From contig NZ_JACJQB010000011.1 in assembly GCF_014696385.1 (NCBI RefSeq), forward strand, positions 23,858-87,857: a stretch of 64,000 bases of DNA, in the 5' to 3' direction. A program made the translations under genes and the position numbers. How positions within the stretch are numbered: position 1 is the first letter of the stretch; each line of letters begins with the position of its first letter. The DNA is from Pseudanabaena mucicola FACHB-723. Lineage in GTDB: Bacteria > Cyanobacteriota > Cyanobacteriia > Pseudanabaenales > Pseudanabaenaceae. The notes under the pieces are model-generated. The model searched no databases. It was not told the DNA's origin and saw only the letters and a program-made list of their open reading frames with translations. Below, piece by piece: positions 1 to 64,000 of the stretch.

Positions 1-914
1 CACCATGCTAGGAAAATGCAGGCATTAAAGATACTGGAATAAACTCCAGACAGGAATCCGATGATCAGAGCAAGGGCAAAAAAGCGTAAGGTTGCGCCAC
101 CAAATAAGAAGATAGCAATCAAGGGCAAAGTAGAAGTCAATGTCGTATTCATCGAACGCCCCAAGGTCTGATTGACCGAAGCATTAACCAGATCATTAAA
201 CTTAGTTGCCCCTCCGTCGAGTTTGACATTCTCACGGATGCGATCGTAAATAACTACGGTGTCATTCACCGAAAAGCCACAAATCGTTAGCATAGCTACA
301 ATAAACAAGCTATCAATTTCTATGCCTAAGGTTAGCCCCAGAATCGAGAACAGACCTGCGGTTACGAAAATATCGTGAAATAGGGCGATAATGGCAAAGC
401 TAGCATAATCTGATTGAAAGCGAAAGGCTAGGAAAATGCCAATGCCAGCAAAAGAAATTGCCAAGGCTAGCAAACCGTTATTAAGGGCTTGCTGACCAAT
501 TGCAGGGCCCACATCATCAATTTGTGATTTTTTAGGATCAATCTCACCATATTTCTTGAGAGCATCGGTGAGGGTAACTCGCAAATCTTCTCGTTGTTCT
601 GGAGATAGTCTGGCGGTGCGAACTGATACTCCCTTGAGATCTTTACCTTCAACCGATTGAATCACACTATTCGTAAAGCCCTTGCTTTCGATTGCTTGAC
701 GCACTCCGCCAATATCGATATTTTTGCCGCAATTATTGGCACTATCGCAAGCTAATCCGAGGGTAATACTAGAACCGCCTGTAAAGTCAATTCCCAATCG
801 CAATGGTGAACCAAACTGCTGAAATGACAGCACCATCGCCACGATTCCTGCCAAAATGACGGCAGAAGAAATGGAAACATAGAGGCGAGCATTTTTAATT
901 ACATCTAATTTCAT
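1..914 (-). CDS. secF: Protein translocase subunit SecF (3' end cut by window)
   Basis: SecF is a membrane partner of SecD. It pulls secreted proteins across the plasma and thylakoid membranes, using the proton gradient, after SecYEG/SecA. Reading the minus strand from the ATG at 914-912 gives an open frame to the window edge, about 304 codons without a stop. The product starts MKLDVIKNARLYVSIS and has a first membrane segment, the LGIDFTGG motif of the first periplasmic domain, and several later hydrophobic segments. The ATG overlaps the secD TGA in a 4-base ATGA, so the two genes are translationally coupled. The C-terminus lies outside the window. Confidence 0.93.
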   Translation of the reverse strand, partial: MKLDVIKNARLYVSISSAVILAGIVAMVLSFQQFGSPLRLGIDFTGGSSITLGLACDSANNCGKNIDIGGVRQAIESKGFTNSVIQSVEGKDLKGVSVRTARLSPEQREDLRVTLTDALKKYGEIDPKKSQIDDVGPAIGQQALNNGLLALAISFAGIGIFLAFRFQSDYASFAIIALFHDIFVTAGLFSILGLTLGIEIDSLFIVAMLTICGFSVNDTVVIYDRIRENVKLDGGATKFNDLVNASVNQTLGRSMNTTLTSTLPLIAIFLFGGATLRFFALALIIGFLSGVYSSIFNACIFLAW

Positions 915-2392
915 AACACTGCACCTGTTGTATTGTCGTTTTTCTTGTCTTCTACTACTGCTTCAGAAATTGCTGTATCTATATCGGCTGTCGAGATTTT
1001 GCCAAAGGATTTCATGCCGTAATATTCGGGCTTACGGAAGTTGGGGTTGCTAATCATCGCCAGCATCAATGAGCGGCTTAAGGTCACTGCCGTAAACATG
1101 CTTGTTAATACACCCACGCCAAGGGTAACTGCAAATCCTTTCACAAAACCAGATCCGAGCCAAAACAAAGCACCACAAGCGATCAATGTGGTCACGTTGC
1201 TATCGAGGATACTCGACCATGCACGGTAAAAACCTGCCTCAACGGATTTATAAAGGGTGCGTCCTGCCTTTAATTCCTCCTTCGTCCGCTCAAAAATCAG
1301 TACGTTAGCATCCACTGCCATACCGATACTGAGGATGAAGCCAGCAATTCCTGGTAAGGTCAAGACCACTCCGACCAAACTAAATAGCGCAAAGGTAATG
1401 ATTGCATAGGTAATCAGGGCAATATCGGCAACTACACCTAAAATGCGGTAGTACACCACCATAAAAATCAGGACTAAAGCTAAACCTGCTGTACCTGCAT
1501 AAATGCTGCTGAGGATGCTATCTGCGCCAAGGGTTGCCCCAACGGTTCGGTTTTCGACGATTTCCACAGGTACGGGTAAAGCACCTGCGCGTAGTTGCAA
1601 GGCTAATTCATTAGCAGTATCAAGATTAAAGTTACCTGTAATTACAGCACGATTGCCTGTGATCCCCTTGCCTTGAAATTCTGGACCAACGGAGGGATAG
1701 CTGATCAATTTGTCATCGAGAAAAATACCGAGAACACGTCCAGTACCACCAATTTCACCTGTGGTTTGGGCGAATAGGTTGCCGCCTTCGTCATTAAAGG
1801 TGAGGGCAACTTGCCAAGAGTCGGGGCCATTCCCTGTTGGTGAAGCAACGGCATCTCTGAGCATATTACCTGTTAAGCCTGTGCGCTCAAAGATCCCTTT
1901 TAAGTCTTCAATACTCTTTTTGTAAGCTACTTCATTCTCTGCGATCGCATTTTTATCGCCAGAAGTTTTGAGGATTTCACGCTGAATCGCCGCCGCATCG
2001 CGTATTTGCAATCTTGCCCTTAGTTCACTTTCCGTACCTTTTTTTTGCTTACGAAAATCAAGCTGAGCGGTAGTACCAATTACCCGTTCTGCTTGGGCAG
2101 GATCATTGACCCCCGGTAGCTGAACGATCAGTTGGTCATTACCTGATATTAAGATTGTTGCTTCGGAGACTCCCAAGCCATTAATACGCTGTTCCACCAC
2201 GAATTTGGCAGTTTCCATGATGCGCGGCGTAATTTCATTAATCCCTTGCTCAGGGTTAGTTTTTGCTTGGAGTGTAAGCTGTGCGCCACCTCGCAAATCC
2301 AGTCCCAACTTGGGTGGATTGCTAATGCTGAGATACACAGCCCCGATTAAAATTGCCAATACAAAGGCAAGCAGGCGGCTTTGTTTACCCAT
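911..2392 (-). CDS. secD: Protein translocase subunit SecD
   Basis: SecD is the larger subunit of the SecDF accessory complex. The 493-residue product has an N-terminal membrane anchor, then the LGLDLRGG motif of the periplasmic domain. The P1 head domain follows (about 40-300), and after it five membrane segments of the RND-type half (about 305-460) with the conserved FILSIGMAVDANVLIFER segment. Length is normal for cyanobacterial SecD. It is the first gene of a secD-secF operon with a 4-bp overlap. The start is the ATG at 2392. Confidence 0.96.
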   Translation of the reverse strand: MGKQSRLLAFVLAILIGAVYLSISNPPKLGLDLRGGAQLTLQAKTNPEQGINEITPRIMETAKFVVEQRINGLGVSEATILISGNDQLIVQLPGVNDPAQAERVIGTTAQLDFRKQKKGTESELRARLQIRDAAAIQREILKTSGDKNAIAENEVAYKKSIEDLKGIFERTGLTGNMLRDAVASPTGNGPDSWQVALTFNDEGGNLFAQTTGEIGGTGRVLGIFLDDKLISYPSVGPEFQGKGITGNRAVITGNFNLDTANELALQLRAGALPVPVEIVENRTVGATLGADSILSSIYAGTAGLALVLIFMVVYYRILGVVADIALITYAIITFALFSLVGVVLTLPGIAGFILSIGMAVDANVLIFERTKEELKAGRTLYKSVEAGFYRAWSSILDSNVTTLIACGALFWLGSGFVKGFAVTLGVGVLTSMFTAVTLSRSLMLAMISNPNFRKPEYYGMKSFGKISTADIDTAISEAVVEDKKNDNTTGAVL

Positions 2393-2452
2393 ATTTTTAT
2401 AGATTTTGCGATCGCTATTTTTGCAAAGCTGAAAGTATAGCTATAGTCAAGT

Positions 2453-2521
2453 AAGACAAAACCCAAAAGAGAGTTGCGGCGCTTCGCGCCGCAACTCTCT
2501 TTTGGGTTTTGGTTTTGTCTT
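2453..2521. repeat. GC-centred dispersed palindrome, copy 1
   Basis: This is a perfect inverted repeat centred on GGCGC-TTC-GCGCC. Its arms extend outward through AACTC and CCCAAAAG to AAACCC, and an AAGACAAAA/TTTTGTCTT pair lies outside them. It sits in the 336-bp gap between secD and the MscS gene. Related elements occur at 8844, 30556 and 40233. It could fold as an RNA hairpin, but its recurrence with the same core points to a small dispersed repeat rather than a dedicated terminator. The rest of the gap holds only the terminator at 2683-2712. Confidence 0.85.
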
Positions 2522-2682
2522 AACATAGATGGCTACAGTTATAGCTTTAATATAAATTCATAAAATCCACAATGAACTTAGAGGATTTTGAGACATCTGC
2601 CATCATAGCTCACTAACTGTATTTGTGATGATATGGAAGCTGTTGCCACTTGGCTTATATCGCATCCAAGTACCCAGACAAT

Positions 2683-2712
2683 AAAAAAAGAGGGCATCTG
2701 CCCTCTTTTTTT
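2683..2712 (-). terminator. Rho-independent terminator of the MscS gene
   Basis: A stem of AGAGGGCA/TGCCCTCT type with A-run and T-run flanks lies 17 bp past the MscS stop codon. It is symmetric and could act in both directions. Confidence 0.8.
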
Positions 2713-2728
2713 ATCCTTAGTTTTGGGA

Positions 2729-3544
2729 TTAAGACTGACGGACTTGAAAATGCTGTTGAGGAACGGCAAAACCAGAATCACTAAAGCTTTCGCGAATTAT
2801 GCGATTGGTATCGAAATAAACTTGCCAATAGTGAGCATTGTTGCAGAAAGGTCTGACTGCTAAAACTGGCCCCATGGGTGTGAAGGAAATAATTTCAATG
2901 GAAGGTGCGGGATTACTCATGACGTTGGGAATATTCGCAATTCTATCTTGCAGAATTCTGATAGCCTCATTGGGATTAACCGAGTGATCTAATTGCGCCT
3001 GTAACTCAACACGACGATAGGGGTTAGCCGAGTAATTTTGAATATTGTCAGAGAATAGCTTGTTATTACCAACAAAGGTACGCACGTTATCAGGGGTATC
3101 AATGGTCGTTACAAATAACCCAATTTCCACGACCGTACCTGTGATTCCTCCCGCACAGATAAAGTCGCCCACTTGGAAAGGGCGCAAAATAATCAAAAAT
3201 GCCCCTGCGGCAAAATTTGCCAACAATCCGCTCCATGCTGCACCGATCGCAATACCAGCCGCCGCCAAGAGAGCCGCAAAGGAAGTAGTTTCAACTCCAA
3301 AGTATCCGAGAATTGCAACAACTAAGACGATATTTAAGAGCACGGATAGACTGGCAAGCATATAGCCAATCAGGGTGGGATCAATCCTTTGCTTGGTGAG
3401 GGCGCGAGATGTCAGGCTACCTGCAATTTCAATCAATTTACGCCCGACAAACCAGAGAATAATTGCTGCAAGAACCTTAAATACTGCACCAGATATCAGA
3501 TTTAAGTTGGTTGACAACACATTTTGTAAAGTTTGAGTATCCAT
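2729..3544 (-). CDS. MscS-family small-conductance mechanosensitive channel
   Basis: The product is a short (about 271-residue) MscS-type channel that would release solutes on hypo-osmotic shock. An N-terminal region has three membrane helices. The third, pore-lining helix contains the Gly/Ala-rich stretch AAAGIAIGAAWSGLLANFAAG, typical of MscS TM3. The beta domain follows (PFQVGDFICAGG, GTVVEIGLFVTTI), then the alpha/beta C-terminal domain. I chose the ATG at 3544 (MDTQTLQNV) over an in-frame ATG at 3586, because the upstream 14 residues do not look like the family. The gene stands alone with its own terminator. Confidence 0.9.
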   Translation of the reverse strand: MDTQTLQNVLSTNLNLISGAVFKVLAAIILWFVGRKLIEIAGSLTSRALTKQRIDPTLIGYMLASLSVLLNIVLVVAILGYFGVETTSFAALLAAAGIAIGAAWSGLLANFAAGAFLIILRPFQVGDFICAGGITGTVVEIGLFVTTIDTPDNVRTFVGNNKLFSDNIQNYSANPYRRVELQAQLDHSVNPNEAIRILQDRIANIPNVMSNPAPSIEIISFTPMGPVLAVRPFCNNAHYWQVYFDTNRIIRESFSDSGFAVPQQHFQVRQS

Positions 3545-3831
3545 TTTGTAAGATTTCACTCCAATCGTAATGAAGACAGTTATCAATATAAATCAAGAAA
3601 TGATCTAGTCACAACATAGATTCTGATGCATATTAAGAACGATTTAATCGTGTTTATTAATATAAATTTAATTAATAAATAATACAGGGATAATTATAGA
3701 ATTAAGCGACATATAAACAAGCTAATTAGTGCGACATCGTTAAAGGTGAAATCCAGAGCTTAGATTAACTACTATGCTGACAGTGTAAGTCTTTAAACTT
3801 TAAGTTTGCTTGTGCTGAGATACTTTCAAGT

Positions 3832-3881
3832 TACAAATCCAGCATTATTTAAAATTAATTTTAAATAATGCTGGATTTGTA
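3832..3881. repeat. Perfect 50-bp AT-rich palindrome
   Basis: Two 25-base arms with no spacer, centred on AAAATT/AATTTT and beginning TACAAATCCAGC, lie in the 450-bp gap between two divergent genes (MscS and kinase). It would extrude as a cruciform or form a long hairpin in RNA. The CTGGATTTGTAG end resembles the ends of the AT-rich elements at 18703 and 33580. Nothing else recognisable is present in 3587-4038 apart from a TATAAT box near 4027. Confidence 0.8.
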
Positions 3882-4026
3882 GCAATCCTCAATAGTTTAT
3901 AGCAAGATAAAAATATTCAGTACCATTGTTTGGCAAGATTTACATTCCATCAATGATGTAAAGATACTGTATTTATGGAAACTTAAAATAAGATAATATT
4001 AATGCAAACTTATTTATCTATTCTTT

Positions 4027-4032
4027 TATAAT
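4027..4032 (+). promoter_or_regulatory. Candidate -10 box immediately before the kinase gene
   Basis: TATAAT lies 6 bp before the ATG at 4039. If it is used, transcription would begin at or very near the start codon, giving a leaderless or nearly leaderless mRNA. No convincing -35 element is visible, so the site may be fortuitous. Confidence 0.3.
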
Positions 4033-4038
4033 GTCTTT

Positions 4039-5541
4039 ATGTTAGGTAAGTTACTAGATCACCGCTATCGCATTATTAAAGAGTTAGCTGAGGGAGGTTT
4101 TTCACAAACTTACCTTGCCGAAGATACGCGCCTGCCCAAAAATCCACCCTGTGTGGTTAAGCATCTTAATCCCACTATTGATGATCCTGTATTCACCAAA
4201 AAGGCTCTAGAGCTATTTAAATCAGAGGCGGAAACTCTGCAAGAGTTAGGTAAGCATGATTTAATTCCGCAGCTTTATGCTTATTTTGAGGAAAATCAAG
4301 AATTTTATCTTGTGCAAGAGTTTATTGCTGGTCATCCTCTGAGTACCGAGATGCCTGCGGGTAGCCAAATGGCAGAGTCAAGAGTTGCTCAGATTATTAA
4401 AGAAGTTCTCGAAATTCTGCAATTTGTCCATACATATCATGTGATTCACCGTGACATTAAGCCTAGTAACTTAATTCGTCGGCATCGGGATGGCAAACTC
4501 GTATTAATTGATTTTGGGACAGTCAAGCAAGTGCAGATGGAAGTTGCCAACGCCCATCACAAATCTAGGGTGACGTTGCCCATTGGCACGCTCGGATATA
4601 TGTCCTATGAGCAGGAGCGTGGACAGTCGGTTCCCTCCAGTGATATTTATGCGCTAGGGATGTTGGCTTTACAAGCTTTAACAGGCAAACATCCTAGTCA
4701 GTTTCCGAGAGATCGCGATAATGAGGTGAACTGGCGGAGCTATGTAAAGGTCAGTCGTGAATTTGCGATCATTTTAGATCTAATGACGCGCTGTAATCCT
4801 CGCGATCGCTATCAGAGTGTGGATGAAGTGCTAAAGGATATTTCTAAACTTCCCAAACTCAGTCAGGAATCACCAAGAATCAGTGATGATCGGGTGGCTG
4901 AACAATTTAAACCGAGTTGGTTAGTTATGCCATCGGTGGTTGCATTGTTCATATTTGGTGGTGTTTATCTCGTAAATCGTCAGGTTAATGGCAATCTATT
5001 AAATGCTAATCGCCCAAGTAATCAACCAACTGCGATCGCAAGTCCATCTCCTACAGATCCCACTCAAACTACTAGCAAATCTAGCTATAGCCAATTAAGT
5101 AGCTATCTCAAAGCCAAAGACTGGCAAGCGGCGGATCAGGAAACCTATTTACTGCTGCTCAAGGCGGCGGGTAAGCGCTCCTATGCTGATGGCACGTTCC
5201 ATCCTGATGAGTTAAGTCGCATTCCCTGTGCAGATTTGGTGCTAATTGATCAGCTATGGACAAGGGCAAGTAATAGCAAGCAAGGACTGACCGCCCAAAG
5301 AAAAATCTATGAAAATTTAGCTCAGGATATTCGCAATACCTATACTAATGTCGGCTGGCTGAATGAGTCGGGTGTATTTGCGATCGCAACCATCTACAAT
5401 CGCCAAACTGCACGTTGGGAATATCTTGAGGGTAGTCAACCAAATTTTAAGAATCCCCCTGTTGGACATTTGCCGTTCTTACTTCGCGCTCCTAGCAAGA
5501 ATCTAGAGCAGATGACTACTTTATATCGCTGTAGCTCTTAA
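4039..5541 (+). CDS. Membrane-anchored Ser/Thr protein kinase with C-terminal GUN4-like domain
   Basis: A eukaryotic-type (Hanks) kinase domain fills residues 1-270. It has a Gly-rich loop (AEGGFSQTY), VVK lysine at 41, HRDIKPSN at 137-144, DFG at 158-160 and the GTLGYMSYEQ activation segment. One membrane helix follows at about 296-313, then a Ser/Thr/Pro-rich linker. A GUN4-like domain occupies about 355-495 (YLKAKDWQAADQETYLLLL, then the conserved tryptophan-containing VGWL). GUN4 proteins bind porphyrins and stimulate Mg-chelatase; kinase-GUN4 fusions are known in cyanobacteria, but their substrates are not. The porphyrin-sensing role is inferred. The gene is monocistronic, with a hairpin after the stop. 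Confidence 0.9.
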   Translation: MLGKLLDHRYRIIKELAEGGFSQTYLAEDTRLPKNPPCVVKHLNPTIDDPVFTKKALELFKSEAETLQELGKHDLIPQLYAYFEENQEFYLVQEFIAGHPLSTEMPAGSQMAESRVAQIIKEVLEILQFVHTYHVIHRDIKPSNLIRRHRDGKLVLIDFGTVKQVQMEVANAHHKSRVTLPIGTLGYMSYEQERGQSVPSSDIYALGMLALQALTGKHPSQFPRDRDNEVNWRSYVKVSREFAIILDLMTRCNPRDRYQSVDEVLKDISKLPKLSQESPRISDDRVAEQFKPSWLVMPSVVALFIFGGVYLVNRQVNGNLLNANRPSNQPTAIASPSPTDPTQTTSKSSYSQLSSYLKAKDWQAADQETYLLLLKAAGKRSYADGTFHPDELSRIPCADLVLIDQLWTRASNSKQGLTAQRKIYENLAQDIRNTYTNVGWLNESGVFAIATIYNRQTARWEYLEGSQPNFKNPPVGHLPFLLRAPSKNLEQMTTLYRCSS

Positions 5542-5542
5542 G

Positions 5543-5579
5543 GATCTTATGTCTCTCGCATCGCGAGAGACATAAGATC
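5543..5579. terminator. Bidirectional hairpin between convergent genes
   Basis: A near-perfect stem GATCTTATGTCTCTCGC with a 3-base loop lies between the kinase stop and the stop of the convergent small gene. It has no T-run, but its place suits transcription termination on both strands. Confidence 0.55.
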
Positions 5580-5585
5580 TAGCTT

Positions 5586-5885
5586 CTAATCTTCAACGGT
5601 AGATACTAATCTCAATTCACGGGGGATTGCCTCTGTTTCCGCAGCGAATTCTAATTGAGTCTCGCGTGTTGGTAAATAACCTGACTCCGCAAAGGAAATC
5701 AACATTCTTTGCAAAGCAATCCATACTTCCGATTCAAATTCCCAATCATGACGTGAATTGGCGCGACCAGCAATTGATCGCAAAGCCCAAAAGTAACTAT
5801 TACGGACAATTGAGCCTTGTTTATTATATTTCGGTACATCCTCACGATGAATAAATAGAACTTCATTCTCAATCTTGACGCGCAT
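5586..5885 (-). CDS. Small conserved-type hypothetical protein (99 aa)
   Basis: I do not recognise this family. The 99-residue product is soluble and mixed alpha/beta in character. It opens MRVKIENEVLFIHREDVPKY and has an aromatic middle part (NSYFWALRSIAG) and an acidic C-terminus. It lies 23 bp downstream of the secreted protein gene at 5909-7252 on the same strand, so it may be the second gene of that unit. No signal peptide or membrane segment is seen. Confidence 0.6.
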   Translation of the reverse strand: MRVKIENEVLFIHREDVPKYNKQGSIVRNSYFWALRSIAGRANSRHDWEFESEVWIALQRMLISFAESGYLPTRETQLEFAAETEAIPRELRLVSTVED

Positions 5886-5908
5886 TTTAATTCTTTCGAT
5901 CTGCTGAA

Positions 5909-7252
5909 CTACTTACTGATTCCCGTATAGATATTCTCATTTACTAAGCCCAACCAAGGATCACTTGCTGGAGTAAGAAAAAGTTGATCATATACACGTC
6001 GATTCAGTAAAACAAGGGGGCTTTCATCACGCCTCGGCTCGCCATTTAGATAATTATCTATAAACTCGCCATTAGCAAACCAACTGTGAATCTGGGCATG
6101 GAATACATATTCATTACGAACTGTATCCTGTGCGATCGCAGTTTCAAAACTGCTAACTACCGTAGGCAAAGAAGCACTTGCTGGCAATTTACGCTGCATT
6201 AATTTCAAGCTACCTTGATCGAGGTAAACACGATTTTGATACAGCCTTGCCAATCTCGCCCAATTCGTATCACTGAGCTTTGAAAAGGGATCGGTGGGTG
6301 TGACTTCTGGTAATGGCTCACTGCTAGTGCGGGTCAAGGTGGGCATCTCAACCATCATCTTTCCTACGGTCAATCGGCTAGCTAGCATAGCACTTGGAGT
6401 ATTCGCTGTTGTCGCTGGACGCTCTAATAATGGTTGCAGTGGTAAGCGTAACCTTGTGAGATCCGAGCGCCAACTTTGTTCGAGCTTAGCAAGTTGCTCA
6501 CGATGGTATGTAACTAGGGTTTCCCGACGCAGGCTAGGGTTATTTGACTTGCTCAACAATTTGGCGACATTCTCAGCATCCTTGAGTTGTTCGATAAATG
6601 CTTGAGGACTATATAGCCCCGGAATCGCATCAATCGGCAAACCATCGGCATCTAAAACATAGTGAATGCTGTTGCCTGTAATTGTTTGCTCTAACTTACG
6701 ACCATCGCCAAAATCAATTGTCACCTTAGGGACAGGACGCTCTGACTGCCAGTGCAAAATAAAGCGATCGCGTAATAGTTGTGACACCGCCGTATTAGGA
6801 TAAAGCGCCGTGCGGAAAAATCGACTATTGGCACAACTTAGCTCATCACTGAGATTGCCCAACAAGCGCAAAGACAAAATCGGCTTACCTGTATTTTTAG
6901 CAGCAGTTTTGGCAGCTTCTAGATCTGTGTACCAATACAAGCGCGAGGCATCACAATCCTTTTGTTGACAAATGGCATCAAGAGTTGCTCTTAATTGCGG
7001 ATTATTGGGCAGATCCTTTTGATAGGCATTGAGAAAAGCCGACACCCCCGCATCTTTAAAATCTCTTAAATTTGCGATCGCAGTTTTTGCTGTAGCGGGA
7101 TCGCTGAAAGTTGCTTTTTGTAATAAACTAGCCAAATTTTGCGGCGAATTGGCAATAGCTGTCTGTGGCGAAGCGATGACCGTAATTGCGATCGCACCCA
7201 AGCCCATGAGTGCAACAGATGAATTAGCCAGCATTTGTTTCACAAGCATCAT
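5909..7252 (-). CDS. Secreted protein with thioredoxin-like region
   Basis: The 447-residue product has an N-terminal signal peptide (hydrophobic GLGAIAITVIA, cleavage plausible after the AIA near residue 34), so a periplasmic or lumenal location is likely. Residues about 105-220 look like a thioredoxin-fold domain of the DUF255/thioredoxin_7 type. It opens with a helix ending AKNTGKPILSLRLLG, then SCANSRFFR, where a CxxC would lie but only one Cys remains, and later a DADGLPI turn. A redox role is therefore doubtful. The C-terminal half is unfamiliar. The gene is divergent from glgC. Confidence 0.65.
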   Translation of the reverse strand: MMLVKQMLANSSVALMGLGAIAITVIASPQTAIANSPQNLASLLQKATFSDPATAKTAIANLRDFKDAGVSAFLNAYQKDLPNNPQLRATLDAICQQKDCDASRLYWYTDLEAAKTAAKNTGKPILSLRLLGNLSDELSCANSRFFRTALYPNTAVSQLLRDRFILHWQSERPVPKVTIDFGDGRKLEQTITGNSIHYVLDADGLPIDAIPGLYSPQAFIEQLKDAENVAKLLSKSNNPSLRRETLVTYHREQLAKLEQSWRSDLTRLRLPLQPLLERPATTANTPSAMLASRLTVGKMMVEMPTLTRTSSEPLPEVTPTDPFSKLSDTNWARLARLYQNRVYLDQGSLKLMQRKLPASASLPTVVSSFETAIAQDTVRNEYVFHAQIHSWFANGEFIDNYLNGEPRRDESPLVLLNRRVYDQLFLTPASDPWLGLVNENIYTGISK

Positions 7253-7344
7253 AAAACTTTCCTACTACAGTCAGTCACATTTGGCTTCACTTTACCCCGC
7301 CCGACGTGTTGATATGACATCTTGTTCCCAAAGTTAATTTTTCC

Positions 7345-7367
7345 AGATAGTTACGCCGTAACTATCT
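7345..7367. promoter_or_regulatory. Inverted repeat in the glgC divergent intergenic region
   Basis: AGATAGTTAC-gcc-GTAACTATCT is a perfect 10-bp inverted repeat with a 3-bp spacer, 130 bp upstream of the glgC ATG and 93 bp upstream of the divergent secreted protein gene. It may be an operator for either gene or a small hairpin. It has no T-run and lies upstream of both genes, so it is not a terminator for them. Confidence 0.4.
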
Positions 7368-7497
7368 CTATTAATTAGCCCTACGACTTTATGCGTTTGT
7401 GTTCTTACATTACTTGCCACGATCCCCGCAAAGATAGACAATGTTTGCATTCAGAAAAAATATGCAAATAAAAAAGCCAAGATAATCCGAATAATTT

Positions 7498-8787
7498 ATG
7501 AAAAATGTACTGGCTATCATTCTGGGCGGCGGACAGGGAAGCCGACTATATCCCCTCACTAAGACACGCGCTAAACCCGCCGTCCCCGTAGCAGGAAAAT
7601 ATCGCCTGATCGATATTCCTGTAAGTAACTGCATCAACTCAGGCATTGAAAAGATTTACATCCTGACCCAGTTTAACTCCGCCTCACTAAATCGCCACGT
7701 TAATCAAGCCTATCGTCCTGCGTCTTACTCTGATGGCTTTGTCGAAATTTTGGCGGCGCAGCAAACTCCCGATAGCCCAGACTGGTTCCAAGGTACTGCC
7801 GACGCTGTACGTCGATATTCATGGCTTTTAGAATCTTGGGATGTAAGCGAATACTTAATCCTATCTGGTGATCATCTGTACAACATGGACTATGAAAAGT
7901 TCGTCCAACATCACCGCGAAACTGGTGCAGATATTACCCTATCAGTCTTACCCGTCGATCAGAAAAAAGCTTCAGCCTTTGGTCTGCTCAAAACTGATGA
8001 CTCTGGCAAAGTGATTAATTTCCTAGAGAAGCCCAAGGGTGAAGCCCTAGAGGCAATGCGTGTTGATACAACTAAACTGGGTTTAGATCAAGCCTCTGCG
8101 ATCGCAAATCCTTTTATTGCCTCAATGGGTATCTATGTATTTAACAAGCAAGCAATGTTAAAGCTGCTTAGTGCCAATCCTGAACACACAGATTTCGGCA
8201 AAGAAATTATTCCTAATGCCATCAATAGTTTGAATGTTCAAGCTTATCTCTATAAAGGATATTGGGAAGATATCGGAACTATCGAGTCATTCTATCAAGC
8301 CAATCTAGAATTGACTCGTCATCCAGCTACAGGTTTTAATTTCTACGAAACCAAAAAACCGATTTACACCCGCGCCCGCTATTTACCCCCCAGTAAAGTT
8401 CATGATTCTAAGGTCAAGGACTCTGTAATTGGCGAAGGCTGCCTCATTAATCAAGCAACTGTCAACAATTCTGTTGTCGGTATTCGGATGCACATTGATG
8501 CTAACTGTGTGATTGAAGACACCCTACTCATGGGCTGTGACTTCTATCAACCTCAAGAAGACCGACAAGATGATCTAGAAAACAATCGAGTTCCCATGGG
8601 AATCGGAGAAAACACGATTATTCGTCATGCGATCATCGACAAGAATGCTCGCATTGGTAAGAATGTGCAGATCATTAACAAAGATCACGTTCAAGATGTA
8701 AATCGTGAAGATCAAGGCTATTGCATCTGTAACGGTATTGTCGTCGTTGTCAAAAATGCCGTTATTCCTGATAACACCATTATCTAA
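7498..8787 (+). CDS. glgC: Glucose-1-phosphate adenylyltransferase (ADP-glucose pyrophosphorylase)
   Basis: The enzyme makes ADP-glucose from glucose-1-phosphate and ATP, the committed step of glycogen synthesis. In cyanobacteria it is activated by 3-phosphoglycerate. The 429-residue product starts with the nucleotide-binding loop [12 protein letters not shown], followed by the RAKPAVP lysine region. It also has [20 protein letters not shown] and EKPKG catalytic motifs. A left-handed beta-helix C-terminus carries the activator-site lysine region (VVVKNAVIP). Length and ends match the cyanobacterial family. It is monocistronic, followed by a palindromic repeat. Confidence 0.97.
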
Positions 8788-8843
8788 ACCCTAAAAACCA
8801 TGGCGCACGCGCAGCGTTCGTCTACAGATTTTATAGCTGTAAG

Positions 8844-8890
8844 CCCAAAAAGCGAGTTGCGGCGCTTCGCGCCGCAACTCGCTTTTTGGG
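8844..8890. repeat. GC-centred dispersed palindrome, copy 2
   Basis: A 22+3+22 perfect inverted repeat shares the GTTGCGGCGC-TTC-GCGCCGCAAC core of the copy at 2461 and the same CCCAAAA outer end. It separates convergent glgC and gatA and ends 2 bp from the gatA stop codon, so it may double as a bidirectional terminator. Confidence 0.88.
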
Positions 8891-8892
8891 TT

Positions 8893-10353
8893 TTATATAG
8901 CAGGCTGTTGTTGATGCCATGCCGTTGACTGCTCATAGCCATAGGCAACTTGCAATAACACATCTTCCCGCAATACATTGGCAATCATCTGCAAACCAAT
9001 GGGCATTCCTTTAGAATCAAATCCACAGGGAATACTAATTCCCGGTAAACCTGCCAAGTTTACAGGAATGGTCATCAAGTCAGACAAATACATGCCAAGG
9101 GGATCTTCAGTTTTACTACCTGCCTTAAAAGCCGTAGTTGGGGCGGTTGGGCAAACAAGTACATCGACTTGTTCAAAGGCTTTTTGGAAATCTTGAACAA
9201 TCAACGTTCTCACTTTTTGCGCCTTGAGGTAATAGGCATCGTAATAACCTGCCGACAAAACATATGTACCGATCATGATCCGTCGCTTTACTTCTGCACC
9301 GAAGCCTTGCTCACGTGTATTTTCGTACATCTTTAGCAAGTTATCCGCATTCTCATCACGGAAACCATACTTTACGCCATCATAGCGAGCAAGGTTTGCA
9401 GACGCTTCCGAAGGCGCAATGATGTAGTAGGTGGGCAAGCCATAGCGGAAGCGAGGACAAGAGATTTCATAGACCTCTGCACCCATACTCTCCATATGTG
9501 CGATCGCATTTCTGACTGCGGTTTCCACTTCGCTATCTAGCCCTTCGCCAAAGGTTTCGGTAATCACACCAACTTTTTTGCCCTTAAGGGATTGGGTTAA
9601 ATCGGGTGTTAATAATGAAGCGTAGTCAGGAATTTTAGTGTTAATGCTGGTGGAATCTTTAGGGTCATAGCCCGCGATCGCACCCAAGAAAATTGCCGCA
9701 TCTTCAACGGTATTGGCAAAAGGCCCGATCTGGTCAAGGGACGAGGCAAAAGCAACTAGTCCAAAGCGAGAGACTAAACCATAGGTCGGCTTGAGCCCAA
9801 CCACACCACAGTAAGAAGCAGGTTGCCGAATCGAACCACCTGTATCAGAACCCGTGGCAATTACACATTCGCCACTTGATACTGCTGCCGCCGAACCACC
9901 TGATGACCCACCGGGTACATAGTCAGTATTCCAAGGATTAGCGGTTAAGGCGATCGCCGAGTTTTCGGTGGAGCTACCCATGGCGAATTCATCGAGGTTG
10001 GTTTTGCCTACCATCACTGTGCCCGATGCTCTCAACTTGGCGGTAATGGTGGCTTCGTAGGGGGGCGCAAAATTTTTCAGCATCTTCGAGCCGCAGGTGG
10101 TGGGCATTCCCTTGACACACATGTTGTCTTTCATGCCCAGTGGCACACCCGCCAGTGCAGGCAAATTTTCCCCTGCGGCGATGGCGGCATCAATAACTTT
10201 TGCCTGTGCGATCGCAACTTCTGGGGTAACGGTCACAAAACTATGTAATTTCGGCTCTAACCGATCAATCCGATCTAAAAAATCTTGAGCAATTTCGGTT
10301 GCTGATCGCTCTTTATTTAATAAGGTTTGGCGAATTTGGGCGATCGACATCAT
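8893..10353 (-). CDS. gatA: Asp-tRNA(Asn)/Glu-tRNA(Gln) amidotransferase subunit A
   Basis: GatA is the amidase subunit of GatCAB. It releases ammonia from glutamine to convert misacylated Glu-tRNA(Gln) and Asp-tRNA(Asn). The 486-residue product shows the amidase signature: the catalytic Lys in MKDNMCVKG, the Gly/Ser-rich [14 protein letters not shown], and the nucleophile region [17 protein letters not shown] second methionine immediately follows the first; either could be the start. gatB and gatC are not adjacent, as is usual in cyanobacteria. Confidence 0.96.
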
Positions 10354-10464
10354 AAAGAATCTAATATGTCATTGGGCTAAGCTCTTAAGTATAAAACTAA
10401 ACCCTAGCGACTTGAGATCCGATTTCTATTCCCTGAGCCAATCAAACATCATTAATAGTATACA

Positions 10465-10509
10465 GATTCAAAAAATAAAGGGGGCTAAACCCCCTTTATT
10501 TTTTGAATC
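10465..10509. terminator. Perfect 20-bp-arm hairpin
   Basis: GATTCAAAAAATAAAGGGGG with a CTAAA loop and a perfect complementary arm ends in a T-rich tract. It lies in the 219-bp space between divergent gatA and the STAS gene, where no obvious transcript needs ending. It may be another mobile palindrome or an element of the STAS leader. Confidence 0.5.
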
Positions 10510-10572
10510 TTCTGGACAAGTGCGGAGAAAGCAAATAGAATATATCCGCAAATTAAGGTACGCTCGCACCAC

Positions 10573-10956
10573 TTGGAGGTTATTATTCCTGAACCGCTAA
10601 CCCTGACTGTGAGTTTAAGAGGCAGCCGCGAAGTCAAGGACACCTATCAATTAATCCGCCTCACAGGTCTTCTCGACGCTTTTTCTGAGCCAGCCTTTAA
10701 AAAGGTCATTGGCAAATGCGTTGAGGATGGGCCTTTTAACGTGATTTTAGATCTGTCAACCATTGATTTTGTTGATAGTTCTGGATTGGGGGTTTTAGTC
10801 CAGATGGCAAAAAAGACACAAACCCTAAACGGTACGCTGCAAATCATCACCAACGCTAGAGTTACCCAGACTGTGAAATTGGTGAGACTCGACCAGTTCT
10901 TGTCACTTCAGACATCCATTGACGAAGCGCTAGCAAAGCTGAATCAATCTAAGTAG
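10573..10956 (+). CDS. STAS-domain anti-sigma-factor antagonist
   Basis: This 127-residue protein is a single STAS domain of the SpoIIAA/RsbV type. Such proteins bind or release anti-sigma kinases according to their phosphorylation. The phospho-acceptor motif DFVDSSGLG is at about 65-73. A Gln/Lys-rich helix and KLVRLDQFL near the end fit the family. The start is uncertain: the TTG at 10573 gives this length, but a strong GGAGG lies within its first codons (10575-10579). That site would instead serve a start about 6-8 bp further on, where only non-canonical ATT codons occur; a GTG about 36 bp downstream is another option. Confidence 0.85.
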   Translation: MEVIIPEPLTLTVSLRGSREVKDTYQLIRLTGLLDAFSEPAFKKVIGKCVEDGPFNVILDLSTIDFVDSSGLGVLVQMAKKTQTLNGTLQIITNARVTQTVKLVRLDQFLSLQTSIDEALAKLNQSK

Positions 10957-11324
10957 ACATTCTGTAAATTTATTAAAATTTATTAGTGAATTTAAGTGTA
11001 GTTAGAACAGGCTAGATATACAAAAACTAAGCACAATCGATCGATTAACAACCACTAGGACTCAATAGGTAGGCAAATTAAGCGGGGCAATTTTTTCTGA
11101 ATGAACTACCCGTCAAGGATTTGTAGATCTTGACAGCCTAGACCGATTTTGATTAAGTCCAATTGCGTTTGATTTTGTCAAAATCTGCCGCAATCAACCT
11201 ATGATGTAAGTAAGATAAAATTTAGAGATCAAGGGGCAAGCATAACTTACTCCTTGGTCTCTAATTGTCTGAAGTTCTTTCAAGCCAATCATCCCAATAT
11301 ATTTTGTGATGGCATTATCCTGTA
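10957..11324. other. 368-bp non-coding stretch upstream of mrnC
   Basis: No convincing reading frame is seen. Near the 3' end, at 11224-11262, an imperfect hairpin (AGAGATCAAGG pairing with CCTTGGTCTCT, 17-base loop) precedes the mrnC start by about 60 bp. The rest is AT-rich and featureless to my reading. Confidence 0.4.
11224..11262 (+). promoter_or_regulatory. Leader hairpin upstream of mrnC
   Basis: AGAGATCAAGG and CCTTGGTCTCT form an 11-bp stem with one mismatch around a 17-base loop. There is no T-run, so a role in mRNA stability or processing is as likely as termination. Confidence 0.35.
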
Positions 11325-11720
11325 ATGTCCTTTAGCCCAGTATTTAACAATATCGCTGAGATCCCTGTCTCTGCCCTAGCTTATATTGGAGATGCTGTGT
11401 ATGAAATGCAGATGCGGTTGCATTACTTATTGCCGCCGCGCACAGCCAAACAGTATCACCAACTTGTAGTTAGTCAAGTTAGAGCAGAGCAGCAAGCACA
11501 CCTTCTCGAAAAACTCGATCTCACAGATTTTGAGTGCGATCTGGTCAAACGCGGGCGCAATGCTGCGGGATCTGCACCACGTAAAGTTGATCCTCGTATT
11601 TACCAAAAGGCAACAGGATTTGAAACACTGATTGGTTATCTTTATCTAACCGATCGCGATCGCCTTGACCAAATTTTTACCCAGCTAATTAGCCACATCG
11701 ATACACCAGCGCCGCTATGA
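11325..11720 (+). CDS. mrnC: Mini-ribonuclease III
   Basis: MrnC is a dimeric RNase III catalytic domain without the double-stranded RNA-binding domain. It matures 23S rRNA. The 131-residue product carries the signature LAYIGDAVYEM (acidic catalytic residue) near residue 18 and the second acidic patch in ETLIGYLYL near residue 105, and has KRGRNA in between. Its stop overlaps the rlmB start by 4 bp (ATGA), so two rRNA-processing enzymes are translationally coupled. Confidence 0.94.
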   Translation: MSFSPVFNNIAEIPVSALAYIGDAVYEMQMRLHYLLPPRTAKQYHQLVVSQVRAEQQAHLLEKLDLTDFECDLVKRGRNAAGSAPRKVDPRIYQKATGFETLIGYLYLTDRDRLDQIFTQLISHIDTPAPL

Positions 11721-13270
11721 CAACGCAACCTAGACTCAAATCTAAAGAAAATTCTGATCGCACCAATTCTGATCGCCCTAGCCGAGACACCGATCGCAAA
11801 TTTGAAAAGCGTTCTGACAAGTCTTTTGATAAACCCTTTGATAAGTATGCCGATAAGCGCTCTGACCGTAGCGCAGGAAAATATTCAGACAATAAGTACG
11901 GTGACAAGCAAAGATCGGACAGTCGTCCTGAGCGTGGTGGTGAAAGCTCTTTTGAGAAACCTTACAAGTCCGCTGATAAATCCGATAGGTACTCAGACAA
12001 GCGTTCTGATAGTCGTTCCGATTCCAAGTATTCTGGCAAGTCTGATAAATATGCAGGTAAATATGCAGACAAGCGCTCTGACTCCAAGTATGGCGGCGAT
12101 CGTCGTCCTGAAAAGAGCTATGAGAAGCGCTCCGATTCTTCGTCAGAGCCAAGGTTTGATCGCAAATTTGATAAACCCATTGGCAAGAAGTTTGGCGACA
12201 AGTTCGCTGAGAAGAAGTTCGGCGATAAAAAATTTGCTGATAAGAAATTCGGTGATAAAAAGTTCGGCGATAAAAAGTTTGAACGCAGCGATCGTCCCGA
12301 ACGCTCAGATCGCTCTGATCGTGGGGATCGCAATTTTGGAGATCGTCCTGAGCGCAACTTTGGCGATCGCAAATTTGATCGCGATCGCAATTTCGGGGAT
12401 CGTCCATCCGTTCCTAATTTTGAGCGGCGCTCGTTGCCGCCAATTTCCCGCAATGTTGATCCCGATGGCGAACTAGGGATTGCTGCGCCAGTCCATAATC
12501 CAGACAATCCTGATATTGTTTACGGTCGTCATGCCGTTGAAGCAGTACTAAATAGCGATCGCAGCATCAACCGCGTGTGGGTAACCCCCAGATTGCGTTA
12601 TGCTCCCGACTTCTTGCCGCTCATTGATGCCGCCAAGTCATCGGGGGCAGTTGTCGATGAAGTCGATAACCTGCGCCTTGATCGGATTACCGACAATGGC
12701 AGACACCAAGGTATTGCCGTACAGGTTTCCGCCTATGAATACACTGACATTGATTTGTTAATTGCTAGTGCTAAAGAAAAATCTGCACAGCCCGTGATCG
12801 TTATTGCTGATAGCATCACCGATCCCCACAACTTAGGCGCGATTATTCGCAGTGCCGCCGCCTTGGGCGCACAAGGTCTAGTCATTCCCCAGCGTCGCGC
12901 CGCAGGCATTACTGCCACAGTTGCCAAGGTTGCCGCAGGTACATTGGAAGTCCTGCCCGTTGCCCGTGTTGTTAACCTCAACCGCGCCCTTGAAAAGATC
13001 AAAGAAGCGGGCTTCTGGGTCTATGGCACTATGGCAGGCGCGAGTGAACCGATTCATAAAGCCAAATTTTCAGGCGCGATTGCCTTGGTAATCGGCGCAG
13101 AAGATGAAGGCTTGAGTCTTTCTGTTCAGAAAAACTGTGATTTTCTGGTGTCTATACCTTTAGAGGGAAAAGTAGAAAGCCTGAATGCTTCAGTTGCCAC
13201 GGGAATGGCGCTGTATGAGATTTTTAGACAACGTTGGGTGAATACGTTAAACCTGAACAATTTGTCTTGA
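11717..13270 (+). CDS. rlmB: 23S rRNA (guanosine-2'-O)-methyltransferase RlmB with long repetitive N-terminus
   Basis: The SpoU/TrmH-type methyltransferase occupies about residues 262-510: VYGRHAVEAVLNSDRSINR, then DSITDPHNLGAIIRSAAALG, AAGTLEVLPVARV, and LVIGAEDEGLS plus VESLNASVATGMALYE in the trefoil-knot SAM site. It 2'-O-methylates the G2251 loop of 23S rRNA in the E. coli family member. The first 245 residues are low complexity, rich in Lys, Arg, Asp and Ser. They contain runs of KKFGDKKFADKK and SDRSDR type, probably disordered and RNA-binding. Cyanobacterial RlmB often has such a tail, but this one is long. It is coupled to mrnC by a 4-bp overlap. Confidence 0.92.
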   Translation: MTTQPRLKSKENSDRTNSDRPSRDTDRKFEKRSDKSFDKPFDKYADKRSDRSAGKYSDNKYGDKQRSDSRPERGGESSFEKPYKSADKSDRYSDKRSDSRSDSKYSGKSDKYAGKYADKRSDSKYGGDRRPEKSYEKRSDSSSEPRFDRKFDKPIGKKFGDKFAEKKFGDKKFADKKFGDKKFGDKKFERSDRPERSDRSDRGDRNFGDRPERNFGDRKFDRDRNFGDRPSVPNFERRSLPPISRNVDPDGELGIAAPVHNPDNPDIVYGRHAVEAVLNSDRSINRVWVTPRLRYAPDFLPLIDAAKSSGAVVDEVDNLRLDRITDNGRHQGIAVQVSAYEYTDIDLLIASAKEKSAQPVIVIADSITDPHNLGAIIRSAAALGAQGLVIPQRRAAGITATVAKVAAGTLEVLPVARVVNLNRALEKIKEAGFWVYGTMAGASEPIHKAKFSGAIALVIGAEDEGLSLSVQKNCDFLVSIPLEGKVESLNASVATGMALYEIFRQRWVNTLNLNNLS

Positions 13271-13324
13271 AGTCTTGTTTTAAGTTATATAAAGATATAG
13301 AAAAGCTTTAATATCTGGTGAGGT

Positions 13325-13356
13325 TTGCAATATCTGGTTTACCGAAGATATTGCAA
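13325..13356. terminator. Hairpin after rlmB
   Basis: TTGCAATATCT/AGATATTGCAA is a perfect 11-bp stem with a 10-base loop, 54 bp after the rlmB stop and 59 bp before the next gene. There is no long T-run. It is either a weak terminator or a processing hairpin. Confidence 0.4.
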
Positions 13357-13414
13357 CTCCCTACAGTTAAAGCTTTTTCCTCCCCTAAACCATTCACTCT
13401 AGTTATGTAAAATC

Positions 13415-13711
13415 ATGGGTGGTAATTTGTTTAAGAATATATTTACCTCAGCTCTCGAAACATTTGGTCTCGCGGTATGGGTCGAAATCGTTACTGATTC
13501 GCCCCGTTGTACTTACTACTTTGGACCATTTGCTAGCACATCTGATGCTGAGGAAGCCAAAGTTGGCTACATCGAAGATTTGGAAGCAGAAGGTTCTAAG
13601 GGTATGACAGTGATGGTTAAACGCTGTAAGCCCGAAAAATTGACTATTTACGATGATTCACTGGATTTTAAGTTAGACCGTTTTTTTGCATTTAGCGGTC
13701 AGACTCTATAG
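13415..13711 (+). CDS. DUF1816 domain protein
   Basis: The 98-residue product matches the cyanobacterial DUF1816 family: VWVEIVTDSPRCTYYFGPF, then DAEEAKVGYIEDLEAEG and VMVKRCKPEKLT. The family is restricted mainly to cyanobacteria and is sometimes discussed together with phycobilisome-linked CpcD-like folds; its function is unknown. The gene has its own terminator at 13730. The ATG at 13415 is used; an overlapping +2-frame reading is a shadow. Confidence 0.85.
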   Translation: MGGNLFKNIFTSALETFGLAVWVEIVTDSPRCTYYFGPFASTSDAEEAKVGYIEDLEAEGSKGMTVMVKRCKPEKLTIYDDSLDFKLDRFFAFSGQTL

Positions 13712-13729
13712 TCATCATTTTGATGAATG

Positions 13730-13758
13730 AATTGGGGGGCTATAGCCCCTAATTTTTT
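13730..13758 (+). terminator. Rho-independent terminator of the DUF1816 gene
   Basis: GGGGCTATAGCCCC followed by TAATTTTTT, 19 bp after the stop codon. Confidence 0.8.
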
Positions 13759-13843
13759 GTGAGATAAATGCATAATTTAAGATTTGCAAAAATCTATAAA
13801 TTTTCAAATTTTCAATCAATTTTTTAATTTTTAAAACAACCGT

Positions 13844-14497
13844 ATGTTATTTGGATTTGGTAAAAAACTAACCCTTCCCACGGCAGCAGATGCTCTCCCT
13901 GGAAGGACAACCAGCATCCCTACCGCTTCACACCATTTTGTGAATGGTCATGCTTTAAAGCCACCTTTTCCTGAAGGTATGGAAATAGCTGTATTTGGTT
14001 TAGGTTGTTTTTGGGGGGCAGAGCGCAAGTTTTGGCAACAAAATGGGGTTTATGTGACGGCGGTGGGCTATGCCGCAGGACTAACACCCAACCCCACTTA
14101 CGAAGAAGTTTGTTCGGGGATGACAGGACATAACGAAGTTGTTTTAGTTGTGTTTGATCCTAAGTTGATCAGCTATGCCGATCTGCTCAAAGTATTTTGG
14201 GAATCGCACAACCCTACCCAAGGAATGCAACAGGGCAACGACAAAGGTACTCAATATCGGTCGGGCATTTACGTGTATAACGATAACCAAAGAAAACTTG
14301 CTGAAGAATCGAGGGAGATTTATCAGGATGCTCTCAAATCGTCGGGAATGAAACAGGGCATCACTACAGAAATTCGTGATGCTGGTGAGTTTTATTATGC
14401 TGAGGGCTATCATCAGCAATACCTTGCCAAGAATCCAGGGGGATATTGCGGCTTAGGCGGTACAAATGTTTGTTACCCCACTGCCGTAGCATCCTAA
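13844..14497 (+). CDS. msrA: Peptide methionine-S-sulfoxide reductase
   Basis: MsrA repairs oxidised methionine (S epimer). The 217-residue product has the catalytic [14 protein letters not shown] motif near residue 55, then [39 protein letters not shown], and a C-terminal region with resolving cysteines ([14 protein letters not shown]). The first 45 residues ([16 protein letters not shown]) match the cyanobacterial/plant-type N-terminal extension and are not a signal peptide. The T-run terminator at 14510 follows. Confidence 0.95.
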
Positions 14498-14509
14498 AAC
14501 TCAAATAAC

Positions 14510-14538
14510 AAAAAATCCTCGCAAAGCGAGGATTTTTT
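14510..14538. terminator. Bidirectional terminator between msrA and the LpxB-like gene
   Basis: AAAAAATCCTCGC-AAA-GCGAGGATTTTTT lies between the two convergent stop codons, with A- and T-runs on each side. Confidence 0.85.
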
Positions 14539-14540
14539 GT

Positions 14541-15800
14541 TTAAAGCATAGAAATCGCCATCTCAGCAAGTTTAGTAGCTGCACCTGCCTCACCACACAC
14601 TTGCTTTAAGCGATCGCAAATTTTGGTCAGCTCATCAGGATGCTCAAGATAAAAACTAATTTTTTCGGCAACTTGGGTCGGCGTTAATTTACCTAGCATC
14701 TCTGGCACAACCATCTCACCTGCCCAGATATTTGGCCAAGCTAACAGTTGCCCTTTCTTTTCAATTTGGGCAATCAGGATAGCATTAATGACCATCCCTA
14801 AGGATTTGCCTAGCAATGGCGTAGCTGCCAATAGCCCCAGAATGCCATCCCAGCCAACCTTCATATCCGTAAAGTTTGTGGGTAATAGTACGATCATCGG
14901 CTGATTTAGTGCTGCTAACTCGGCGGTATTTGCGCCAACTGTCGTCACACAGATCTGACTACTTTTGATTAGCTCATGGGCAGGGAAAGCGCGATGAAGT
15001 TTAATCACAGTACCTTTAGCGGTGACTAGGTTCCCATCATCAGTTAAGTTGGCTGTAGAGCCTGTACTGTCAGAAGTCGGGAAAACATTTTGAGCATATT
15101 CTGCAAGAACTTCAGGGGTGGTGGTTGGCGCAAGGGCAATTACAAACTCTAACTCAGGACGTTGTTGTTGCAAAATATCTGCGATCGCAACGACCAGAGG
15201 TACACCGATTTTAAGCTTGTGTCCCTTAGACCCGGGCATAAAACAAATTCTTTGGTTAGATGCAGGATCTCTAACGACATCTTGTCCCGATTGATCGACC
15301 ATCAAATCACCAATCACCCGTGCCTTGTCACGAAATGGAGACGGGATGCGATCGGCAATCGTTTGATTCCTGACGGCAAAGCTATCTGCCCAGCGATACC
15401 ATCGTGCTTCCCATTCGGCATAAATCAGGGTTTTATAGCCCAGTCTTTTTGCGATCGCAAGGGCAAAAAATTGATCGCCGCCCAAGAAAATGACAATCCC
15501 CTGCTTTGCCCATGCCCAATCGGGAGTTCTGCCCCACAGCAAAAAATCAAAAAACTGATCCTGCGGTAAAACCCGTGCCACATTAGGGAAACTTTTGGCT
15601 AGTTGTGCTTCCTGACCACTAGCATTTTGGCAAGGGGATAGGGCGATCGAAATGCGAATTGAGGATCTATGGGAATCTGTTGGCGATGCTGTTTCTAAAG
15701 CGCGTAGAAATGGATATACCCATGTAGTTAGTTCCCCAGGACCATTCGACAGAATCAAAATATCTGCGGAAACATCAGTGGAGAAAGGGATATTAGCCAT
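14541..15800 (-). CDS. Lipid-A-disaccharide-synthase-like glycosyltransferase (cyanobacterial family)
   Basis: The product (about 419 residues from the ATG at 15800, MANIPFSTDV) resembles the LpxB/GT19 fold. It has an early ILSNGPGELTTWVYP motif, an IVIFLGGDQFFALAIA segment, a central SxxxVIGDLMVD, FMPGSKGHKLKIGVP (the start of the UDP-sugar domain), and a late TTVGANTAELAALNQPMIVLLP donor-site motif. Cyanobacteria do not make typical lipid A, so its substrate is unknown. An upstream ATG at 15815 is possible but adds only five residues. Confidence 0.75.
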   Translation of the reverse strand: MANIPFSTDVSADILILSNGPGELTTWVYPFLRALETASPTDSHRSSIRISIALSPCQNASGQEAQLAKSFPNVARVLPQDQFFDFLLWGRTPDWAWAKQGIVIFLGGDQFFALAIAKRLGYKTLIYAEWEARWYRWADSFAVRNQTIADRIPSPFRDKARVIGDLMVDQSGQDVVRDPASNQRICFMPGSKGHKLKIGVPLVVAIADILQQQRPELEFVIALAPTTTPEVLAEYAQNVFPTSDSTGSTANLTDDGNLVTAKGTVIKLHRAFPAHELIKSSQICVTTVGANTAELAALNQPMIVLLPTNFTDMKVGWDGILGLLAATPLLGKSLGMVINAILIAQIEKKGQLLAWPNIWAGEMVVPEMLGKLTPTQVAEKISFYLEHPDELTKICDRLKQVCGEAGAATKLAEMAISML

Positions 15801-15976
15801 GTATAACGTAGACAAATGATTGCGGACTATGTTTACTTTAAGGGACTTGATCGGTTTATCGGTAGAAATTGAAATGAGGGGATCGAATTCACGATAAAAT
15901 TATGCACTCATAATCAAGTTAAATTAAAAGTTAGTTACCCAGCTTTTTACCCAAATTTTTTATAAGCGTCACGCAT

Positions 15977-16843
15977 GTGGATTTAAGTAGTTTATTTGAT
16001 ACACCGAAACCCGTAATTGGGGTCATCCATCTTCTGCCCTTGCCGACTTCACCACGTTGGGGTAGCAGCCTCAAAGAGGTCATGGATCGAGCAGAACAGG
16101 AAGCAACCGCACTCGCCGCAGGTGGAGTGCATGGAATTATTGTTGAGAATTTTTTTGATGCACCATTTACTAAGGATCATGTTGATCCTGCGGTAGTTAG
16201 CGCCATGAGTCTGATTGTCCATCGGGTCAAGCAGATGGTTGGTATTCCTGTCGGCATTAATGTTTTGCGGAACGATGGTCATAGTGCCCTTGCGATCGCC
16301 TCCTGTGTTGGTGCAAAGTTTATCCGTGTCAATGTGCTGATGGGTGTCATGGCAACTGACCAAGGCATTATTGAAGGTGATGCTTACAAACTCTTACGCT
16401 ATCGCCGCGAACTAGGCTCAGATGTCAAAATCTTTGCTGATGTGTTGGTCAAGCACGCCCAACCTATTTCTGTACCGCAAATATCTGCGGCTGTTCACGA
16501 TACGATCCATCGTGGGCTAGCCGATGCCGTGATTTTGTCAGGATGGGCTACGGGGCAAGCACCAATATCAGAAGACCTCAAGGAAGCAAAAATTGCTTGC
16601 GGTGATACACCTCTATTTGTTGGTTCTGGCGCAACTTGGGAAAATGTACCGCAGTTGATGGAATATGCAGATGGTGTAATTGTCTCTAGTTCGCTCAAAC
16701 GTAATGGTCAAATTCAACAGTCGATTGATCCCATCAGAGTTAGTCGTTTTGTCGATGCGGTGCGACTAGATATTGCCAATAAAAAAAACAAGCATCTTGC
16801 TGAAGAGCAAATATTGCGATCGCCACCCGTATCAATTGGTTAA
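15977..16843 (+). CDS. btpA: Photosystem I biogenesis protein BtpA
   Basis: BtpA is a peripheral thylakoid protein needed for stable accumulation of the PSI reaction-centre proteins in Synechocystis. The 288-residue product shows the TIM-barrel-like BtpA family: PVIGVIHLLPLPTSPRWG, GGVHGIIVENFFDAPF, GIPVGINVLRNDG and KIFADVLVKHA. The start is a GTG at 15977 (MDLSSLF); no nearer ATG fits. It is followed on the same strand by the VKOR-thioredoxin gene, and a hairpin lies between them. Confidence 0.94.
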   Translation: MDLSSLFDTPKPVIGVIHLLPLPTSPRWGSSLKEVMDRAEQEATALAAGGVHGIIVENFFDAPFTKDHVDPAVVSAMSLIVHRVKQMVGIPVGINVLRNDGHSALAIASCVGAKFIRVNVLMGVMATDQGIIEGDAYKLLRYRRELGSDVKIFADVLVKHAQPISVPQISAAVHDTIHRGLADAVILSGWATGQAPISEDLKEAKIACGDTPLFVGSGATWENVPQLMEYADGVIVSSSLKRNGQIQQSIDPIRVSRFVDAVRLDIANKKNKHLAEEQILRSPPVSIG

Positions 16844-16858
16844 AATTTTATAGAGGGT

Positions 16859-16883
16859 CATCACCTCGTCATTGGAGGTGATG
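16859..16883 (+). terminator. Hairpin between btpA and the VKOR gene
   Basis: CATCACCTC/GAGGTGATG is a perfect 9-bp stem with a 7-base loop. It has no T-run, so it may attenuate rather than end transcription. Confidence 0.45.
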
Positions 16884-16926
16884 CTCGCAAGTTTTATTAG
16901 TAGGTAGGTACAAATTGTCAGGAACT

Positions 16927-17802
16927 ATGCGAAAACGATCTGAGCCGTGGTTGCATCGGTGGTCGCGCCCTGCGATCGTCGCTTTGACTTTATTTGGTTT
17001 TTCTCTAACCACTTATTTGACCGTAACTCATTTTTTTGGACAAAAAGTTGCCCTATGTGATGTCCAAGGTAGTGGCTGTGACTTAGTGCTAAGCAGTGAA
17101 TACGCCAAGATTTTCGGAATTCCTCTGACAATTTTTGGGGCGCTAGGCTACCTCACGCTAGGTCTATTGGCGGGATTACCCTTAATCTTAAAAAAGGATG
17201 ATCCCAAAGCTCAAGCCCAACTCAAAGAAACCGCCAACTTCTTGATGTTTATGGTGTCTTCGGCAACCTTTGTTTTTAGCGGCTACTTGATGTATCTATT
17301 AGCATCAGGCAGTATTGGCGGTCAGCCACAGGTTTGCCTTTACTGCATTTCTTCAGCAGTGACGATGACCACAATTTGGTTGCTGACCATTTTTGGCAAT
17401 GCTTGGAAAGATATAGGCAATCTATTTTTTACAGGGGCGATCGTGGCAATCGTCACGCTGACGGGGACACTCGGTGTTTATGCTAGCCAGGGCAAACTCT
17501 CGGCTCAGAGTAACTCGTTTGCAGGACGATTAGCCCAACACTTAACTACCACTAATGCCAAGATGTATGGCGCATATTGGTGTTCACATTGTGAAAACCA
17601 AAAGAGAAAGTTTGGTGAAGCTCAAAAGCTAATTCCCTATATTGAATGCGACCCTAATGGGGAAAAGTCCCAAACTGCGTTGTGCCAACAAAAAGGAATT
17701 AAAGGATTTCCTACTTGGGAAATCAACGGCAAGATGCTTTCGGGTGAGAGAAGTTTAGAAGAATTAGCTAATGAGTCTGGATATACAGGCGATCGCAGCT
17801 AA
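16927..17802 (+). CDS. VKOR homologue fused to a thioredoxin domain
   Basis: This is an integral membrane thiol oxidase. The VKOR half transfers electrons from the thioredoxin half to quinone and so drives disulfide formation in the lumen or periplasm. Residues are about 291 from the ATG at 16927; a TTG 12 bp upstream is also in frame. Four or five helices carry the loop cysteine pair (LCDVQGSGCD) and the active CxxC (VCLYCIS). The C-terminal thioredoxin domain has YWCSHCENQK and the cis-proline motif KGFPTW plus two more cysteines (IECDP, LCQQKG). All expected redox cysteines are present. Confidence 0.94.
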   Translation: MRKRSEPWLHRWSRPAIVALTLFGFSLTTYLTVTHFFGQKVALCDVQGSGCDLVLSSEYAKIFGIPLTIFGALGYLTLGLLAGLPLILKKDDPKAQAQLKETANFLMFMVSSATFVFSGYLMYLLASGSIGGQPQVCLYCISSAVTMTTIWLLTIFGNAWKDIGNLFFTGAIVAIVTLTGTLGVYASQGKLSAQSNSFAGRLAQHLTTTNAKMYGAYWCSHCENQKRKFGEAQKLIPYIECDPNGEKSQTALCQQKGIKGFPTWEINGKMLSGERSLEELANESGYTGDRS

Positions 17803-17833
17803 AAAAAGAGAGTGCCAAGCACTCTCTTTTTTT
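17801..17833. terminator. Bidirectional terminator between the VKOR gene and the binding-protein gene
   Basis: AAAAAAAGAGAGTGC-caa-GCACTCTCTTTTTTT overlaps both stop codons of the convergent pair. Confidence 0.88.
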
Positions 17834-18647
17834 ATAAGCCCCAAAAATTTGCGCGTTCCTTTAGCCAGTCATTTTTGCGCCATTTTTCAACAATCGCCAT
17901 CACCTTTTCGCGTAAGTCTAAATGTTGCAGTCCACGCGGCATTGCGATCGCAAAACTATGCACTGCCAAGGGTTGTCCAACCACTGAAAATTCAGGATTT
18001 TCGGTCAGCCATTGCGTTAGGTTGATGCGATCGCCCACAAAAGCGGCAATCTGCCCATTTTGCAAAGCAGCTAATCCCTCTGCATAGGAATTTGCACCGA
18101 TAATTGCCGCTTTGGGGAATTGCGATTGAATGGCGGCAATCGCTGCTGAATTTTTGAGAGCACCAATTGCAGAGGTTTGCTTGATTTCTTGAGTCGTGAT
18201 GTCACGCTTCCCGATCGCCACCGTACTGTCGGTGTAGTAGGGCAATGAAAAATCTATTAGACGTGAGCGATTTGTTGTGACCGTAATTTGAGCAATTGCT
18301 ACGTCAATTTGATTATTTTGCAAGGTAGATAGGCGATCGCGATTTTGGACTGGGACTAGCTCAACGGGGATATTTAGTTCCTTGGCTAATTCACGGGCAA
18401 TATCAATTTCTAGCCCTACTAAGTTGCCACTGCGATCGCGAAATCCCAAAGGCGATAGATTATCTTTGACCCCAATTCGTAACTTACCGCGTTTTTGGAT
18501 TTTTTCGAGGGTATTAACTTCTGGAGTGATCGATGATGGCGATTCTGTTGCGATCGCAAATTCCTCATGAAAGAAAAGTTGTAGAAAATTTGCACTACTA
18601 AATAAAGCGAAGCCATTCAGGAAGGCGATAAAAATTAGCCAATTCAT
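17832..18647 (-). CDS. Extracellular solute-binding protein, family 3 (polar amino acid type)
   Basis: This periplasmic binding protein captures amino acids or similar small solutes for an ABC importer. From the ATG at 18647 (MNWLIFIAF) a signal peptide comes first. The mature domain opens GKLRIGVKDNLSPLGFRD and continues GLEIDIARELAKELN, the family-3 signature, then LIDFSLPYY. No permease or ATPase gene is adjacent, so it may serve a distant transporter or be a sensor-like orphan. Confidence 0.88.
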   Translation of the reverse strand: MNWLIFIAFLNGFALFSSANFLQLFFHEEFAIATESPSSITPEVNTLEKIQKRGKLRIGVKDNLSPLGFRDRSGNLVGLEIDIARELAKELNIPVELVPVQNRDRLSTLQNNQIDVAIAQITVTTNRSRLIDFSLPYYTDSTVAIGKRDITTQEIKQTSAIGALKNSAAIAAIQSQFPKAAIIGANSYAEGLAALQNGQIAAFVGDRINLTQWLTENPEFSVVGQPLAVHSFAIAMPRGLQHLDLREKVMAIVEKWRKNDWLKERANFWGL

Positions 18648-18672
18648 GATCACCTCTAGAGACAATAACAAT

Positions 18673-18743
18673 GATTACAGCGCTTTGCACTTACTTAAAA
18701 CCCAGAAATATTTTTAAAAGCGTCGCTTTTAAAAATATTTCTG
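18673..18743. repeat. AT-rich dispersed palindrome with GATTACAGCGC head
   Basis: A perfect 20+1+20 inverted repeat (CAGAAATATTTTTAAAAGCG) sits at 18703-18743, about 30 bp after GATTACAGCGCTTTGC. The same head and a similar palindrome occur at 33551-33632, and the head alone occurs inverted at 24150-24167. It lies in the intergenic region before the glycosyltransferase island. Confidence 0.75.
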
Positions 18744-18908
18744 TACTACATAAAGCCTCAATAGGCTGTATGTGTAGTTTAAGCAGTAAACCTAGACTTT
18801 CTTACTAATTTTATATGATGAAATAAGCTTTTCTGATATAGCATTAGTTATAGTTACTTTAATTTTTAGTTACTACTTGTTTAGTTGTTTAGGTAAGTTA
18901 GAGCGAAA

Positions 18909-19742
18909 ATGACTCGTTGCTACATTCTTTTGCCAGTTCACAATCGACGCGATATCACTCAAAATTTTATAGAATGTCTAAAATCTCAAACTTATCAAAA
19001 CTATGAACTAATCTTGATTGATGATGGCTCCATTGATGGAACAGCACAAATGGTAGCGAGTCAAATATCTAATTTAAAGATAATTACGGGGAAAGGTAAT
19101 TGGTGGTGGGCAGGTGGATTGCAACAAGGTATTAACTGGCTAAAAACTAATATTCCTGACTCCAAAGACGTGGTTTTGATGATTAATGATGATGTATTTA
19201 TAAAGCCAGATTTTCTAGAAATAGGCTTAAAACTTCTACAAAGAATGCCCAATACATTATTACAAGCTCAATGCTACAGTATGCAGACAGAGAACTGTTT
19301 GGATGTGGGAATAAACGCTGATTTTAATACCTTTACTTTTAGTACGCCTAATTCCTATCAAGCGATTAATTGTTTGTCAACGCGAGGCTTATTTATTAGT
19401 TGGCAAGACCTGCAAAAGGTAGGAGATTTTTATCCAAGACTATTACCACATTATTTGTCAGATTACGAATTCACAATTCGGGCATACCGTAAAGGCTTAA
19501 CTTTATGCACCCAATCAGACCTGAAAGTCTGGCTCAACGAAGAGACAACAGGATTTCATCCTAGGGGGAAACTTCAATTCACCTCTATACTAAAAAGATA
19601 TTTCTCTAGACGCTCTTCATCAAATAAAATTGACTGGACAATGTTTGTCTTATTAGCTTGTCCCAGAGACAAAATATTAATAAACCTAGGACGAATTTGG
19701 ATAAATGGGCTAGTTAAGTTATTTGCAGGGAGGGGCGCATGA
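18909..19742 (+). CDS. Glycosyltransferase family 2
   Basis: The 277-residue protein is a GT-A fold transferase, probably acting on cell-surface polysaccharide. Its N-terminus (CYILLPVHNRRDITQNFIECL) leads to the ELILIDDGSIDGT nucleotide site and LMINDDVFIKPD, which supplies the DxD-like metal site. WWWAGGLQQGINWL is a rhamnosyltransferase-like stretch. It overlaps the next gene by 4 bp (ATGA). It is the first gene of an AT-rich, HIP1-poor island. Confidence 0.88.
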   Translation: MTRCYILLPVHNRRDITQNFIECLKSQTYQNYELILIDDGSIDGTAQMVASQISNLKIITGKGNWWWAGGLQQGINWLKTNIPDSKDVVLMINDDVFIKPDFLEIGLKLLQRMPNTLLQAQCYSMQTENCLDVGINADFNTFTFSTPNSYQAINCLSTRGLFISWQDLQKVGDFYPRLLPHYLSDYEFTIRAYRKGLTLCTQSDLKVWLNEETTGFHPRGKLQFTSILKRYFSRRSSSNKIDWTMFVLLACPRDKILINLGRIWINGLVKLFAGRGA

Positions 19743-20674
19743 CCACTTGGCAGTTAAACACTCCAGTCGCCTTTATCATTTTTAATCGCCCAAATACAAC
19801 TAGTCGAGTGTTTGAAGTAATCCGTCAAGCTAAACCACCTAAGTTGCTGGTTATCGCTGATGGAGCAAGAAATAATCATCTTAACGATCAGCAAAATTGT
19901 GCTGCAACTAGAGCAATAATTGACAAAATTGATTGGAATTGTGAATTACTAAAGAATTACAGTGACTATAACTTAGGTTGTCGTGATCGTGTCTCCTCTG
20001 GACTAAATTGGGTGTTTGAACAGGTTTCTGAAGCAATTATCTTAGAAGATGACTGTTTACCCCATCCTAGTTTCTTTCGATTTTGCGAAGAGCTACTCAC
20101 TAAATACAGAGATGATTCGAGAATCATGCACATCTCTGGTGATAACTTTCAATTAGGTAAAAAGCGTACTCAAGCTAGTTATTACTTCTCTCGCTACAAC
20201 CATTGTTGGGGATGGGCAAGTTGGAGACGCGCTTGGCATTACTATGATGTAGATATGAAGCTATGGAGCCATATTCGTGATGGCAATTGGCTATATGACA
20301 TTCTTGGTAATAGTAATTATGTTAAGGATTGGCACAAAAATTTTCAAGGAAGTTGCGATCGCATCATCGACTCTTGGGATTACCAATGGGCTTTTGCCTG
20401 TTGGGTACAAAGTGGGTTGAGCATTTTACCTAATCAAAATTTAGTAAGCAACATTGGTTTCAGCCGTGGGGGAACGCATACATTACGCAAAAACCTATTA
20501 GCAGACCTGCCACTAAATGCAATGGAATTTCCTTTAAATCATCCAATTGCTATAGCTAGAGATTTAAAAGCAGATGACTACACACAAAAGCTTTTATTTA
20601 GCCGTAGCTTGATTTCTAAAATACGTCGAAGACTATGGGTTAACTCAAGTAGAAATATTTTTTCTAGACTTTAA
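19739..20674 (+). CDS. Glycosyltransferase (GT-A / nucleotide-diphospho-sugar type)
   Basis: The 311-residue product opens with PVAFIIFNRPNTTSRVFEVI. It carries LLVIADGARNN and the acidic AIILEDDCLPHPSFFRFC site, then the HCWGWASWRRAWHYYD segment. That set is typical of a GT family seen in sugar-polymer clusters, related in fold to GNT-I. Donor and acceptor are unknown. Coupling to the upstream GT2 gene by ATGA suggests they act on one glycan. Confidence 0.8.
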   Translation: MTTWQLNTPVAFIIFNRPNTTSRVFEVIRQAKPPKLLVIADGARNNHLNDQQNCAATRAIIDKIDWNCELLKNYSDYNLGCRDRVSSGLNWVFEQVSEAIILEDDCLPHPSFFRFCEELLTKYRDDSRIMHISGDNFQLGKKRTQASYYFSRYNHCWGWASWRRAWHYYDVDMKLWSHIRDGNWLYDILGNSNYVKDWHKNFQGSCDRIIDSWDYQWAFACWVQSGLSILPNQNLVSNIGFSRGGTHTLRKNLLADLPLNAMEFPLNHPIAIARDLKADDYTQKLLFSRSLISKIRRRLWVNSSRNIFSRL

Positions 20675-20676
20675 AT

Positions 20677-21465
20677 TTATTTGTGTAAGTGTCGCAAAAT
20701 GTAAAAGTAAGTCTTCTGAGAAAGATATTCTATTGTACGGATGATTTTCCAGTTTGTTGGTCTTTTATGTATTTTTTGATAGATTGTTGCATGTTTGCCT
20801 TTGCATTTACCTAACACTTTCAAACCCATCAATCTAGCAAACAGATTAAACGTATATCTAAAGTGGAAAGTTGAAGGGAGGTGACATTTAATTACAGGGC
20901 GGAAGCAATTAGCAATTATTAAGTACCCATTTAGAGATACAGTTTCTATCATGTTTTCAAAAATCTGAAGAGGATCAGTTACATGTTCTAGAACATCGGT
21001 GCTTACTAAACAATCATATTTTTTGTGTAAATTATGCACGAACTGAATTAATGGATAATCTTTACATTCTTCAATAGCAAAATTATTAGGATATGGCTCA
21101 TAAATATCAATCTCAATATTCCCAGACTTATTAGCAATTATCCTAGCTAGTGTTCCAAATCCACCACCAAAGTCCAAAACATGTTTAACTGATAATTGAA
21201 CAATCAAATCTGCAATAATATGACGATGTTGTAAAGATACTTCATGCTGTTCAATAAAGAAGCCATTTAGCAACCAAACTGGATGCTTATAAAAAGCAGT
21301 AATTTTTTCTTGATCTAGTATTAGATTGTCACAACCTAGATCATCCCAAACCTGATCCATCAGTTGCCACATTTGAGAAAGGCTAACAGATTTGTCTGGC
21401 AAAGTTGCAAGCAACCTTTGTATTTCTTGATATTCTTCAGAAGCTAAGGTATTGCTAATCTGCAT
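20677..21465 (-). CDS. Class I SAM-dependent methyltransferase
   Basis: The 262-residue product has an atypical N-terminal 95 residues. The Rossmann SAM-binding motif LDFGGGFGTLARIIA follows, then an acidic strand-2 end (IDIYEPY) and a DVLEHVTDP motif IV region. The sequence is of the kind found in polysaccharide clusters that cap glycans. It faces the preceding gene; the two stop codons are 2 bp apart. Confidence 0.82.
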   Translation of the reverse strand: MQISNTLASEEYQEIQRLLATLPDKSVSLSQMWQLMDQVWDDLGCDNLILDQEKITAFYKHPVWLLNGFFIEQHEVSLQHRHIIADLIVQLSVKHVLDFGGGFGTLARIIANKSGNIEIDIYEPYPNNFAIEECKDYPLIQFVHNLHKKYDCLVSTDVLEHVTDPLQIFENMIETVSLNGYLIIANCFRPVIKCHLPSTFHFRYTFNLFARLMGLKVLGKCKGKHATIYQKIHKRPTNWKIIRTIEYLSQKTYFYILRHLHK

Positions 21466-21508
21466 AAATTTTAGTGGTTATTTGTGTAGTTGGTTTTACA
21501 AGCAATTT

Positions 21509-22408
21509 TTATTTGAATTGACTTTTACTTTCCCATCTTAATGTTATAAATCTCTGAATTAACATCCATAAAGTCAATATTTTTTTATTGTTGGGACAAT
21601 ACATAATAAATATATAAGTTAATGGTACGATAAATAGATGTGATTTTTTGTGAAATAGTGCATAGATGAATCCTTGAATATGATTAAGATTTAGTTTCTT
21701 CTGTTCATTATGAAAATCATTTAATAAAATAATAGATGGAGCAACAAAAACTTTGATTTCCTGAGAATTAGCACGAATAGTAAGCTCAGAATCAGCATGA
21801 TAATGAGGTAAAAATGACTCGTTGTATAGCCCGATTTTAGTAAACACTTGGTGATGGATTAAAACACCATTACCTGCCAATGCATCTACCTGAATTATTT
21901 CATTATTCTTTATATGTTCGGGAATCTTTTCTAGTTCTAGATTGTGATAATTCAATTGTAAAAAATTCGCAGTTCCCCAATAATTAGTAGTCCCTATAGA
22001 CCAGATTAAGTTGGGATTAGACAGATAGTTAATAGAATTTCCTAAAATAAGTGCTTGATGTTTTTTTGCGATCGCAACCATTTTTGAAATATGATCGACC
22101 TTCACGACTGAATCATCATTGATAGTAAAAATATATTCACATTTATCCTTTAAAGCTATTTTTATCCCTGAATTAGTAGCACCTGCCCAATACTCATTAT
22201 CTGTCACCATAACTAAAGTCACTTGCGGAAAGCGTTTTAGAAGCTCTTCCCTTGTACCATCAGTAGAATTAGAGTCAACAACTATAATCTGAAGATTTGG
22301 GTAAGTTTGCAAAATAAATTGTCCTAAAAATCGAAACAATTTATCTTTACGATTACGAGTTGGAACCACTGCTGAAACTTTTGGGAATTCTATAAAACTA
22401 CAATCCAT
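21509..22408 (-). CDS. Glycosyltransferase family 2 (rhamnosyltransferase-like)
   Basis: From the ATG at 22408 (MDCSFIEFPKV, about 299 residues) the GT2 core begins at once: VSAVVPTRNRKDKLFRFL, LQIIVVDSNSTDGT and YIFTINDDSVV. A longer in-frame reading to 22540 would overlap the upstream gene by 125 bp and adds a non-homologous leader, so the later start is preferred. It sits 7 bp after the GT4 gene, in the same operon. Confidence 0.88.
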   Translation of the reverse strand: MDCSFIEFPKVSAVVPTRNRKDKLFRFLGQFILQTYPNLQIIVVDSNSTDGTREELLKRFPQVTLVMVTDNEYWAGATNSGIKIALKDKCEYIFTINDDSVVKVDHISKMVAIAKKHQALILGNSINYLSNPNLIWSIGTTNYWGTANFLQLNYHNLELEKIPEHIKNNEIIQVDALAGNGVLIHHQVFTKIGLYNESFLPHYHADSELTIRANSQEIKVFVAPSIILLNDFHNEQKKLNLNHIQGFIYALFHKKSHLFIVPLTYIFIMYCPNNKKILTLWMLIQRFITLRWESKSQFK

Positions 22409-22415
22409 AGTGAAT

Positions 22416-23672
22416 TTAGCGAGACAGCTCCAAAATATTCTCAAACAAAGCTTGGTATCGCTGAGCTTGAGTCGATTGATCAAACTCTTGCAATGCTTTT
22501 TGTCGAGATTTATATTGTAAATCTCGACAGCGCTCAGCATCTCTTAATACCCAATCTATTCCATTTGCTAAATCCTGACAATCAAAAGGTTTTGCCAAAT
22601 ACCCTTGAAGTTTATGCTGAATCATATCGGGAATACCTCCGATGTCAAAAGCAACGCAGGGAGTTCCACAGCTAATTGCTTCCATTACAGTATTGGGCAA
22701 ATTGTCTTGAGTAGAAGGGACTAATAATAAATCAACGGCTGCATACATAATTGATAGGGAAACGTCATCATGTAATTCCCCAAGATAATGACAGGGAAAA
22801 CCCAGATTAATAGGAGTTTTAGGTTCTGATGCACCAAATACTACCAACTCTAAATCCTCACATAACCCAGAGTTTTTTAAATATTGCAGAGTTGGCTGAA
22901 GAAATTGCCAGCCCTTACGAGGATCACTGGTTGCACGCATTGCCCCAAATAAAATCAATTGTTTATTTTGAGGTAACTGTAATCGGTCTCTAGCTAGCTT
23001 AGATTCCAATGGCTTATAAGTCTTAGTGTCCAAGCCATTAGGAATAACCTGAATGGAGCAATTCCCTAAGAGAGAACTTGCTCTAGTAACATCGGCTAGC
23101 CAATTGCTAGGGGTGACAATTGTTAAATCCAATGCTTGCCAAGCTTTTGCTTTGCGTTCCCATACCCACTTGGACAAATCTTTTTCTCGCCTACTGTGTA
23201 ATTGAGGACACTTACCACAATTAATAATGTAGCGATCACATCCTTGACTATAGTGGCACCCCCCTGTAAAAGCCCACATATCGTGAAGGGTTAATACTAA
23301 TGGTTGTCGCAACTTCTTTAAAGACTCGATTTGTATAAATCCACCCGAAATCCAATGCAGGTTAAGAATATCAGGATTAATTTGTTTTACTTCACTGGGT
23401 ATGGAATCAGGAATCCATTGAGGAAAAAAAGCGCCGTAGTTATCAAATTTACGGTAGGTATACAATGGAAGAGAATCAATTGTTGCTCTTGTCTTCGCAA
23501 TTCCAATCTTTAGTTTTGTCTCAGGGGCTATTACTGTCCAGTCATCACTAGATTTCTCCTGTACTAGCATTTGTGATTCTAGACCAATGTTCCGTAATCC
23601 TCGGTGCAATCTATAGGCAGCGCGAGCAGCTCCACCACGAGTATCAAAAGTGCTTAACAACAAAGGTTTCAA
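22416..23672 (-). CDS. Glycosyltransferase family 4
   Basis: The 418-residue GT-B protein has an N-terminal STFDTRGGAARAAYRLHRGL segment. A Cys-rich middle part (HYSQGCDRYIINCGKCPQL) is typical of a WcaC-like subgroup. The donor domain follows: LILFGAMRATSDPRKGW and LLLVPSTQDNLPNTVMEAISCGTPCVAFDIGG with the EX7E pattern. It probably adds a sugar to an exopolysaccharide or O-antigen-like chain. It leads the three-gene minus-strand operon with the GT2 and methyltransferase genes. Confidence 0.9.
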   Translation of the reverse strand: MKPLLLSTFDTRGGAARAAYRLHRGLRNIGLESQMLVQEKSSDDWTVIAPETKLKIGIAKTRATIDSLPLYTYRKFDNYGAFFPQWIPDSIPSEVKQINPDILNLHWISGGFIQIESLKKLRQPLVLTLHDMWAFTGGCHYSQGCDRYIINCGKCPQLHSRREKDLSKWVWERKAKAWQALDLTIVTPSNWLADVTRASSLLGNCSIQVIPNGLDTKTYKPLESKLARDRLQLPQNKQLILFGAMRATSDPRKGWQFLQPTLQYLKNSGLCEDLELVVFGASEPKTPINLGFPCHYLGELHDDVSLSIMYAAVDLLLVPSTQDNLPNTVMEAISCGTPCVAFDIGGIPDMIQHKLQGYLAKPFDCQDLANGIDWVLRDAERCRDLQYKSRQKALQEFDQSTQAQRYQALFENILELSR

Positions 23673-23746
23673 AACAACAAATACTGTATATTACAAGAAA
23701 AATTTTCATATGCTTTTATTCCAAACCCCAAAAATCATAAAGACGT

Positions 23747-23905
23747 TTATTGACTATTTAAGTAGGAAATACAACAATCTAATGAACCAAAGAATACTTC
23801 GTAAGGAGTGAGATAGTCAAGAGATTGTCTCAGTCTATGATTTATTACTAATGTTCCGTGGAACAGTTTGGCTAGGTGTACAAATTTATAAGATTTACAG
23901 GCAAT
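23747..23905 (-). pseudogene. Decayed IS30-type transposase C-terminus
   Basis: The minus strand reads, in one frame, an integrase-like tail: INHRLRQSLDYLTPYEVFFG, then a stop at 23747. That is the end pattern of IS30-family transposases (NxRPRKxLGYxTPxEVF). Upstream residues (KSYKFVHLAKLFHGT) do not continue a good transposase, there is no start, and only about 50 codons remain. It is a relic next to the glycosyltransferase island. Confidence 0.6.
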
Positions 23906-24299
23906 CAACACTTTGGACTCTCATCCTAAAGTTGAGAATATGTAAGCTTTTTAAGATCTCCACATAACACCATTTATGGAAGTGTTGAATTAAAAGGGCA
24001 TTGGTTAATCGGGGATAGGGTCTAAAAAGTCCATTTCATGACGACAGATTATCTCTGTGAGTTCTTTTCTGAAAAGATCTCTAGACACTGCATTTCATTT
24101 GAATTGGTGTTCTTACCCCAATATTGCCTAAATATTGATTTTTACGCAGAGCGCAAAGCGCTGTAATATTAACCAGTAAGCAATTATTGTGATCTTAGTG
24201 TGTCTAAGCTGCGTAATATCTAGCGTTAAACATGCGCCTAGGATTTAGAGCGTAGCCGCAAACCCTCCGCTACAGGCACTGGTACATTTTTTAATCGTT
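23906..24299. other. Non-coding stretch upstream of serA
   Basis: No reading frame is convincing. At 24150-24167 it contains GCGCAAAGCGCTGTAAT, the inverted head of the repeats at 18673 and 33551. The remaining bases presumably include the serA promoter, but no clear -10/-35 pair stands out. Confidence 0.4.
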
Positions 24300-25883
24300 A
24301 TGCCCAAAGTTCTCGTTTCTGACCCCATCGATCAAGTTGGTATCGATATCCTTTCTCAAGTCGCCACCGTTGACGTAAAGACGACCCTCAGCCCCGAAGA
24401 ATTGATCCAGATTCTTCCTGAATATGATGCAATCATGATTCGCTCTGGTACAAAATTAACCAAAGAAGCGATCGAAGCTGGTAAAAACCTCAAAATCATC
24501 GGTCGTGCTGGTGTTGGGGTCGATAACGTGGATGTTCCCACTGCTACTCGTATGGGTATTGTTGTGGTTAACTCCCCTGAAGGCAATACAATTGCAGCAG
24601 CAGAGCATACCCTCGCCATGATGATGTCGCTATCACGCTTTATACCTGCGGCGAATCAATCGCTTAAGGGTGGTAAGTGGGATCGTAAGAGCTTTACTGG
24701 TGTCGAAGTTTACAAGAAAAATCTTGGTATTCTCGGCTTAGGTAAAATTGGCTCCCATGTGGCATCTGTTGCCAAGTCTTTAGGGATGCGTGTCCTCGCC
24801 TATGATCCATTTTTGACCGCAGAACGTGCTGAAAAATTAGGTGTAAATCTAGTAGATCTAGAAATCCTATTGCGTGAAGCTGATTACATCACTTTACACT
24901 TGCCTAAAACTAAAGATACTGCTCACTTAATTAATGCTGAACGTATTGCTATCATGAAGGATGGTGTCAGAATCATTAACTGTGCTAGAGGCGGCATTAT
25001 TGACGAAGTTGCGATCGCAGATGCGATCAAGAGTGGCAAAATCGCAGGTATCGCCCTTGATGTATTTGAAAATGAGCCTCTCGAAGCTGACTCTGGCTTG
25101 CGCGAACTCGGTGATAACGTTATTTTGACCCCTCACCTCGGTGCATCAACCGAAGAAGCCCAAACTAACGTTGCCGTTGATGTGGCTGAACAAATCCGTG
25201 ATGTCCTGCTTGGCTTGCCAGCCCGCTCAGCGGTGAATATCCCTGGACTGCGTCCCGATGTATGGCAGAAACTTAAGCCTTATCTTCAACTTGCCGAAAT
25301 GCTCGGTAACTTGGTTGGACAATTGGCAGGCGGTCGCGTTGACACTCTCAATGTCAAGCTCCAAGGTGAAATCGCTAATAGTGAAAGCCAACCGATCGTG
25401 GTGGCAGCTCTCAAAGGTTTGCTATCCCCTGCGCTCCGTGAGCGCGTTAACTTTGTGAACGCCAGCATTGAAGCAAAGGAGCGTGGTATTCACGTTACCG
25501 AAACTCGCGATCCTTCCGTTGAAGACTACAGCGGCTCGATTCACCTCACCGCCCATGGCAACCAAGGTCAGCAGTCGGTAACTGGTGCATTGCTAGGCAA
25601 ATCCGAAATTCGCATCACAAGCATCAATGAGTTCCCCATCAATGTGGCTCCAACCCATTACATGCTGTTAACCTTACACCGTGATATGCCAGGTATTATC
25701 GGTCGCATTGGTTCTTTGCTTGGTAACTTTAACGTCAATATTGCCAGTATGCAAGTTGGTCGCCGTATGGTACGCGGTGAGGCGGTGATGGTCTTAAATA
25801 TTGACGATCCATTGCCTAGTGGTTTGCTCGATGAAATCGTGCATATTCAAGGCGTAACCGATGCTTTTGTGGTGAAGCTGTAG
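24300..25883 (+). CDS. serA: D-3-phosphoglycerate dehydrogenase
   Basis: SerA oxidises 3-phosphoglycerate to 3-phosphohydroxypyruvate, the first step of serine synthesis. The 527-residue long form has the substrate domain, a Rossmann NAD site (LGILGLGKIGSHVA), INCARGGIIDE, and the catalytic Arg/Glu/His set ending LTPHLGASTEEAQ. An intervening ASB domain and a C-terminal ACT domain (PGIIGRIGSLLG) follow. The ACT domain allows serine feedback in other long-form enzymes. The start is the ATG at 24300. Confidence 0.97.
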   Translation: MPKVLVSDPIDQVGIDILSQVATVDVKTTLSPEELIQILPEYDAIMIRSGTKLTKEAIEAGKNLKIIGRAGVGVDNVDVPTATRMGIVVVNSPEGNTIAAAEHTLAMMMSLSRFIPAANQSLKGGKWDRKSFTGVEVYKKNLGILGLGKIGSHVASVAKSLGMRVLAYDPFLTAERAEKLGVNLVDLEILLREADYITLHLPKTKDTAHLINAERIAIMKDGVRIINCARGGIIDEVAIADAIKSGKIAGIALDVFENEPLEADSGLRELGDNVILTPHLGASTEEAQTNVAVDVAEQIRDVLLGLPARSAVNIPGLRPDVWQKLKPYLQLAEMLGNLVGQLAGGRVDTLNVKLQGEIANSESQPIVVAALKGLLSPALRERVNFVNASIEAKERGIHVTETRDPSVEDYSGSIHLTAHGNQGQQSVTGALLGKSEIRITSINEFPINVAPTHYMLLTLHRDMPGIIGRIGSLLGNFNVNIASMQVGRRMVRGEAVMVLNIDDPLPSGLLDEIVHIQGVTDAFVVKL

Positions 25884-25937
25884 TGTAGATGTGGCGCAAT
25901 GCGTTACCCTATGAACTAGATTTAGTGGGTATGTATT

Positions 25938-26084
25938 ATGTCAACTTCAAAGCAATATATTCCGTCAGAAAAGTATCGTCAAATGTTGGTGCAGGATGCC
26001 AATCGCCGTTTTCAGGAATGGCATAATCGCTTTCTCAGCTACCAACAGGCTTATCTCGAAGACATGAATAAGCGTAAAAAATAA
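25938..26084 (+). CDS. Small hypothetical protein (48 aa)
   Basis: A 48-codon frame begins MSTSKQYIPSEKYRQMLV, is rich in Gln, Arg and aromatic residues, and ends in KRKK before the TAA. It fits exactly between serA and a terminator at 26086, which argues for expression. I recognise no family. A weak upstream sequence gives no clear ribosome-binding site. An overlapping frame from about 25889 is considered a shadow. Confidence 0.5.
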   Translation: MSTSKQYIPSEKYRQMLVQDANRRFQEWHNRFLSYQQAYLEDMNKRKK

Positions 26085-26085
26085 C

Positions 26086-26111
26086 AAAAAGGCTCGCAAT
26101 GCGAGCCTTTT
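26086..26111 (+). terminator. Rho-independent terminator after the 48-aa ORF
   Basis: AAAAAGGCTCGC-aat-GCGAGCCTTTTCTTT directly follows the small ORF stop and ends the serA unit. Confidence 0.85.
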
Positions 26112-26138
26112 CTTTGCGATATTTTTTGAAATATAACT

Positions 26139-27014
26139 ATGGATTTTTGGGAATGGTACGATCGCAATTTTGTTGCTGCTAAGGAACAGGATGTCCCCGT
26201 ATATGAATTAGAGTGGCTGATTTTAAAGCTCACAGGTTTAGATAAACTTGACCTGCGATTGCGATCGCAAAACATATCTCACAAAATTTCCCCAGAGCTA
26301 TTTACCCAACTTGAGCAACTTTGGCAACAACGACTTTGCGATCGCATTCCCGTGCAGTATTTAGCAGGATCGGTAACATGGCGTAATTTGGAATTACAAG
26401 TTTCTCCCGCCGTTTTAATTCCCCGTCCTGAAACCGAACTAATCATTGATATTGTCGTGGAGAATTGCCAAGCTTTGAGCTATCAGCAGGGAATTTGGGT
26501 TGATCTGGGAACTGGCAGTGGCGCGATTGCGATCGCCATGGCGAAACAGTTTCCCCTAGCCGAGATCCATGCTGTTGATTGCAGTGTGGCTGCCCTAGAT
26601 ATCGCCAAACTGAATGCTAGCCACAACCATCAAAATCATCAAACAATTCAATTCCATCAGGGCAGTTGGTTTGAGCCATTGGCTAACTTAAATTTGCAAA
26701 ACCAGCTAGCAGGCATGGTTTCCAATCCTCCCTATATTCCCAGTCGCGAGGTTCTCAAACTTCAGCCAGAAGTTACTAAACATGAGCCACATCTAGCCCT
26801 TGATGGTGGGGAAGATGGTCTTGATGATCTGTGGGAGTTAGTGGATACAGCCCCGCAATATTTGATGTCAGGAGGCTTTTGGATCGTGGAACTGATGGCA
26901 GGTCAAGCGCCCCTATTGCGATCGCAATTAGCAGCAGATGGCAGATATACAAATATGCAAATCCATCAAGATTATGCAGGTATTGAGAGATTTGTGTCAG
27001 CTTTTAGGAAGTAA
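26139..27014 (+). CDS. prmC: Release factor N5-glutamine methyltransferase
   Basis: PrmC methylates the GGQ glutamine of release factors RF1 and RF2. The 291-residue product has the N-terminal helical domain, VQYLAGSVTWRNLELQVSP, PRPETELIID, SAM motif VDLGTGSGAIAIAMA and the catalytic SNPPYIP. All key parts are intact. The CAATTCATGAATTG palindrome begins 4 bp after the stop. Confidence 0.95.
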   Translation: MDFWEWYDRNFVAAKEQDVPVYELEWLILKLTGLDKLDLRLRSQNISHKISPELFTQLEQLWQQRLCDRIPVQYLAGSVTWRNLELQVSPAVLIPRPETELIIDIVVENCQALSYQQGIWVDLGTGSGAIAIAMAKQFPLAEIHAVDCSVAALDIAKLNASHNHQNHQTIQFHQGSWFEPLANLNLQNQLAGMVSNPPYIPSREVLKLQPEVTKHEPHLALDGGEDGLDDLWELVDTAPQYLMSGGFWIVELMAGQAPLLRSQLAADGRYTNMQIHQDYAGIERFVSAFRK

Positions 27015-27017
27015 TGT

Positions 27018-27031
27018 CAATTCATGAATTG
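27018..27031. repeat. CAATTCATGAATTG palindrome, copy 1
   Basis: A 14-bp perfect palindrome lies 4 bp after the prmC stop. The same core is at 62471-62494 and 63268-63295 with longer arms. Confidence 0.6.
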
Positions 27032-27080
27032 CTGCTACCCAAAACCAGAGATTGTGCTGACCGCTAAGCGGACGTTGGCT

Positions 27081-27572
27081 TTAGGGAATCTGATGATACG
27101 CAGCCTCAGATATCACGGGTATTTCTGCATATTTGCCACGCACACATTGAAATACTGAATAGAGGAATGCGGCGGTGATTCCTAAGAACGTAACATTGAT
27201 CAGAATCTCTAGGATAAAGTTCAAAAATGAGGCTTGTGCTAGCAATCTCACGATCACGCTGACCAGTACCACCACAATATCTAGTAATAAAGCTTGAATG
27301 GTGTTAAACCTGACGAAATGATTAATTTTATGGTTTCTGACTACGCCAATAAATAGGCTAAACCAAACCACAAGACGTATGGAAATAAAATCAATAATTG
27401 AAGTTGATAAAATGTCTTCTATAAAGATTGCGGGTAAAAAGATTTTCTCTAAGATCGGGATTTGTGGAAACAGTGAAAGTCTACCAAACAAAACTACTGA
27501 TGCGAGGGGTAGCAGGTAAGGCAAACTACCATAGAGTCGATCGAGATAATTAACGGAACTGCGTCTTGCCAT
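27081..27572 (-). CDS. Tic20-like membrane protein, copy A
   Basis: The 163-residue product is a four-helix membrane protein of the Tic20/Ycf60 family: DRLYGSLPYLLPLASV, then NHKINHFVRFNTIQALLLDI, the family hallmark. Plant Tic20 forms part of the inner-envelope import channel; the cyanobacterial role is unknown. It lies 70 bp downstream of a paralogue on the same strand. Confidence 0.85.
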   Translation of the reverse strand: MARRSSVNYLDRLYGSLPYLLPLASVVLFGRLSLFPQIPILEKIFLPAIFIEDILSTSIIDFISIRLVVWFSLFIGVVRNHKINHFVRFNTIQALLLDIVVVLVSVIVRLLAQASFLNFILEILINVTFLGITAAFLYSVFQCVRGKYAEIPVISEAAYHQIP

Positions 27573-27642
27573 AAATGATGTTCTATTACTGAGATGATAT
27601 AGTTTTGGCTAAAGCTAATAACTCGCGGCTAAATTAATGTGC

Positions 27643-28152
27643 CTACAATTCACACTGGACTAAAGCTGATTGAGAAAGAGTGGGAATATCGGAATATTCG
27701 CCTTTAATGCTGTGATAAATGGCATAGCCCGCTAGTAACATCGTTCCCATAAATAGAGTGTTGGCAAAGGTGCTACTAATGATTGATGGCAAGCTATTTC
27801 TAGATACCTGTTCCGTGACTTGAAATAAAAGCTGGGCAATGAATAATACAATCTGCATCAGTAGAGCTTGCATTGTATTAAAGCGAATAAAGTGGGGTAC
27901 TCTTGTGTCTCTCACCACTAAAAAAAATAATCCCATAAATAGAAAAAATTCACCAGTCAAGCCCAGTATAGGCACTAAGGGAAATGTCAAAACATTACCA
28001 TAGAGCCAGATCAGTGGAAAAAATGGCAGAATCAGGATTGGAAACTGCTGGAATAAAACGGCTCCATAAATCACGCCTGCCGCCATCGGCAGTAAGTAAG
28101 GCAAGCAACTATAAAAGCGATGCAGAGGTGTTACAGATTGCTGCCATGCCAT
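27643..28152 (-). CDS. Tic20-like membrane protein, copy B
   Basis: The 169-residue product shares the layout of its neighbour: HRFYSCLPYLLPMAAGV, DTRVPHFIRFNTMQALLMQI, and a C-terminal YAIYHSIKGEYSDIPTLSQ tail like the CVRGKYAEIPVISEA of copy A. The two probably arose by tandem duplication and could form a hetero-oligomer (inference). Confidence 0.87.
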   Translation of the reverse strand: MAWQQSVTPLHRFYSCLPYLLPMAAGVIYGAVLFQQFPILILPFFPLIWLYGNVLTFPLVPILGLTGEFFLFMGLFFLVVRDTRVPHFIRFNTMQALLMQIVLFIAQLLFQVTEQVSRNSLPSIISSTFANTLFMGTMLLAGYAIYHSIKGEYSDIPTLSQSALVQCEL

Positions 28153-28210
28153 AACGATTTCCTTGAGTTTCTAAGACTTGGATAGGTATGCCTTCAATTT
28201 TAGCTCATCC

Positions 28211-28254
28211 TATAGGCTAGTGCTGCCCGCTATGCGGGCAAGCACTAGCCTATA
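28211..28254. terminator. Long imperfect palindrome upstream of the Tic20-like genes
   Basis: TATAGGCTAGTGCT-GCCCGC pairs with GCGGGC-AAGCACTAGCCTATA, with one unpaired base and a TAT loop. It ends 2 bp before the oxidoreductase stop codon on the minus strand, so it lies just 3' of that gene and 5' of the Tic20 pair. Confidence 0.5.
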
Positions 28255-28255
28255 A

Positions 28256-29239
28256 TTACCGCACAAAAGCGGGCATTACTTCCGCAGCAGTCATCAGACC
28301 ATAGATACTGCGTCGGTGAAATTGAGTACCAGCCTTGAGATAACCAAAGGCTGGACCACATACATTAGCTGCCATGCTGGTTTCATCACCGAGGGTGAAG
28401 GTGTGGGTAGAGATTTTGCCCTCAAAGGTGCGACCTGTCAGCTTCATGTTGGTGCTGAGGGGCTTCTTCGGATTGCGGGTATCAACTACGCCGCCAACGG
28501 TGACACGATCGCGATCGCAAATTCCTGCTCGCTCGAGCATGATGTCATCGGCATGTTCCATATTTTCCAACGAGATTAAACCATTGGTGGTTTCCAGCAA
28601 TGCTTCCACTTCGGCATCGGTCATCGCTTGAGCCATATCGACGGTATAACCCGACATATGCGCGATATCTTCGCGGATAGTGGCGCGATAGGCATTCCAG
28701 TTGGCAATCCCGACTCCAAAGGTAATCTCAACCTTGTGAACTTCGGCAAAGCTCTGAGCGGCAATCGCTGCGGCTGCGGTTAACAATCCAGGGGTTGCAC
28801 CACAACCAGACATATAGGTAATCCCTGCGGCTTCGAGTTCTGGGGCAAGGGCAATCATTTGCTCAACGGCGCTAGTACGTTTAATCGCATCGACTAGTAC
28901 GCCCCTCCAACCTGAAGCGATGAATTGCTTAGCCACACTTGCCATGAAGGTATTGGGTAGGTTTGGCAAGGCGAGGAAATAACCATCAACATCCATTGCC
29001 GCAGCAATTGCTGCGGCAATGCTGTCTTGGCTTAGCGTGCCTGCACCTCCGAGATAGCCCAATGAGCCTTGTTTTTGGTAAATTGCGATCGCAGCATTAG
29101 CATCTAGCCCCTGTGGATCATAGGCAAAGCCTTCTTTATCCGCCGCCACGACTAGTTGCATTTCCTGCTTAGCGCTCAGCAACTTTGCTGCCGCTTGACC
29201 TAATCCACCAAATCCTAAAATTCCAACTTTTAATGTCAT
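28256..29239 (-). CDS. NAD(P)-binding saccharopine-dehydrogenase-like oxidoreductase
   Basis: The 327-residue protein starts with a Rossmann motif ([18 protein letters not shown]). It later has [37 protein letters not shown] and [12 protein letters not shown] recognise it as the cyanobacterial 'saccharopine dehydrogenase-like' group; the substrate is unknown. No lysine-pathway gene is nearby. No duplication or truncation is apparent. Confidence 0.7.
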
Positions 29240-29348
29240 TAAGTTTAACTTCGTTTATCGTTATGGTAATTTACAATGCTGATGCGATCCTTTAATTTGC
29301 CATATTTTCGGACTCATTGGCATAGAGAATTTATGAACTTATACATCG

Positions 29349-29431
29349 GAGTTTGCAGCATCGCAGGTGCTGCAAACTCTAAAATAGTTTTTTGAAAGTC
29401 AGCAGGCGGCGGACTTTCAAAAAACTATTTT
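29349..29431. repeat. Two adjacent hairpins
   Basis: First, GAGTTTGCAGCA/TGCTGCAAACTC with a 7-base loop (29349-29379). Then a perfect 20-bp-arm inverted repeat AAAATAGTTTTTTGAAAGTC with an 11-base loop (29381-29431), 17 bp downstream of the accA stop on the minus strand. The second may serve as the accA terminator, but its AT-rich arms resemble the dispersed palindromes. Confidence 0.6.
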
Positions 29432-29448
29432 TATAATGATGCTGATAC

Positions 29449-30414
29449 TTATGACTCCAAAAATACACCCATCTTGCGAAACTTTTGATAACGCAATTCC
29501 TGTAAATCCTCTGGAGATAACTTGCTGAGGCGTTCAAGATTTTTGACAATGGCAGCTTTGAGATTTTCGGCTGCTTGCAAGGGCGCACGATGCGCTCCAC
29601 CGAGCGGCTCATCAATTACATAGTCCACAATGCCCAACTCCAACAGGTCAGGAGCTGTAATTTTTAGAGCTTCGGCGGCTTTACCTGCCTTAGCGGAGTC
29701 GCGCCACAAAATTGCGGCACAAGCTTCTGGCGTTGCTACCGTGTAAACGGAATTCTCAAACATCATGATCTGATCCCCAATGCCGATGCCTAATGCGCCA
29801 CCAGAGCCACCTTCCCCAATTACAGTGCAGATAATCGGCACACGCAAACCAAACATTTGGCGTAAATTGGCGGCGATCGCTTCCCCTTGTCCTTGCTCTT
29901 CTGCCGATACCCCCGGATATGCGCCGGGTGTGTCAATGAGGGTAATGATTGGCAAACCAAAACGATTGGCATGATCCATCAGTCTCGCCGCTTTGCGATA
30001 GCCGCCGGGGGATGCCATCCCAAAATTACGGGTCATATTGTCCTTAGTATCGCGTCCCTTTTGATGTCCCAAAATCAAAACGGGGCGATCGCCAATTCTG
30101 GCAATGCCACCGACGAGCGCAGGATCATCATTCCCTCTACGATCGCCATGCAGTTCCATCCATTCATCGGTAATCGCCTGCACATAGTCAAGGGTGCTAG
30201 GCCGACGGGGATGCCTCGCGATCTGCATCCGTTGCATCGCGCCTAATCCCGAAAAAATCTCTCGCCGCAAAAGCTCGGCTCGTTGCTCTAAAAGGTGAAT
30301 CTGCCCCACCATATCAACATCGTTGTCATTCGCGAGTTCGCGGATTTGGGCGATACGGTTTTCTAGTTCAACAATGGGCTTTTCAAAGTCAAGCAGGATT
30401 TGGCGATCGGCCAT
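29449..30414 (-). CDS. accA: Acetyl-CoA carboxylase carboxyltransferase subunit alpha
   Basis: AccA with AccD transfers the carboxyl group from biotin to acetyl-CoA, the first step of fatty acid synthesis. The product is about 321 residues from the ATG at 30414 ([13 protein letters not shown]); a further ATG at 30441 would add nine non-conserved residues. It has [49 protein letters not shown] and [13 protein letters not shown], all typical. Confidence 0.96.
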
Positions 30415-30555
30415 GATGCAATTTTGTATAGTAGATACCAAATCTCAGATTAGCAGACAAAGCGCTAGTTATATCACATGGGCAGCGCCAAACTGCCGCC
30501 ATTCATCTTCTGGGTTGCTAGAAAAGCCAAACTATAGCCTTTAAAATCCAAGAGT

Positions 30556-30584
30556 AGGGTTGCGGCGCGAAGCGCCGCAACCCT
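30556..30584. repeat. GC-centred dispersed palindrome, copy 3
   Basis: AGGGTTGCGGCGC-gaa-GCGCCGCAACCCT is a perfect inverted repeat sharing the GTTGCGGCGC arm of copies 1 and 2, between the TPR gene and accA. The central triplet is GAA, the complement of the TTC of the others, so this copy is inverted. Confidence 0.82.
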
Positions 30585-30606
30585 CTATCTTAGCTATAAA
30601 TTGCAA

Positions 30607-31704
30607 TTATTTGATTTCCGCTAATACCTTCCGAGTTTGCGCTAAACCATCAACATTGCCCTGTTGATTAAAGAATCGCTCGGCATTTTGCAACATTTTT
30701 CTCGCTTCATCTAAACGCTGTTGCTCTGCCAATAATTTTCCTAATGCCAAATAAGTACCTGCATCCTCTGGCAATGTATCAAGGACTTGGCGATAGGCAA
30801 CAATTGCCCCCGACAGTTGCCCTTGTTGTATATAAATCTTGGCAATTTCTTTTTGAATATTTGCCGAAGTTGCAGGAGCCATGCTGCGATTGAGTGCGGC
30901 TCGACGCAGTGATGTAATTGCTTCGGTATAGTTACCTTGAGATTGAAAAACTTTTGCGATCGCAAGATTAGCTTGAGGATGACGAGGATTAACATCTAGC
31001 GCCCGTTTGTATTTAGCAATTGCCTCCTCTTGTTGGTTTCTCTCGGCAAATAAATCAGCAATCGCCACCAAGACATCGGCATTGAAGGGGGCAACTTGAT
31101 CGGCTTGTTGATAGGCAGCAAAGGCGGCTTGACTGTCCCCTGCCAACTTCAGCACATAGCCTAAATTGAGGTGATTTTTGGCTTCCCTCGGTGCAATGGC
31201 GATTGCTTGGCGATATATTTTCGCCGCCTCGGTATAGTTTTTCTGTTCCGTCAATAAAAAGCCAATGCTGTTATAGGCATCAATATTATTGCGATCGAGG
31301 GCAATCACACGGCGATAAGCTGCGATCGCATTGGGATAGTCATTAACCCTGACATACACAAAACCCAACGCACTAAAAGCCCTCGTGTTTTTAGCATCTA
31401 TTTGAGTAGCCCTTTCTAAGGCACTAATCGCACCTGAATAGTTTTGTTGCTGCGTTAGTAAAAAACCAAGACTCGTCAGAATGCGAGAATTTTTTGGCTC
31501 CAAATTCGCAGCCTGCTGATAGGCGGCGGTTGCGCCTGTAATGTCATTTTTTTTCCAAAGATCCCGCCCCTGCTTAATCCATTCCGTGGCATCTTTTTTA
31601 GCCTGAGCATAGGCAGTTTGGATCGGCATCGCAGTGATCGTCCCAGCGATCATTGTCGCTAATGACAGGCGAGCGAGTGTAGTTACTGAGCGAAACAAGC
31701 GCAT
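30607..31704 (-). CDS. Secreted tetratricopeptide-repeat protein
   Basis: The 365-residue protein begins with a signal peptide (TMIAGTITAMPIQTAYAQA) and is otherwise a chain of about eight TPR units, for example NAIAAYRRVIALDRNNIDAY. TPR proteins act as scaffolds; in cyanobacteria several take part in photosystem or pilus assembly, but this one is not identified. The pentapeptide gene is 13 bp upstream on the same strand, so they may be co-transcribed. Confidence 0.85.
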   Translation of the reverse strand: MRLFRSVTTLARLSLATMIAGTITAMPIQTAYAQAKKDATEWIKQGRDLWKKNDITGATAAYQQAANLEPKNSRILTSLGFLLTQQQNYSGAISALERATQIDAKNTRAFSALGFVYVRVNDYPNAIAAYRRVIALDRNNIDAYNSIGFLLTEQKNYTEAAKIYRQAIAIAPREAKNHLNLGYVLKLAGDSQAAFAAYQQADQVAPFNADVLVAIADLFAERNQQEEAIAKYKRALDVNPRHPQANLAIAKVFQSQGNYTEAITSLRRAALNRSMAPATSANIQKEIAKIYIQQGQLSGAIVAYRQVLDTLPEDAGTYLALGKLLAEQQRLDEARKMLQNAERFFNQQGNVDGLAQTRKVLAEIK

Positions 31705-31717
31705 AAGCTTTTCAGAT

Positions 31718-32425
31718 CTATGTATCAGAATTCAGCTCCTCCATACTAACAAGACCAACTAAATTCGGTGCATTACGAGAATCCGTGAAATCAGTGCCTT
31801 CAATACTCTTGAGCGTAGATAGATAAGTTCCTGTCAAATCTGCACCAATTAGCTTGGCATTAGCCAGATTTACCCAATTTAACTTGGCATCAGTCAAGTT
31901 AGCACGACTAAGATCCGCTCCTGCCAGATTTGCGCCTGTCAAATTAGCTCTGGTCAGATCTGCTTCAGTGAGATTTGCCCCGCGCAGATCTGCCCCATTC
32001 AGGCAAGCACCTGTCAAAAAGGCATTGCTCAAGTTAGCGCGGCATAAACGCGATCGCGTCAGATTTGCGCCTGTCAGAAATGCCTTACTAAAATTGGCTT
32101 CTACTAGCACCGCATCGCTGAGATCGGCTTCAATCAAAAATGCCTCTGACAAATTTGCCCCAATTAATGAGGACTGTTCCAAAATTGTGCCATTGAGATT
32201 GGCTTGAATGAGGATAGAGCCGCTTAAATTTGCTCTGGTCAAATTAGCCAGATTTAGCTCTGCATCCTCTAAATTCGCAATGTCCAGAGTAATCTCTTCG
32301 AGATCGGCTTCAATGAAATTGACCCCAGCTAAGTTTGCCCCAGTCAAAATCAAACCAATGAGCGATCGCTTACTAAAATCGCGATCGCCCAAAGCGTAAC
32401 TTTCGAGAAGTTCTTTTGCGTTCAT
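31718..32425 (-). CDS. Pentapeptide-repeat protein
   Basis: Nearly the whole 235-residue protein consists of A(D/N)LxX repeats (ANLSGSILIQANLNG), which fold into a right-handed quadrilateral beta-helix. Such proteins are abundant in cyanobacteria and have mostly unknown roles; a short N-terminal part (MNAKELLESYALGDRDFS) precedes them. It lies 26 bp downstream of hemB on the same strand. Confidence 0.92.
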   Translation of the reverse strand: MNAKELLESYALGDRDFSKRSLIGLILTGANLAGVNFIEADLEEITLDIANLEDAELNLANLTRANLSGSILIQANLNGTILEQSSLIGANLSEAFLIEADLSDAVLVEANFSKAFLTGANLTRSRLCRANLSNAFLTGACLNGADLRGANLTEADLTRANLTGANLAGADLSRANLTDAKLNWVNLANAKLIGADLTGTYLSTLKSIEGTDFTDSRNAPNLVGLVSMEELNSDT

Positions 32426-32451
32426 TACTGCCAGTAGATTTAAAGAAGCGA

Positions 32452-33453
<1,002 letters not shown>

Positions 33454-33550
33454 TTAAATATTACTGAAATTTTTTAAATGAACTTGTCTTTAAAAACATT
33501 TATTTTTTAGATATGTATTATACCAGACACCCTAACACTTGCAAGAACGT

Positions 33551-33632
33551 GATTACAGCGCGAATCATTGAATTAAACCCCAGAGAAATTTTTAAAAGTG
33601 CTGCTTTGCGGCACTTTTAAAAATTTCTCTGG
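33551..33632. repeat. AT-rich dispersed palindrome with GATTACAGCGC head, second copy
   Basis: GATTACAGCGC at 33551-33561 is followed, 18 bp on, by a CCAGAGAAATTTTTAAAAGTGC inverted repeat with an irregular loop (33580-33632). The arrangement matches the element at 18673-18743. The rest of the 356-bp gap between hemB and acs (33445-33800) shows nothing further that I can name. Confidence 0.75.
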
Positions 33633-33800
33633 ATGTAGCTGAGAAGCTATCCCCATCAGCATAGTTATGCATATTGCTGAGTATTTTGCCGATCATTGCA
33701 GAATTTTACTATTTGTGACTCTAAAGATTCTTAGTCATTTACACTAGGGGCATAACTATCTTTTTTAACTCAAGTCGTTGTAATTCCCAACCTTATACCT

Positions 33801-35771
33801 ATGTCCAAACCTACGATTGAATCAGTTTTACAAGAAAAACGATTATTTGAGCCGTCGGCAGAGTTCTCCCAATCGGCCCATATTAAAACTCTAGAAGAAT
33901 ATCAACAAATTTACGATCGCGCTAAAGCTGATCCTGCTGCCTTCTGGGCAGACCTTGCCGATCAGGAATTGGATTGGTTTGAGAAATGGCACACTGTGCT
34001 TGATTGGCAACCGCCTGCGGTCAGATGGTTTGATGGTGGCAAGATTAATATTTCCTATAACTGCCTCGATCGGCATCTCAAAACATGGCGCAAAAATAAA
34101 GCCGCCCTAATTTGGGAAGGCGAAAATGGCGATTCGCGCACGCTTACCTATGCCCAATTGCATCGCGAAGTTTGTCAGTTTGCCAATGCCCTCAAACAAT
34201 TAGGAGTCAAAAAAGGCGATCGCGTTGGTATCTATATGCCAATGATTCCTGAAGCGGCTGTCGCCATGCTCGCCTGTGCCAGAATCGGTGCAGTGCATGG
34301 TGTTGTTTTTGGTGGCTTTAGTGCCGAGGCTCTGCGCGATCGCCTCGTTGATGCTGAGGCAAAACTGGTAATTACTGCCGATGGTGGATGGCGTAAGGAT
34401 ACGATTGTGCCGCTAAAGGAACAGGTCGATAAAGCCCTAGAGCATGGTGCAGTTCCATCTGTTACCGATGTGCTAGTGGTTAAACGCACAGGACAGAATA
34501 TCCACATGAGCGCAGGTCGTGACCATTGGTGGCATGATTTGCAGCAAGGAGTTTCCGCTAAGTGCGAAGCTGAACCCATGGATAGCGAAGATATGCTGTT
34601 CGTTCTCTATACTTCGGGCAGCACTGGTAAGCCGAAGGGAGTTGTGCATACCACGGCAGGCTACAACCTCTATAGCCACATGACTACCAAATGGATTTTC
34701 GATCTCAAGGATACCGATGTTTATTGGTGTACGGCTGACGTGGGTTGGATTACAGGACATAGTTATATTGTCTATGGACCATTGTCCAATGGTGCAACTA
34801 CCTTGATGTATGAAGGAGCGCCACGAGCTTCTAATTTGGGGTGTTTCTGGGATGTAATTGAGAAGTATCAAGTCACGATTTTTTATACCGCACCTACGGC
34901 AATTCGTTCCTTTATCAAAATGGGCGAGCATCATCCGAATACCCGCGATTTAACTTCCCTGCGTTTATTAGGAACTGTTGGTGAACCGATTAATCCTGAA
35001 GCTTGGATGTGGTATCACCGTGTCATTGGCGGTGGTCGCTGCCCAATTGTTGATACATGGTGGCAAACGGAAACGGGAGGGATTATGATTACCGCACTGC
35101 CCGGGGCAATTCCCACTAAACCGGGTTCCGCTACGCTTCCATTTCCCGGAATCATTCCCGATATTGTTGATCTTGATGGAAATCCTGCCCATGATAATGA
35201 AGGTGGCTATCTGATCGTGCGGCATCCTTGGCCGGGAATGATGCGAACTGTTTATGGTGATCCCGAAAGATTCCGTAAAAGCTATTGGGAACATATTCCA
35301 CCTAAGGATGGTAACTATGTTTACTTTGCGGGAGATGGCGCTCGTAAAGATGAAGATGGCTATTACTGGGTGATGGGTCGTGTGGATGATGTGATTAATG
35401 TCGCTGGTCACCGACTAGGCACGATGGAAATCGAGTCGGCGTTGGTATCCCACCCTGCGGTTGCCGAGGCGGCAGTAGTTGGTAAACCCGATGAACTCAA
35501 GGGTGAGGACATCTTTGCTTTTGTGATTCTGGAGGGAGAGCATCAGCCTAGTGAAGAGTTGTCGAAGGCATTGAAAAAGCATGTGGTCGCGGAAATTGGT
35601 GCGATCGCTAGACCTAATGAAATTCGCTTTGCCGAAGCATTACCAAAAACGCGATCTGGCAAAATCATGCGGCGTTTATTGCGATCGCTAGCGGCTGGTC
35701 AAGAAATCACTAGCGATACTTCGACCTTGGAGGATCGTTCAATTCTTGATAAGTTAAGAGAAGGAGCTTAA
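33801..35771 (+). CDS. acs: Acetyl-coenzyme A synthetase
   Basis: Acs activates acetate to acetyl-CoA through acetyl-AMP. The 656-residue product has the AMP-binding motif [24 protein letters not shown], the [19 protein letters not shown] hinge, and the C-terminal catalytic lysine in [11 protein letters not shown], the usual site of lysine acetylation control. Length is standard. Confidence 0.97.
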
Positions 35772-35783
35772 ATCGGCCTCAAT

Positions 35784-35814
35784 TTAATTCCTCTCCCATT
35801 GGGAGAGGAATTAA
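35784..35814. terminator. Hairpin between convergent acs and the channel gene
   Basis: TTAATTCCTCTCCC-att-GGGAGAGGAATTAA is a 14-bp perfect stem with a 3-bp loop, 12 bp after the acs stop and 13 bp before the next stop. CTCTCCC/GGGAGAG also resembles a stretch inside uvrC at about 39690. Confidence 0.7.
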
Positions 35815-35827
35815 TCAAAAGAGAAAC

Positions 35828-37519
35828 TTAACTAACGGCAACTTGAAATGGGGCGACTCGCCAGAGTTGCTCTAATTTTGCGGCTGGCATCGTCAAATAG
35901 AGAATATCGCCCGCACTGAGAGAAGCTTCTAGCAAATTCCATCCGTGAATTGTTTGACAAGCAGTTTCGATATAGAGCGGTACAAAATCCGCAGTCATTG
36001 AGGCTTCGCGAACGGGTTTGCCACAAAATGGATGATTAGGAGTAATCATCGTGGCGATTGCCACCCACAGACTATCGGCGACAATGCCATTGCCAAGAAT
36101 GCGTCCACCTAATGCCGAGGAAGCAAAGGCAGGAGCGGCAATTTCGGGAGGACTGAGAACGGCTTCAAAATCAAATACTTCCTGTGCCATGCTGGCGTAG
36201 TAAGGGTCGTCATAGCGCACGACGACCCGACAACGGGGTGCGATGCCTTTGGCATTCAAGGCAATTTCTAAATTAGCGGTGTCATTACTGGTGACGGCAA
36301 GTAAACTTTCGGCTTTGTCGAGGTTTGCTGCTTTGAGGGTGGTGGGTAGACTGGCATCACCATGAATAACAGGGATATTTTGCGATCGCACTGTATCTAA
36401 AAAGCGATTATTGAGATCACGCTCAATGACGAGAACTTCATAGCCATAGCTCACTAGTTGCAACGCGGTCTGCACCCCGACACTACCCAAACCACAAATG
36501 ACAATGTGATTGCGTTGTGGTACTCGTGCCGCATCCCAGAAGTTGCGTAACCTTGAACCGAGAATAAAATCATTTAAAATCGCGTAGAAAATACCAATTA
36601 CCGCCGTACCGATCAGCATCATGATGATTGTGAAAACCTTGATACTGTCATCCGAGCTTTCCACTACCATCTCATTGCCCCCTGCCCCCGTAATCATCCC
36701 CACTGCAAAGTACATTGCATTCACAAGGGAAATGTTTTTTTGGAAACTGGTATAAACCACCGTCGCTGAAAAAATTGTTAGCAACAATGCGATCGCAGTA
36801 AATAGAACCGAGCGACCATGGATATGGAAATGACGAAAGCCCATGAACAATTTGGAGATTTTTTGCAAAATTGGGCGTGATGCGGTACGAACGCTAGGTT
36901 GTGAACCTAGTAATAGGCGATCGCCAAATTGCAAAGTGCGACCATTAAGAACGGCACTGACCAGATCAACATTACTATCGTCGCAGGGCAGGTAATAGAT
37001 CAGCATTCTTGAGCGATCTTCCCAAAATTCGGAGAGGGGTTTGCCCAACCAAGGATGGCGATCGTCAATGTATTCCTCATGAATCGGCCAAGTCTGGTTG
37101 AATAGGCGCAACTGACCAATTGCTTGACTGCCCATGGCACTAAAGGCAAATACGGGGGCTGCAAGGGCGGCGACACTCATCGTTAAATGGTTGGGTAAGG
37201 TCAAGTCAAGACGCACGCCCAAACTGGAGTTAAACAAGCGATTTATAATTCTGACATTCGGATTGAGAACTCGCGCCTGCATCAAAATCGTTAGATTACG
37301 GGTTTCATCCGCTCCTGCCAAAATGAGTGTCTGGGCATCCCGAATCCCCGCCGCTAGTAAAGTTTCTGCTGCGGCTAAGTCTCCGATCACAATTTCCCCA
37401 CCAGCTTGATGAATTGGTCGGTCATGAATGCCAATCACAAAGCAACCTTGCTGCTTCAGCAGGCTCAAAATTTTGTAACCCGTTCGATCTAAACCACAGA
37501 CGATAATGCGGGGTTTCAT
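35828..37519 (-). CDS. RCK/TrkA-N-gated two-helix ion channel, atypical filter
   Basis: The 563-residue protein has an N-terminal NAD-binding TrkA-N/RCK domain (IIVCGLDRTGYKILSLL), a TrkA-C-like part, then a two-helix pore (about 235-320) and a second RCK pair (HIVICGLGSVGVQTALQL). The pore loop reads GMITGAGGNEM where K+ channels have TVGYGD, so selectivity is uncertain. The C-terminal region has a TrkA-C fold. K+ channel-like proteins with RCK domains on both sides occur in cyanobacteria; function here is inferred. Confidence 0.75.
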   Translation of the reverse strand: MKPRIIVCGLDRTGYKILSLLKQQGCFVIGIHDRPIHQAGGEIVIGDLAAAETLLAAGIRDAQTLILAGADETRNLTILMQARVLNPNVRIINRLFNSSLGVRLDLTLPNHLTMSVAALAAPVFAFSAMGSQAIGQLRLFNQTWPIHEEYIDDRHPWLGKPLSEFWEDRSRMLIYYLPCDDSNVDLVSAVLNGRTLQFGDRLLLGSQPSVRTASRPILQKISKLFMGFRHFHIHGRSVLFTAIALLLTIFSATVVYTSFQKNISLVNAMYFAVGMITGAGGNEMVVESSDDSIKVFTIIMMLIGTAVIGIFYAILNDFILGSRLRNFWDAARVPQRNHIVICGLGSVGVQTALQLVSYGYEVLVIERDLNNRFLDTVRSQNIPVIHGDASLPTTLKAANLDKAESLLAVTSNDTANLEIALNAKGIAPRCRVVVRYDDPYYASMAQEVFDFEAVLSPPEIAAPAFASSALGGRILGNGIVADSLWVAIATMITPNHPFCGKPVREASMTADFVPLYIETACQTIHGWNLLEASLSAGDILYLTMPAAKLEQLWRVAPFQVAVS

Positions 37520-37643
37520 GACTTGTGTACGATCGCGATCGCAATTTAGAGACTATTGCAACTATTGTGATCTATAAACGAGATCGCGACTGTAGCTGAT
37601 AACACGAATCATCTGGCTCGAATCACTTGACTATGCAGATTCA

Positions 37644-38150
37644 TCAATCCTTTGCTGAGCTAAATGCGGAAATCCATTGGTGATGAATTGCAGTTTCAAG
37701 GATGCTTTGCACAATTGCTAACCATGCGACATTTTCGAGTAGCGAGATGGCGATCGCAAATGCTATTTGAGTTAGTGGCAATAGGCTGAGATTAGGTAAG
37801 TCGTGATCAATTGCGCCAAAACCGTGGATAAATGCGAAGGCTAAAATCGCTCCTGATTTGAGATGGGAATTGCGATCACGCCGCACGATGTAGCGGTAGG
37901 TGACGGCAAACAAAAATCCTGAAAAGCCAATCATGCCTAGTTTGACAAACAAAATGAAGGGGTTGCCAAGGGCAAAGCTGTTAATCAGTGGTAATTGCGG
38001 TAAAACTTGCTGGGCAAAGTGGTGTAAAACTGCGATCGTAAAAAAGGCAAAAACACTGGCGATAGAACCAAGGGAACCAGCTTTAAGAGACTCAATGCGA
38101 TCAGCGAGAGTGAGATGCTCGGATTCGGTGACTGGATGAGAAGATTGCAC
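37644..38150 (-). CDS. Conserved-type membrane protein, function unknown
   Basis: The 168-residue product has four to five hydrophobic segments after an acidic N-terminus (SEHLTLADRIESLKAG). It includes KLGMIGFSGFLFAVTYRYIV and FAFIHGFGAIDHD. I recognise the pattern only as a cyanobacterial hypothetical membrane protein. It lies 124 bp upstream of the channel gene on the same strand. Confidence 0.7.
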   Translation of the reverse strand: MQSSHPVTESEHLTLADRIESLKAGSLGSIASVFAFFTIAVLHHFAQQVLPQLPLINSFALGNPFILFVKLGMIGFSGFLFAVTYRYIVRRDRNSHLKSGAILAFAFIHGFGAIDHDLPNLSLLPLTQIAFAIAISLLENVAWLAIVQSILETAIHHQWISAFSSAKD

Positions 38151-38270
38151 GCTCGTTAACTATATTGGGGGGTACAGCAATCCTACCGCAAACATCACGC
38201 ATCTACCCCACAATCAAATTGCGATCGCCCCTGACTTAGGAGTTACTATCATTCTGATATTATTAAGTTT

Positions 38271-40175
38271 ATGACTGAGCCGCTACTACAAAATCCTGAA
38301 AAATTACAAGCAAGATTGAAGGAGATTCCCATAGAGGCAGGGGTTTATTTTATGCGCGATCGCAATGATGGCGTGATTTATATTGGTAAGTCCAAAGCGT
38401 TACGCAATCGGGTACGATCGTACTTTCGCAGTAGTCAGGACTTGTCGCCACGCATTGCGATGATGGTGCAGTTAGTCCATGAAATTGAGTTTATTGTCAC
38501 GGATTCGGAAGCGGAAGCCCTTGCCCTAGAAGCGAACTTAATTAAGCAATACCAGCCCTATTACAATGTTCTTCTCAAGGATGATAAAAAGTATCCCTAT
38601 GTTTGTATCACTTGGTCAGAGGACTATCCGCGTATTTTTATCACTCGCAAGCGGCGCATGGGTGGCACAAAGGATAAATATTATGGGCCCTATGTCGATG
38701 TTTTTAATCTCAAACGAACCTTAGGCATTATCAAACGTGCCTTTCCTTTGCGGCAAAGACCAATGCCAATGTTTAAAGATCGTCCCTGCTTGAATTATGA
38801 CATGGGGCTATGTCCGGGTGTGTGTCAGGAGAAGATATCACCTGAAGAGTATCGTAAAACGATGCTGCGCGTGGCGATGATTTTTCAGGGACGTTCTAGC
38901 GAGTTAGTGGAAAGCTTTACCGAAAAGATGGAAGCGGCGGCAGAGAATTTGGAGTTTGAGAAGGCTGCCGAATTACGCGATCGCATTCAGGTATTACAAA
39001 ATCTTGGCGCTAATCAAAAAGTATCTCTGCCCGATGATACCGTTTCCCGCGATGCGATTGCTTTAGCCTATGACGAACAGCATACTTGCATTCAGTTATT
39101 TCAAATCAGGGCTGGGCGTTTGGTGGGACGTTTGGCTTTTGTGGCAGATAGTCAGAGCGATAACCCAGAAGCAATTTTGCAACGTACTCTAGAAGCCCAT
39201 TATCAAAATTGTGACTCTGTGGAAATTCCCAATGAATTACATACGCAATTGGAACTGCCTGAAGTTGAGATTTTGCAAGCATGGCTCAGCGATCGCAAAG
39301 GGCGTAAGGTGACGATCGCTACACCACAACGTCAGCTAAAGGCGGAATTGATCGAGATGGTGGAACGCAATGCCCAGTACGAGTTAGCGCGGATTCAAAA
39401 GCAATGCGATCGCAATTTGCAAGGACTAGAGGATCTCGCCGAGATTCTCAATCTTGAGAGTTTGCCGCGCCGCATTGAGGGCTATGACATTTCACATATT
39501 CAAGGCTCGGATGCGGTGGCGAGTCAGGTCGTTTTTATTGATGGTATTCCTGCTAAGCAGCATTATCGTCATTACAAAATCCGTAATCCTGATATTCAGA
39601 CTGGTCATTCCGACGACTTTGCGAGTTTAGCGGAAGTTATTGCGCGAAGGTTTCGGAAGTATTCGGCATTTGAAGCCCTCACCAATACCCCCTCTTCTCC
39701 TTTGGGAGAGAGCGATAAGACTGGGGATGATTTTCCTGATGTGGTGATGATTGATGGGGGGAAGGGACAACTTTCGGCGGTGATGAAAATTATCGATAAG
39801 TTGGGTTTGCGCGATCGTCTGACGGTGATTAGCCTTGCGAAAAAACGTGAGGAAATATTTTTGCCTGAACAGTCTGAGCCTTTGATTGGTGGTGATCCAG
39901 AGCGGGCAGGTGTGCAAGTATTACGGCGTTTGCGGGATGAGGCGCACCGTTTTGCAATTACGTTCCACCGCAAAAAACGTAGTCAAAGAATGCAGCGATC
40001 ACATCTTGATCAAATCAATGGGCTTGGTCATCATCGCCAAAAGGTGTTACTAGAGAAGTTCCATTCTGTGGAATATATTCGCCAAGCGACGGTAGAACAG
40101 ATTGCGGAGACTGATGGTATCGGCAAGAAGTTAGCGCAGCATATTTACGATCACTTTCATCCCATTAACAATTGA
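38271..40175 (+). CDS. uvrC: UvrABC system protein C
   Basis: UvrC makes the dual incisions in nucleotide excision repair. The 634-residue product has an N-terminal GIY-YIG nuclease ([24 protein letters not shown]), a UVR domain ([17 protein letters not shown]), the RNase H-like nuclease ([29 protein letters not shown]) and two helix-hairpin-helix motifs at the end. Between [12 protein letters not shown] and [11 protein letters not shown] an extra stretch of about 15 residues ([13 protein letters not shown]) interrupts an otherwise continuous conserved block. Its DNA contains a CTTCTCC-ttt-GGGAGAG palindrome. Confidence 0.95.
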
Positions 40176-40232
40176 GAAGTAAAATCTTTGCGAATTATCG
40201 CTATTGAGGTTTGCAGGATTTAGCTATATAGC

Positions 40233-40286
40233 AAAACCCAAGAATCGGGTGGCGGCGCAGAGCGCCGCCACCCGTCTTCTGGTTTT
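40233..40286. repeat. GC-centred dispersed palindrome, copy 4
   Basis: CGGGTGGCGGCGC-aga-GCGCCGCCACCCG with AAAACC/GGTTTT at the ends, about 58 bp after the uvrC stop. The GGCGGCGC centre places it with copies at 2461, 8844 and 30556. Confidence 0.82.
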
Positions 40287-40406
40287 ATGTCCTAAGCAAA
40301 GCTTTTTTAGGTATATATTGCGATCGCAATGTATACCTAAATCCTTTAGGGGTGATATATATTTGGTCATTACATTTTTGGGTCGTCACTCGCGCTCCCC
40401 ATTGTC

Positions 40407-41096
40407 ATGCCAATTCCCAAACGCTTCCATCGGCATTTATTCATATTTGTTGGAATAATTCTCGCCGTGTTGCTGCTAGTACAACCAGTCAGCATTGCCG
40501 ATTCGAGCATTGATTGGGGTAAACCAGAGCAAGAAAGACAAGGCTGGATTGATGATCGCGCTGATTTATTAGATTGGCAAAGTGAATTGCGTCTAAGCCT
40601 TCGCATCAACAAATTAGTCGGTCGAACGAGTGCCGAATTTGCGATCGCAAGCCTCCCAAAAATTGCCACATCAGAATCGCCGCGTGCTTTTGCGATCAAG
40701 TTATTTAATACCTTGGGAGTTGGCAAACGAGAAACCAATAATGGAGTATTGTTGCTAGTCAGCAAAAATGATCGCCGCATTGAAATCGTTACTGGCAAAG
40801 GTTTAAGTGAAGTTTTGCCCGATACAGAAATTAGTGACTTAATTCAGCAGGAAATTGTGCCATCGTTTCAGGAACAACAATATGCTAGGGGAATTACTCA
40901 AGGTGTCAATGCGATCGCGCAGCGCTTAGAGTTGCGACTCCCTAGCACGATCTTGCCCAACTGGATGCCGATGTTCTTCGTTTGGATTCCTTGGTTCATC
41001 GCGATTGGTGGTGCAGGTTGGATGATCTTTGTCACCGCAAGTGCTATTGCTGAGTTTCACCCCAGTGCAAGTGCCCATGCCCACACAAGGTTTTAA
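40407..41096 (+). CDS. TPM-domain protein, N-terminal part of a split gene
   Basis: The 229-residue product has a signal anchor (FVGIILAVLLLVQP), a TPM domain at about 40-170 (DDRADLLDWQSELRLSL, NGVLLLVSKNDRRIEIVTGKG) and one membrane helix near 185-210. TPM proteins are periplasmic phosphatase-like or photosystem-repair factors (for example TLP18.3/Psb32). It ends in another frame shortly after the helix, 23 bp into the next reading frame. Family members are normally one polypeptide that continues to a Gly/Ser-rich tail. Confidence 0.75.
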   Translation: MPIPKRFHRHLFIFVGIILAVLLLVQPVSIADSSIDWGKPEQERQGWIDDRADLLDWQSELRLSLRINKLVGRTSAEFAIASLPKIATSESPRAFAIKLFNTLGVGKRETNNGVLLLVSKNDRRIEIVTGKGLSEVLPDTEISDLIQQEIVPSFQEQQYARGITQGVNAIAQRLELRLPSTILPNWMPMFFVWIPWFIAIGGAGWMIFVTASAIAEFHPSASAHAHTRF

Positions 41097-42183
41097 TACC
41101 AACGCATTTTCATCTTCTGAAATATTAGCCAACTATTCCTTTCCTGCTTTATTAGCAAAAGTTTCATCATTTAAGAACGATCGCAGTGAAGCCCAAATTT
41201 CTAATTTAATGATCAACCTAGTAGCCAGTGGATGGATATTCGGAATTGGCTTAATGTATGGATTTTGGCAATTTGTGTTGAGCCATCCTGAAGCAGAATT
41301 TTGGCAAGGCGATCAAATTACTGTGACAGTCTTTGTGGCGGCTGGCACTGCGGGGTGGGTTTGGGGACTAATAGTTAGTAAAATTATTTCTCGCGATTTA
41401 CCTTGGATTTCAGTTGGTCTATCCTTTTTGACAGCAGCATTACTAGCATTATTGAGTGGAGCTTTTGGCTGTCTAATGACAGCGGCTTGGAGCGGTAATG
41501 GACTAACAGGAATGATACTAGTCGCGATTGTCGCTGCCCTTGATTGGGCGATTTTGATTCATCCCTATTTCCGTTGCCAACGTCAACGGGATTACCGCAG
41601 CGATCGCACGGGACAAGCCCCCCAAGAGCTTACAGAGCAAGAATTAGAAGCTGTGCTAACTCCGAACGAAATCTTAGCGCGATCGTTAGGAAAACTAGAA
41701 TTTCGGGGATGGCGAGAGGCAGAATTGACATTACCAATCACGCGAGAGCAGGTGTATCTAGTCCAGCGAATTGATGGCAGTGCCAGTGTTTGCGCCCATT
41801 GTAAATCCTATGCAGTCGATGTTTCAGAGCAAACTGTTGAGAGAATGATTGAACCATCCAAAAAGAATCGCAAGCGAAAGAAAAATGAACAAAAGCAGGA
41901 TGAAGAAAAAATTCTCTCTGTTCGATTAGTAAAGCAAACCTTGTATAGCTGTCATGCTTGTGGATGCGTCTTTGCTTACGACCAAAGGGAATCCGCAACA
42001 CCTTCAGGAAATAGTTCTCGTAATTATAGCTCCAGTGATTCTGATGCTAGTAGCTATAGTTCGAGTATTTCTAGTGGTGATAGCAGCAGCTATGACAGTT
42101 CTTTCAGTAATGATTATGGTAGTTCCTCTAGTGATTTTGGTGGAGGCAGTAGCGATGGTGGTGGTGCAGGGGGGGATTGGTGA
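41074..42183 (+). CDS. Membrane and Cys-pair C-terminal part of the split TPM protein
   Basis: This frame is +1 relative to the TPM gene. The ATG at 41074 (MPTQGFNTNAF) overlaps the upstream stop by 23 bp; an ATG at 41029 is also possible. It encodes about four membrane helices, two CxxC pairs (VCAHCKS, YSCHACG) that could bind zinc, a Ser-rich tract and a terminal GGGSSDGGGAGGDW. Such tails close cyanobacterial TPM-domain proteins. It is therefore likely the rest of the same protein, separated by a frameshift or by overlapping start. Confidence 0.65.
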   Translation, partial: PMPTQGFNTNAFSSSEILANYSFPALLAKVSSFKNDRSEAQISNLMINLVASGWIFGIGLMYGFWQFVLSHPEAEFWQGDQITVTVFVAAGTAGWVWGLIVSKIISRDLPWISVGLSFLTAALLALLSGAFGCLMTAAWSGNGLTGMILVAIVAALDWAILIHPYFRCQRQRDYRSDRTGQAPQELTEQELEAVLTPNEILARSLGKLEFRGWREAELTLPITREQVYLVQRIDGSASVCAHCKSYAVDVSEQTVERMIEPSKKNRKRKKNEQKQDEEKILSVRLVKQTLYSCHACGCVFAYDQRESATPSGNSSRNYSSSDSDASSYSSSISSGDSSSYDSSFSNDYGSSSSDFGGGSSDGGGAGGDW

Positions 42184-42184
42184 G

Positions 42185-43132
42185 TTATATGCCCAAAGAT
42201 TCTCCGATCGCAATTCTGGCACCATTGACAAAATCCCATCCCGATTGCAGCTTTTTACCCGCAGGTTGGACTTCTTTGATGAGCAATAGACCTTCAGCCG
42301 TCTGTACTACAAAACCTTTGCCTTTACGAATTTCGATCACCTTGCCAATATTTTCGGCATCTTTAATATTGTCTGATTCGCTAATTACTTCCGTTTGCGT
42401 AACTTTTAAGCGTTGTCCGCGAAAGTCAGTATAGCAATTAGGATAGAAAGCCCGAATCCGATTGTGAATTGCGATCGCAGTTTGTTGCCAATTTATCTGC
42501 CAGTCATCACGCCCAATCATTGGTGAATAGCAAGATTCTGCATCATTTTGAGGCTCTGGGGTAATTGACTCTAGTTGTCGCAAGGTTGTGATTAATAAAT
42601 CTGCACCTAAATTAGCAAGTTTATGACTAAGTGTATCCGTATTATCTTCAGGCAAAATTGCTAACTCCGCCTTCAGCAACATTGCCCCCGTATCAATGCC
42701 TGCATCCATTTGCATGGTTGTAATTCCTGTGATGCTTTCACCATTGGCGATTGCCCATTGAATTGGAGCAGCACCACGATACTTCGGCAATAGTGAACCA
42801 TGCACATTGATACAGCCATGTTTTGGCAGATCGAGAATTTTCTGAGAGAGAATCTGTCCATAGGCAATCACCACAAAGACATCTGCATTGAGAGATGCTA
42901 GTTCTGCGAGTACCGCAGCATCTTTTTTAAGGCGATGGGGTTGCCAAATCTTGAGATCAGGATCTTTGGCGATCGCCGCCGCCTTGACGGGTGGGGGACT
43001 AACTTGATTACCTCGACCTCGCCTTGTGTCAGGCTGAGAAACGACACCCAATACTTCAAAATCTGGTTCTGCTAAAAGACGTTCTAAAGTGGGAACTGCA
43101 AAATCTGGAGTTCCGAAGAAAACAACACGCAT
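42185..43132 (-). CDS. fmt: Methionyl-tRNA formyltransferase
   Basis: Fmt formylates initiator Met-tRNA with 10-formyl-THF. The 315-residue product has VVFFGTPDFAVPTLERL, HGSLLPKYRGAAPIQWAI (catalytic His and Asn region) and ITTMQMDAGIDTGAML, plus the C-terminal OB-like domain (QTAEGLLLIKEVQPAG). Its stop lies 1 bp from the stop of the convergent TPM gene, so the two transcripts must overlap. Confidence 0.96.
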   Translation of the reverse strand: MRVVFFGTPDFAVPTLERLLAEPDFEVLGVVSQPDTRRGRGNQVSPPPVKAAAIAKDPDLKIWQPHRLKKDAAVLAELASLNADVFVVIAYGQILSQKILDLPKHGCINVHGSLLPKYRGAAPIQWAIANGESITGITTMQMDAGIDTGAMLLKAELAILPEDNTDTLSHKLANLGADLLITTLRQLESITPEPQNDAESCYSPMIGRDDWQINWQQTAIAIHNRIRAFYPNCYTDFRGQRLKVTQTEVISESDNIKDAENIGKVIEIRKGKGFVVQTAEGLLLIKEVQPAGKKLQSGWDFVNGARIAIGESLGI

Positions 43133-43170
43133 ATGTTCTGGAGTTTATTTGAATTGATTTGATGTTTGAG

Positions 43171-43199
43171 ACATAGGGTGAGCAGCGCTCACCCTATGT
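43171..43199. terminator. Hairpin upstream of fmt
   Basis: ACATAGGGTGAGC-agc-GCTCACCCTATGT, a perfect 13-bp stem 38 bp upstream of the fmt ATG and 22 bp downstream of the DUF389 stop on the minus strand. It fits a terminator of the DUF389 gene. Confidence 0.65.
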
Positions 43200-43221
43200 T
43201 ATCTGTTATGTTATCTGTTAA

Positions 43222-45015
43222 CTATCTTTCATTAGCAGCAGTCACTAATCGGAAAGAAACACTTCCATCTCTTTTGATTTGGGCAGGATTAGTCGCCCCA
43301 ATATTTGATAGAAGCGAAAGTCGTAATCGTTCTGGTTCAACTTGCCAATTCGATTCTAGATACGAGGCAATTGCCTTTGAGCGAGATTGTGTCAAGCTGC
43401 TAGGTTCAAGGCTACGGAGACTAATTGACATCGATAGATCAAGACTAGGATAACGCTTTAATAGCTTGCCAATTTCATCAAGACTATTATTCGCAGTCAA
43501 GGGAATTACCGCCGCATTGTCATCAAAGCTAATTTCTCCCATCAAAGGATTTACATAGTCTAAGCTCACATTAGCCTGTGTAATGCCTATGCGTCTACGC
43601 ACATCTTGAGCTACAAGGGTTTGGGCATCTTCACTGAGGGGATTTTCGCCAAGGTAGGCGATCGCAATCAGGGTGTCTCCAGATTTACCTGTAGTCAAGC
43701 TATAGTCAAGCATCTGCACAGTGGGTGGTAATGACAAATCTGCGATCGCAGTATTTAAACTTTGCACTAGATCCAGCTTGAGATCCCCAAAACTAGGAGG
43801 TTTCAATTCCGCAGGCACAGGTACTTCTTCCTTTTTCGCCAACAACTCATTAGAAGCAGTGGGAATTTCGGTAAGAATTAATTGTACCTGTTGCGGATTT
43901 TTATCCAGCTTTTTCGCCAATTCCTGAGTATATTTTTCTTTCTCTATCGGTGAATAAAGTCTACTGGTGAAGACATTGAGTTTGACCGTAAGTGACTGAT
44001 CTTGCTCAGTAATTACAATTCTCTCAATCGAAGATCGCGGTTGATTGTCTGGCTCATTACTAAATTGATCTTGCCAAAGATTTGTCGCAACTCGCCGCAA
44101 AGAGTTTTGTTGCCTTTTTTGAGATACCTCTTCGCTCAACTTAACAAAAGCATTACTTAGGGGAACTAATAGTGCCAAGATGGTCAACGCTGCTACAAAC
44201 AAGCGACCAGGTAAACTACCGATCGGGCGCAATCTTCTCAAAAAGCCATAACTGCATAGAACATTTTGCACAAATAAGCTTTCTTGGTCATTAGTTTCCC
44301 AAAGTCTGACCCGCTCACGCACTTTTTCGGTATCAATTTGCAGCGCGAGAAACACTAGTAACGATGAGAAGGAAATGGCAAACAGGTTCGTTAAAAATAG
44401 TAGTCCACCACCCTTAGCAATCTGCATTCCCTCATTAACATTAAGACTGAAGGCGACCCCAACGCCAAAACCCACCACACATAGGGGCGGCATCAGGGCA
44501 ACTGCGATCGCAACTCCGGGAATCGAGGTAATTACGCCCTTGACGGGGCGACAGGTGGCGATTGTGCCAATTGCGCCTGAAAATAGGGCTACGCCTAAAT
44601 CTAGGGTATTAGGTGTAGTACGCGCTAAAATCTCGGCGGTTGCCTCCTTAAATGGCAAAGTAAAAATCAGCAAAATCGCAAAGGAAATCGCCACCAAACA
44701 GCTCAAGGTTAAATTGGCGATCGCCCTCACCAAAAGAATAAAGTCTCCTGCTGCTAGCGATAGCCCTAAGGACAGAATTGGTCCCATCAACGGCGAGATC
44801 AACATCGCACCGATGATTACCGCAGGGCTGCTCAGCACTAGTCCTAGGGTGGCAATCCCAGCAGCAAACACAATCTGTAACCAATAGGTGGCATCGTATA
44901 GGGTCGCTGATTGCGAAATCTCTAGATAAACCTCGGTTTTGCGCTGTTCATCCACACCCATTTGCTTGGCAAGCCAGTTACGCGAGTTTTGCCAGAAGTC
45001 AGTTTCTTTATTCAT
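43222..45015 (-). CDS. DUF389 family membrane protein
   Basis: The 597-residue protein has the DUF389 core (TIGR00341-like) at about 40-275: SPAVIIGAMLISPLMGPILSL, SGAIGTIATCRP and PGVAIAVALMPPLCVVGFG. A central helix near 290 follows, and the last 300 residues are soluble with an OmpA-like end (SRSKAIASYLESNW). Function of DUF389 is unknown; transport is suspected. No partner gene is evident. Confidence 0.85.
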   Translation of the reverse strand: MNKETDFWQNSRNWLAKQMGVDEQRKTEVYLEISQSATLYDATYWLQIVFAAGIATLGLVLSSPAVIIGAMLISPLMGPILSLGLSLAAGDFILLVRAIANLTLSCLVAISFAILLIFTLPFKEATAEILARTTPNTLDLGVALFSGAIGTIATCRPVKGVITSIPGVAIAVALMPPLCVVGFGVGVAFSLNVNEGMQIAKGGGLLFLTNLFAISFSSLLVFLALQIDTEKVRERVRLWETNDQESLFVQNVLCSYGFLRRLRPIGSLPGRLFVAALTILALLVPLSNAFVKLSEEVSQKRQQNSLRRVATNLWQDQFSNEPDNQPRSSIERIVITEQDQSLTVKLNVFTSRLYSPIEKEKYTQELAKKLDKNPQQVQLILTEIPTASNELLAKKEEVPVPAELKPPSFGDLKLDLVQSLNTAIADLSLPPTVQMLDYSLTTGKSGDTLIAIAYLGENPLSEDAQTLVAQDVRRRIGITQANVSLDYVNPLMGEISFDDNAAVIPLTANNSLDEIGKLLKRYPSLDLSMSISLRSLEPSSLTQSRSKAIASYLESNWQVEPERLRLSLLSNIGATNPAQIKRDGSVSFRLVTAANER

Positions 45016-45054
45016 GGAACTTAACCCGTTGATTTATCGGTTTGATGGCTCGTT

Positions 45055-45936
45055 TTATGGATTGACCGTTTTCGGATATAGCTTCATTAATGCCTGCACT
45101 TGCTCTGCATGGTAAGAGCTACGGGTTAGCGGCGAAGACACCACCTGTAAAAATCCCATTGCTTCACCAGCGATCCGCCACGATTCAAATTGCTCAGGGG
45201 TGACAAATTCATGCAGAGTTAAATGTTTATCCGATGGCTGAAGATATTGACCGATGGTAATAATATCGCAATCGACAGCTCGCAAATCGCGCATTACATC
45301 CAAAACTTCCTCATTGGTTTCGCCCATACCCACCATAATTCCTGACTTGGTATAGACCCAAGGCGCAATTTCGCGAGCGCGGCGCAAGAGTTCTAAACTG
45401 CGCTGATATTCTCCCTGTGGACGGACGCGGCGATAAAGTCTTGGTACTGTCTCTGTATTGTGGTTGAGGACATGGGGACGTGCTGCCAGAATCGTCGCCA
45501 AGGCTTCCCAATTAGCACAAAGATCGGGGATGAGTAGCTCGATCGTGGTTTGGGGCATTAACTTCCGAATTTCTTCGATGCAGCGCACAAATTGAGAAGC
45601 CCCACCATCGGGAAGGTCATCACGATTAACGGAAGTTACCACCACATGCTTGAGTTTCATCCGTCGCACCGCTTCACCGAGGTTAATTGGTTCCATTGGA
45701 TCGAGGGCTTGTGGCTTTTTCTCGAAATCAATATCGCAGTAGGGGCAGGCGCGGGTGCAGGCTGGCCCCATAATCAAAAATGTGGCAGTCCCTTGATTGA
45801 AGCATTCGCCAATATTCGGACAAGATGCTTCTTCACATACGGTGTTTAGCCCCAAGTCGCGCAGGACTTCTTTAACATTGCCGACGCGCTCCCACTGTGG
45901 GGCTTTGACTCGCAACCAATCTGGTTTGACTGCCAT
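45055..45936 (-). CDS. lipA: Lipoyl synthase
   Basis: LipA is a radical-SAM enzyme that inserts two sulfurs into octanoyl groups. The 293-residue product has the auxiliary cluster cysteines ([12 protein letters not shown]), the radical-[13 protein letters not shown] triad and [16 protein letters not shown]. The final SSYHAEQ serine motif is present. The start is the ATG at 45936. Confidence 0.96.
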
Positions 45937-46031
45937 ATATTTAGAGCTAGATTATGCTATTCGTTCGATTTTACATTTCACATTTTAACACCATGGGATA
46001 AATCGACTCAGACGAGGGCTTGACCAACCCG

Positions 46032-47522
46032 TTAGGCAAGTTCCCCGATCGCATATTCAATTAACTTCAGCAAAGCTTTGCTCATTTGCTCAAAGCCTTG
46101 ACGTTTGATTGCTGAAATTGCGATCGCATCGGGATATTTATCGAGAATTGCTTGCGGATCAGCCACCATATCGATTTTGTTAAACACCAATAAAATCGGG
46201 CCCACGGCAATCGGCATGTCCTTCAGAATTTTATCGACGGCTTTTAATTGTTCTTCCCACGCCGAACTAGAGGCATCAATGAGATGAACTAATACATCCG
46301 CTTCCGATACTTCTTCGAGGGTGGCCCGAAAAGCATCAACAAGGGATTTGGGAAGTTCATGGATAAATCCCACGGTGTCGGTGAGTAGAACTGTGTGCAT
46401 TTTCTCGTCTTCACCCGTGAGCGTGAGGCGGCGCGTGGTCGGGTCAAGGGTCGCAAATAACTTATCAGCCGCATAGACATCGGCTTTGGTCATCGCATTC
46501 AATAGGGTAGACTTGCCTGCATTGGTATAGCCGACTATTGCCACGGTGGGAACTTCGCGATCCACCCGTTTCTGCCGAATCCGCGATCGCTGGGCTTGCA
46601 GATGATTTACCTGTTGCTGAAGGAAAGTAATCCGCTTTTGAATGACGCGGCGATCGGTTTCTAGTTTCGTTTCCCCAGGGCCGCGAGTACCAATACCGCC
46701 GCCGAGGCGCGATAGGGCTTGCCCATGTCCTGCTAAGCGTGGTAAGCGATATTCCAATTGAGCTAGCTCAACCTGTAATTTGCCTTCGGAGGATTGGGCG
46801 CGTTGCGCGAAAATATCGAGAATGACTTCCGTGCGATCGCCCACGCGCAAGCCGATCATTCTCTCAATGTTGCGACTTTGAGAAGCCGTAAGCTCGCGAT
46901 CAAAAACGACCAGATTTGCGCCTTTGGTTTGGGCTAAGATTGCTAGCTCTAAAATTTTACCTTCGCCCATTACTGTCTGTGGATGCGGGCGTTCCCGCTT
47001 TTGCCAGATTGCATCTAGCACCTTGCCGCCTGCACTTTCCACCAACTGTCCCAGCTCGATCATCGCAAAGGGCATCGAGTCAGACTTTTCCTTCTGCCCC
47101 ATCAAGCCCACTAGCACGACGCGATCGCAATTATCATCGGTGGCACGTCCTGCGAAATTGCGGCTAAATTCTTCCTCTAATCCCTCAACTAGTTCTAGGA
47201 AGTCCTGCTTAGCAATGGCATCGACATTCATCGGCTTGGATACACTCCAAGCATTTTGTTGTTCAGGCAGCTCGGTATCGGTGGCGGGCAGTAAATGCGC
47301 CACATAGCCGCGCTCCACATAGCCATTGGGGTGCGTTGTCAAAATCACTAACGCATCGAGGCGCTGCATCAACATCGCCGTTAAATCCGTCGGATTTGGC
47401 GGTAAAGCATCAGGGGTGGCACAGAGACAACGTAAGCCACTCAGTCGATCGCTACCATAGCGAGGCAACTCTAGGGGGGGAATCTTGGTTTGATTGGGTG
47501 TGCCAATGGCGACACGGATCAC
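46032..47522 (-). CDS. hflX: GTPase HflX (start uncertain, probably longer)
   Basis: HflX is a ribosome-associated GTPase that splits stalled ribosomes. The product has the HflX N-domain (LVVFDRELTASQSRNIERM), the Gly-rich RLGGGIGTRGPGETKLETDRR, and G1 (GYTNAGKSTLL), DTVGFIHELP and NKIDMV GTPase motifs. The first start codon in the ORF is a GTG at 47522, but conserved HflX sequence continues upstream in the same frame (see next entry). The stop is followed by no obvious terminator. Confidence 0.93.
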   Translation of the reverse strand: MIRVAIGTPNQTKIPPLELPRYGSDRLSGLRCLCATPDALPPNPTDLTAMLMQRLDALVILTTHPNGYVERGYVAHLLPATDTELPEQQNAWSVSKPMNVDAIAKQDFLELVEGLEEEFSRNFAGRATDDNCDRVVLVGLMGQKEKSDSMPFAMIELGQLVESAGGKVLDAIWQKRERPHPQTVMGEGKILELAILAQTKGANLVVFDRELTASQSRNIERMIGLRVGDRTEVILDIFAQRAQSSEGKLQVELAQLEYRLPRLAGHGQALSRLGGGIGTRGPGETKLETDRRVIQKRITFLQQQVNHLQAQRSRIRQKRVDREVPTVAIVGYTNAGKSTLLNAMTKADVYAADKLFATLDPTTRRLTLTGEDEKMHTVLLTDTVGFIHELPKSLVDAFRATLEEVSEADVLVHLIDASSSAWEEQLKAVDKILKDMPIAVGPILLVFNKIDMVADPQAILDKYPDAIAISAIKRQGFEQMSKALLKLIEYAIGELA

Positions 47523-47705
47523 CTGTCCGCGCCGATTGATATAAATGCAGATAGATTCCTTTAGCTCGGCACTAACCGCCGCAAGGCGTTGAGCTAACTC
47601 AGGGGTGGTGAGGCTATCTTGAGGTAAGCGCGATCGGTAGAGTCGATCTAACTGCTTGAGTTGATGCGCCTTCAGTCCTTGGGTTTTTCCGTAAATAGTT
47701 TCGAT
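47523..47705 (-). other. Conserved HflX N-terminal extension without a canonical start codon
   Basis: Reading upstream of the GTG at 47522 gives GLKAHQLKQLDRLYRSRLP, then TTPELAQRLAAVSAELKE and YINRRGQVIRV, the typical N-terminus of cyanobacterial HflX. The open frame runs back to a TGA, and between the TGA and this sequence the only codons are GTA, ACG, CAT and ATC; no ATG, GTG or TTG occurs. The natural start could be the ATC at 47705 or ACG two codons earlier. Confidence 0.55.
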
Positions 47706-47728
47706 ATGCGTTACTCAGTGTAATTATG

Positions 47729-47768
47729 ATAATTATGAATGCCTGTCTAGCCAGACATTCATAATTAT
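47729..47768. promoter_or_regulatory. Inverted repeat between divergent hflX and cbiX
   Basis: ATAATTATGAATG/CATTCATAATTAT (13-bp arms with a 14-base centre) lies between the two divergent genes. It might be an operator for one or both, or a cruciform-prone repeat. Confidence 0.4.
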
Positions 47769-47799
47769 ACTGAACAGCAATGAACAGAACGAGACAGAT

Positions 47800-48576
47800 A
47801 TGAACGACGCAGCGCTTTTTTTTGTGACCCATGGTAGTAGTGATCGCCGTTCTTGGTTGGCTCTGTATAACCTAATCACCGTTGCGCGATCGCAAATTAC
47901 CCATGTCCCACCACATAAGATCGGTGGCGGTTGTTTGGAAGGACAGGAATTAAGTTTGGCGCAACAGTTGATTCAGTTCGGCTCTGAAGTCATGGCAGGG
48001 GGGACTTCCGAAATTATAATTTTGCCTTTGTTTTTATTGGAAGGCGTGCATGTTAGCGAGGATATTCCTGCTCAAGTTGCGATCGCAAAACAAGAACTAC
48101 AAGCCCAATTCCCCAGATTTAGCCAAGGCGCGATTTTGTGGACAGTTGACCACTTAGGTACAAATTCCCAAATTCCCAATTTACTCAAGCAACACTTTGA
48201 AAAATTTGAGAAATATGATCACCCTGTCAGCCCATCACCAAATCATGGACGTATTTTGATTGCCCATGGTAGCCGTCGGGCGGTTGCAAATCAAGTTGTC
48301 GAGAGCCTAGCAGAACCCAGTCAGGCGATCGTTGCCTATTGGGGGGTAGAGCCAAAAATTGAAGCCCAAATAGAGAACTTAATCGCACAGGGTGTCAGTC
48401 ACATTGATGTACTGCCCTATTTTTTAACCGCAGGCGGAATTACTGAAGCAATCGCCAAACGTATTCAAGCTTTTGGCGATCGTGCCGAAATTGAACTATT
48501 ACCAGTCCCCCTATCAAGTCAGCAAATTATTGATTTGTCTTTGGATTTGGCATATAGCAAAGCAAGTTTTGCTTAG
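47800..48576 (+). CDS. Sirohydrochlorin chelatase (CbiX/SirB-like)
   Basis: The 258-residue product has two CbiX-type halves, each with a HGS motif near the start: FFVTHGSSDRRSW in the first and ILIAHGSRRAVANQ in the second. It inserts cobalt into sirohydrochlorin for cobalamin or iron for siroheme. An identity between these cannot be fixed from sequence. cobU at 62719 shows that cobinamide salvage or de novo cobalamin assembly is present. Confidence 0.85.
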   Translation: MNDAALFFVTHGSSDRRSWLALYNLITVARSQITHVPPHKIGGGCLEGQELSLAQQLIQFGSEVMAGGTSEIIILPLFLLEGVHVSEDIPAQVAIAKQELQAQFPRFSQGAILWTVDHLGTNSQIPNLLKQHFEKFEKYDHPVSPSPNHGRILIAHGSRRAVANQVVESLAEPSQAIVAYWGVEPKIEAQIENLIAQGVSHIDVLPYFLTAGGITEAIAKRIQAFGDRAEIELLPVPLSSQQIIDLSLDLAYSKASFA

Positions 48577-48720
48577 GACATAAAACCCCAGAATCTCAGC
48601 AAATTGTTGTAAAATTTAAGGCAAGTTCACGACATTTTGTGTCATCTTGTTGTACTCACTTGAGACCATACAGATCACAGTCAAACCATAACTTCATCAA
48701 GATCGACAAGGTGCAAAGCG

Positions 48721-51294
48721 TTGACTGAAAGGTATAAACATCTTCATCCCGTTTATCAACAACTTCTCGAACAAGAGCGAGTTAGTAACTTGACACGTAT
48801 TGCCAAACATTTGGAGAACAGTACGGTCGGGATTTTTTTTACAACCTTAGATGACTGTATTACCAAGGGCAGTATTTCCTTTTGCGATTTGTTGGGCTAT
48901 GACCAGCTTCAGATCTCTCAACTTACCTATCAACAGATTTGTCATCCCGATGATATTTCTGCCTATTATTTTCTCAAAGAAAGATTATTGTCAGGAGAAA
49001 TAGGGAATTTCTGCCTCAATGTCCGCTATCTACGCGAAGACGGGCAAATCGTTAAAATCCTCCAAAGTACGGATCTGAATTACGATCATGCTCGACAACT
49101 CCATTTTATTAGCAGATTTGAAGATATTACCGGCTGCAAAACTACATTTCAAGATCAACAGAGTTTAGAAGAGCGCACCCGTTACTTATTTGAAAATAAT
49201 CCGCATCCAATGTGGATTTACGATATGGAAACCTTAAAGTTTCTGTCGGTAAACCAAGCGGCGATCAATCACTATGGCTATAGCGAAGCAGAGTTTCTCG
49301 CTATGCAAATCACTGACATTCGCCCCCCTGAAGATATTCCCAAACTGTTGCAAACCATCTCTCAAGTATCCATCGGCTTCAGTGTGCCTGAAGTTTGGCG
49401 GCATTGTAAAAAAGATGGTACTCAAATTTTTGTAGAGGTCTCAGCCCATACTTTTTCCTATCACGATCGCAATTGTGAATTGATTTTAGTTAATGATGTC
49501 ACGCAAAAAATCCAGTCTGAGGAAGCTCTCAAGAAGGCTGAGGCTAAGTACCGTAGCATTTTTGAAAATGCGATCGAAGGCATTTCCCAATCATCCCTTG
49601 ATGGCAAGTTTTTAATTGCCAATCCGATGCTTGCCAAAATATATGGCTATGAATCTCCCGAAGAATTAATCACCAATATTACTGATATTCAGCATCAAAT
49701 TTATGTTGATCCTCAATGTCGTGACACATTGATCCAACTTTTAAAGGAACAGGGCGATGTGAAACAGTTTGAAGCACAGGCTTATCGAAAAGATGGTTCG
49801 ATTATCTGGACTTCGGAAAATGTCCATGCTGTTTTTGATAGCTCAGGCAATATTCTATATTTTGAAGGCACGGTTGAGGATATTACCGAAAGTAAGCGTT
49901 CCAAGGCGGAAATTGAACATCTTGCCTTTCATGATTCTCTAACTGGTTTGCCAAATCGAGTGCTATTTCGCACTCACCTCGCGATTGCTTTACATAAAGC
50001 TGGGGAGAGATTAGAACAATATTTTGCGAAGAATACCGATACATTTGACGATGTATCCATAGAAAAAAAAGATGCTGCTCTCCTCAAAACCTTGCCGCCA
50101 CTACTAGCAGTCATGTTTCTCGATCTGGATCGATTTAAGCTAGTCAACGATACGATGGGACATGCGGCAGGCGATCGATTGCTGGTTGAAGTTGCCAAGC
50201 GATTGAACGACTGTATGATTGGCGATACATTTTTAGCAAGAATGGGGGGTGATGAATTTATGATCTTTGTCCCTGAGTTGCAGAGTGTCGAATCAATTCA
50301 TCAATTTGCGCGGCAAATTTTACAATCCTTTGAGTCACCTTTTTTTGTGCAGGAAATGGCTCTATACATTGGTACGAGTATTGGTGTTAGTCTCTATCCT
50401 AGTGATGGCATGAATGAAGAGTCTCTGATGCAAAATGCTGATACGGCAATGTTTCGAGCCAAAGAGCGTGGGCGCAATCACTATCAACTCTATAACCATG
50501 CCATCGGTGCAAAGGTTAAAGAGTATGTGGCAATCGAAAATGGAATTCGCCAAGCCCTTGAACGTTCCGAATTTCAAGTGTTTTATCAACCGCAAATCAA
50601 TCTAGTCACAGGTGAGATTGATTGCATGGAGGCGTTAGTGCGGTGGTTACATCCTGAATTGGGATGGGTTCCCCCTAACCAATTTATCCCTGCGGCGGAA
50701 GAGCATGGGCTGATCGTGCGTCTTGGTGAATTGGTATTGCGAACTGCTTGCCAACAGAATCGTACATGGCAAAGACAAGGTCTCCCACCGATCAGAATTG
50801 CTGTGAATTTCTCGGCTAAGCAGTTCCAAGTTACCGATCTTTGCGAGCAAATCCTCCAAATCCTCAAGGAGGTAGATCTCGATCCCCAGTATTTAGAAAT
50901 TGAGATTACCGAAAGTTTGGTCATGCAAGATCAAGAAACGACAATCACAATGCTCAAGAAGTTGAAATCATATGGAATAAATATCTCGATTGATGATTTT
51001 GGCACTGGTTATTCATCCCTAAGTTATTTACGGTTGTTACCCGTCAGCAAAGTGAAGATCGATGCTAGTTTTATTCGCGAAACCCCAGATAATCAGGATG
51101 ATGCGGCAATTACTTCCGCAATTATTGCCATGGCGCATAACCTCAATCTCAGAGCTATTGCCGAGGGGGTGGAGCGCAAAGAGCAACTAGAATTTTTGCG
51201 ATCGCATAATTGTGATGCCGTGCAGGGATATTTATTCAGCCGTCCTGTGCCATGGCAAGATGCCACCGAGTTACTAATTGCCCAGTTAAACTAG
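48721..51294 (+). CDS. PAS-GGDEF-EAL cyclic di-GMP signalling protein
   Basis: The 857-residue protein has three PAS/PAC sensory domains (about 15-130, 155-265, 270-390), a GGDEF domain (intact MGGDEF; the usual RxxD inhibitory site reads MIGD, so feedback inhibition is probably lost), and an EAL phosphodiesterase domain (MEALVRW, ITESLVMQD, IDDFGTGYSSLSYL). The GGDEF part carries a roughly 30-residue insertion before the first metal-binding Asp. The start is a TTG at 48721, preceded by AAGGTG. It has no membrane segment. Confidence 0.92.
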   Translation: MTERYKHLHPVYQQLLEQERVSNLTRIAKHLENSTVGIFFTTLDDCITKGSISFCDLLGYDQLQISQLTYQQICHPDDISAYYFLKERLLSGEIGNFCLNVRYLREDGQIVKILQSTDLNYDHARQLHFISRFEDITGCKTTFQDQQSLEERTRYLFENNPHPMWIYDMETLKFLSVNQAAINHYGYSEAEFLAMQITDIRPPEDIPKLLQTISQVSIGFSVPEVWRHCKKDGTQIFVEVSAHTFSYHDRNCELILVNDVTQKIQSEEALKKAEAKYRSIFENAIEGISQSSLDGKFLIANPMLAKIYGYESPEELITNITDIQHQIYVDPQCRDTLIQLLKEQGDVKQFEAQAYRKDGSIIWTSENVHAVFDSSGNILYFEGTVEDITESKRSKAEIEHLAFHDSLTGLPNRVLFRTHLAIALHKAGERLEQYFAKNTDTFDDVSIEKKDAALLKTLPPLLAVMFLDLDRFKLVNDTMGHAAGDRLLVEVAKRLNDCMIGDTFLARMGGDEFMIFVPELQSVESIHQFARQILQSFESPFFVQEMALYIGTSIGVSLYPSDGMNEESLMQNADTAMFRAKERGRNHYQLYNHAIGAKVKEYVAIENGIRQALERSEFQVFYQPQINLVTGEIDCMEALVRWLHPELGWVPPNQFIPAAEEHGLIVRLGELVLRTACQQNRTWQRQGLPPIRIAVNFSAKQFQVTDLCEQILQILKEVDLDPQYLEIEITESLVMQDQETTITMLKKLKSYGINISIDDFGTGYSSLSYLRLLPVSKVKIDASFIRETPDNQDDAAITSAIIAMAHNLNLRAIAEGVERKEQLEFLRSHNCDAVQGYLFSRPVPWQDATELLIAQLN

Positions 51295-51303
51295 TACATA
51301 AGG

Positions 51304-51331
51304 CTTGCCGTCCGCTACGCGGACGGCTCAA
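51304..51331. terminator. Hairpin between convergent c-di-GMP and lysS genes
   Basis: CTTGCCGTCCGC-tac-GCGGACGGCTCAAG is a stem with one bulge, centred in the 44-bp gap between the two stop codons. Confidence 0.55.
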
Positions 51332-51338
51332 GCTGAGG

Positions 51339-52925
51339 TTAACGATGTATTGCGATCGCATCTTTGAGACGCTGAATTACAAAGCCCTTATCCAGATAGG
51401 AAAGTAAACTTCCCGCTTTCGGTCCACGCTCTTTATTCAAGAATGTGTAATAAACCGCGGCGAAAGCACTCTTTTGTGAGACTTCAATCTGTTTCGATGT
51501 ACTGAATAGTAAAGTTTGTAATTCTTCACCATCGCCCCATTTCACATCACCTTCCAGATTAGTCACCAATGCCTCTAGATATTTAACCTGCTCATTATCG
51601 AGATTATTGACCTTGTCTGGCATCGAATCTAAATAAAGAACTAACTTCTCCTCTTCATCCGCGTAGTCCTGTAGCCACTGCTTACCCACACGAATGCGAT
51701 CGCGGACAACTGACCAATCGCGATCAGTCAAAGGGTCAGCACTTCTCGCCGCAATTTCTGCTTCCAAATCAAGGTGGGGAATTTGTAGCAATGAAATCAA
51801 GGTACTGAAGTCAAAGGCTTGATATCCCTCAACTTGCTCTTCCGTATTCAACTGCGAATAGATGAGTGGGACTAATTCCTCTTGAGCCTTTTCATCTTTA
51901 GGTGTATCTGACTGATACTTAGCAATTAAAGTATCGTAGTCGCGAAAGAGTCGAGTTACAGTCTCATAGTTGGGCATGAAATTAATCACACTACGAGGCT
52001 GCGTCCGCAACATCAAAAAGCGCAATAGTTCAGGAGGTAACAGGTTCGCAATCTCCTTCGCACTAGAGCCGACACCCTTAGAAGAACTCATCTTCGTTCC
52101 ATTCACCAAAATAAACTCATAGGGCGCATGAGTGGGTGGATTCTTTTTGAGAACCTTACGACAAATCGAGTTAGCCACATCGCGAGAGCCACCCTTTTGG
52201 GAATGGTCTTTACCTGCTAGCTCAATCGATACCCCAACAACCTCCCATTTAGCGACCCATTCCACCTTCCAAGGCAATTTACCATTGCCATCAAAAGGTG
52301 ACATCCAACCAGAATGACCACAACCCTTGACATATTCCATGGCATTGGGCTGACAAGTGTAAAAAACCTTGCCATCTTGGTAATCAGTGACTACCGTAGT
52401 TGCGATTTTGCCGCAGTTTTCGCAAATAGTCTGGAAAGGATACCAATTGTCAGGGCGATCAGCTTTGCTGACTTCTTTATAGGCTTCACGCACAAGATGA
52501 GCATTGTTTAAGAACAAATCAATATATTTGTTCATCTTGCCCGAACGGTAGAGATCTCGTAGGTAATAAATTTCAGGACGCACCCCTAAATGATCAAACA
52601 CCTCTAAAAACTCACCCATGAAGTATTTAGCATAGTCCGTTGCGGAGACTTCAGGCGATGGCACATTGCAAAGAGGATAGCCCAGATAGGGCGCAAATTT
52701 TTCTTGGTCGAGGTAGTGCGGTACGGTATCTAGAGCATCGTAGTCATCCACACCATAGGTAAAAGTAACTGGTTTGCCTGCATGTTTGAGGGCGCGATAG
52801 ATCGCATCATGAATTACAACCCCGCGCAATGAGCCGACATGAACTCGACCAGAGGGAGTTTTAGAGTCATTAACGATAATGCGATCGCCGCTTGCATCTG
52901 CTGCAAATTTATCCGCCCAAAACAT
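51339..52925 (-). CDS. lysS: Lysyl-tRNA synthetase, class I (archaeal type)
   Basis: The 528-residue protein belongs to class I LysRS (TIGR00467-like), not the class II enzyme usual in bacteria. The HIGH-like motif is HVGS at 29-32 and KMSSSKG lies near 280. An inserted zinc-like region has CENCGK and CQP...CGH. VDDYDALD, YNLR-like and KDHSQKGGSRD patterns fit the family. Class I LysRS is patchy in bacteria (spirochaetes and some alphaproteobacteria). The neighbours give no clue to gene exchange. Confidence 0.9.
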   Translation of the reverse strand: MFWADKFAADASGDRIIVNDSKTPSGRVHVGSLRGVVIHDAIYRALKHAGKPVTFTYGVDDYDALDTVPHYLDQEKFAPYLGYPLCNVPSPEVSATDYAKYFMGEFLEVFDHLGVRPEIYYLRDLYRSGKMNKYIDLFLNNAHLVREAYKEVSKADRPDNWYPFQTICENCGKIATTVVTDYQDGKVFYTCQPNAMEYVKGCGHSGWMSPFDGNGKLPWKVEWVAKWEVVGVSIELAGKDHSQKGGSRDVANSICRKVLKKNPPTHAPYEFILVNGTKMSSSKGVGSSAKEIANLLPPELLRFLMLRTQPRSVINFMPNYETVTRLFRDYDTLIAKYQSDTPKDEKAQEELVPLIYSQLNTEEQVEGYQAFDFSTLISLLQIPHLDLEAEIAARSADPLTDRDWSVVRDRIRVGKQWLQDYADEEEKLVLYLDSMPDKVNNLDNEQVKYLEALVTNLEGDVKWGDGEELQTLLFSTSKQIEVSQKSAFAAVYYTFLNKERGPKAGSLLSYLDKGFVIQRLKDAIAIHR

Positions 52926-53048
52926 AATAGTAGTTGTCCGAAAGTTTAAGAGAATTAAGGGAATATTAAGTTTAGCGTAAAACTTTGATAATTCACACAG
53001 GCATCAGTTTAACAGTTATAGCTGTATTCATCTGCATGAGCGCCAACC

Positions 53049-53086
53049 AAAACCAGAATTGAGTGGCAACGCTCAATTCTGGTTTT
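53049..53086. repeat. Palindrome of the AAAACCAGAATTGAG type
   Basis: AAAACCAGAATTGAG with an 8-base centre and a perfect complementary arm. The AAAACC/GGTTTT ends resemble those of the GC-centred elements, so it may be a derived member. The space between lysS and thiC (52926-53198) holds this and the terminator at 53145. Confidence 0.55.
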
Positions 53087-53144
53087 TTGTCCCAACGAAA
53101 CTGATAACCAAAGTTGTGACGCAAGTCATTGCTTGGTGAGCAAA

Positions 53145-53179
53145 AAATAGGGATAGGTGCAATGCACCTATCCCTATTT
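53145..53179 (-). terminator. Terminator of thiC
   Basis: AAATAGGGATAGGTGC-aat-GCACCTATCCCTATTT, a perfect 16-bp stem 19 bp after the thiC stop on the minus strand. Confidence 0.75.
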
Positions 53180-53198
53180 AGAAAAAATTTAGCTCGAA

Positions 53199-54689
<1,491 letters not shown>

Positions 54690-54772
54690 TGAGAAATCAT
54701 AGCACTCTAAAGCTAGTCCTTGTGCCTAGAAATAGGGTGTGCTGTAAAATTTAACTATTGCAATAGATTGGG

Positions 54773-55348
54773 TTAATCAAAATCAATATTGTCGTAAAGA
54801 TCGGCTATGTGAATTTGTAAATCGGCAAATCTTAAAGAAATTATTACGGTCGGGTCATCATATTCCGAAAATAACCATTGATTGACCGCAGTTTTGACAT
54901 GATGCTCGACATGAATACGATACTGATCGATTAATAAATATTCCTGAAAAGTGGGTATTGATCGATAGGCGGCAAATTTTTCACTGTGATCGTAGTTTTG
55001 GGCAGACGTAGATAATACTTCCGCAATGAAGCAAGGATTAGTAATAGTATCTTTACGCTGATCCTGCATTTCTAGAGGCTTAGGCGCAACCATCACATTA
55101 GGATAGGTATGAATCTTTGCCTCAGGAATCCAAAGTCTTTGATCGGCATGAAATACTCTAAATCCTTTTTCTTTTAACAACGGCTTTAGTAGTAAGTATA
55201 AATTACCAGAAATGTCGTTGTGATTGGGTGTGCCACCAGTTATTGGGATAATTTCTCCATTACGGTATTCGCTACGAATGTCTGAAACAACTTCTAGTTC
55301 TAGATATTCATCAACGGTGTAAGTTTTCTGAGCAAGTTGAGTAACCAT
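54773..55348 (-). CDS. Uma2-family (DUF820) nuclease-like protein, possibly inactive
   Basis: The 191-residue protein is a Uma2/DUF820 restriction-nuclease-like fold, an expanded family in cyanobacteria. It has the N-terminal TVDEYLELEV, EYRNGEIIPITGG, FIAEVLSTSAQNYDHSEKFAAYR and EYLLIDQY blocks. Where the family normally has a catalytic Asp (YPDVVV) this copy has YPNVMV, so it may not cut DNA. The usual Glu (AEVLS) and a Lys are present. The secreted protein gene is 7 bp upstream on the same strand. Confidence 0.88.
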   Translation of the reverse strand: MVTQLAQKTYTVDEYLELEVVSDIRSEYRNGEIIPITGGTPNHNDISGNLYLLLKPLLKEKGFRVFHADQRLWIPEAKIHTYPNVMVAPKPLEMQDQRKDTITNPCFIAEVLSTSAQNYDHSEKFAAYRSIPTFQEYLLIDQYRIHVEHHVKTAVNQWLFSEYDDPTVIISLRFADLQIHIADLYDNIDFD

Positions 55349-55355
55349 GATGTTT

Positions 55356-55880
55356 TTACCTGCGATCGCGTCCTGATAAGATTTGTTTGAAATAGGGCTG
55401 TCGGGAATTGAGACATGCTTGCAATTCAGGCGATCGTTCTATTCTCCCATCACCCTCGCGTTGATATACCAATCCACCACGCACAAAGCGTCCTACTAAT
55501 TTGCCGAAGATAATCTGATCTCTTTTGGCAGCATATTGCTGAATGGCAAGGTTACTTAAGCCTTGCAATGTATAAACTTCGTAGTCAATTCCTGTTTGAT
55601 AGCGTGGAATTTTGAGATTGAGAGAAGCGATCATTGTGCCATTGGATGAAGTTCCCATGTAGCAATAGCGATCGCCTTCAGGTATGAGGCTAGTGTTAAG
55701 ATTGTCTGTGGAATTAGGTTTGGAATTAGCCTGCTTAAAAATGCTGATGTATCGCGAACCGCCACCCCAGTAAAGTCCTTCTTCGAGGGCTTGGGCAGAT
55801 TTGACATCAACACAATTAGAGCCAAGGCTACATATTGCGATCGCAGCGATGCTATAAAACCTATCAAAAACTTGTTTCAT
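55356..55880 (-). CDS. Secreted hypothetical protein
   Basis: From the ATG at 55880 (MKQVFDRFYSI; an ATG at 55892 would add four residues), about 174 residues. A signal peptide ends near KSAQA; the mature part begins LEEGLYWGGGSRYI. It has SLIPEGDRYCYMG and FVRGGLVYQREGDGRI. I do not recognise the family. It lies just upstream of the Uma2 gene, with which it may be transcribed. Confidence 0.6.
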   Translation of the reverse strand: MKQVFDRFYSIAAIAICSLGSNCVDVKSAQALEEGLYWGGGSRYISIFKQANSKPNSTDNLNTSLIPEGDRYCYMGTSSNGTMIASLNLKIPRYQTGIDYEVYTLQGLSNLAIQQYAAKRDQIIFGKLVGRFVRGGLVYQREGDGRIERSPELQACLNSRQPYFKQILSGRDRR

Positions 55881-55916
55881 AAAACTATTCAAAAATCTGG
55901 GGTATTAGAAAGGAAA

Positions 55917-56043
55917 ACTCTGGCAAATAACAATTTTATAACGGTTGTTGTTGGGCATGAGTTCTAAGTCCGCACTTGTCCAGAGTAGTTTTTCTTCTGG
56001 AGAATTATTGGAGAGGAGTGGGAAGTTCGATCGCTTGAGCCAT
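55917..56043 (-). pseudogene. Truncated Uma2-family gene relic
   Basis: The minus strand starts with an ATG (MAQAIELPTPLQ, then a stop) and, after a frame change, reads SPEEKLLWTSADLELMPNNN, the typical Uma2 opening (ELPTP...FTSADLELMPD). Only this N-terminal part remains. Its leader (ATTACGATATCGCTCATCGTAGG) and the trailing CCAGAGTTTTCCT segment recur at 62697-62526. It fills most of the 310-bp space before the HipA-like gene. Confidence 0.7.
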
Positions 56044-56202
56044 GATGGAGTCCTACGATGAGCGATATCGTAATAGTATAACAATCGGTAAGAAGCACGA
56101 ACTAGGCGATTGGCTACTAACCAGCCCCTAGGGTATTATTCTAGGAGATAATACTGATGAAGTTCAGTAAGTCTAAGCCGATGGCTAGGTGTAGTAGTTT
56201 GG

Positions 56203-56976
56203 ATGAGTAATCGGTTTCAAATTATTGAGGTTCCAGAGGATGCGGCTGAGTCTGAAGAGGCTATGGGTAGTAAATTCAAATTTTGGTTTAAACATCCAGA
56301 TTTAGGTAAATGTCTTTTTAAACAGGTTCGTCCTGATACGGGTGAAGATTGGTCTGAAAAAGTTGCTGCTGAACTTGCTGAATTATTAGGCTTACCCCAT
56401 GCAAACTATGAACTAGCTACTTGGCAAAACCGTAATGGGGTGATTGCAACTAATTTTTTGTCAAAGGATACAGCACTGGTTCATGGTAACGATATTCTTG
56501 GGGGGATGGTATCGAGTTATCCTAGAGATGGAACCTATAAAGCATCTCAGCATACGTTAACTATTGTTCTTGATGCATTGAAAAGCTTAGGTTTGAGGAT
56601 TCCCCTTGATTGGAATCCACCCACAGGAATTGATGCTGCTGTATCTGTATTTGTGGGTTATTTGCTTTTAGATGCATGGATTAGCAATGGCGATCGCCAT
56701 CATGAGAATTGGGGATTTGTGATTAAACTGCCAGAGGGGATACCGCACCTAGCCCCAACTTACGATCATGCTGCTTGTTTGGGGCGAGAGTTGCTAGATG
56801 TAAAGCGCCAAAACTATTTACGGAGTCAAACTGTTAAAAGTTATGTCGAGAAATCAAGGTCTGCGATGTACCGTGACTCTAGCGATCGCAAGCCAATGCT
56901 GACCTTTGATTTGTTTCAGGCGATCGCCAAGAAATATTCAATATCAGCGAAAATATGGTTAGACCAACTAGCCTAA
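56203..56976 (+). CDS. HipA-like kinase domain protein interrupted by an in-frame stop
   Basis: The 257-residue product is a HipA-like Ser/Thr kinase: a lysine in CLFKQVRPD (about 40), the catalytic NGDRHHENWGF near 162-172 and a metal-site TYDHA at 186-190. The TAA at 56974 is followed in the same frame by 39 codons (VPIQDVESIFRQIPEHRISP...) up to a TAA at 57094, a natural-looking C-terminus. The original protein was probably 297 residues. A HIRAN-domain gene starts at 57105 on the same strand. Confidence 0.8.
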   Translation: MSNRFQIIEVPEDAAESEEAMGSKFKFWFKHPDLGKCLFKQVRPDTGEDWSEKVAAELAELLGLPHANYELATWQNRNGVIATNFLSKDTALVHGNDILGGMVSSYPRDGTYKASQHTLTIVLDALKSLGLRIPLDWNPPTGIDAAVSVFVGYLLLDAWISNGDRHHENWGFVIKLPEGIPHLAPTYDHAACLGRELLDVKRQNYLRSQTVKSYVEKSRSAMYRDSSDRKPMLTFDLFQAIAKKYSISAKIWLDQLA

Positions 56977-57104
56977 GTCCCTATTCAAGATGTAGAGTCT
57001 ATCTTTAGGCAGATACCAGAGCATCGGATTTCCCCTGTGGCTGTGGAGTTTAGCTTAAAAATGTTAGAAATAAACAAAAACAGACTACTAAATTAACGAG
57101 ATCG

Positions 57105-57869
57105 TTGGTATTGAAAACTCTATTTTTAGCTTGGCAAGATTCAATCACCCGTACTTGGTTTCCTGTGGGAAAGCTGACCCATGAAGATGGGATGTATCAC
57201 TTTGTCTATATTCAGGGTGCGAGAAAAGCTGAAAAAGAGGCTAATTTTCAACCGATCTGGTCTTTTCCTGATTTTGACCATCACTATACTTCGCCTGAAC
57301 TTTTCCCTCTGTTTGCCAATCGTCTGCTAAAGCGATCGCGTCCTGACTATCAAGATTTTGTGCAGTGGTTAAATATTCCTGCTCACCAAGATGATCCGAT
57401 CGCTTTGTTGGCGCGTAGTGGTGGTAAGCGTCAGACTGATAGCTTTGAGGTGTTTCCTTGTCCTGAGCGTGATGAAAATGGGGTTTATCATGTTCACTTT
57501 TTCGCGCATGGTTTAAGACATTTTCCTAGTGATGTTGAACAATATGTGCGAACTTTGGAAGTGGGGACAAGGTTACTGATTACCCATGATGTTCAAAACG
57601 AGTTTGACTCACGGGCTTTGATTTTACGCACTGAGGATTTACATTTTGTGGGCTATTGTCCGCGTTATTTTACTCAAGATTTTTTTGAGTTGGTTTGCGA
57701 TCGCCCTCAGAATGTTAAGGTCACTGTTGAGCGTGTAAATTTGCCACCAACGCCAGTACAATTTCGTTTGCTATGCAGTCTCACGGCTAAATGGTCAGAT
57801 GATTTTCATCCATTCTCTGACCCAGTTTTTCAGGAGCTTAGTAAGGCTTTAGCGATTTATTATGCGTAA
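57105..57869 (+). CDS. HIRAN-domain protein with HipA-N-like region
   Basis: The 254-residue protein begins at a TTG (57105; an alternative TTG is at 57111). Residues 15-45 (TRTWFPVGKLTHEDGMYHF) resemble the HipA N-terminal subdomain, and 120-235 a HIRAN-type fold (FFAHGLRHFPSD, NEFDSRALIL, HFVGYCPRYF), a fold linked to DNA ends and branch points in eukaryotic helicases. It lies 8 bp downstream of the restored HipA frame. Together they form a two-gene unit; the partition of HipA features between two proteins is reminiscent of HipST systems (inference). Confidence 0.75.
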   Translation: MVLKTLFLAWQDSITRTWFPVGKLTHEDGMYHFVYIQGARKAEKEANFQPIWSFPDFDHHYTSPELFPLFANRLLKRSRPDYQDFVQWLNIPAHQDDPIALLARSGGKRQTDSFEVFPCPERDENGVYHVHFFAHGLRHFPSDVEQYVRTLEVGTRLLITHDVQNEFDSRALILRTEDLHFVGYCPRYFTQDFFELVCDRPQNVKVTVERVNLPPTPVQFRLLCSLTAKWSDDFHPFSDPVFQELSKALAIYYA

Positions 57870-57872
57870 GTC

Positions 57873-60800
57873 CTATTCCTTTTTCCTTTCTACTTTTTCC
57901 TTACCCCAGACGTACTTGCGGCAGACCTCACAGGCTGATCGCGCCAGATCATCGGTGGGATTTTTGAAAACGGGATGGTAGCGCAATCGGTTACAGCATA
58001 CCTCTAGCCAGTCATACCAATCGCCACCTTGCCACAATTGCAGTGTCATATCATCACTACCAAAGGCGATGTACTTGCCATCAGGACTGAAAGTCACTGA
58101 TCTCACAAAGCCTAGATGCCCTTGAAAAGGTTGTCCAATTTGATTGCCACTTAAGTCCCATAGCCGTAGGGTGTTGTCGGAACTGCCAGAAATGATGTGC
58201 TTGCTATTAGGACTAAACGCTACTGATAAAACCCCGTTCTTATGCCCTTGAAAAGGCTGTCCAATTTGATTACCATTTAAGTCCCATAGGCGTAGTGTAT
58301 TGTCGGAGCTACCAGAGACAATGTATTGACCGTCAGGACTAAATGCAACCGACATAATCCAATGCTCATGTCCTATGAAAGGTTGTCCAATCTGATTACT
58401 GCTTAAGTCCCACAGGCATAGTGTATTGTCGGAGCCACCAGACACAATGTAATTACCGTCAGGGCTAAATGCAACTGACATAACCCAAGACATTTCATTC
58501 TCATGTTTAAATTTGGCAACTTCTTTTCCATTTAAATTCCATAGATAGAAAACATTATGATAACAGCTAGATAAAATATGTAATCCATCGGGACTAAATG
58601 CCAATGAATTAACAAAATGTTCATGTGCTTGGAACGTTTGACTGGTTTGTTCACCATCTAAATCTAGTAAAATTAGTGCTTTGTCATCATTACTACTGAC
58701 AATATATTTCCCATCTGGGCTAACTGCATAAACTGGGCTGTGATTTACAAAATTTCTGGTAACCCGATTATTATATAAGTCCCAATATTTTATAGTTTTG
58801 TCATCACTACTTGAGAAGAGATGTTTACCATCAGGACTGAACTCTACTTTTCTAATATACCCTCTATGCTCATTATAAGAGCTTAGTTTCTGGACTCCTT
58901 CAACAATCCAAATGCGAATTGATGTGTCATGACTGCCAGATACAATATATTTTCCATCAGGACTAAATGCTACAGACCAGATAAAACTAGTATGTCCTTG
59001 AAATGGCTGTCCAATTTGATTTCCTTTTAAATCCCACAGACGGATAGTTTTATCATCACTACCAGATGCAATGTGTTTCCCATCAGGACTGAAGGCTACT
59101 GACCAGATACAACTAGTATGTCCTTGAAAAGGTTGACCAATCTGATTTCCTTTTAAATCCCACAGACGAATAGTTTTATCATCACTACCAGATGCAATGT
59201 GTTTCCCATCAGGACTGAAGGCTACTGACCAGATACAACTAGTATGTCCTTGAAAAGGTTGACCAATCTGATTTCCTTTTAAATCCCACAGATGAATAGT
59301 TTTGCCATCACTACTAGATGCAATATATTTTCCATCAGGACTGAATACTACTGATCTTGCGCTAAATTCATGCTCTTGAAAAATTTGCCAAATTTGATTT
59401 CCCTGTAAGTCCCATAAACAGAGAGTTTTATCAAAACCGCCAGAAACAATATATTTTCCATCAGGACTGAAGGCTACTGACCAGATACAACTAGTATGTC
59501 CTTGAAAAGGTTGACCAATCTGATTTCCTTTTAAATCCCATATACAGAGAGTTTTGTCAGTATTGCCAGAAACAATATATTTTCCATCAGGACTAAAGGC
59601 TACAGAATTAACAATACTCTTGCATTGAAAAGATTGACCAACTTGATTCCCTTGTAAATCCCATAAACGAATTGTTCGGTCATCACCACAAGATGCAATA
59701 TATTTGCCGTCAGGACTATATGTAACACACCTAACTAAGAATCGATGTCCATGCCAACAATTTGTTTCCCTTGAAAGCTCAACTAAGGAAAACAACAAGC
59801 TTTTCAACGGTGCAATAATGTCATTTTCTAGATGGTTTAAGTTTTCCCCAATACACTGAATTGTATGAATAGTTGCACTTAAAGGATGAATAGATAGAAA
59901 ATTGATAATTCTAATCGCCTCTTCTCGCAGCTTGAGTTCCGTTAAGTTCCTTTCAATAAATGTGATCTTATCCGTAGAATGTTGTTCGCTAAGATGATAA
60001 TATTCCTGCACCATCGGCGCTAACTCAGGCGCAATTTGTTCCCACTGTTCACGCACCTCTAACATCAACCCATTCGGCAAAAAATAATCCTCATTTTTCC
60101 CCTTACCCATCCATTCCTCAAAAGCATCCTTCACTCGATCGCCCAGTCTTCGCAAATCCCGATCCTGCGATCTCCATACCGCAAACCTTTGCCAACCCTC
60201 CATCATCGCCTCATGCGCCAGATCCACGATCGCCACTCCATTTTCCTCACTCGCCACCAGCAAGCGCCCACTCTTGCCCTCAAGGGACTTCAAAATCCGC
60301 TCAATTTCCTTACGCGCATTCCCATCATCCCCCGCCAAATCCAAAATCACCTGCCGCCGCTCCCGTTGCCGCGTATCCTTCGCATCTTTTCCTGTCCGCA
60401 CCAACTTCAAAAAGATCCGCCGCATCCATTCCTGACCACTTGCCGATTGATTCTTATAGAGTCGATCCGCATGACGATTGAGCGCCCCCTTCAGTCGCTC
60501 CATTTGCCGATATCCATCAAGAGTTAGGCGACGCTGCTGGCGATTTCTATTTTCCCAAAGCTCCTGCAACGCAAACTCCAAAAGCGGCAAACAGTTCGGC
60601 TCCGCTTCGATATCCTGCAAGATCGCATCCAACAAACCATCACTGAGTTGATAGCCCTGAGTTTCCGCAGGCTTAGCAATGGCATCCCTTAGCTCATCCT
60701 CACTCATCCCTGAAATCACCACCATCTGCTCATTCACGATCGCATCCAGATTGGCATAGGTACAGTCCGCCAAAAAATCAATTCTCATTGTCGCCACAAC

Positions 60801-62015
60801 CACAAAATCCGCCCAAAAATCCGCAGTTTGCGTTTGCGCCACATCTACTAACATCTGGATAAATTTGCGCCGCTCAGCCACCTGCGAGCAGACTGTAAAC
60901 ACTTCCTCAAACTGATCGATCACCAACAGGATCGGTTTTGGTAGATCCGCGATCGCCGCGAACAATCCCTCAGTATCAATGCACTGCTCAAATTCAATAA
61001 CATCCGTCCCCGTCTCTTCCAATAGCTCCGCAAAAACATCCTTTAGCTTTTGAATTGGATTTGACCAAGGCTTCATCAACAAAATTCGATGACCTCGCCG
61101 CTTCATCTCAGGAATTAATTTTGCCTTCACCAGCGATGACTTACCACTCCCCGACACCCCCACCACAAACACAAATGGACTCTGCTCAATTTTCAACATC
61201 AAACGCTTAAACGCCGTCTCTCTCCCAAAGAACCATTGCGCCGTTGACTCATCAAACGCATTCAAACCCACATAGGGACAAGTTTCATCAATAACTTTTT
61301 GACTCACAACCTGTCGATAATTGACGATTTCCATCGCTCGACCGTAACCAAGTTGTCGCGGTTCCTGTTGTTTTTGCTTCAGGCAATCGGAAATAAACCC
61401 AAACAAACTACCCGAATTAATTTTGCCCTCATCATTTTGGCGCGATTCCGACAAAGCCTCTAGCAAAGCCCCTGTAAAAATACTGTGGGCTTCCTTCTTC
61501 ATCGCCGCCGCCTCTTCAAAATCTCGGCAAGCCGAAATCAGCAAATAATCCTTATCCGTCTTGTTAAAAGCCGTAAAACTCTCCACGATCGCTTGCAACA
61601 AAGCGCCACTGTGACAGCAATCCAAAAACATTACCAAACTACTCAAAGGCGATCGCGCAATTAAATTATTCAAACCCGCAAAGGGAATCCCATCAGTTAC
61701 GCTTTCCTTCGTTGCTTTACAATCCGATGGCGCTAAATATCCCTGTTTTACGCCACAATCTTCAACCAGTACCCCATGCCCCGTGTAATAGATCAAAACT
61801 TCGCTACCCGTTGCCTGTTCAATTAACAACTGATTTAACTGAGCAAACAAATCAGCCTTAATCAATTTGGGCGTATTCAGCAAAGTTACTTCTTGAAAAT
61901 CACCATGCGATCGCAGCAAATTCGCTACTGACTCCGCATCCCCCAAGGTTTTACTAAGCGGCGATGGTAAATGCTTATATTCAGAAATACCTACTACTAG
62001 TGCATATCTAGCCAT
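57873..62015 (-). CDS. Caspase-like peptidase / STAND NTPase / WD40 repeat protein
   Basis: This 1380-residue protein has an N-terminal caspase-like (C14, orthocaspase) domain with the His in YYTGHG (residue 80) and the Cys in LDCCHSG (134). An STAND-type ATPase follows, with Walker A GVSGSGKSS at about 285 and Walker B ILLVIDQFEEV at 361. After a helical linker, about 14 WD40 repeats run from residue 755 to 1335, enough for two seven-bladed propellers. The end has a Cys-pair CEVCRK. Such multidomain proteins are cyanobacterial cell-death or conflict candidates. Two 126-bp WD40 units are nearly identical (see finding). Confidence 0.93.
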   Translation of the reverse strand: MARYALVVGISEYKHLPSPLSKTLGDAESVANLLRSHGDFQEVTLLNTPKLIKADLFAQLNQLLIEQATGSEVLIYYTGHGVLVEDCGVKQGYLAPSDCKATKESVTDGIPFAGLNNLIARSPLSSLVMFLDCCHSGALLQAIVESFTAFNKTDKDYLLISACRDFEEAAAMKKEAHSIFTGALLEALSESRQNDEGKINSGSLFGFISDCLKQKQQEPRQLGYGRAMEIVNYRQVVSQKVIDETCPYVGLNAFDESTAQWFFGRETAFKRLMLKIEQSPFVFVVGVSGSGKSSLVKAKLIPEMKRRGHRILLMKPWSNPIQKLKDVFAELLEETGTDVIEFEQCIDTEGLFAAIADLPKPILLVIDQFEEVFTVCSQVAERRKFIQMLVDVAQTQTADFWADFVVVATMRIDFLADCTYANLDAIVNEQMVVISGMSEDELRDAIAKPAETQGYQLSDGLLDAILQDIEAEPNCLPLLEFALQELWENRNRQQRRLTLDGYRQMERLKGALNRHADRLYKNQSASGQEWMRRIFLKLVRTGKDAKDTRQRERRQVILDLAGDDGNARKEIERILKSLEGKSGRLLVASEENGVAIVDLAHEAMMEGWQRFAVWRSQDRDLRRLGDRVKDAFEEWMGKGKNEDYFLPNGLMLEVREQWEQIAPELAPMVQEYYHLSEQHSTDKITFIERNLTELKLREEAIRIINFLSIHPLSATIHTIQCIGENLNHLENDIIAPLKSLLFSLVELSRETNCWHGHRFLVRCVTYSPDGKYIASCGDDRTIRLWDLQGNQVGQSFQCKSIVNSVAFSPDGKYIVSGNTDKTLCIWDLKGNQIGQPFQGHTSCIWSVAFSPDGKYIVSGGFDKTLCLWDLQGNQIWQIFQEHEFSARSVVFSPDGKYIASSSDGKTIHLWDLKGNQIGQPFQGHTSCIWSVAFSPDGKHIASGSDDKTIRLWDLKGNQIGQPFQGHTSCIWSVAFSPDGKHIASGSDDKTIRLWDLKGNQIGQPFQGHTSFIWSVAFSPDGKYIVSGSHDTSIRIWIVEGVQKLSSYNEHRGYIRKVEFSPDGKHLFSSSDDKTIKYWDLYNNRVTRNFVNHSPVYAVSPDGKYIVSSNDDKALILLDLDGEQTSQTFQAHEHFVNSLAFSPDGLHILSSCYHNVFYLWNLNGKEVAKFKHENEMSWVMSVAFSPDGNYIVSGGSDNTLCLWDLSSNQIGQPFIGHEHWIMSVAFSPDGQYIVSGSSDNTLRLWDLNGNQIGQPFQGHKNGVLSVAFSPNSKHIISGSSDNTLRLWDLSGNQIGQPFQGHLGFVRSVTFSPDGKYIAFGSDDMTLQLWQGGDWYDWLEVCCNRLRYHPVFKNPTDDLARSACEVCRKYVWGKEKVERKKE

Positions 62016-62094
62016 AACTTACTGATTTATTGCGATCGCGACCTTGTGCAACTAGAATACAGGCAAATCTCACAAAATAGTAGTAACAATTGCT

Positions 62095-62436
62095 ATGGCT
62101 CACAAAATTTACATCGAACAGGAAGATGGCGAAATTCTCGCTATTGAGATCTCTGAATCCGAAGATGAGCAGCCAGTAGATACAGATAGCGATCGGGAAT
62201 CTTACGGAATTAAAGAAGATGCAATCAAAAGTTTGCAAGAGATTCATGAAACGATTCGCTTCTACACAAAATATGCGATCGGTGCATTCAAGAACCTCGG
62301 TGATGCCCAAGTCGAAGAAGTCAACCTCAAATTTGGTTTAAAAATTAGCGGTGAAGCAGGCATTCCCATTCTTACCAAAGCCTCAGCCGAAAGCAATTTT
62401 GAGATTTCAGTCAAATGTAAATTTCCACTAAAATAG
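62095..62436 (+). CDS. Trypco1-like small protein (trypsin-co-occurring domain 1)
   Basis: The 113-residue protein has KIYIEQEDGEILAIEIS, an acidic linker, a helix (IKSLQEIHETIRFYTKYAI) and a terminal beta-sheet part: VEEVNLKFGLKISGEAGIP, then KASAESNFEISVKCKF. That pattern matches the CU044_2847/Trypco1 domain, which is known as an accessory of protease-linked conflict systems. The gene starts 79 bp from the divergent caspase gene, so the two probably share regulation. Confidence 0.82.
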   Translation: MAHKIYIEQEDGEILAIEISESEDEQPVDTDSDRESYGIKEDAIKSLQEIHETIRFYTKYAIGAFKNLGDAQVEEVNLKFGLKISGEAGIPILTKASAESNFEISVKCKFPLK

Positions 62437-62470
62437 ACTAAAAGTAGTAAAACCATAGAACTTACGCAAA

Positions 62471-62494
62471 AATGACAATTCATGAATTGTCATT
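62471..62494. repeat. AATGACAATTCATGAATTGTCATT palindrome
   Basis: A perfect 24-bp palindrome about 35 bp after the Trypco1 stop; it shares the CAATTCATGAATTG core with the copies at 27018 and 63268. Confidence 0.7.
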
Positions 62495-62523
62495 ACGATG
62501 TGTTCTTTTGCCTCAATCCTAAA

Positions 62524-62697
62524 TCACTCAAAAATCTGGGATATCAGACAGGAAAACTCTGGCAAAAGTGGCAATGTGCGGGTGTCTTTGGCAAATAAAG
62601 TCATTGCTAATTTGAAAACCCCATTCTCAGTGGTAGTAACGATCGCTGGAGTCATGATGTTTTCCTACGATGAGCGATATCGTAATAGTATAGCAAC
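62524..62697. repeat. Second copy of the Uma2 leader and tail sequences
   Basis: The ends of this stretch match those of the Uma2 relic region at 55888-56094: TACTATTACGATATCGCTCATCGTAGGA near the start codon, and a CCAGAGTTTTCC-type tail with CAAAAATCTGGG. The middle differs: the minus strand codes a 43-residue frame from 62655 (MTPAIVTTTENGVF) not recognised as a gene. The two stretches bracket 55.9-62.7 kb as direct copies. Confidence 0.6.
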
Positions 62698-62718
62698 GGG
62701 CTATTGATGGTAACAAAG

Positions 62719-63267
62719 ATGATTACTCTGGTAACGGGCGCAACTCGCTCAGGCAAAAGTGAATGGGCGGAACATCTGGCATTGCGATCGCAAAAAAATG
62801 TCCAAAAAAATATAATTTATATCGCCACGGCGACTCGTTATCCCGATGACACGGAATGGGAAGCTCGTTTACAGAAACATAGTGATCGTCGTCCTGAGAG
62901 TTGGCAAACTTTGGAAGTTCCCATTGAACTCGCTAAAAGTATTTTGAAAATTGAAGATCAATCAGCATATATTCTGGTGGACTCATTGGGGACTTGGCTA
63001 GCAAACCTTTTGGAAGAAAATGAAGAGTCTTGGGTAAAGATTGAGAATGAATTATTAGAAGCAATTCAAGTCTGTGCAGTCGATATTACATTTGTGTCTG
63101 AAGAGGTGGGATGGGGACTCGTTCCCGAATATAAATTGGGGAGAATATTTCGCGATCGGCTTGGTGGTCTCAGCCGTAAAATTGGCGCGATCGCGGATGT
63201 TGTTTATCTAGTCACAGGTGGTTATGCCGTGGATCTTACGCAAATTGGCGAAAGATTGCCAAATTGA
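62719..63267 (+). CDS. cobU: Adenosylcobinamide kinase / guanylyltransferase
   Basis: CobU phosphorylates adenosylcobinamide and adds GMP, in the late steps of cobalamin assembly. From the ATG at 62719 (MITLVTGATRSGKS) about 182 residues follow. The P-loop GATRSGKSEWAEH is at the start, then IYIATATRYPDD and SEEVGWGLVPEY, which carry the family's active residues. An earlier ATG at 62707 and TTG at 62704 are in frame, but the family begins near 62719. The gene is 1 bp upstream of a palindrome. Confidence 0.92.
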   Translation: MITLVTGATRSGKSEWAEHLALRSQKNVQKNIIYIATATRYPDDTEWEARLQKHSDRRPESWQTLEVPIELAKSILKIEDQSAYILVDSLGTWLANLLEENEESWVKIENELLEAIQVCAVDITFVSEEVGWGLVPEYKLGRIFRDRLGGLSRKIGAIADVVYLVTGGYAVDLTQIGERLPN

Positions 63268-63295
63268 GTAGTGGCAATTCATGAATTGCCACTAC
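63268..63295. repeat. GTAGTGGCAATTCATGAATTGCCACTAC palindrome
   Basis: A perfect 28-bp palindrome begins directly after the cobU stop codon. It contains the same CAATTCATGAATTG core as those at 27018 and 62471. It may act as a weak terminator for cobU. Confidence 0.75.
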
Positions 63296-63311
63296 TTTTC
63301 ATTCTTTATAA

Positions 63312-64000
63312 CTGATGTTACGTGGAAGGAAGAAGGAGTAAAGTAAAGATAGGGTTAGAAATGGGTAAACAGGTATGGACAGGAAATTCTTAGACCTATA
63401 CTCAGATTACCTAATCAGTAGTTTTGAAAAAGTAACGGCAACAGGACTATCCGAGTTACTAGAGGGAGAACTGAGCCATGACCAAATTACAAGTCGGTTG
63501 AGACAATGTACAGGAGGGTCAGTTGAATTATGGCAACTGGTGAAACCGACAATCCGCAAGTATGAAAGCGAAGAAGGGGTGTTAATTTTTGATGACACTC
63601 TGGAACCAAAACCATACAGCGATGAAAACCCCATCGTCGGATGGTACTTTGACCATAGTCATAACCGCAGTATCAAAGGCATAAACATCCTCAACTGCAT
63701 CTACCACAACCAAGACATCAGCTTACCCGTGGCTTATGAAATTGTACACAAGTCGAAAGAAGTAACCGATCCCAAAACAGGAAAGGTCAAATTGGTATCC
63801 GAGGAAAGTAAAAATGAGATGATGCGAAAGATGCTCCATGTCTGCTGCCAGAATCGCTTGAAATTTAGTTATGTATTGACAGATAGTTGGTTCAGCAGGA
63901 AAGAAAATATGCAATACATTAAACAACGAGTCAAAAAAGACTTCATCATGGCTGTGAAGGGTAATCGTTTAGCCATCTGTGCAGACGACAAAAGTCAGGG
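63312..64000 (+). mobile_element. Insertion sequence, right side cut by window
   Basis: A transposase gene starts at 63375 and runs off the window. TAACTGATGTTACGTGG at about 63310-63326 looks like a possible left terminal sequence, but the right end is not visible for comparison, so the boundary is a guess. Confidence 0.55.
63375..64000 (+). CDS. DDE transposase, IS4/IS701-type (partial)
   Basis: The ATG at 63375 opens a frame of 208 codons to the window end: MDRKFLDLYSDYLISSFEKV, then the first catalytic Asp region IFDDTLEPKPY, HNRSIKGINILNCIY and the second Asp in VLTDSWFS. The pattern is that of IS701/IS4-related transposases. The third acidic residue and the C-terminus are beyond the edge. 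No frameshift is seen in the visible part, so the element could be active. Confidence 0.85.
   Translation, partial: MDRKFLDLYSDYLISSFEKVTATGLSELLEGELSHDQITSRLRQCTGGSVELWQLVKPTIRKYESEEGVLIFDDTLEPKPYSDENPIVGWYFDHSHNRSIKGINILNCIYHNQDISLPVAYEIVHKSKEVTDPKTGKVKLVSEESKNEMMRKMLHVCCQNRLKFSYVLTDSWFSRKENMQYIKQRVKKDFIMAVKGNRLAICADDKSQ

Follow-up and report, generated by a model that had tools for sequence, protein, structure and literature searches.

A divergent caspase–Trypco1 cassette on a STAND–WD40 sensor in Pseudanabaena mucicola: a predicted shutdown switch in which Trypco1 is a likely substrate-like partner

A 64,000-nucleotide stretch of the Pseudanabaena mucicola FACHB-723 genome (hereafter the window; all coordinates are counted from its first letter) carries a protease cassette in which a caspase gene and a gene for a small protein of the Trypco1 family stand head to head, with the caspase joined to a STAND–WD40 sensor. 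On balance, we favour the reading that this cassette would act as an infection-triggered shutdown switch, with Trypco1 as the likely dedicated, substrate-like partner of the caspase. The tie between Trypco1 and the caspase is supported by their divergent co-occurrence, by the conservation of the spacer between them within the near clade and by shared cassette borders. Caspase-bearing STAND proteins occur in many cyanobacteria; a partner gene that stays constant with the caspase while the sensor changes is an obvious first candidate for a target of their caspases.

The caspase–STAND–WD40 gene and its divergent neighbour

The caspase–nSTAND1–WD40 gene (57873..62015, minus strand) encodes 1380 amino acids and is open throughout from an ATG start. 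Its caspase (Peptidase_C14) domain, residues 1-236 (61308..62015, minus strand), matched PF00656 with 71.6 bits (cut-off 21.4) in a profile search of the genome, and the catalytic His80 and Cys134 lie in the motifs YYTGHG at 76 and DCCHS at 132 of the translation. An nSTAND1 NTPase follows (residues 247-642; 60090..61277, minus strand; 346 bits in a Pfam scan of the 1380-aa protein), with a Walker A motif GVSGSGKS at 286 and a Walker B motif LLVIDQFEE at 363 read in the translation, and then a WD40 region (residues ~759-1335; 58011..59741, minus strand) with 14 SPDG-type blade motifs, where Pfam recognised WD40 in 13 stretches. A single protein hence holds the Walker A and B motifs, the caspase dyad and the sensor repeats that define a STAND NTPase with a caspase effector. 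The genome as a whole contains two PF00656 matches and one Trypco1 match.

The Trypco1 gene (62095..62436, plus strand; 113 aa, open, ATG start) is of the type with Cys at position 108 and matched PF19493 (CU044_2847 family; 75.5 bits, Pfam cut-off 24.6) and NF041216 (81.8 bits, cut-off 23). Nothing besides Trypco1 matched the small protein at E 0.01 in the Pfam scan, and profile searches against enzyme families gave no match for it. Between the two ATG starts lie 79 bp (62016..62094), which hold a promoter-like TTGCGA-17-TAGAAT (62030-62058, plus strand); promoter-type sites are no commoner in the spacer region than in shuffles, and Rfam gave no match at gathering score. What a sequence-only reading had described here, namely intact caspase His/Cys residues, intact Walker motifs, 14 WD40 units, a separate small Trypco1 protein and a shared 79-bp divergent intergenic region, was borne out in each respect.

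The spacer is 96.2-98.7% identical to those of four relatives from the same genus, against 69-77% for Trypco1 and 73-89% for the caspase at third codon positions in the same four genomes. Within the near clade the spacer is thus strongly constrained and is the most conserved part of the cassette. Spacers in Nostoc and others differ in sequence from that of the window and are alike among themselves.

The pair recurs across cyanobacteria

We searched for the Trypco1 and caspase families in 58 genomes, comprising that of the window and its relatives, and found 54 cyanobacterial loci with an alignment of close homologues (named set); the latter search worked with short conserved peptides and is therefore biased towards near relatives. 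In these two collections (together the first set), a local profile recovered 125 Trypco1 open reading frames (ORFs), of which 124 were kept after one ORF at L071 was dropped when overlapping ORFs were resolved; 114 are distinct in sequence, and the window is counted twice, as itself and as L163. A divergent caspase lay within 1 kb of 21 of the 78 Pfam Trypco1 matches (74 recognised ORFs) in the 58 genomes, the window's included, against a chance expectation of 0.04 calculated from gene counts and genome sizes, and within the same distance of 36 of the 49 kept ORFs in the named set. The divergent co-occurrence that had been proposed as a check is therefore present well beyond the window. Together, the 58 genomes and the named set hold 49 distinct divergent pairs, 30 of them with a gap of 63-95 bp, and three more ORFs (L041, L068 and L085) have a co-directional caspase within 3 kb. 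Divergent pairs fall under ten family codes of the genome search (f1, f3, f6, f9, f13, f19, f21, f23, f24 and f31), and Pseudanabaena, Nostoc, Anabaena, Hassallia, Scytonema, Brasilonema, Symploca, Spirulina and Phormidesmis are among the named hosts. Not every paired caspase gene is complete: some are disrupted or truncated by a contig end (L097 and L051), and G014:C17 has one stop.

Reverse ranking by similarity to the window caspase across the 58 genomes gave the same picture. All of the top 15 domains (107 bits or more; window included) have a divergent Trypco1 neighbour, as do 17 of the top 20 (77 bits or more), the three without it being in G057, G052 and G039; weaker, more distant caspase matches mostly have no such neighbour. 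The refuting condition set by the sequence-only reading, caspase homologues in related genomes that regularly lack Trypco1, was thereby checked with a result that supports the pairing: the 14 caspase domains nearest to that of the window all have the neighbour. Among the Trypco1-linked caspases with a full domain, a count that includes the window and omits two short paired caspases, the catalytic His and Cys are kept in 47 of 47, as is an Asp two residues before the Cys. Protein distances of caspase and Trypco1 are correlated (r 0.88; 0 of 2000 permutations as high), a value that partly reflects species history. A second set, drawn from other genomes, comprised 84 Trypco1 (of ~108 new loci), among the matches listed: 7 lie beside a caspase, 30 beside a trypsin and 47 beside neither, with one of the seven caspase neighbours being co-directional.

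Could the two genes be neighbours by descent only, in a kept order and with no joint function? This reading would account for the 47 of 84 second-set Trypco1 with no protease nearby, among the matches listed, and for the 14 changes of caspase linkage on the best Trypco1 tree, which was built from a short alignment and has many open forks (a narrower count gives 8 changes forced by well-supported branches). Yet the pair persists while its flanks vary between loci, the spacer retains 96-99% identity where third codon positions retain 69-89%, and 21 pairs were observed where 0.04 were expected, so that we regard shared descent without function as very improbable. The same distribution also counts against the dedicated partnership that we favour: most Trypco1 genes lie away from any caspase.

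A block shared between different sensors

Comparison with relatives delimited an exchangeable cassette of caspase domain, spacer and Trypco1 (61307..62437), at both ends of which identity collapses. The window shares 93.9% DNA identity with G022 and G005 (loci L156 and L157) over 61307-62439 (~1.13 kb); in 50-bp steps, identity to L156 drops to 0.52-0.72 towards STAND and to 0.40-0.54 past the Trypco1 stop. Corresponding values are 89.5% over 61123-62439 for G012 (L110) and 86.3% over 61267-62439 for G013 (L109). The inner border coincides with the caspase/STAND junction, and the outer one lies no more than 3 bp from the Trypco1 stop codon. The same caspase is followed by nSTAND1–WD40 in the window, but by nSTAND1–FGE-sulfatase in G012 (L034 in the named set) and, judged by sequence, in G022. 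Locus L152 (G020) keeps Trypco1 and the spacer at 91% identity beside a different caspase domain (44% identity); its caspase protein ends in EAD9 and is followed by a separate, overlapping EAD9–nSTAND1–FGE gene, whose DNA is 92.9% identical to 60111-61288 of the window. The caspase–spacer–Trypco1 block is therefore likely to be a swappable unit that is joined to different sensors.

The diversity behind the caspase is broad. When 20 of the 49 paired proteins were scanned with Pfam, the parts behind the caspase included nSTAND1 with WD40, FGE-sulfatase, HisKA/HATPase, a phycobilisome-like domain or pentapeptides, as well as with an NfeD-like part slightly under the cut-off or with nothing recognised after it; the other modules were NB-ARC with APAF1_C, a STAND-like NTPase with TPR, VMAP-C, iSTAND and EAD9. 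The nSTAND1 region of the window was matched by 37 of the 49 paired proteins and its WD40 region by 18. Because the linked caspases join so many different modules, Trypco1 follows the protease domain and not the sensor.

The L152 arrangement, with EAD9 at the end of the caspase and at the start of the overlapping sensor gene, shows adaptor logic in the network, and Trypco domains are termed adapters in a portion of PMC10907252. Trypco1 might accordingly be an EAD-like adaptor that connects the protease with other complexes and does not itself act on catalysis. In the window, however, caspase and sensor form one protein and can be coupled without an adaptor, and fusions of Trypco1 to a sensor or effector were not noticed in passing among the loci read here. 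We consider this role unlikely.

One of the sister cassettes has a further peculiarity. The FGE-domain end of the Trypco1-linked protein in G022 matches an AAC-rich repeat elsewhere in that genome, and 17 of the 22 mismatches fall on an A of the repeat; the FGE gene next to the repeat shows this for 20 of 20 mismatches and a third G022 FGE gene for 19 of 25. When the same repeat was compared across species, 14 of 25 (G005) and 15 of 22 (G012) mismatches were on A. Such a pattern is the mark of a diversity-generating retroelement (DGR), so that, judged by its mismatches, the G022 sister cassette appears to carry a DGR-type variable sensor. The reverse transcriptase adjoining the repeat is a 144-aa piece only, which scored 27.6 bits against a cut-off of 29.6. 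DGR targets are reported in such conflict systems in part of PMC10907252.

Trypco1 classes and the acidic linker

Trypco1 also accompanies trypsin-like proteases. The first set contains 26 Trypco1 with a downstream trypsin-like neighbour, co-directional in all cases except L106 (convergent), and in 12 of the 26 Trypco1 overlaps the trypsin gene by 4-41 bp. The two groups differ at position 108 (codon 62416..62418, plus strand, in the window): in the first set, 48 of the 49 caspase-linked proteins have Cys there and 23 of the 26 trypsin-linked ones have Trp, with 29 Cys and 7 Trp among the 36 linked to neither protease. The second set gave Cys in 7 of 7 caspase-linked, Trp in 30 of 30 trypsin-linked and Cys in 45 of 47 unlinked proteins among the matches listed, bringing both sets to 55 of 56 and 53 of 56 for the caspase- and trypsin-linked classes, respectively. 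On a Trypco1 tree built without that column, residue 108 changes once. We therefore rejected the switch as repeated evidence that Trypco1 is matched to its protease: since one change suffices, Cys and Trp mark two clades and provide no independent test.

The flexible linker that precedes the helix is strongly acidic in caspase-linked Trypco1, with a mean net charge of -4.85 against -1.44 in the trypsin-linked form. Of 55 caspase-linked linkers, 52 have an Arg or Lys near the helix, typically in the context DSDRESYG, compared with 38.2 in shuffled linkers (0 of 500 shuffles as high), and the excess persists after thinning to below 70% identity (23 of 24; 1 of 2000 shuffles as high) or below 60% (19 of 20; 12 of 2000). 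Trypsin-linked linkers have a positioned Arg/Lys in 30 of 47, with no excess over shuffles, and orphan Trypco1 are more weakly enriched (59 of 76, 8 of 500 shuffles; thinned, 32 of 38, 24 of 2000). The presence of any linker Arg/Lys was set aside as evidence: caspase-linked, trypsin-linked and orphan Trypco1 all have one in 98-100% of cases, which leaves no power, and only its position is enriched. In the window, the residue is Arg34 (codon 62194..62196, plus strand) within DSDRESYG. An invariant cut site at this position was dropped, as Arg/Lys occurs at position 34 in only 26 of 49 caspase-linked proteins. The basic residue in the flexible acidic linker is nevertheless a candidate cut or pseudosubstrate site for the caspase.

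Strongly conserved residues (Y57, A64, F65, F80, G89 and P91) are located in the helix and hairpin, and the last two strands show strict hydrophobic/polar alternation in all classes, a pattern that fits a membrane hairpin and also an ordinary sheet packed on a helix. Two AlphaFold2 models, both of low confidence (mean pLDDT 62.9 and 57.3), share the order strand, strand, linker, helix, strand, strand. A Foldseek search with the first of them returned nothing significant (best E 0.53), and no solved relative was found (best E 0.21). The weak Foldseek matches include several pore-forming proteins, which we do not count as evidence.

Proposed mechanism

In the proposed sequence of events, the WD40 propeller would detect an invader signal, the STAND NTPase, like STAND proteins of the apoptosome type, would oligomerise and so gather the caspase domains, and the active caspase would engage the Arg/Lys of the flexible acidic Trypco1 linker. 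The caspase might then cut Trypco1 and free the helix–hairpin part as an effector; otherwise, Trypco1 might hold the caspase off until the sensor fires. In either case, the infected cell would be arrested or die. Trypsins cut after Arg or Lys and have a fold unrelated to that of orthocaspases. Orthocaspases, too, cut after positively charged residues, as described in part of PMC6426788, and with this shared preference one partner family could serve two unrelated folds; the simplest way for such a partner to contact the active site would be through a basic residue. That trypsin-linked Trypco1 have no Arg/Lys excess argues against one rule shared by the two proteases. Precedent comes from a portion of PMC12799240, where a protease, either a caspase or a trypsin in fusion with various immune proteins, is accompanied by a separate pro-effector gene.

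The positioned linker Arg/Lys is the reason why we prefer a substrate-like role over that of a plain adaptor. Of the earlier proposal that Trypco1 is the accessory or adaptor of the caspase, the tie to the caspase thus stands, and the role leans towards a substrate-like one. The use of the pair as a cassette with many other sensors and its place in a defence island go beyond that proposal. The main rival is a stable inhibitor or chaperone, comparable to an antitoxin, that binds the caspase surface and stays uncut. Gene order speaks for this rival: an upstream position is common for antitoxins, and in the trypsin systems Trypco1 lies upstream and overlaps the protease gene in 12 of 26 cases. 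The location of the conserved residues in the helix and hairpin would suit a binding surface as well. Such an inhibitor, however, would have to fit two unrelated protease folds; a plain surface binder needs no positioned basic residue, yet the caspase-linked forms have one; and many Trypco1 genes stand alone. We therefore rate inhibition without cleavage as possible but the less probable role.

A bolder extension, which we regard as quite doubtful, would make Trypco1 a gasdermin in miniature, a general death effector under protease control: cleavage after a basic residue by either trypsin or caspase would free a membrane-acting, strictly amphipathic beta-hairpin. Any NLR-like sensor, including DGR-hypervariable ones, could then acquire the caspase–Trypco1 block as a plug-in death module. 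If the substrate-like reading is correct, the window illustrates how an NLR-like system can be re-armed through exchange of whole sensor halves while protease and partner stay constant, and it gives one possible reason why the same small family accompanies trypsins and caspases. The 1.1-kb block with its shared promoter region is small enough for direct testing.

Comparison with described systems

The closest relatives are the Trypco1–trypsin pairs of VMAP ternary systems and of conflict systems akin to them: according to a portion of Kaur et al. 2020 (PMC7159879), Trypco1 and Trypco2 are named for their trypsin neighbours, and the same family stands there beside an N-terminal protease. In our loci, trypsin is found fused with VMAP-C, nSTAND1–pentapeptide, NACHT-like or EAD9 modules, much as the caspase is with its own. 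The window differs in that its protease is a caspase, its genes are divergent instead of co-directional and its Trypco1 belongs to the Cys clade. No trypsin was among the best families listed for five window proteins scanned with Pfam, and the VMAP-C and MoxR/vWA partners were not found, the C-terminal part of the window protein being nSTAND1–WD40; the scanned genes flanking the pair are HIRAN, HipA-like and CobU. Caspases of VMAP proteins are described with alpha/beta-hydrolases in part of PMC7159879. Two of our caspase–VMAP-C proteins have Trypco1 (L058 and L098), and in both the next scanned gene encodes an AAA ATPase.

EACC1–caspase systems (System 4 in the consulted part of PMC7159879; EACC2 in that of PMC8195603) likewise consist of two genes, with a constant caspase and highly variable C-terminal modules, but their partner is EACC1, with a described transmembrane helix, where the window has Trypco1. 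The window caspase scored 89 bits against the EACC1-associated caspase model, under its cut-off of 140, and the small protein matched Trypco1 only (E 0.01), with no EACC1 gene as the window's partner. In nuclease–protease pairs (Canu; Tuck et al. 2025, part of PMC12799240), a separate gene is similarly paired with trypsin–immune protein fusions or a caspase; that partner, an MBL-fold nuclease proenzyme, has a known activity, whereas Trypco1 matched no enzyme family, and no MBL-fold nuclease was among the best families listed for the five scanned window proteins. Cyanobacterial orthocaspases and WD40-type STAND proteins share with the window an intact-dyad caspase joined to STAND and WD40 parts.

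Pepco, whose name suggests co-occurrence with peptidases, is a similarly small protein found beside caspases (PF24393). Among the 150 caspase matches listed, 30 have Pepco, 15 Trypco1, 105 neither and none both, where 3 with both would be expected if the two were independent. Orientation differs as well: among these matches, Pepco is co-directional in 30 of 30 (29 upstream and one, in G037, downstream), whereas Trypco1 is divergent in 15 of 15. Pepco has one match in this genome, on a contig other than that of the window, which sets the window pair apart from the Pepco–caspase type. Homology between Trypco1 and Pepco is suggestive only: hhalign gave E 0.043 and 0.11 with probabilities of ~1%, and two Pepco proteins, P0228 (E 0.0019) and P0226 (E 0.021), matched Trypco1 with scores short of the cut-off. 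A literature search for Pepco with caspases returned nothing related by title among the matches listed, and related phrases returned none. For the divergent Trypco1–caspase pair, no description was found in the consulted parts of PMC7159879 and PMC10907252. As far as the searched literature shows, the general kind of system is known, and the Trypco1–caspase pairing, its divergent layout and its cassette nature appear new.

A defence island around the pair

Next to the pair lie two genes of a PDC-M03 system: PDC-M03A (HipA-like; 56203..56976, plus strand), with 334 bits in PADLOC and 26.8 for PF07804, below the cut-off of 30.5, and PDC-M03B (HIRAN; 57105..57869, plus strand), with 319 bits in PADLOC and 29.1 for PF08797 (cut-off 24.7). 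The latter stands tail to tail with the caspase gene, with 3 bp between them. A Uma2 gene that is intact in G002 and G012 is present in the window as two remnants (55884..56084 on the left, 62520..62696 on the right), with PDC-M03A, PDC-M03B, the caspase gene and Trypco1 between them.

We compared the interval from the left flank gene, which we take from its product to be thiC, to cobU in nine relatives. The ~6-kb island is absent from this site in seven of the nine: the interval measures 6.8 kb in the window against ~740-780 bp in G002, G015, G004, G014 and G010, and ~900 bp in G005 and G009. A shorter interval is present in G017. The PDC-M03 neighbours, the absence of the island from this site in most of these relatives and the DGR-type sister sensor all count in favour of the predicted defence setting. 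An Uma2 ORF is present in this interval in G002 and G012, with a Pfam match in G002. At the same site in G012, a Pepco–caspase–FGE pair adjoins the intact Uma2 gene.

Alternative partners of caspase genes

At the site in G012 equivalent to that of the island in the window, we found a gene for a caspase–FGE-sulfatase (FGE) protein with a Pepco gene upstream (L291, 3463-5612), and the same chromosomal site holds two kinds of caspase–partner module, with Trypco1 in the window and Pepco in G012. Among the 150 caspase matches listed from the 58 genomes, 30 are adjoined by a co-directional Pepco gene, which lies upstream of the caspase in 29 of these pairs, and at no listed match do Pepco and Trypco1 occur together. 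In G020, a caspase–EAD9 gene overlaps an EAD9–nSTAND1–FGE gene (L152, 4470-7893); this is a split version of the caspase–sensor system, with the same Trypco1 and spacer alongside.

Trypco1 genes were also observed beside other neighbours. In five Pseudanabaena-group genomes (L143, L146, L147, L149 and L108), a Trypco1 with Cys at position 108 is followed 81-82 bp downstream by a gene of 954-961 aa, identified as UvrA in L143, the one of the five that was scanned. The orphan Trypco1 genes of L114, L122 and L123, L140, with neither caspase nor trypsin nearby, have neighbours in common, CobD/CbiB or an amidase, across different families. At two further loci, L055 and L041, Trypco1 is paired divergently with a Uma2 gene, a member of the family to which the gene broken around the window's island belongs.

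Repeated and variable sequences

The DNA of adjacent WD40 blades of the caspase protein is nearly identical at 59000-59290 of the window, which points to recent copying of these blades. Beyond cobU, an open reading frame that by its appearance resembles a transposase (63261-64000) continues past the window end, and a short stretch at ~63261-63290 has many copies in the same genome and in related genomes. In G022, several FGE genes have a common variable end, and a template repeat and variable regions of the diversity-generating retroelement type were found (L252/L255 and L156, 11080-11282); the reverse transcriptase at this repeat is, as read there, a fragment only.
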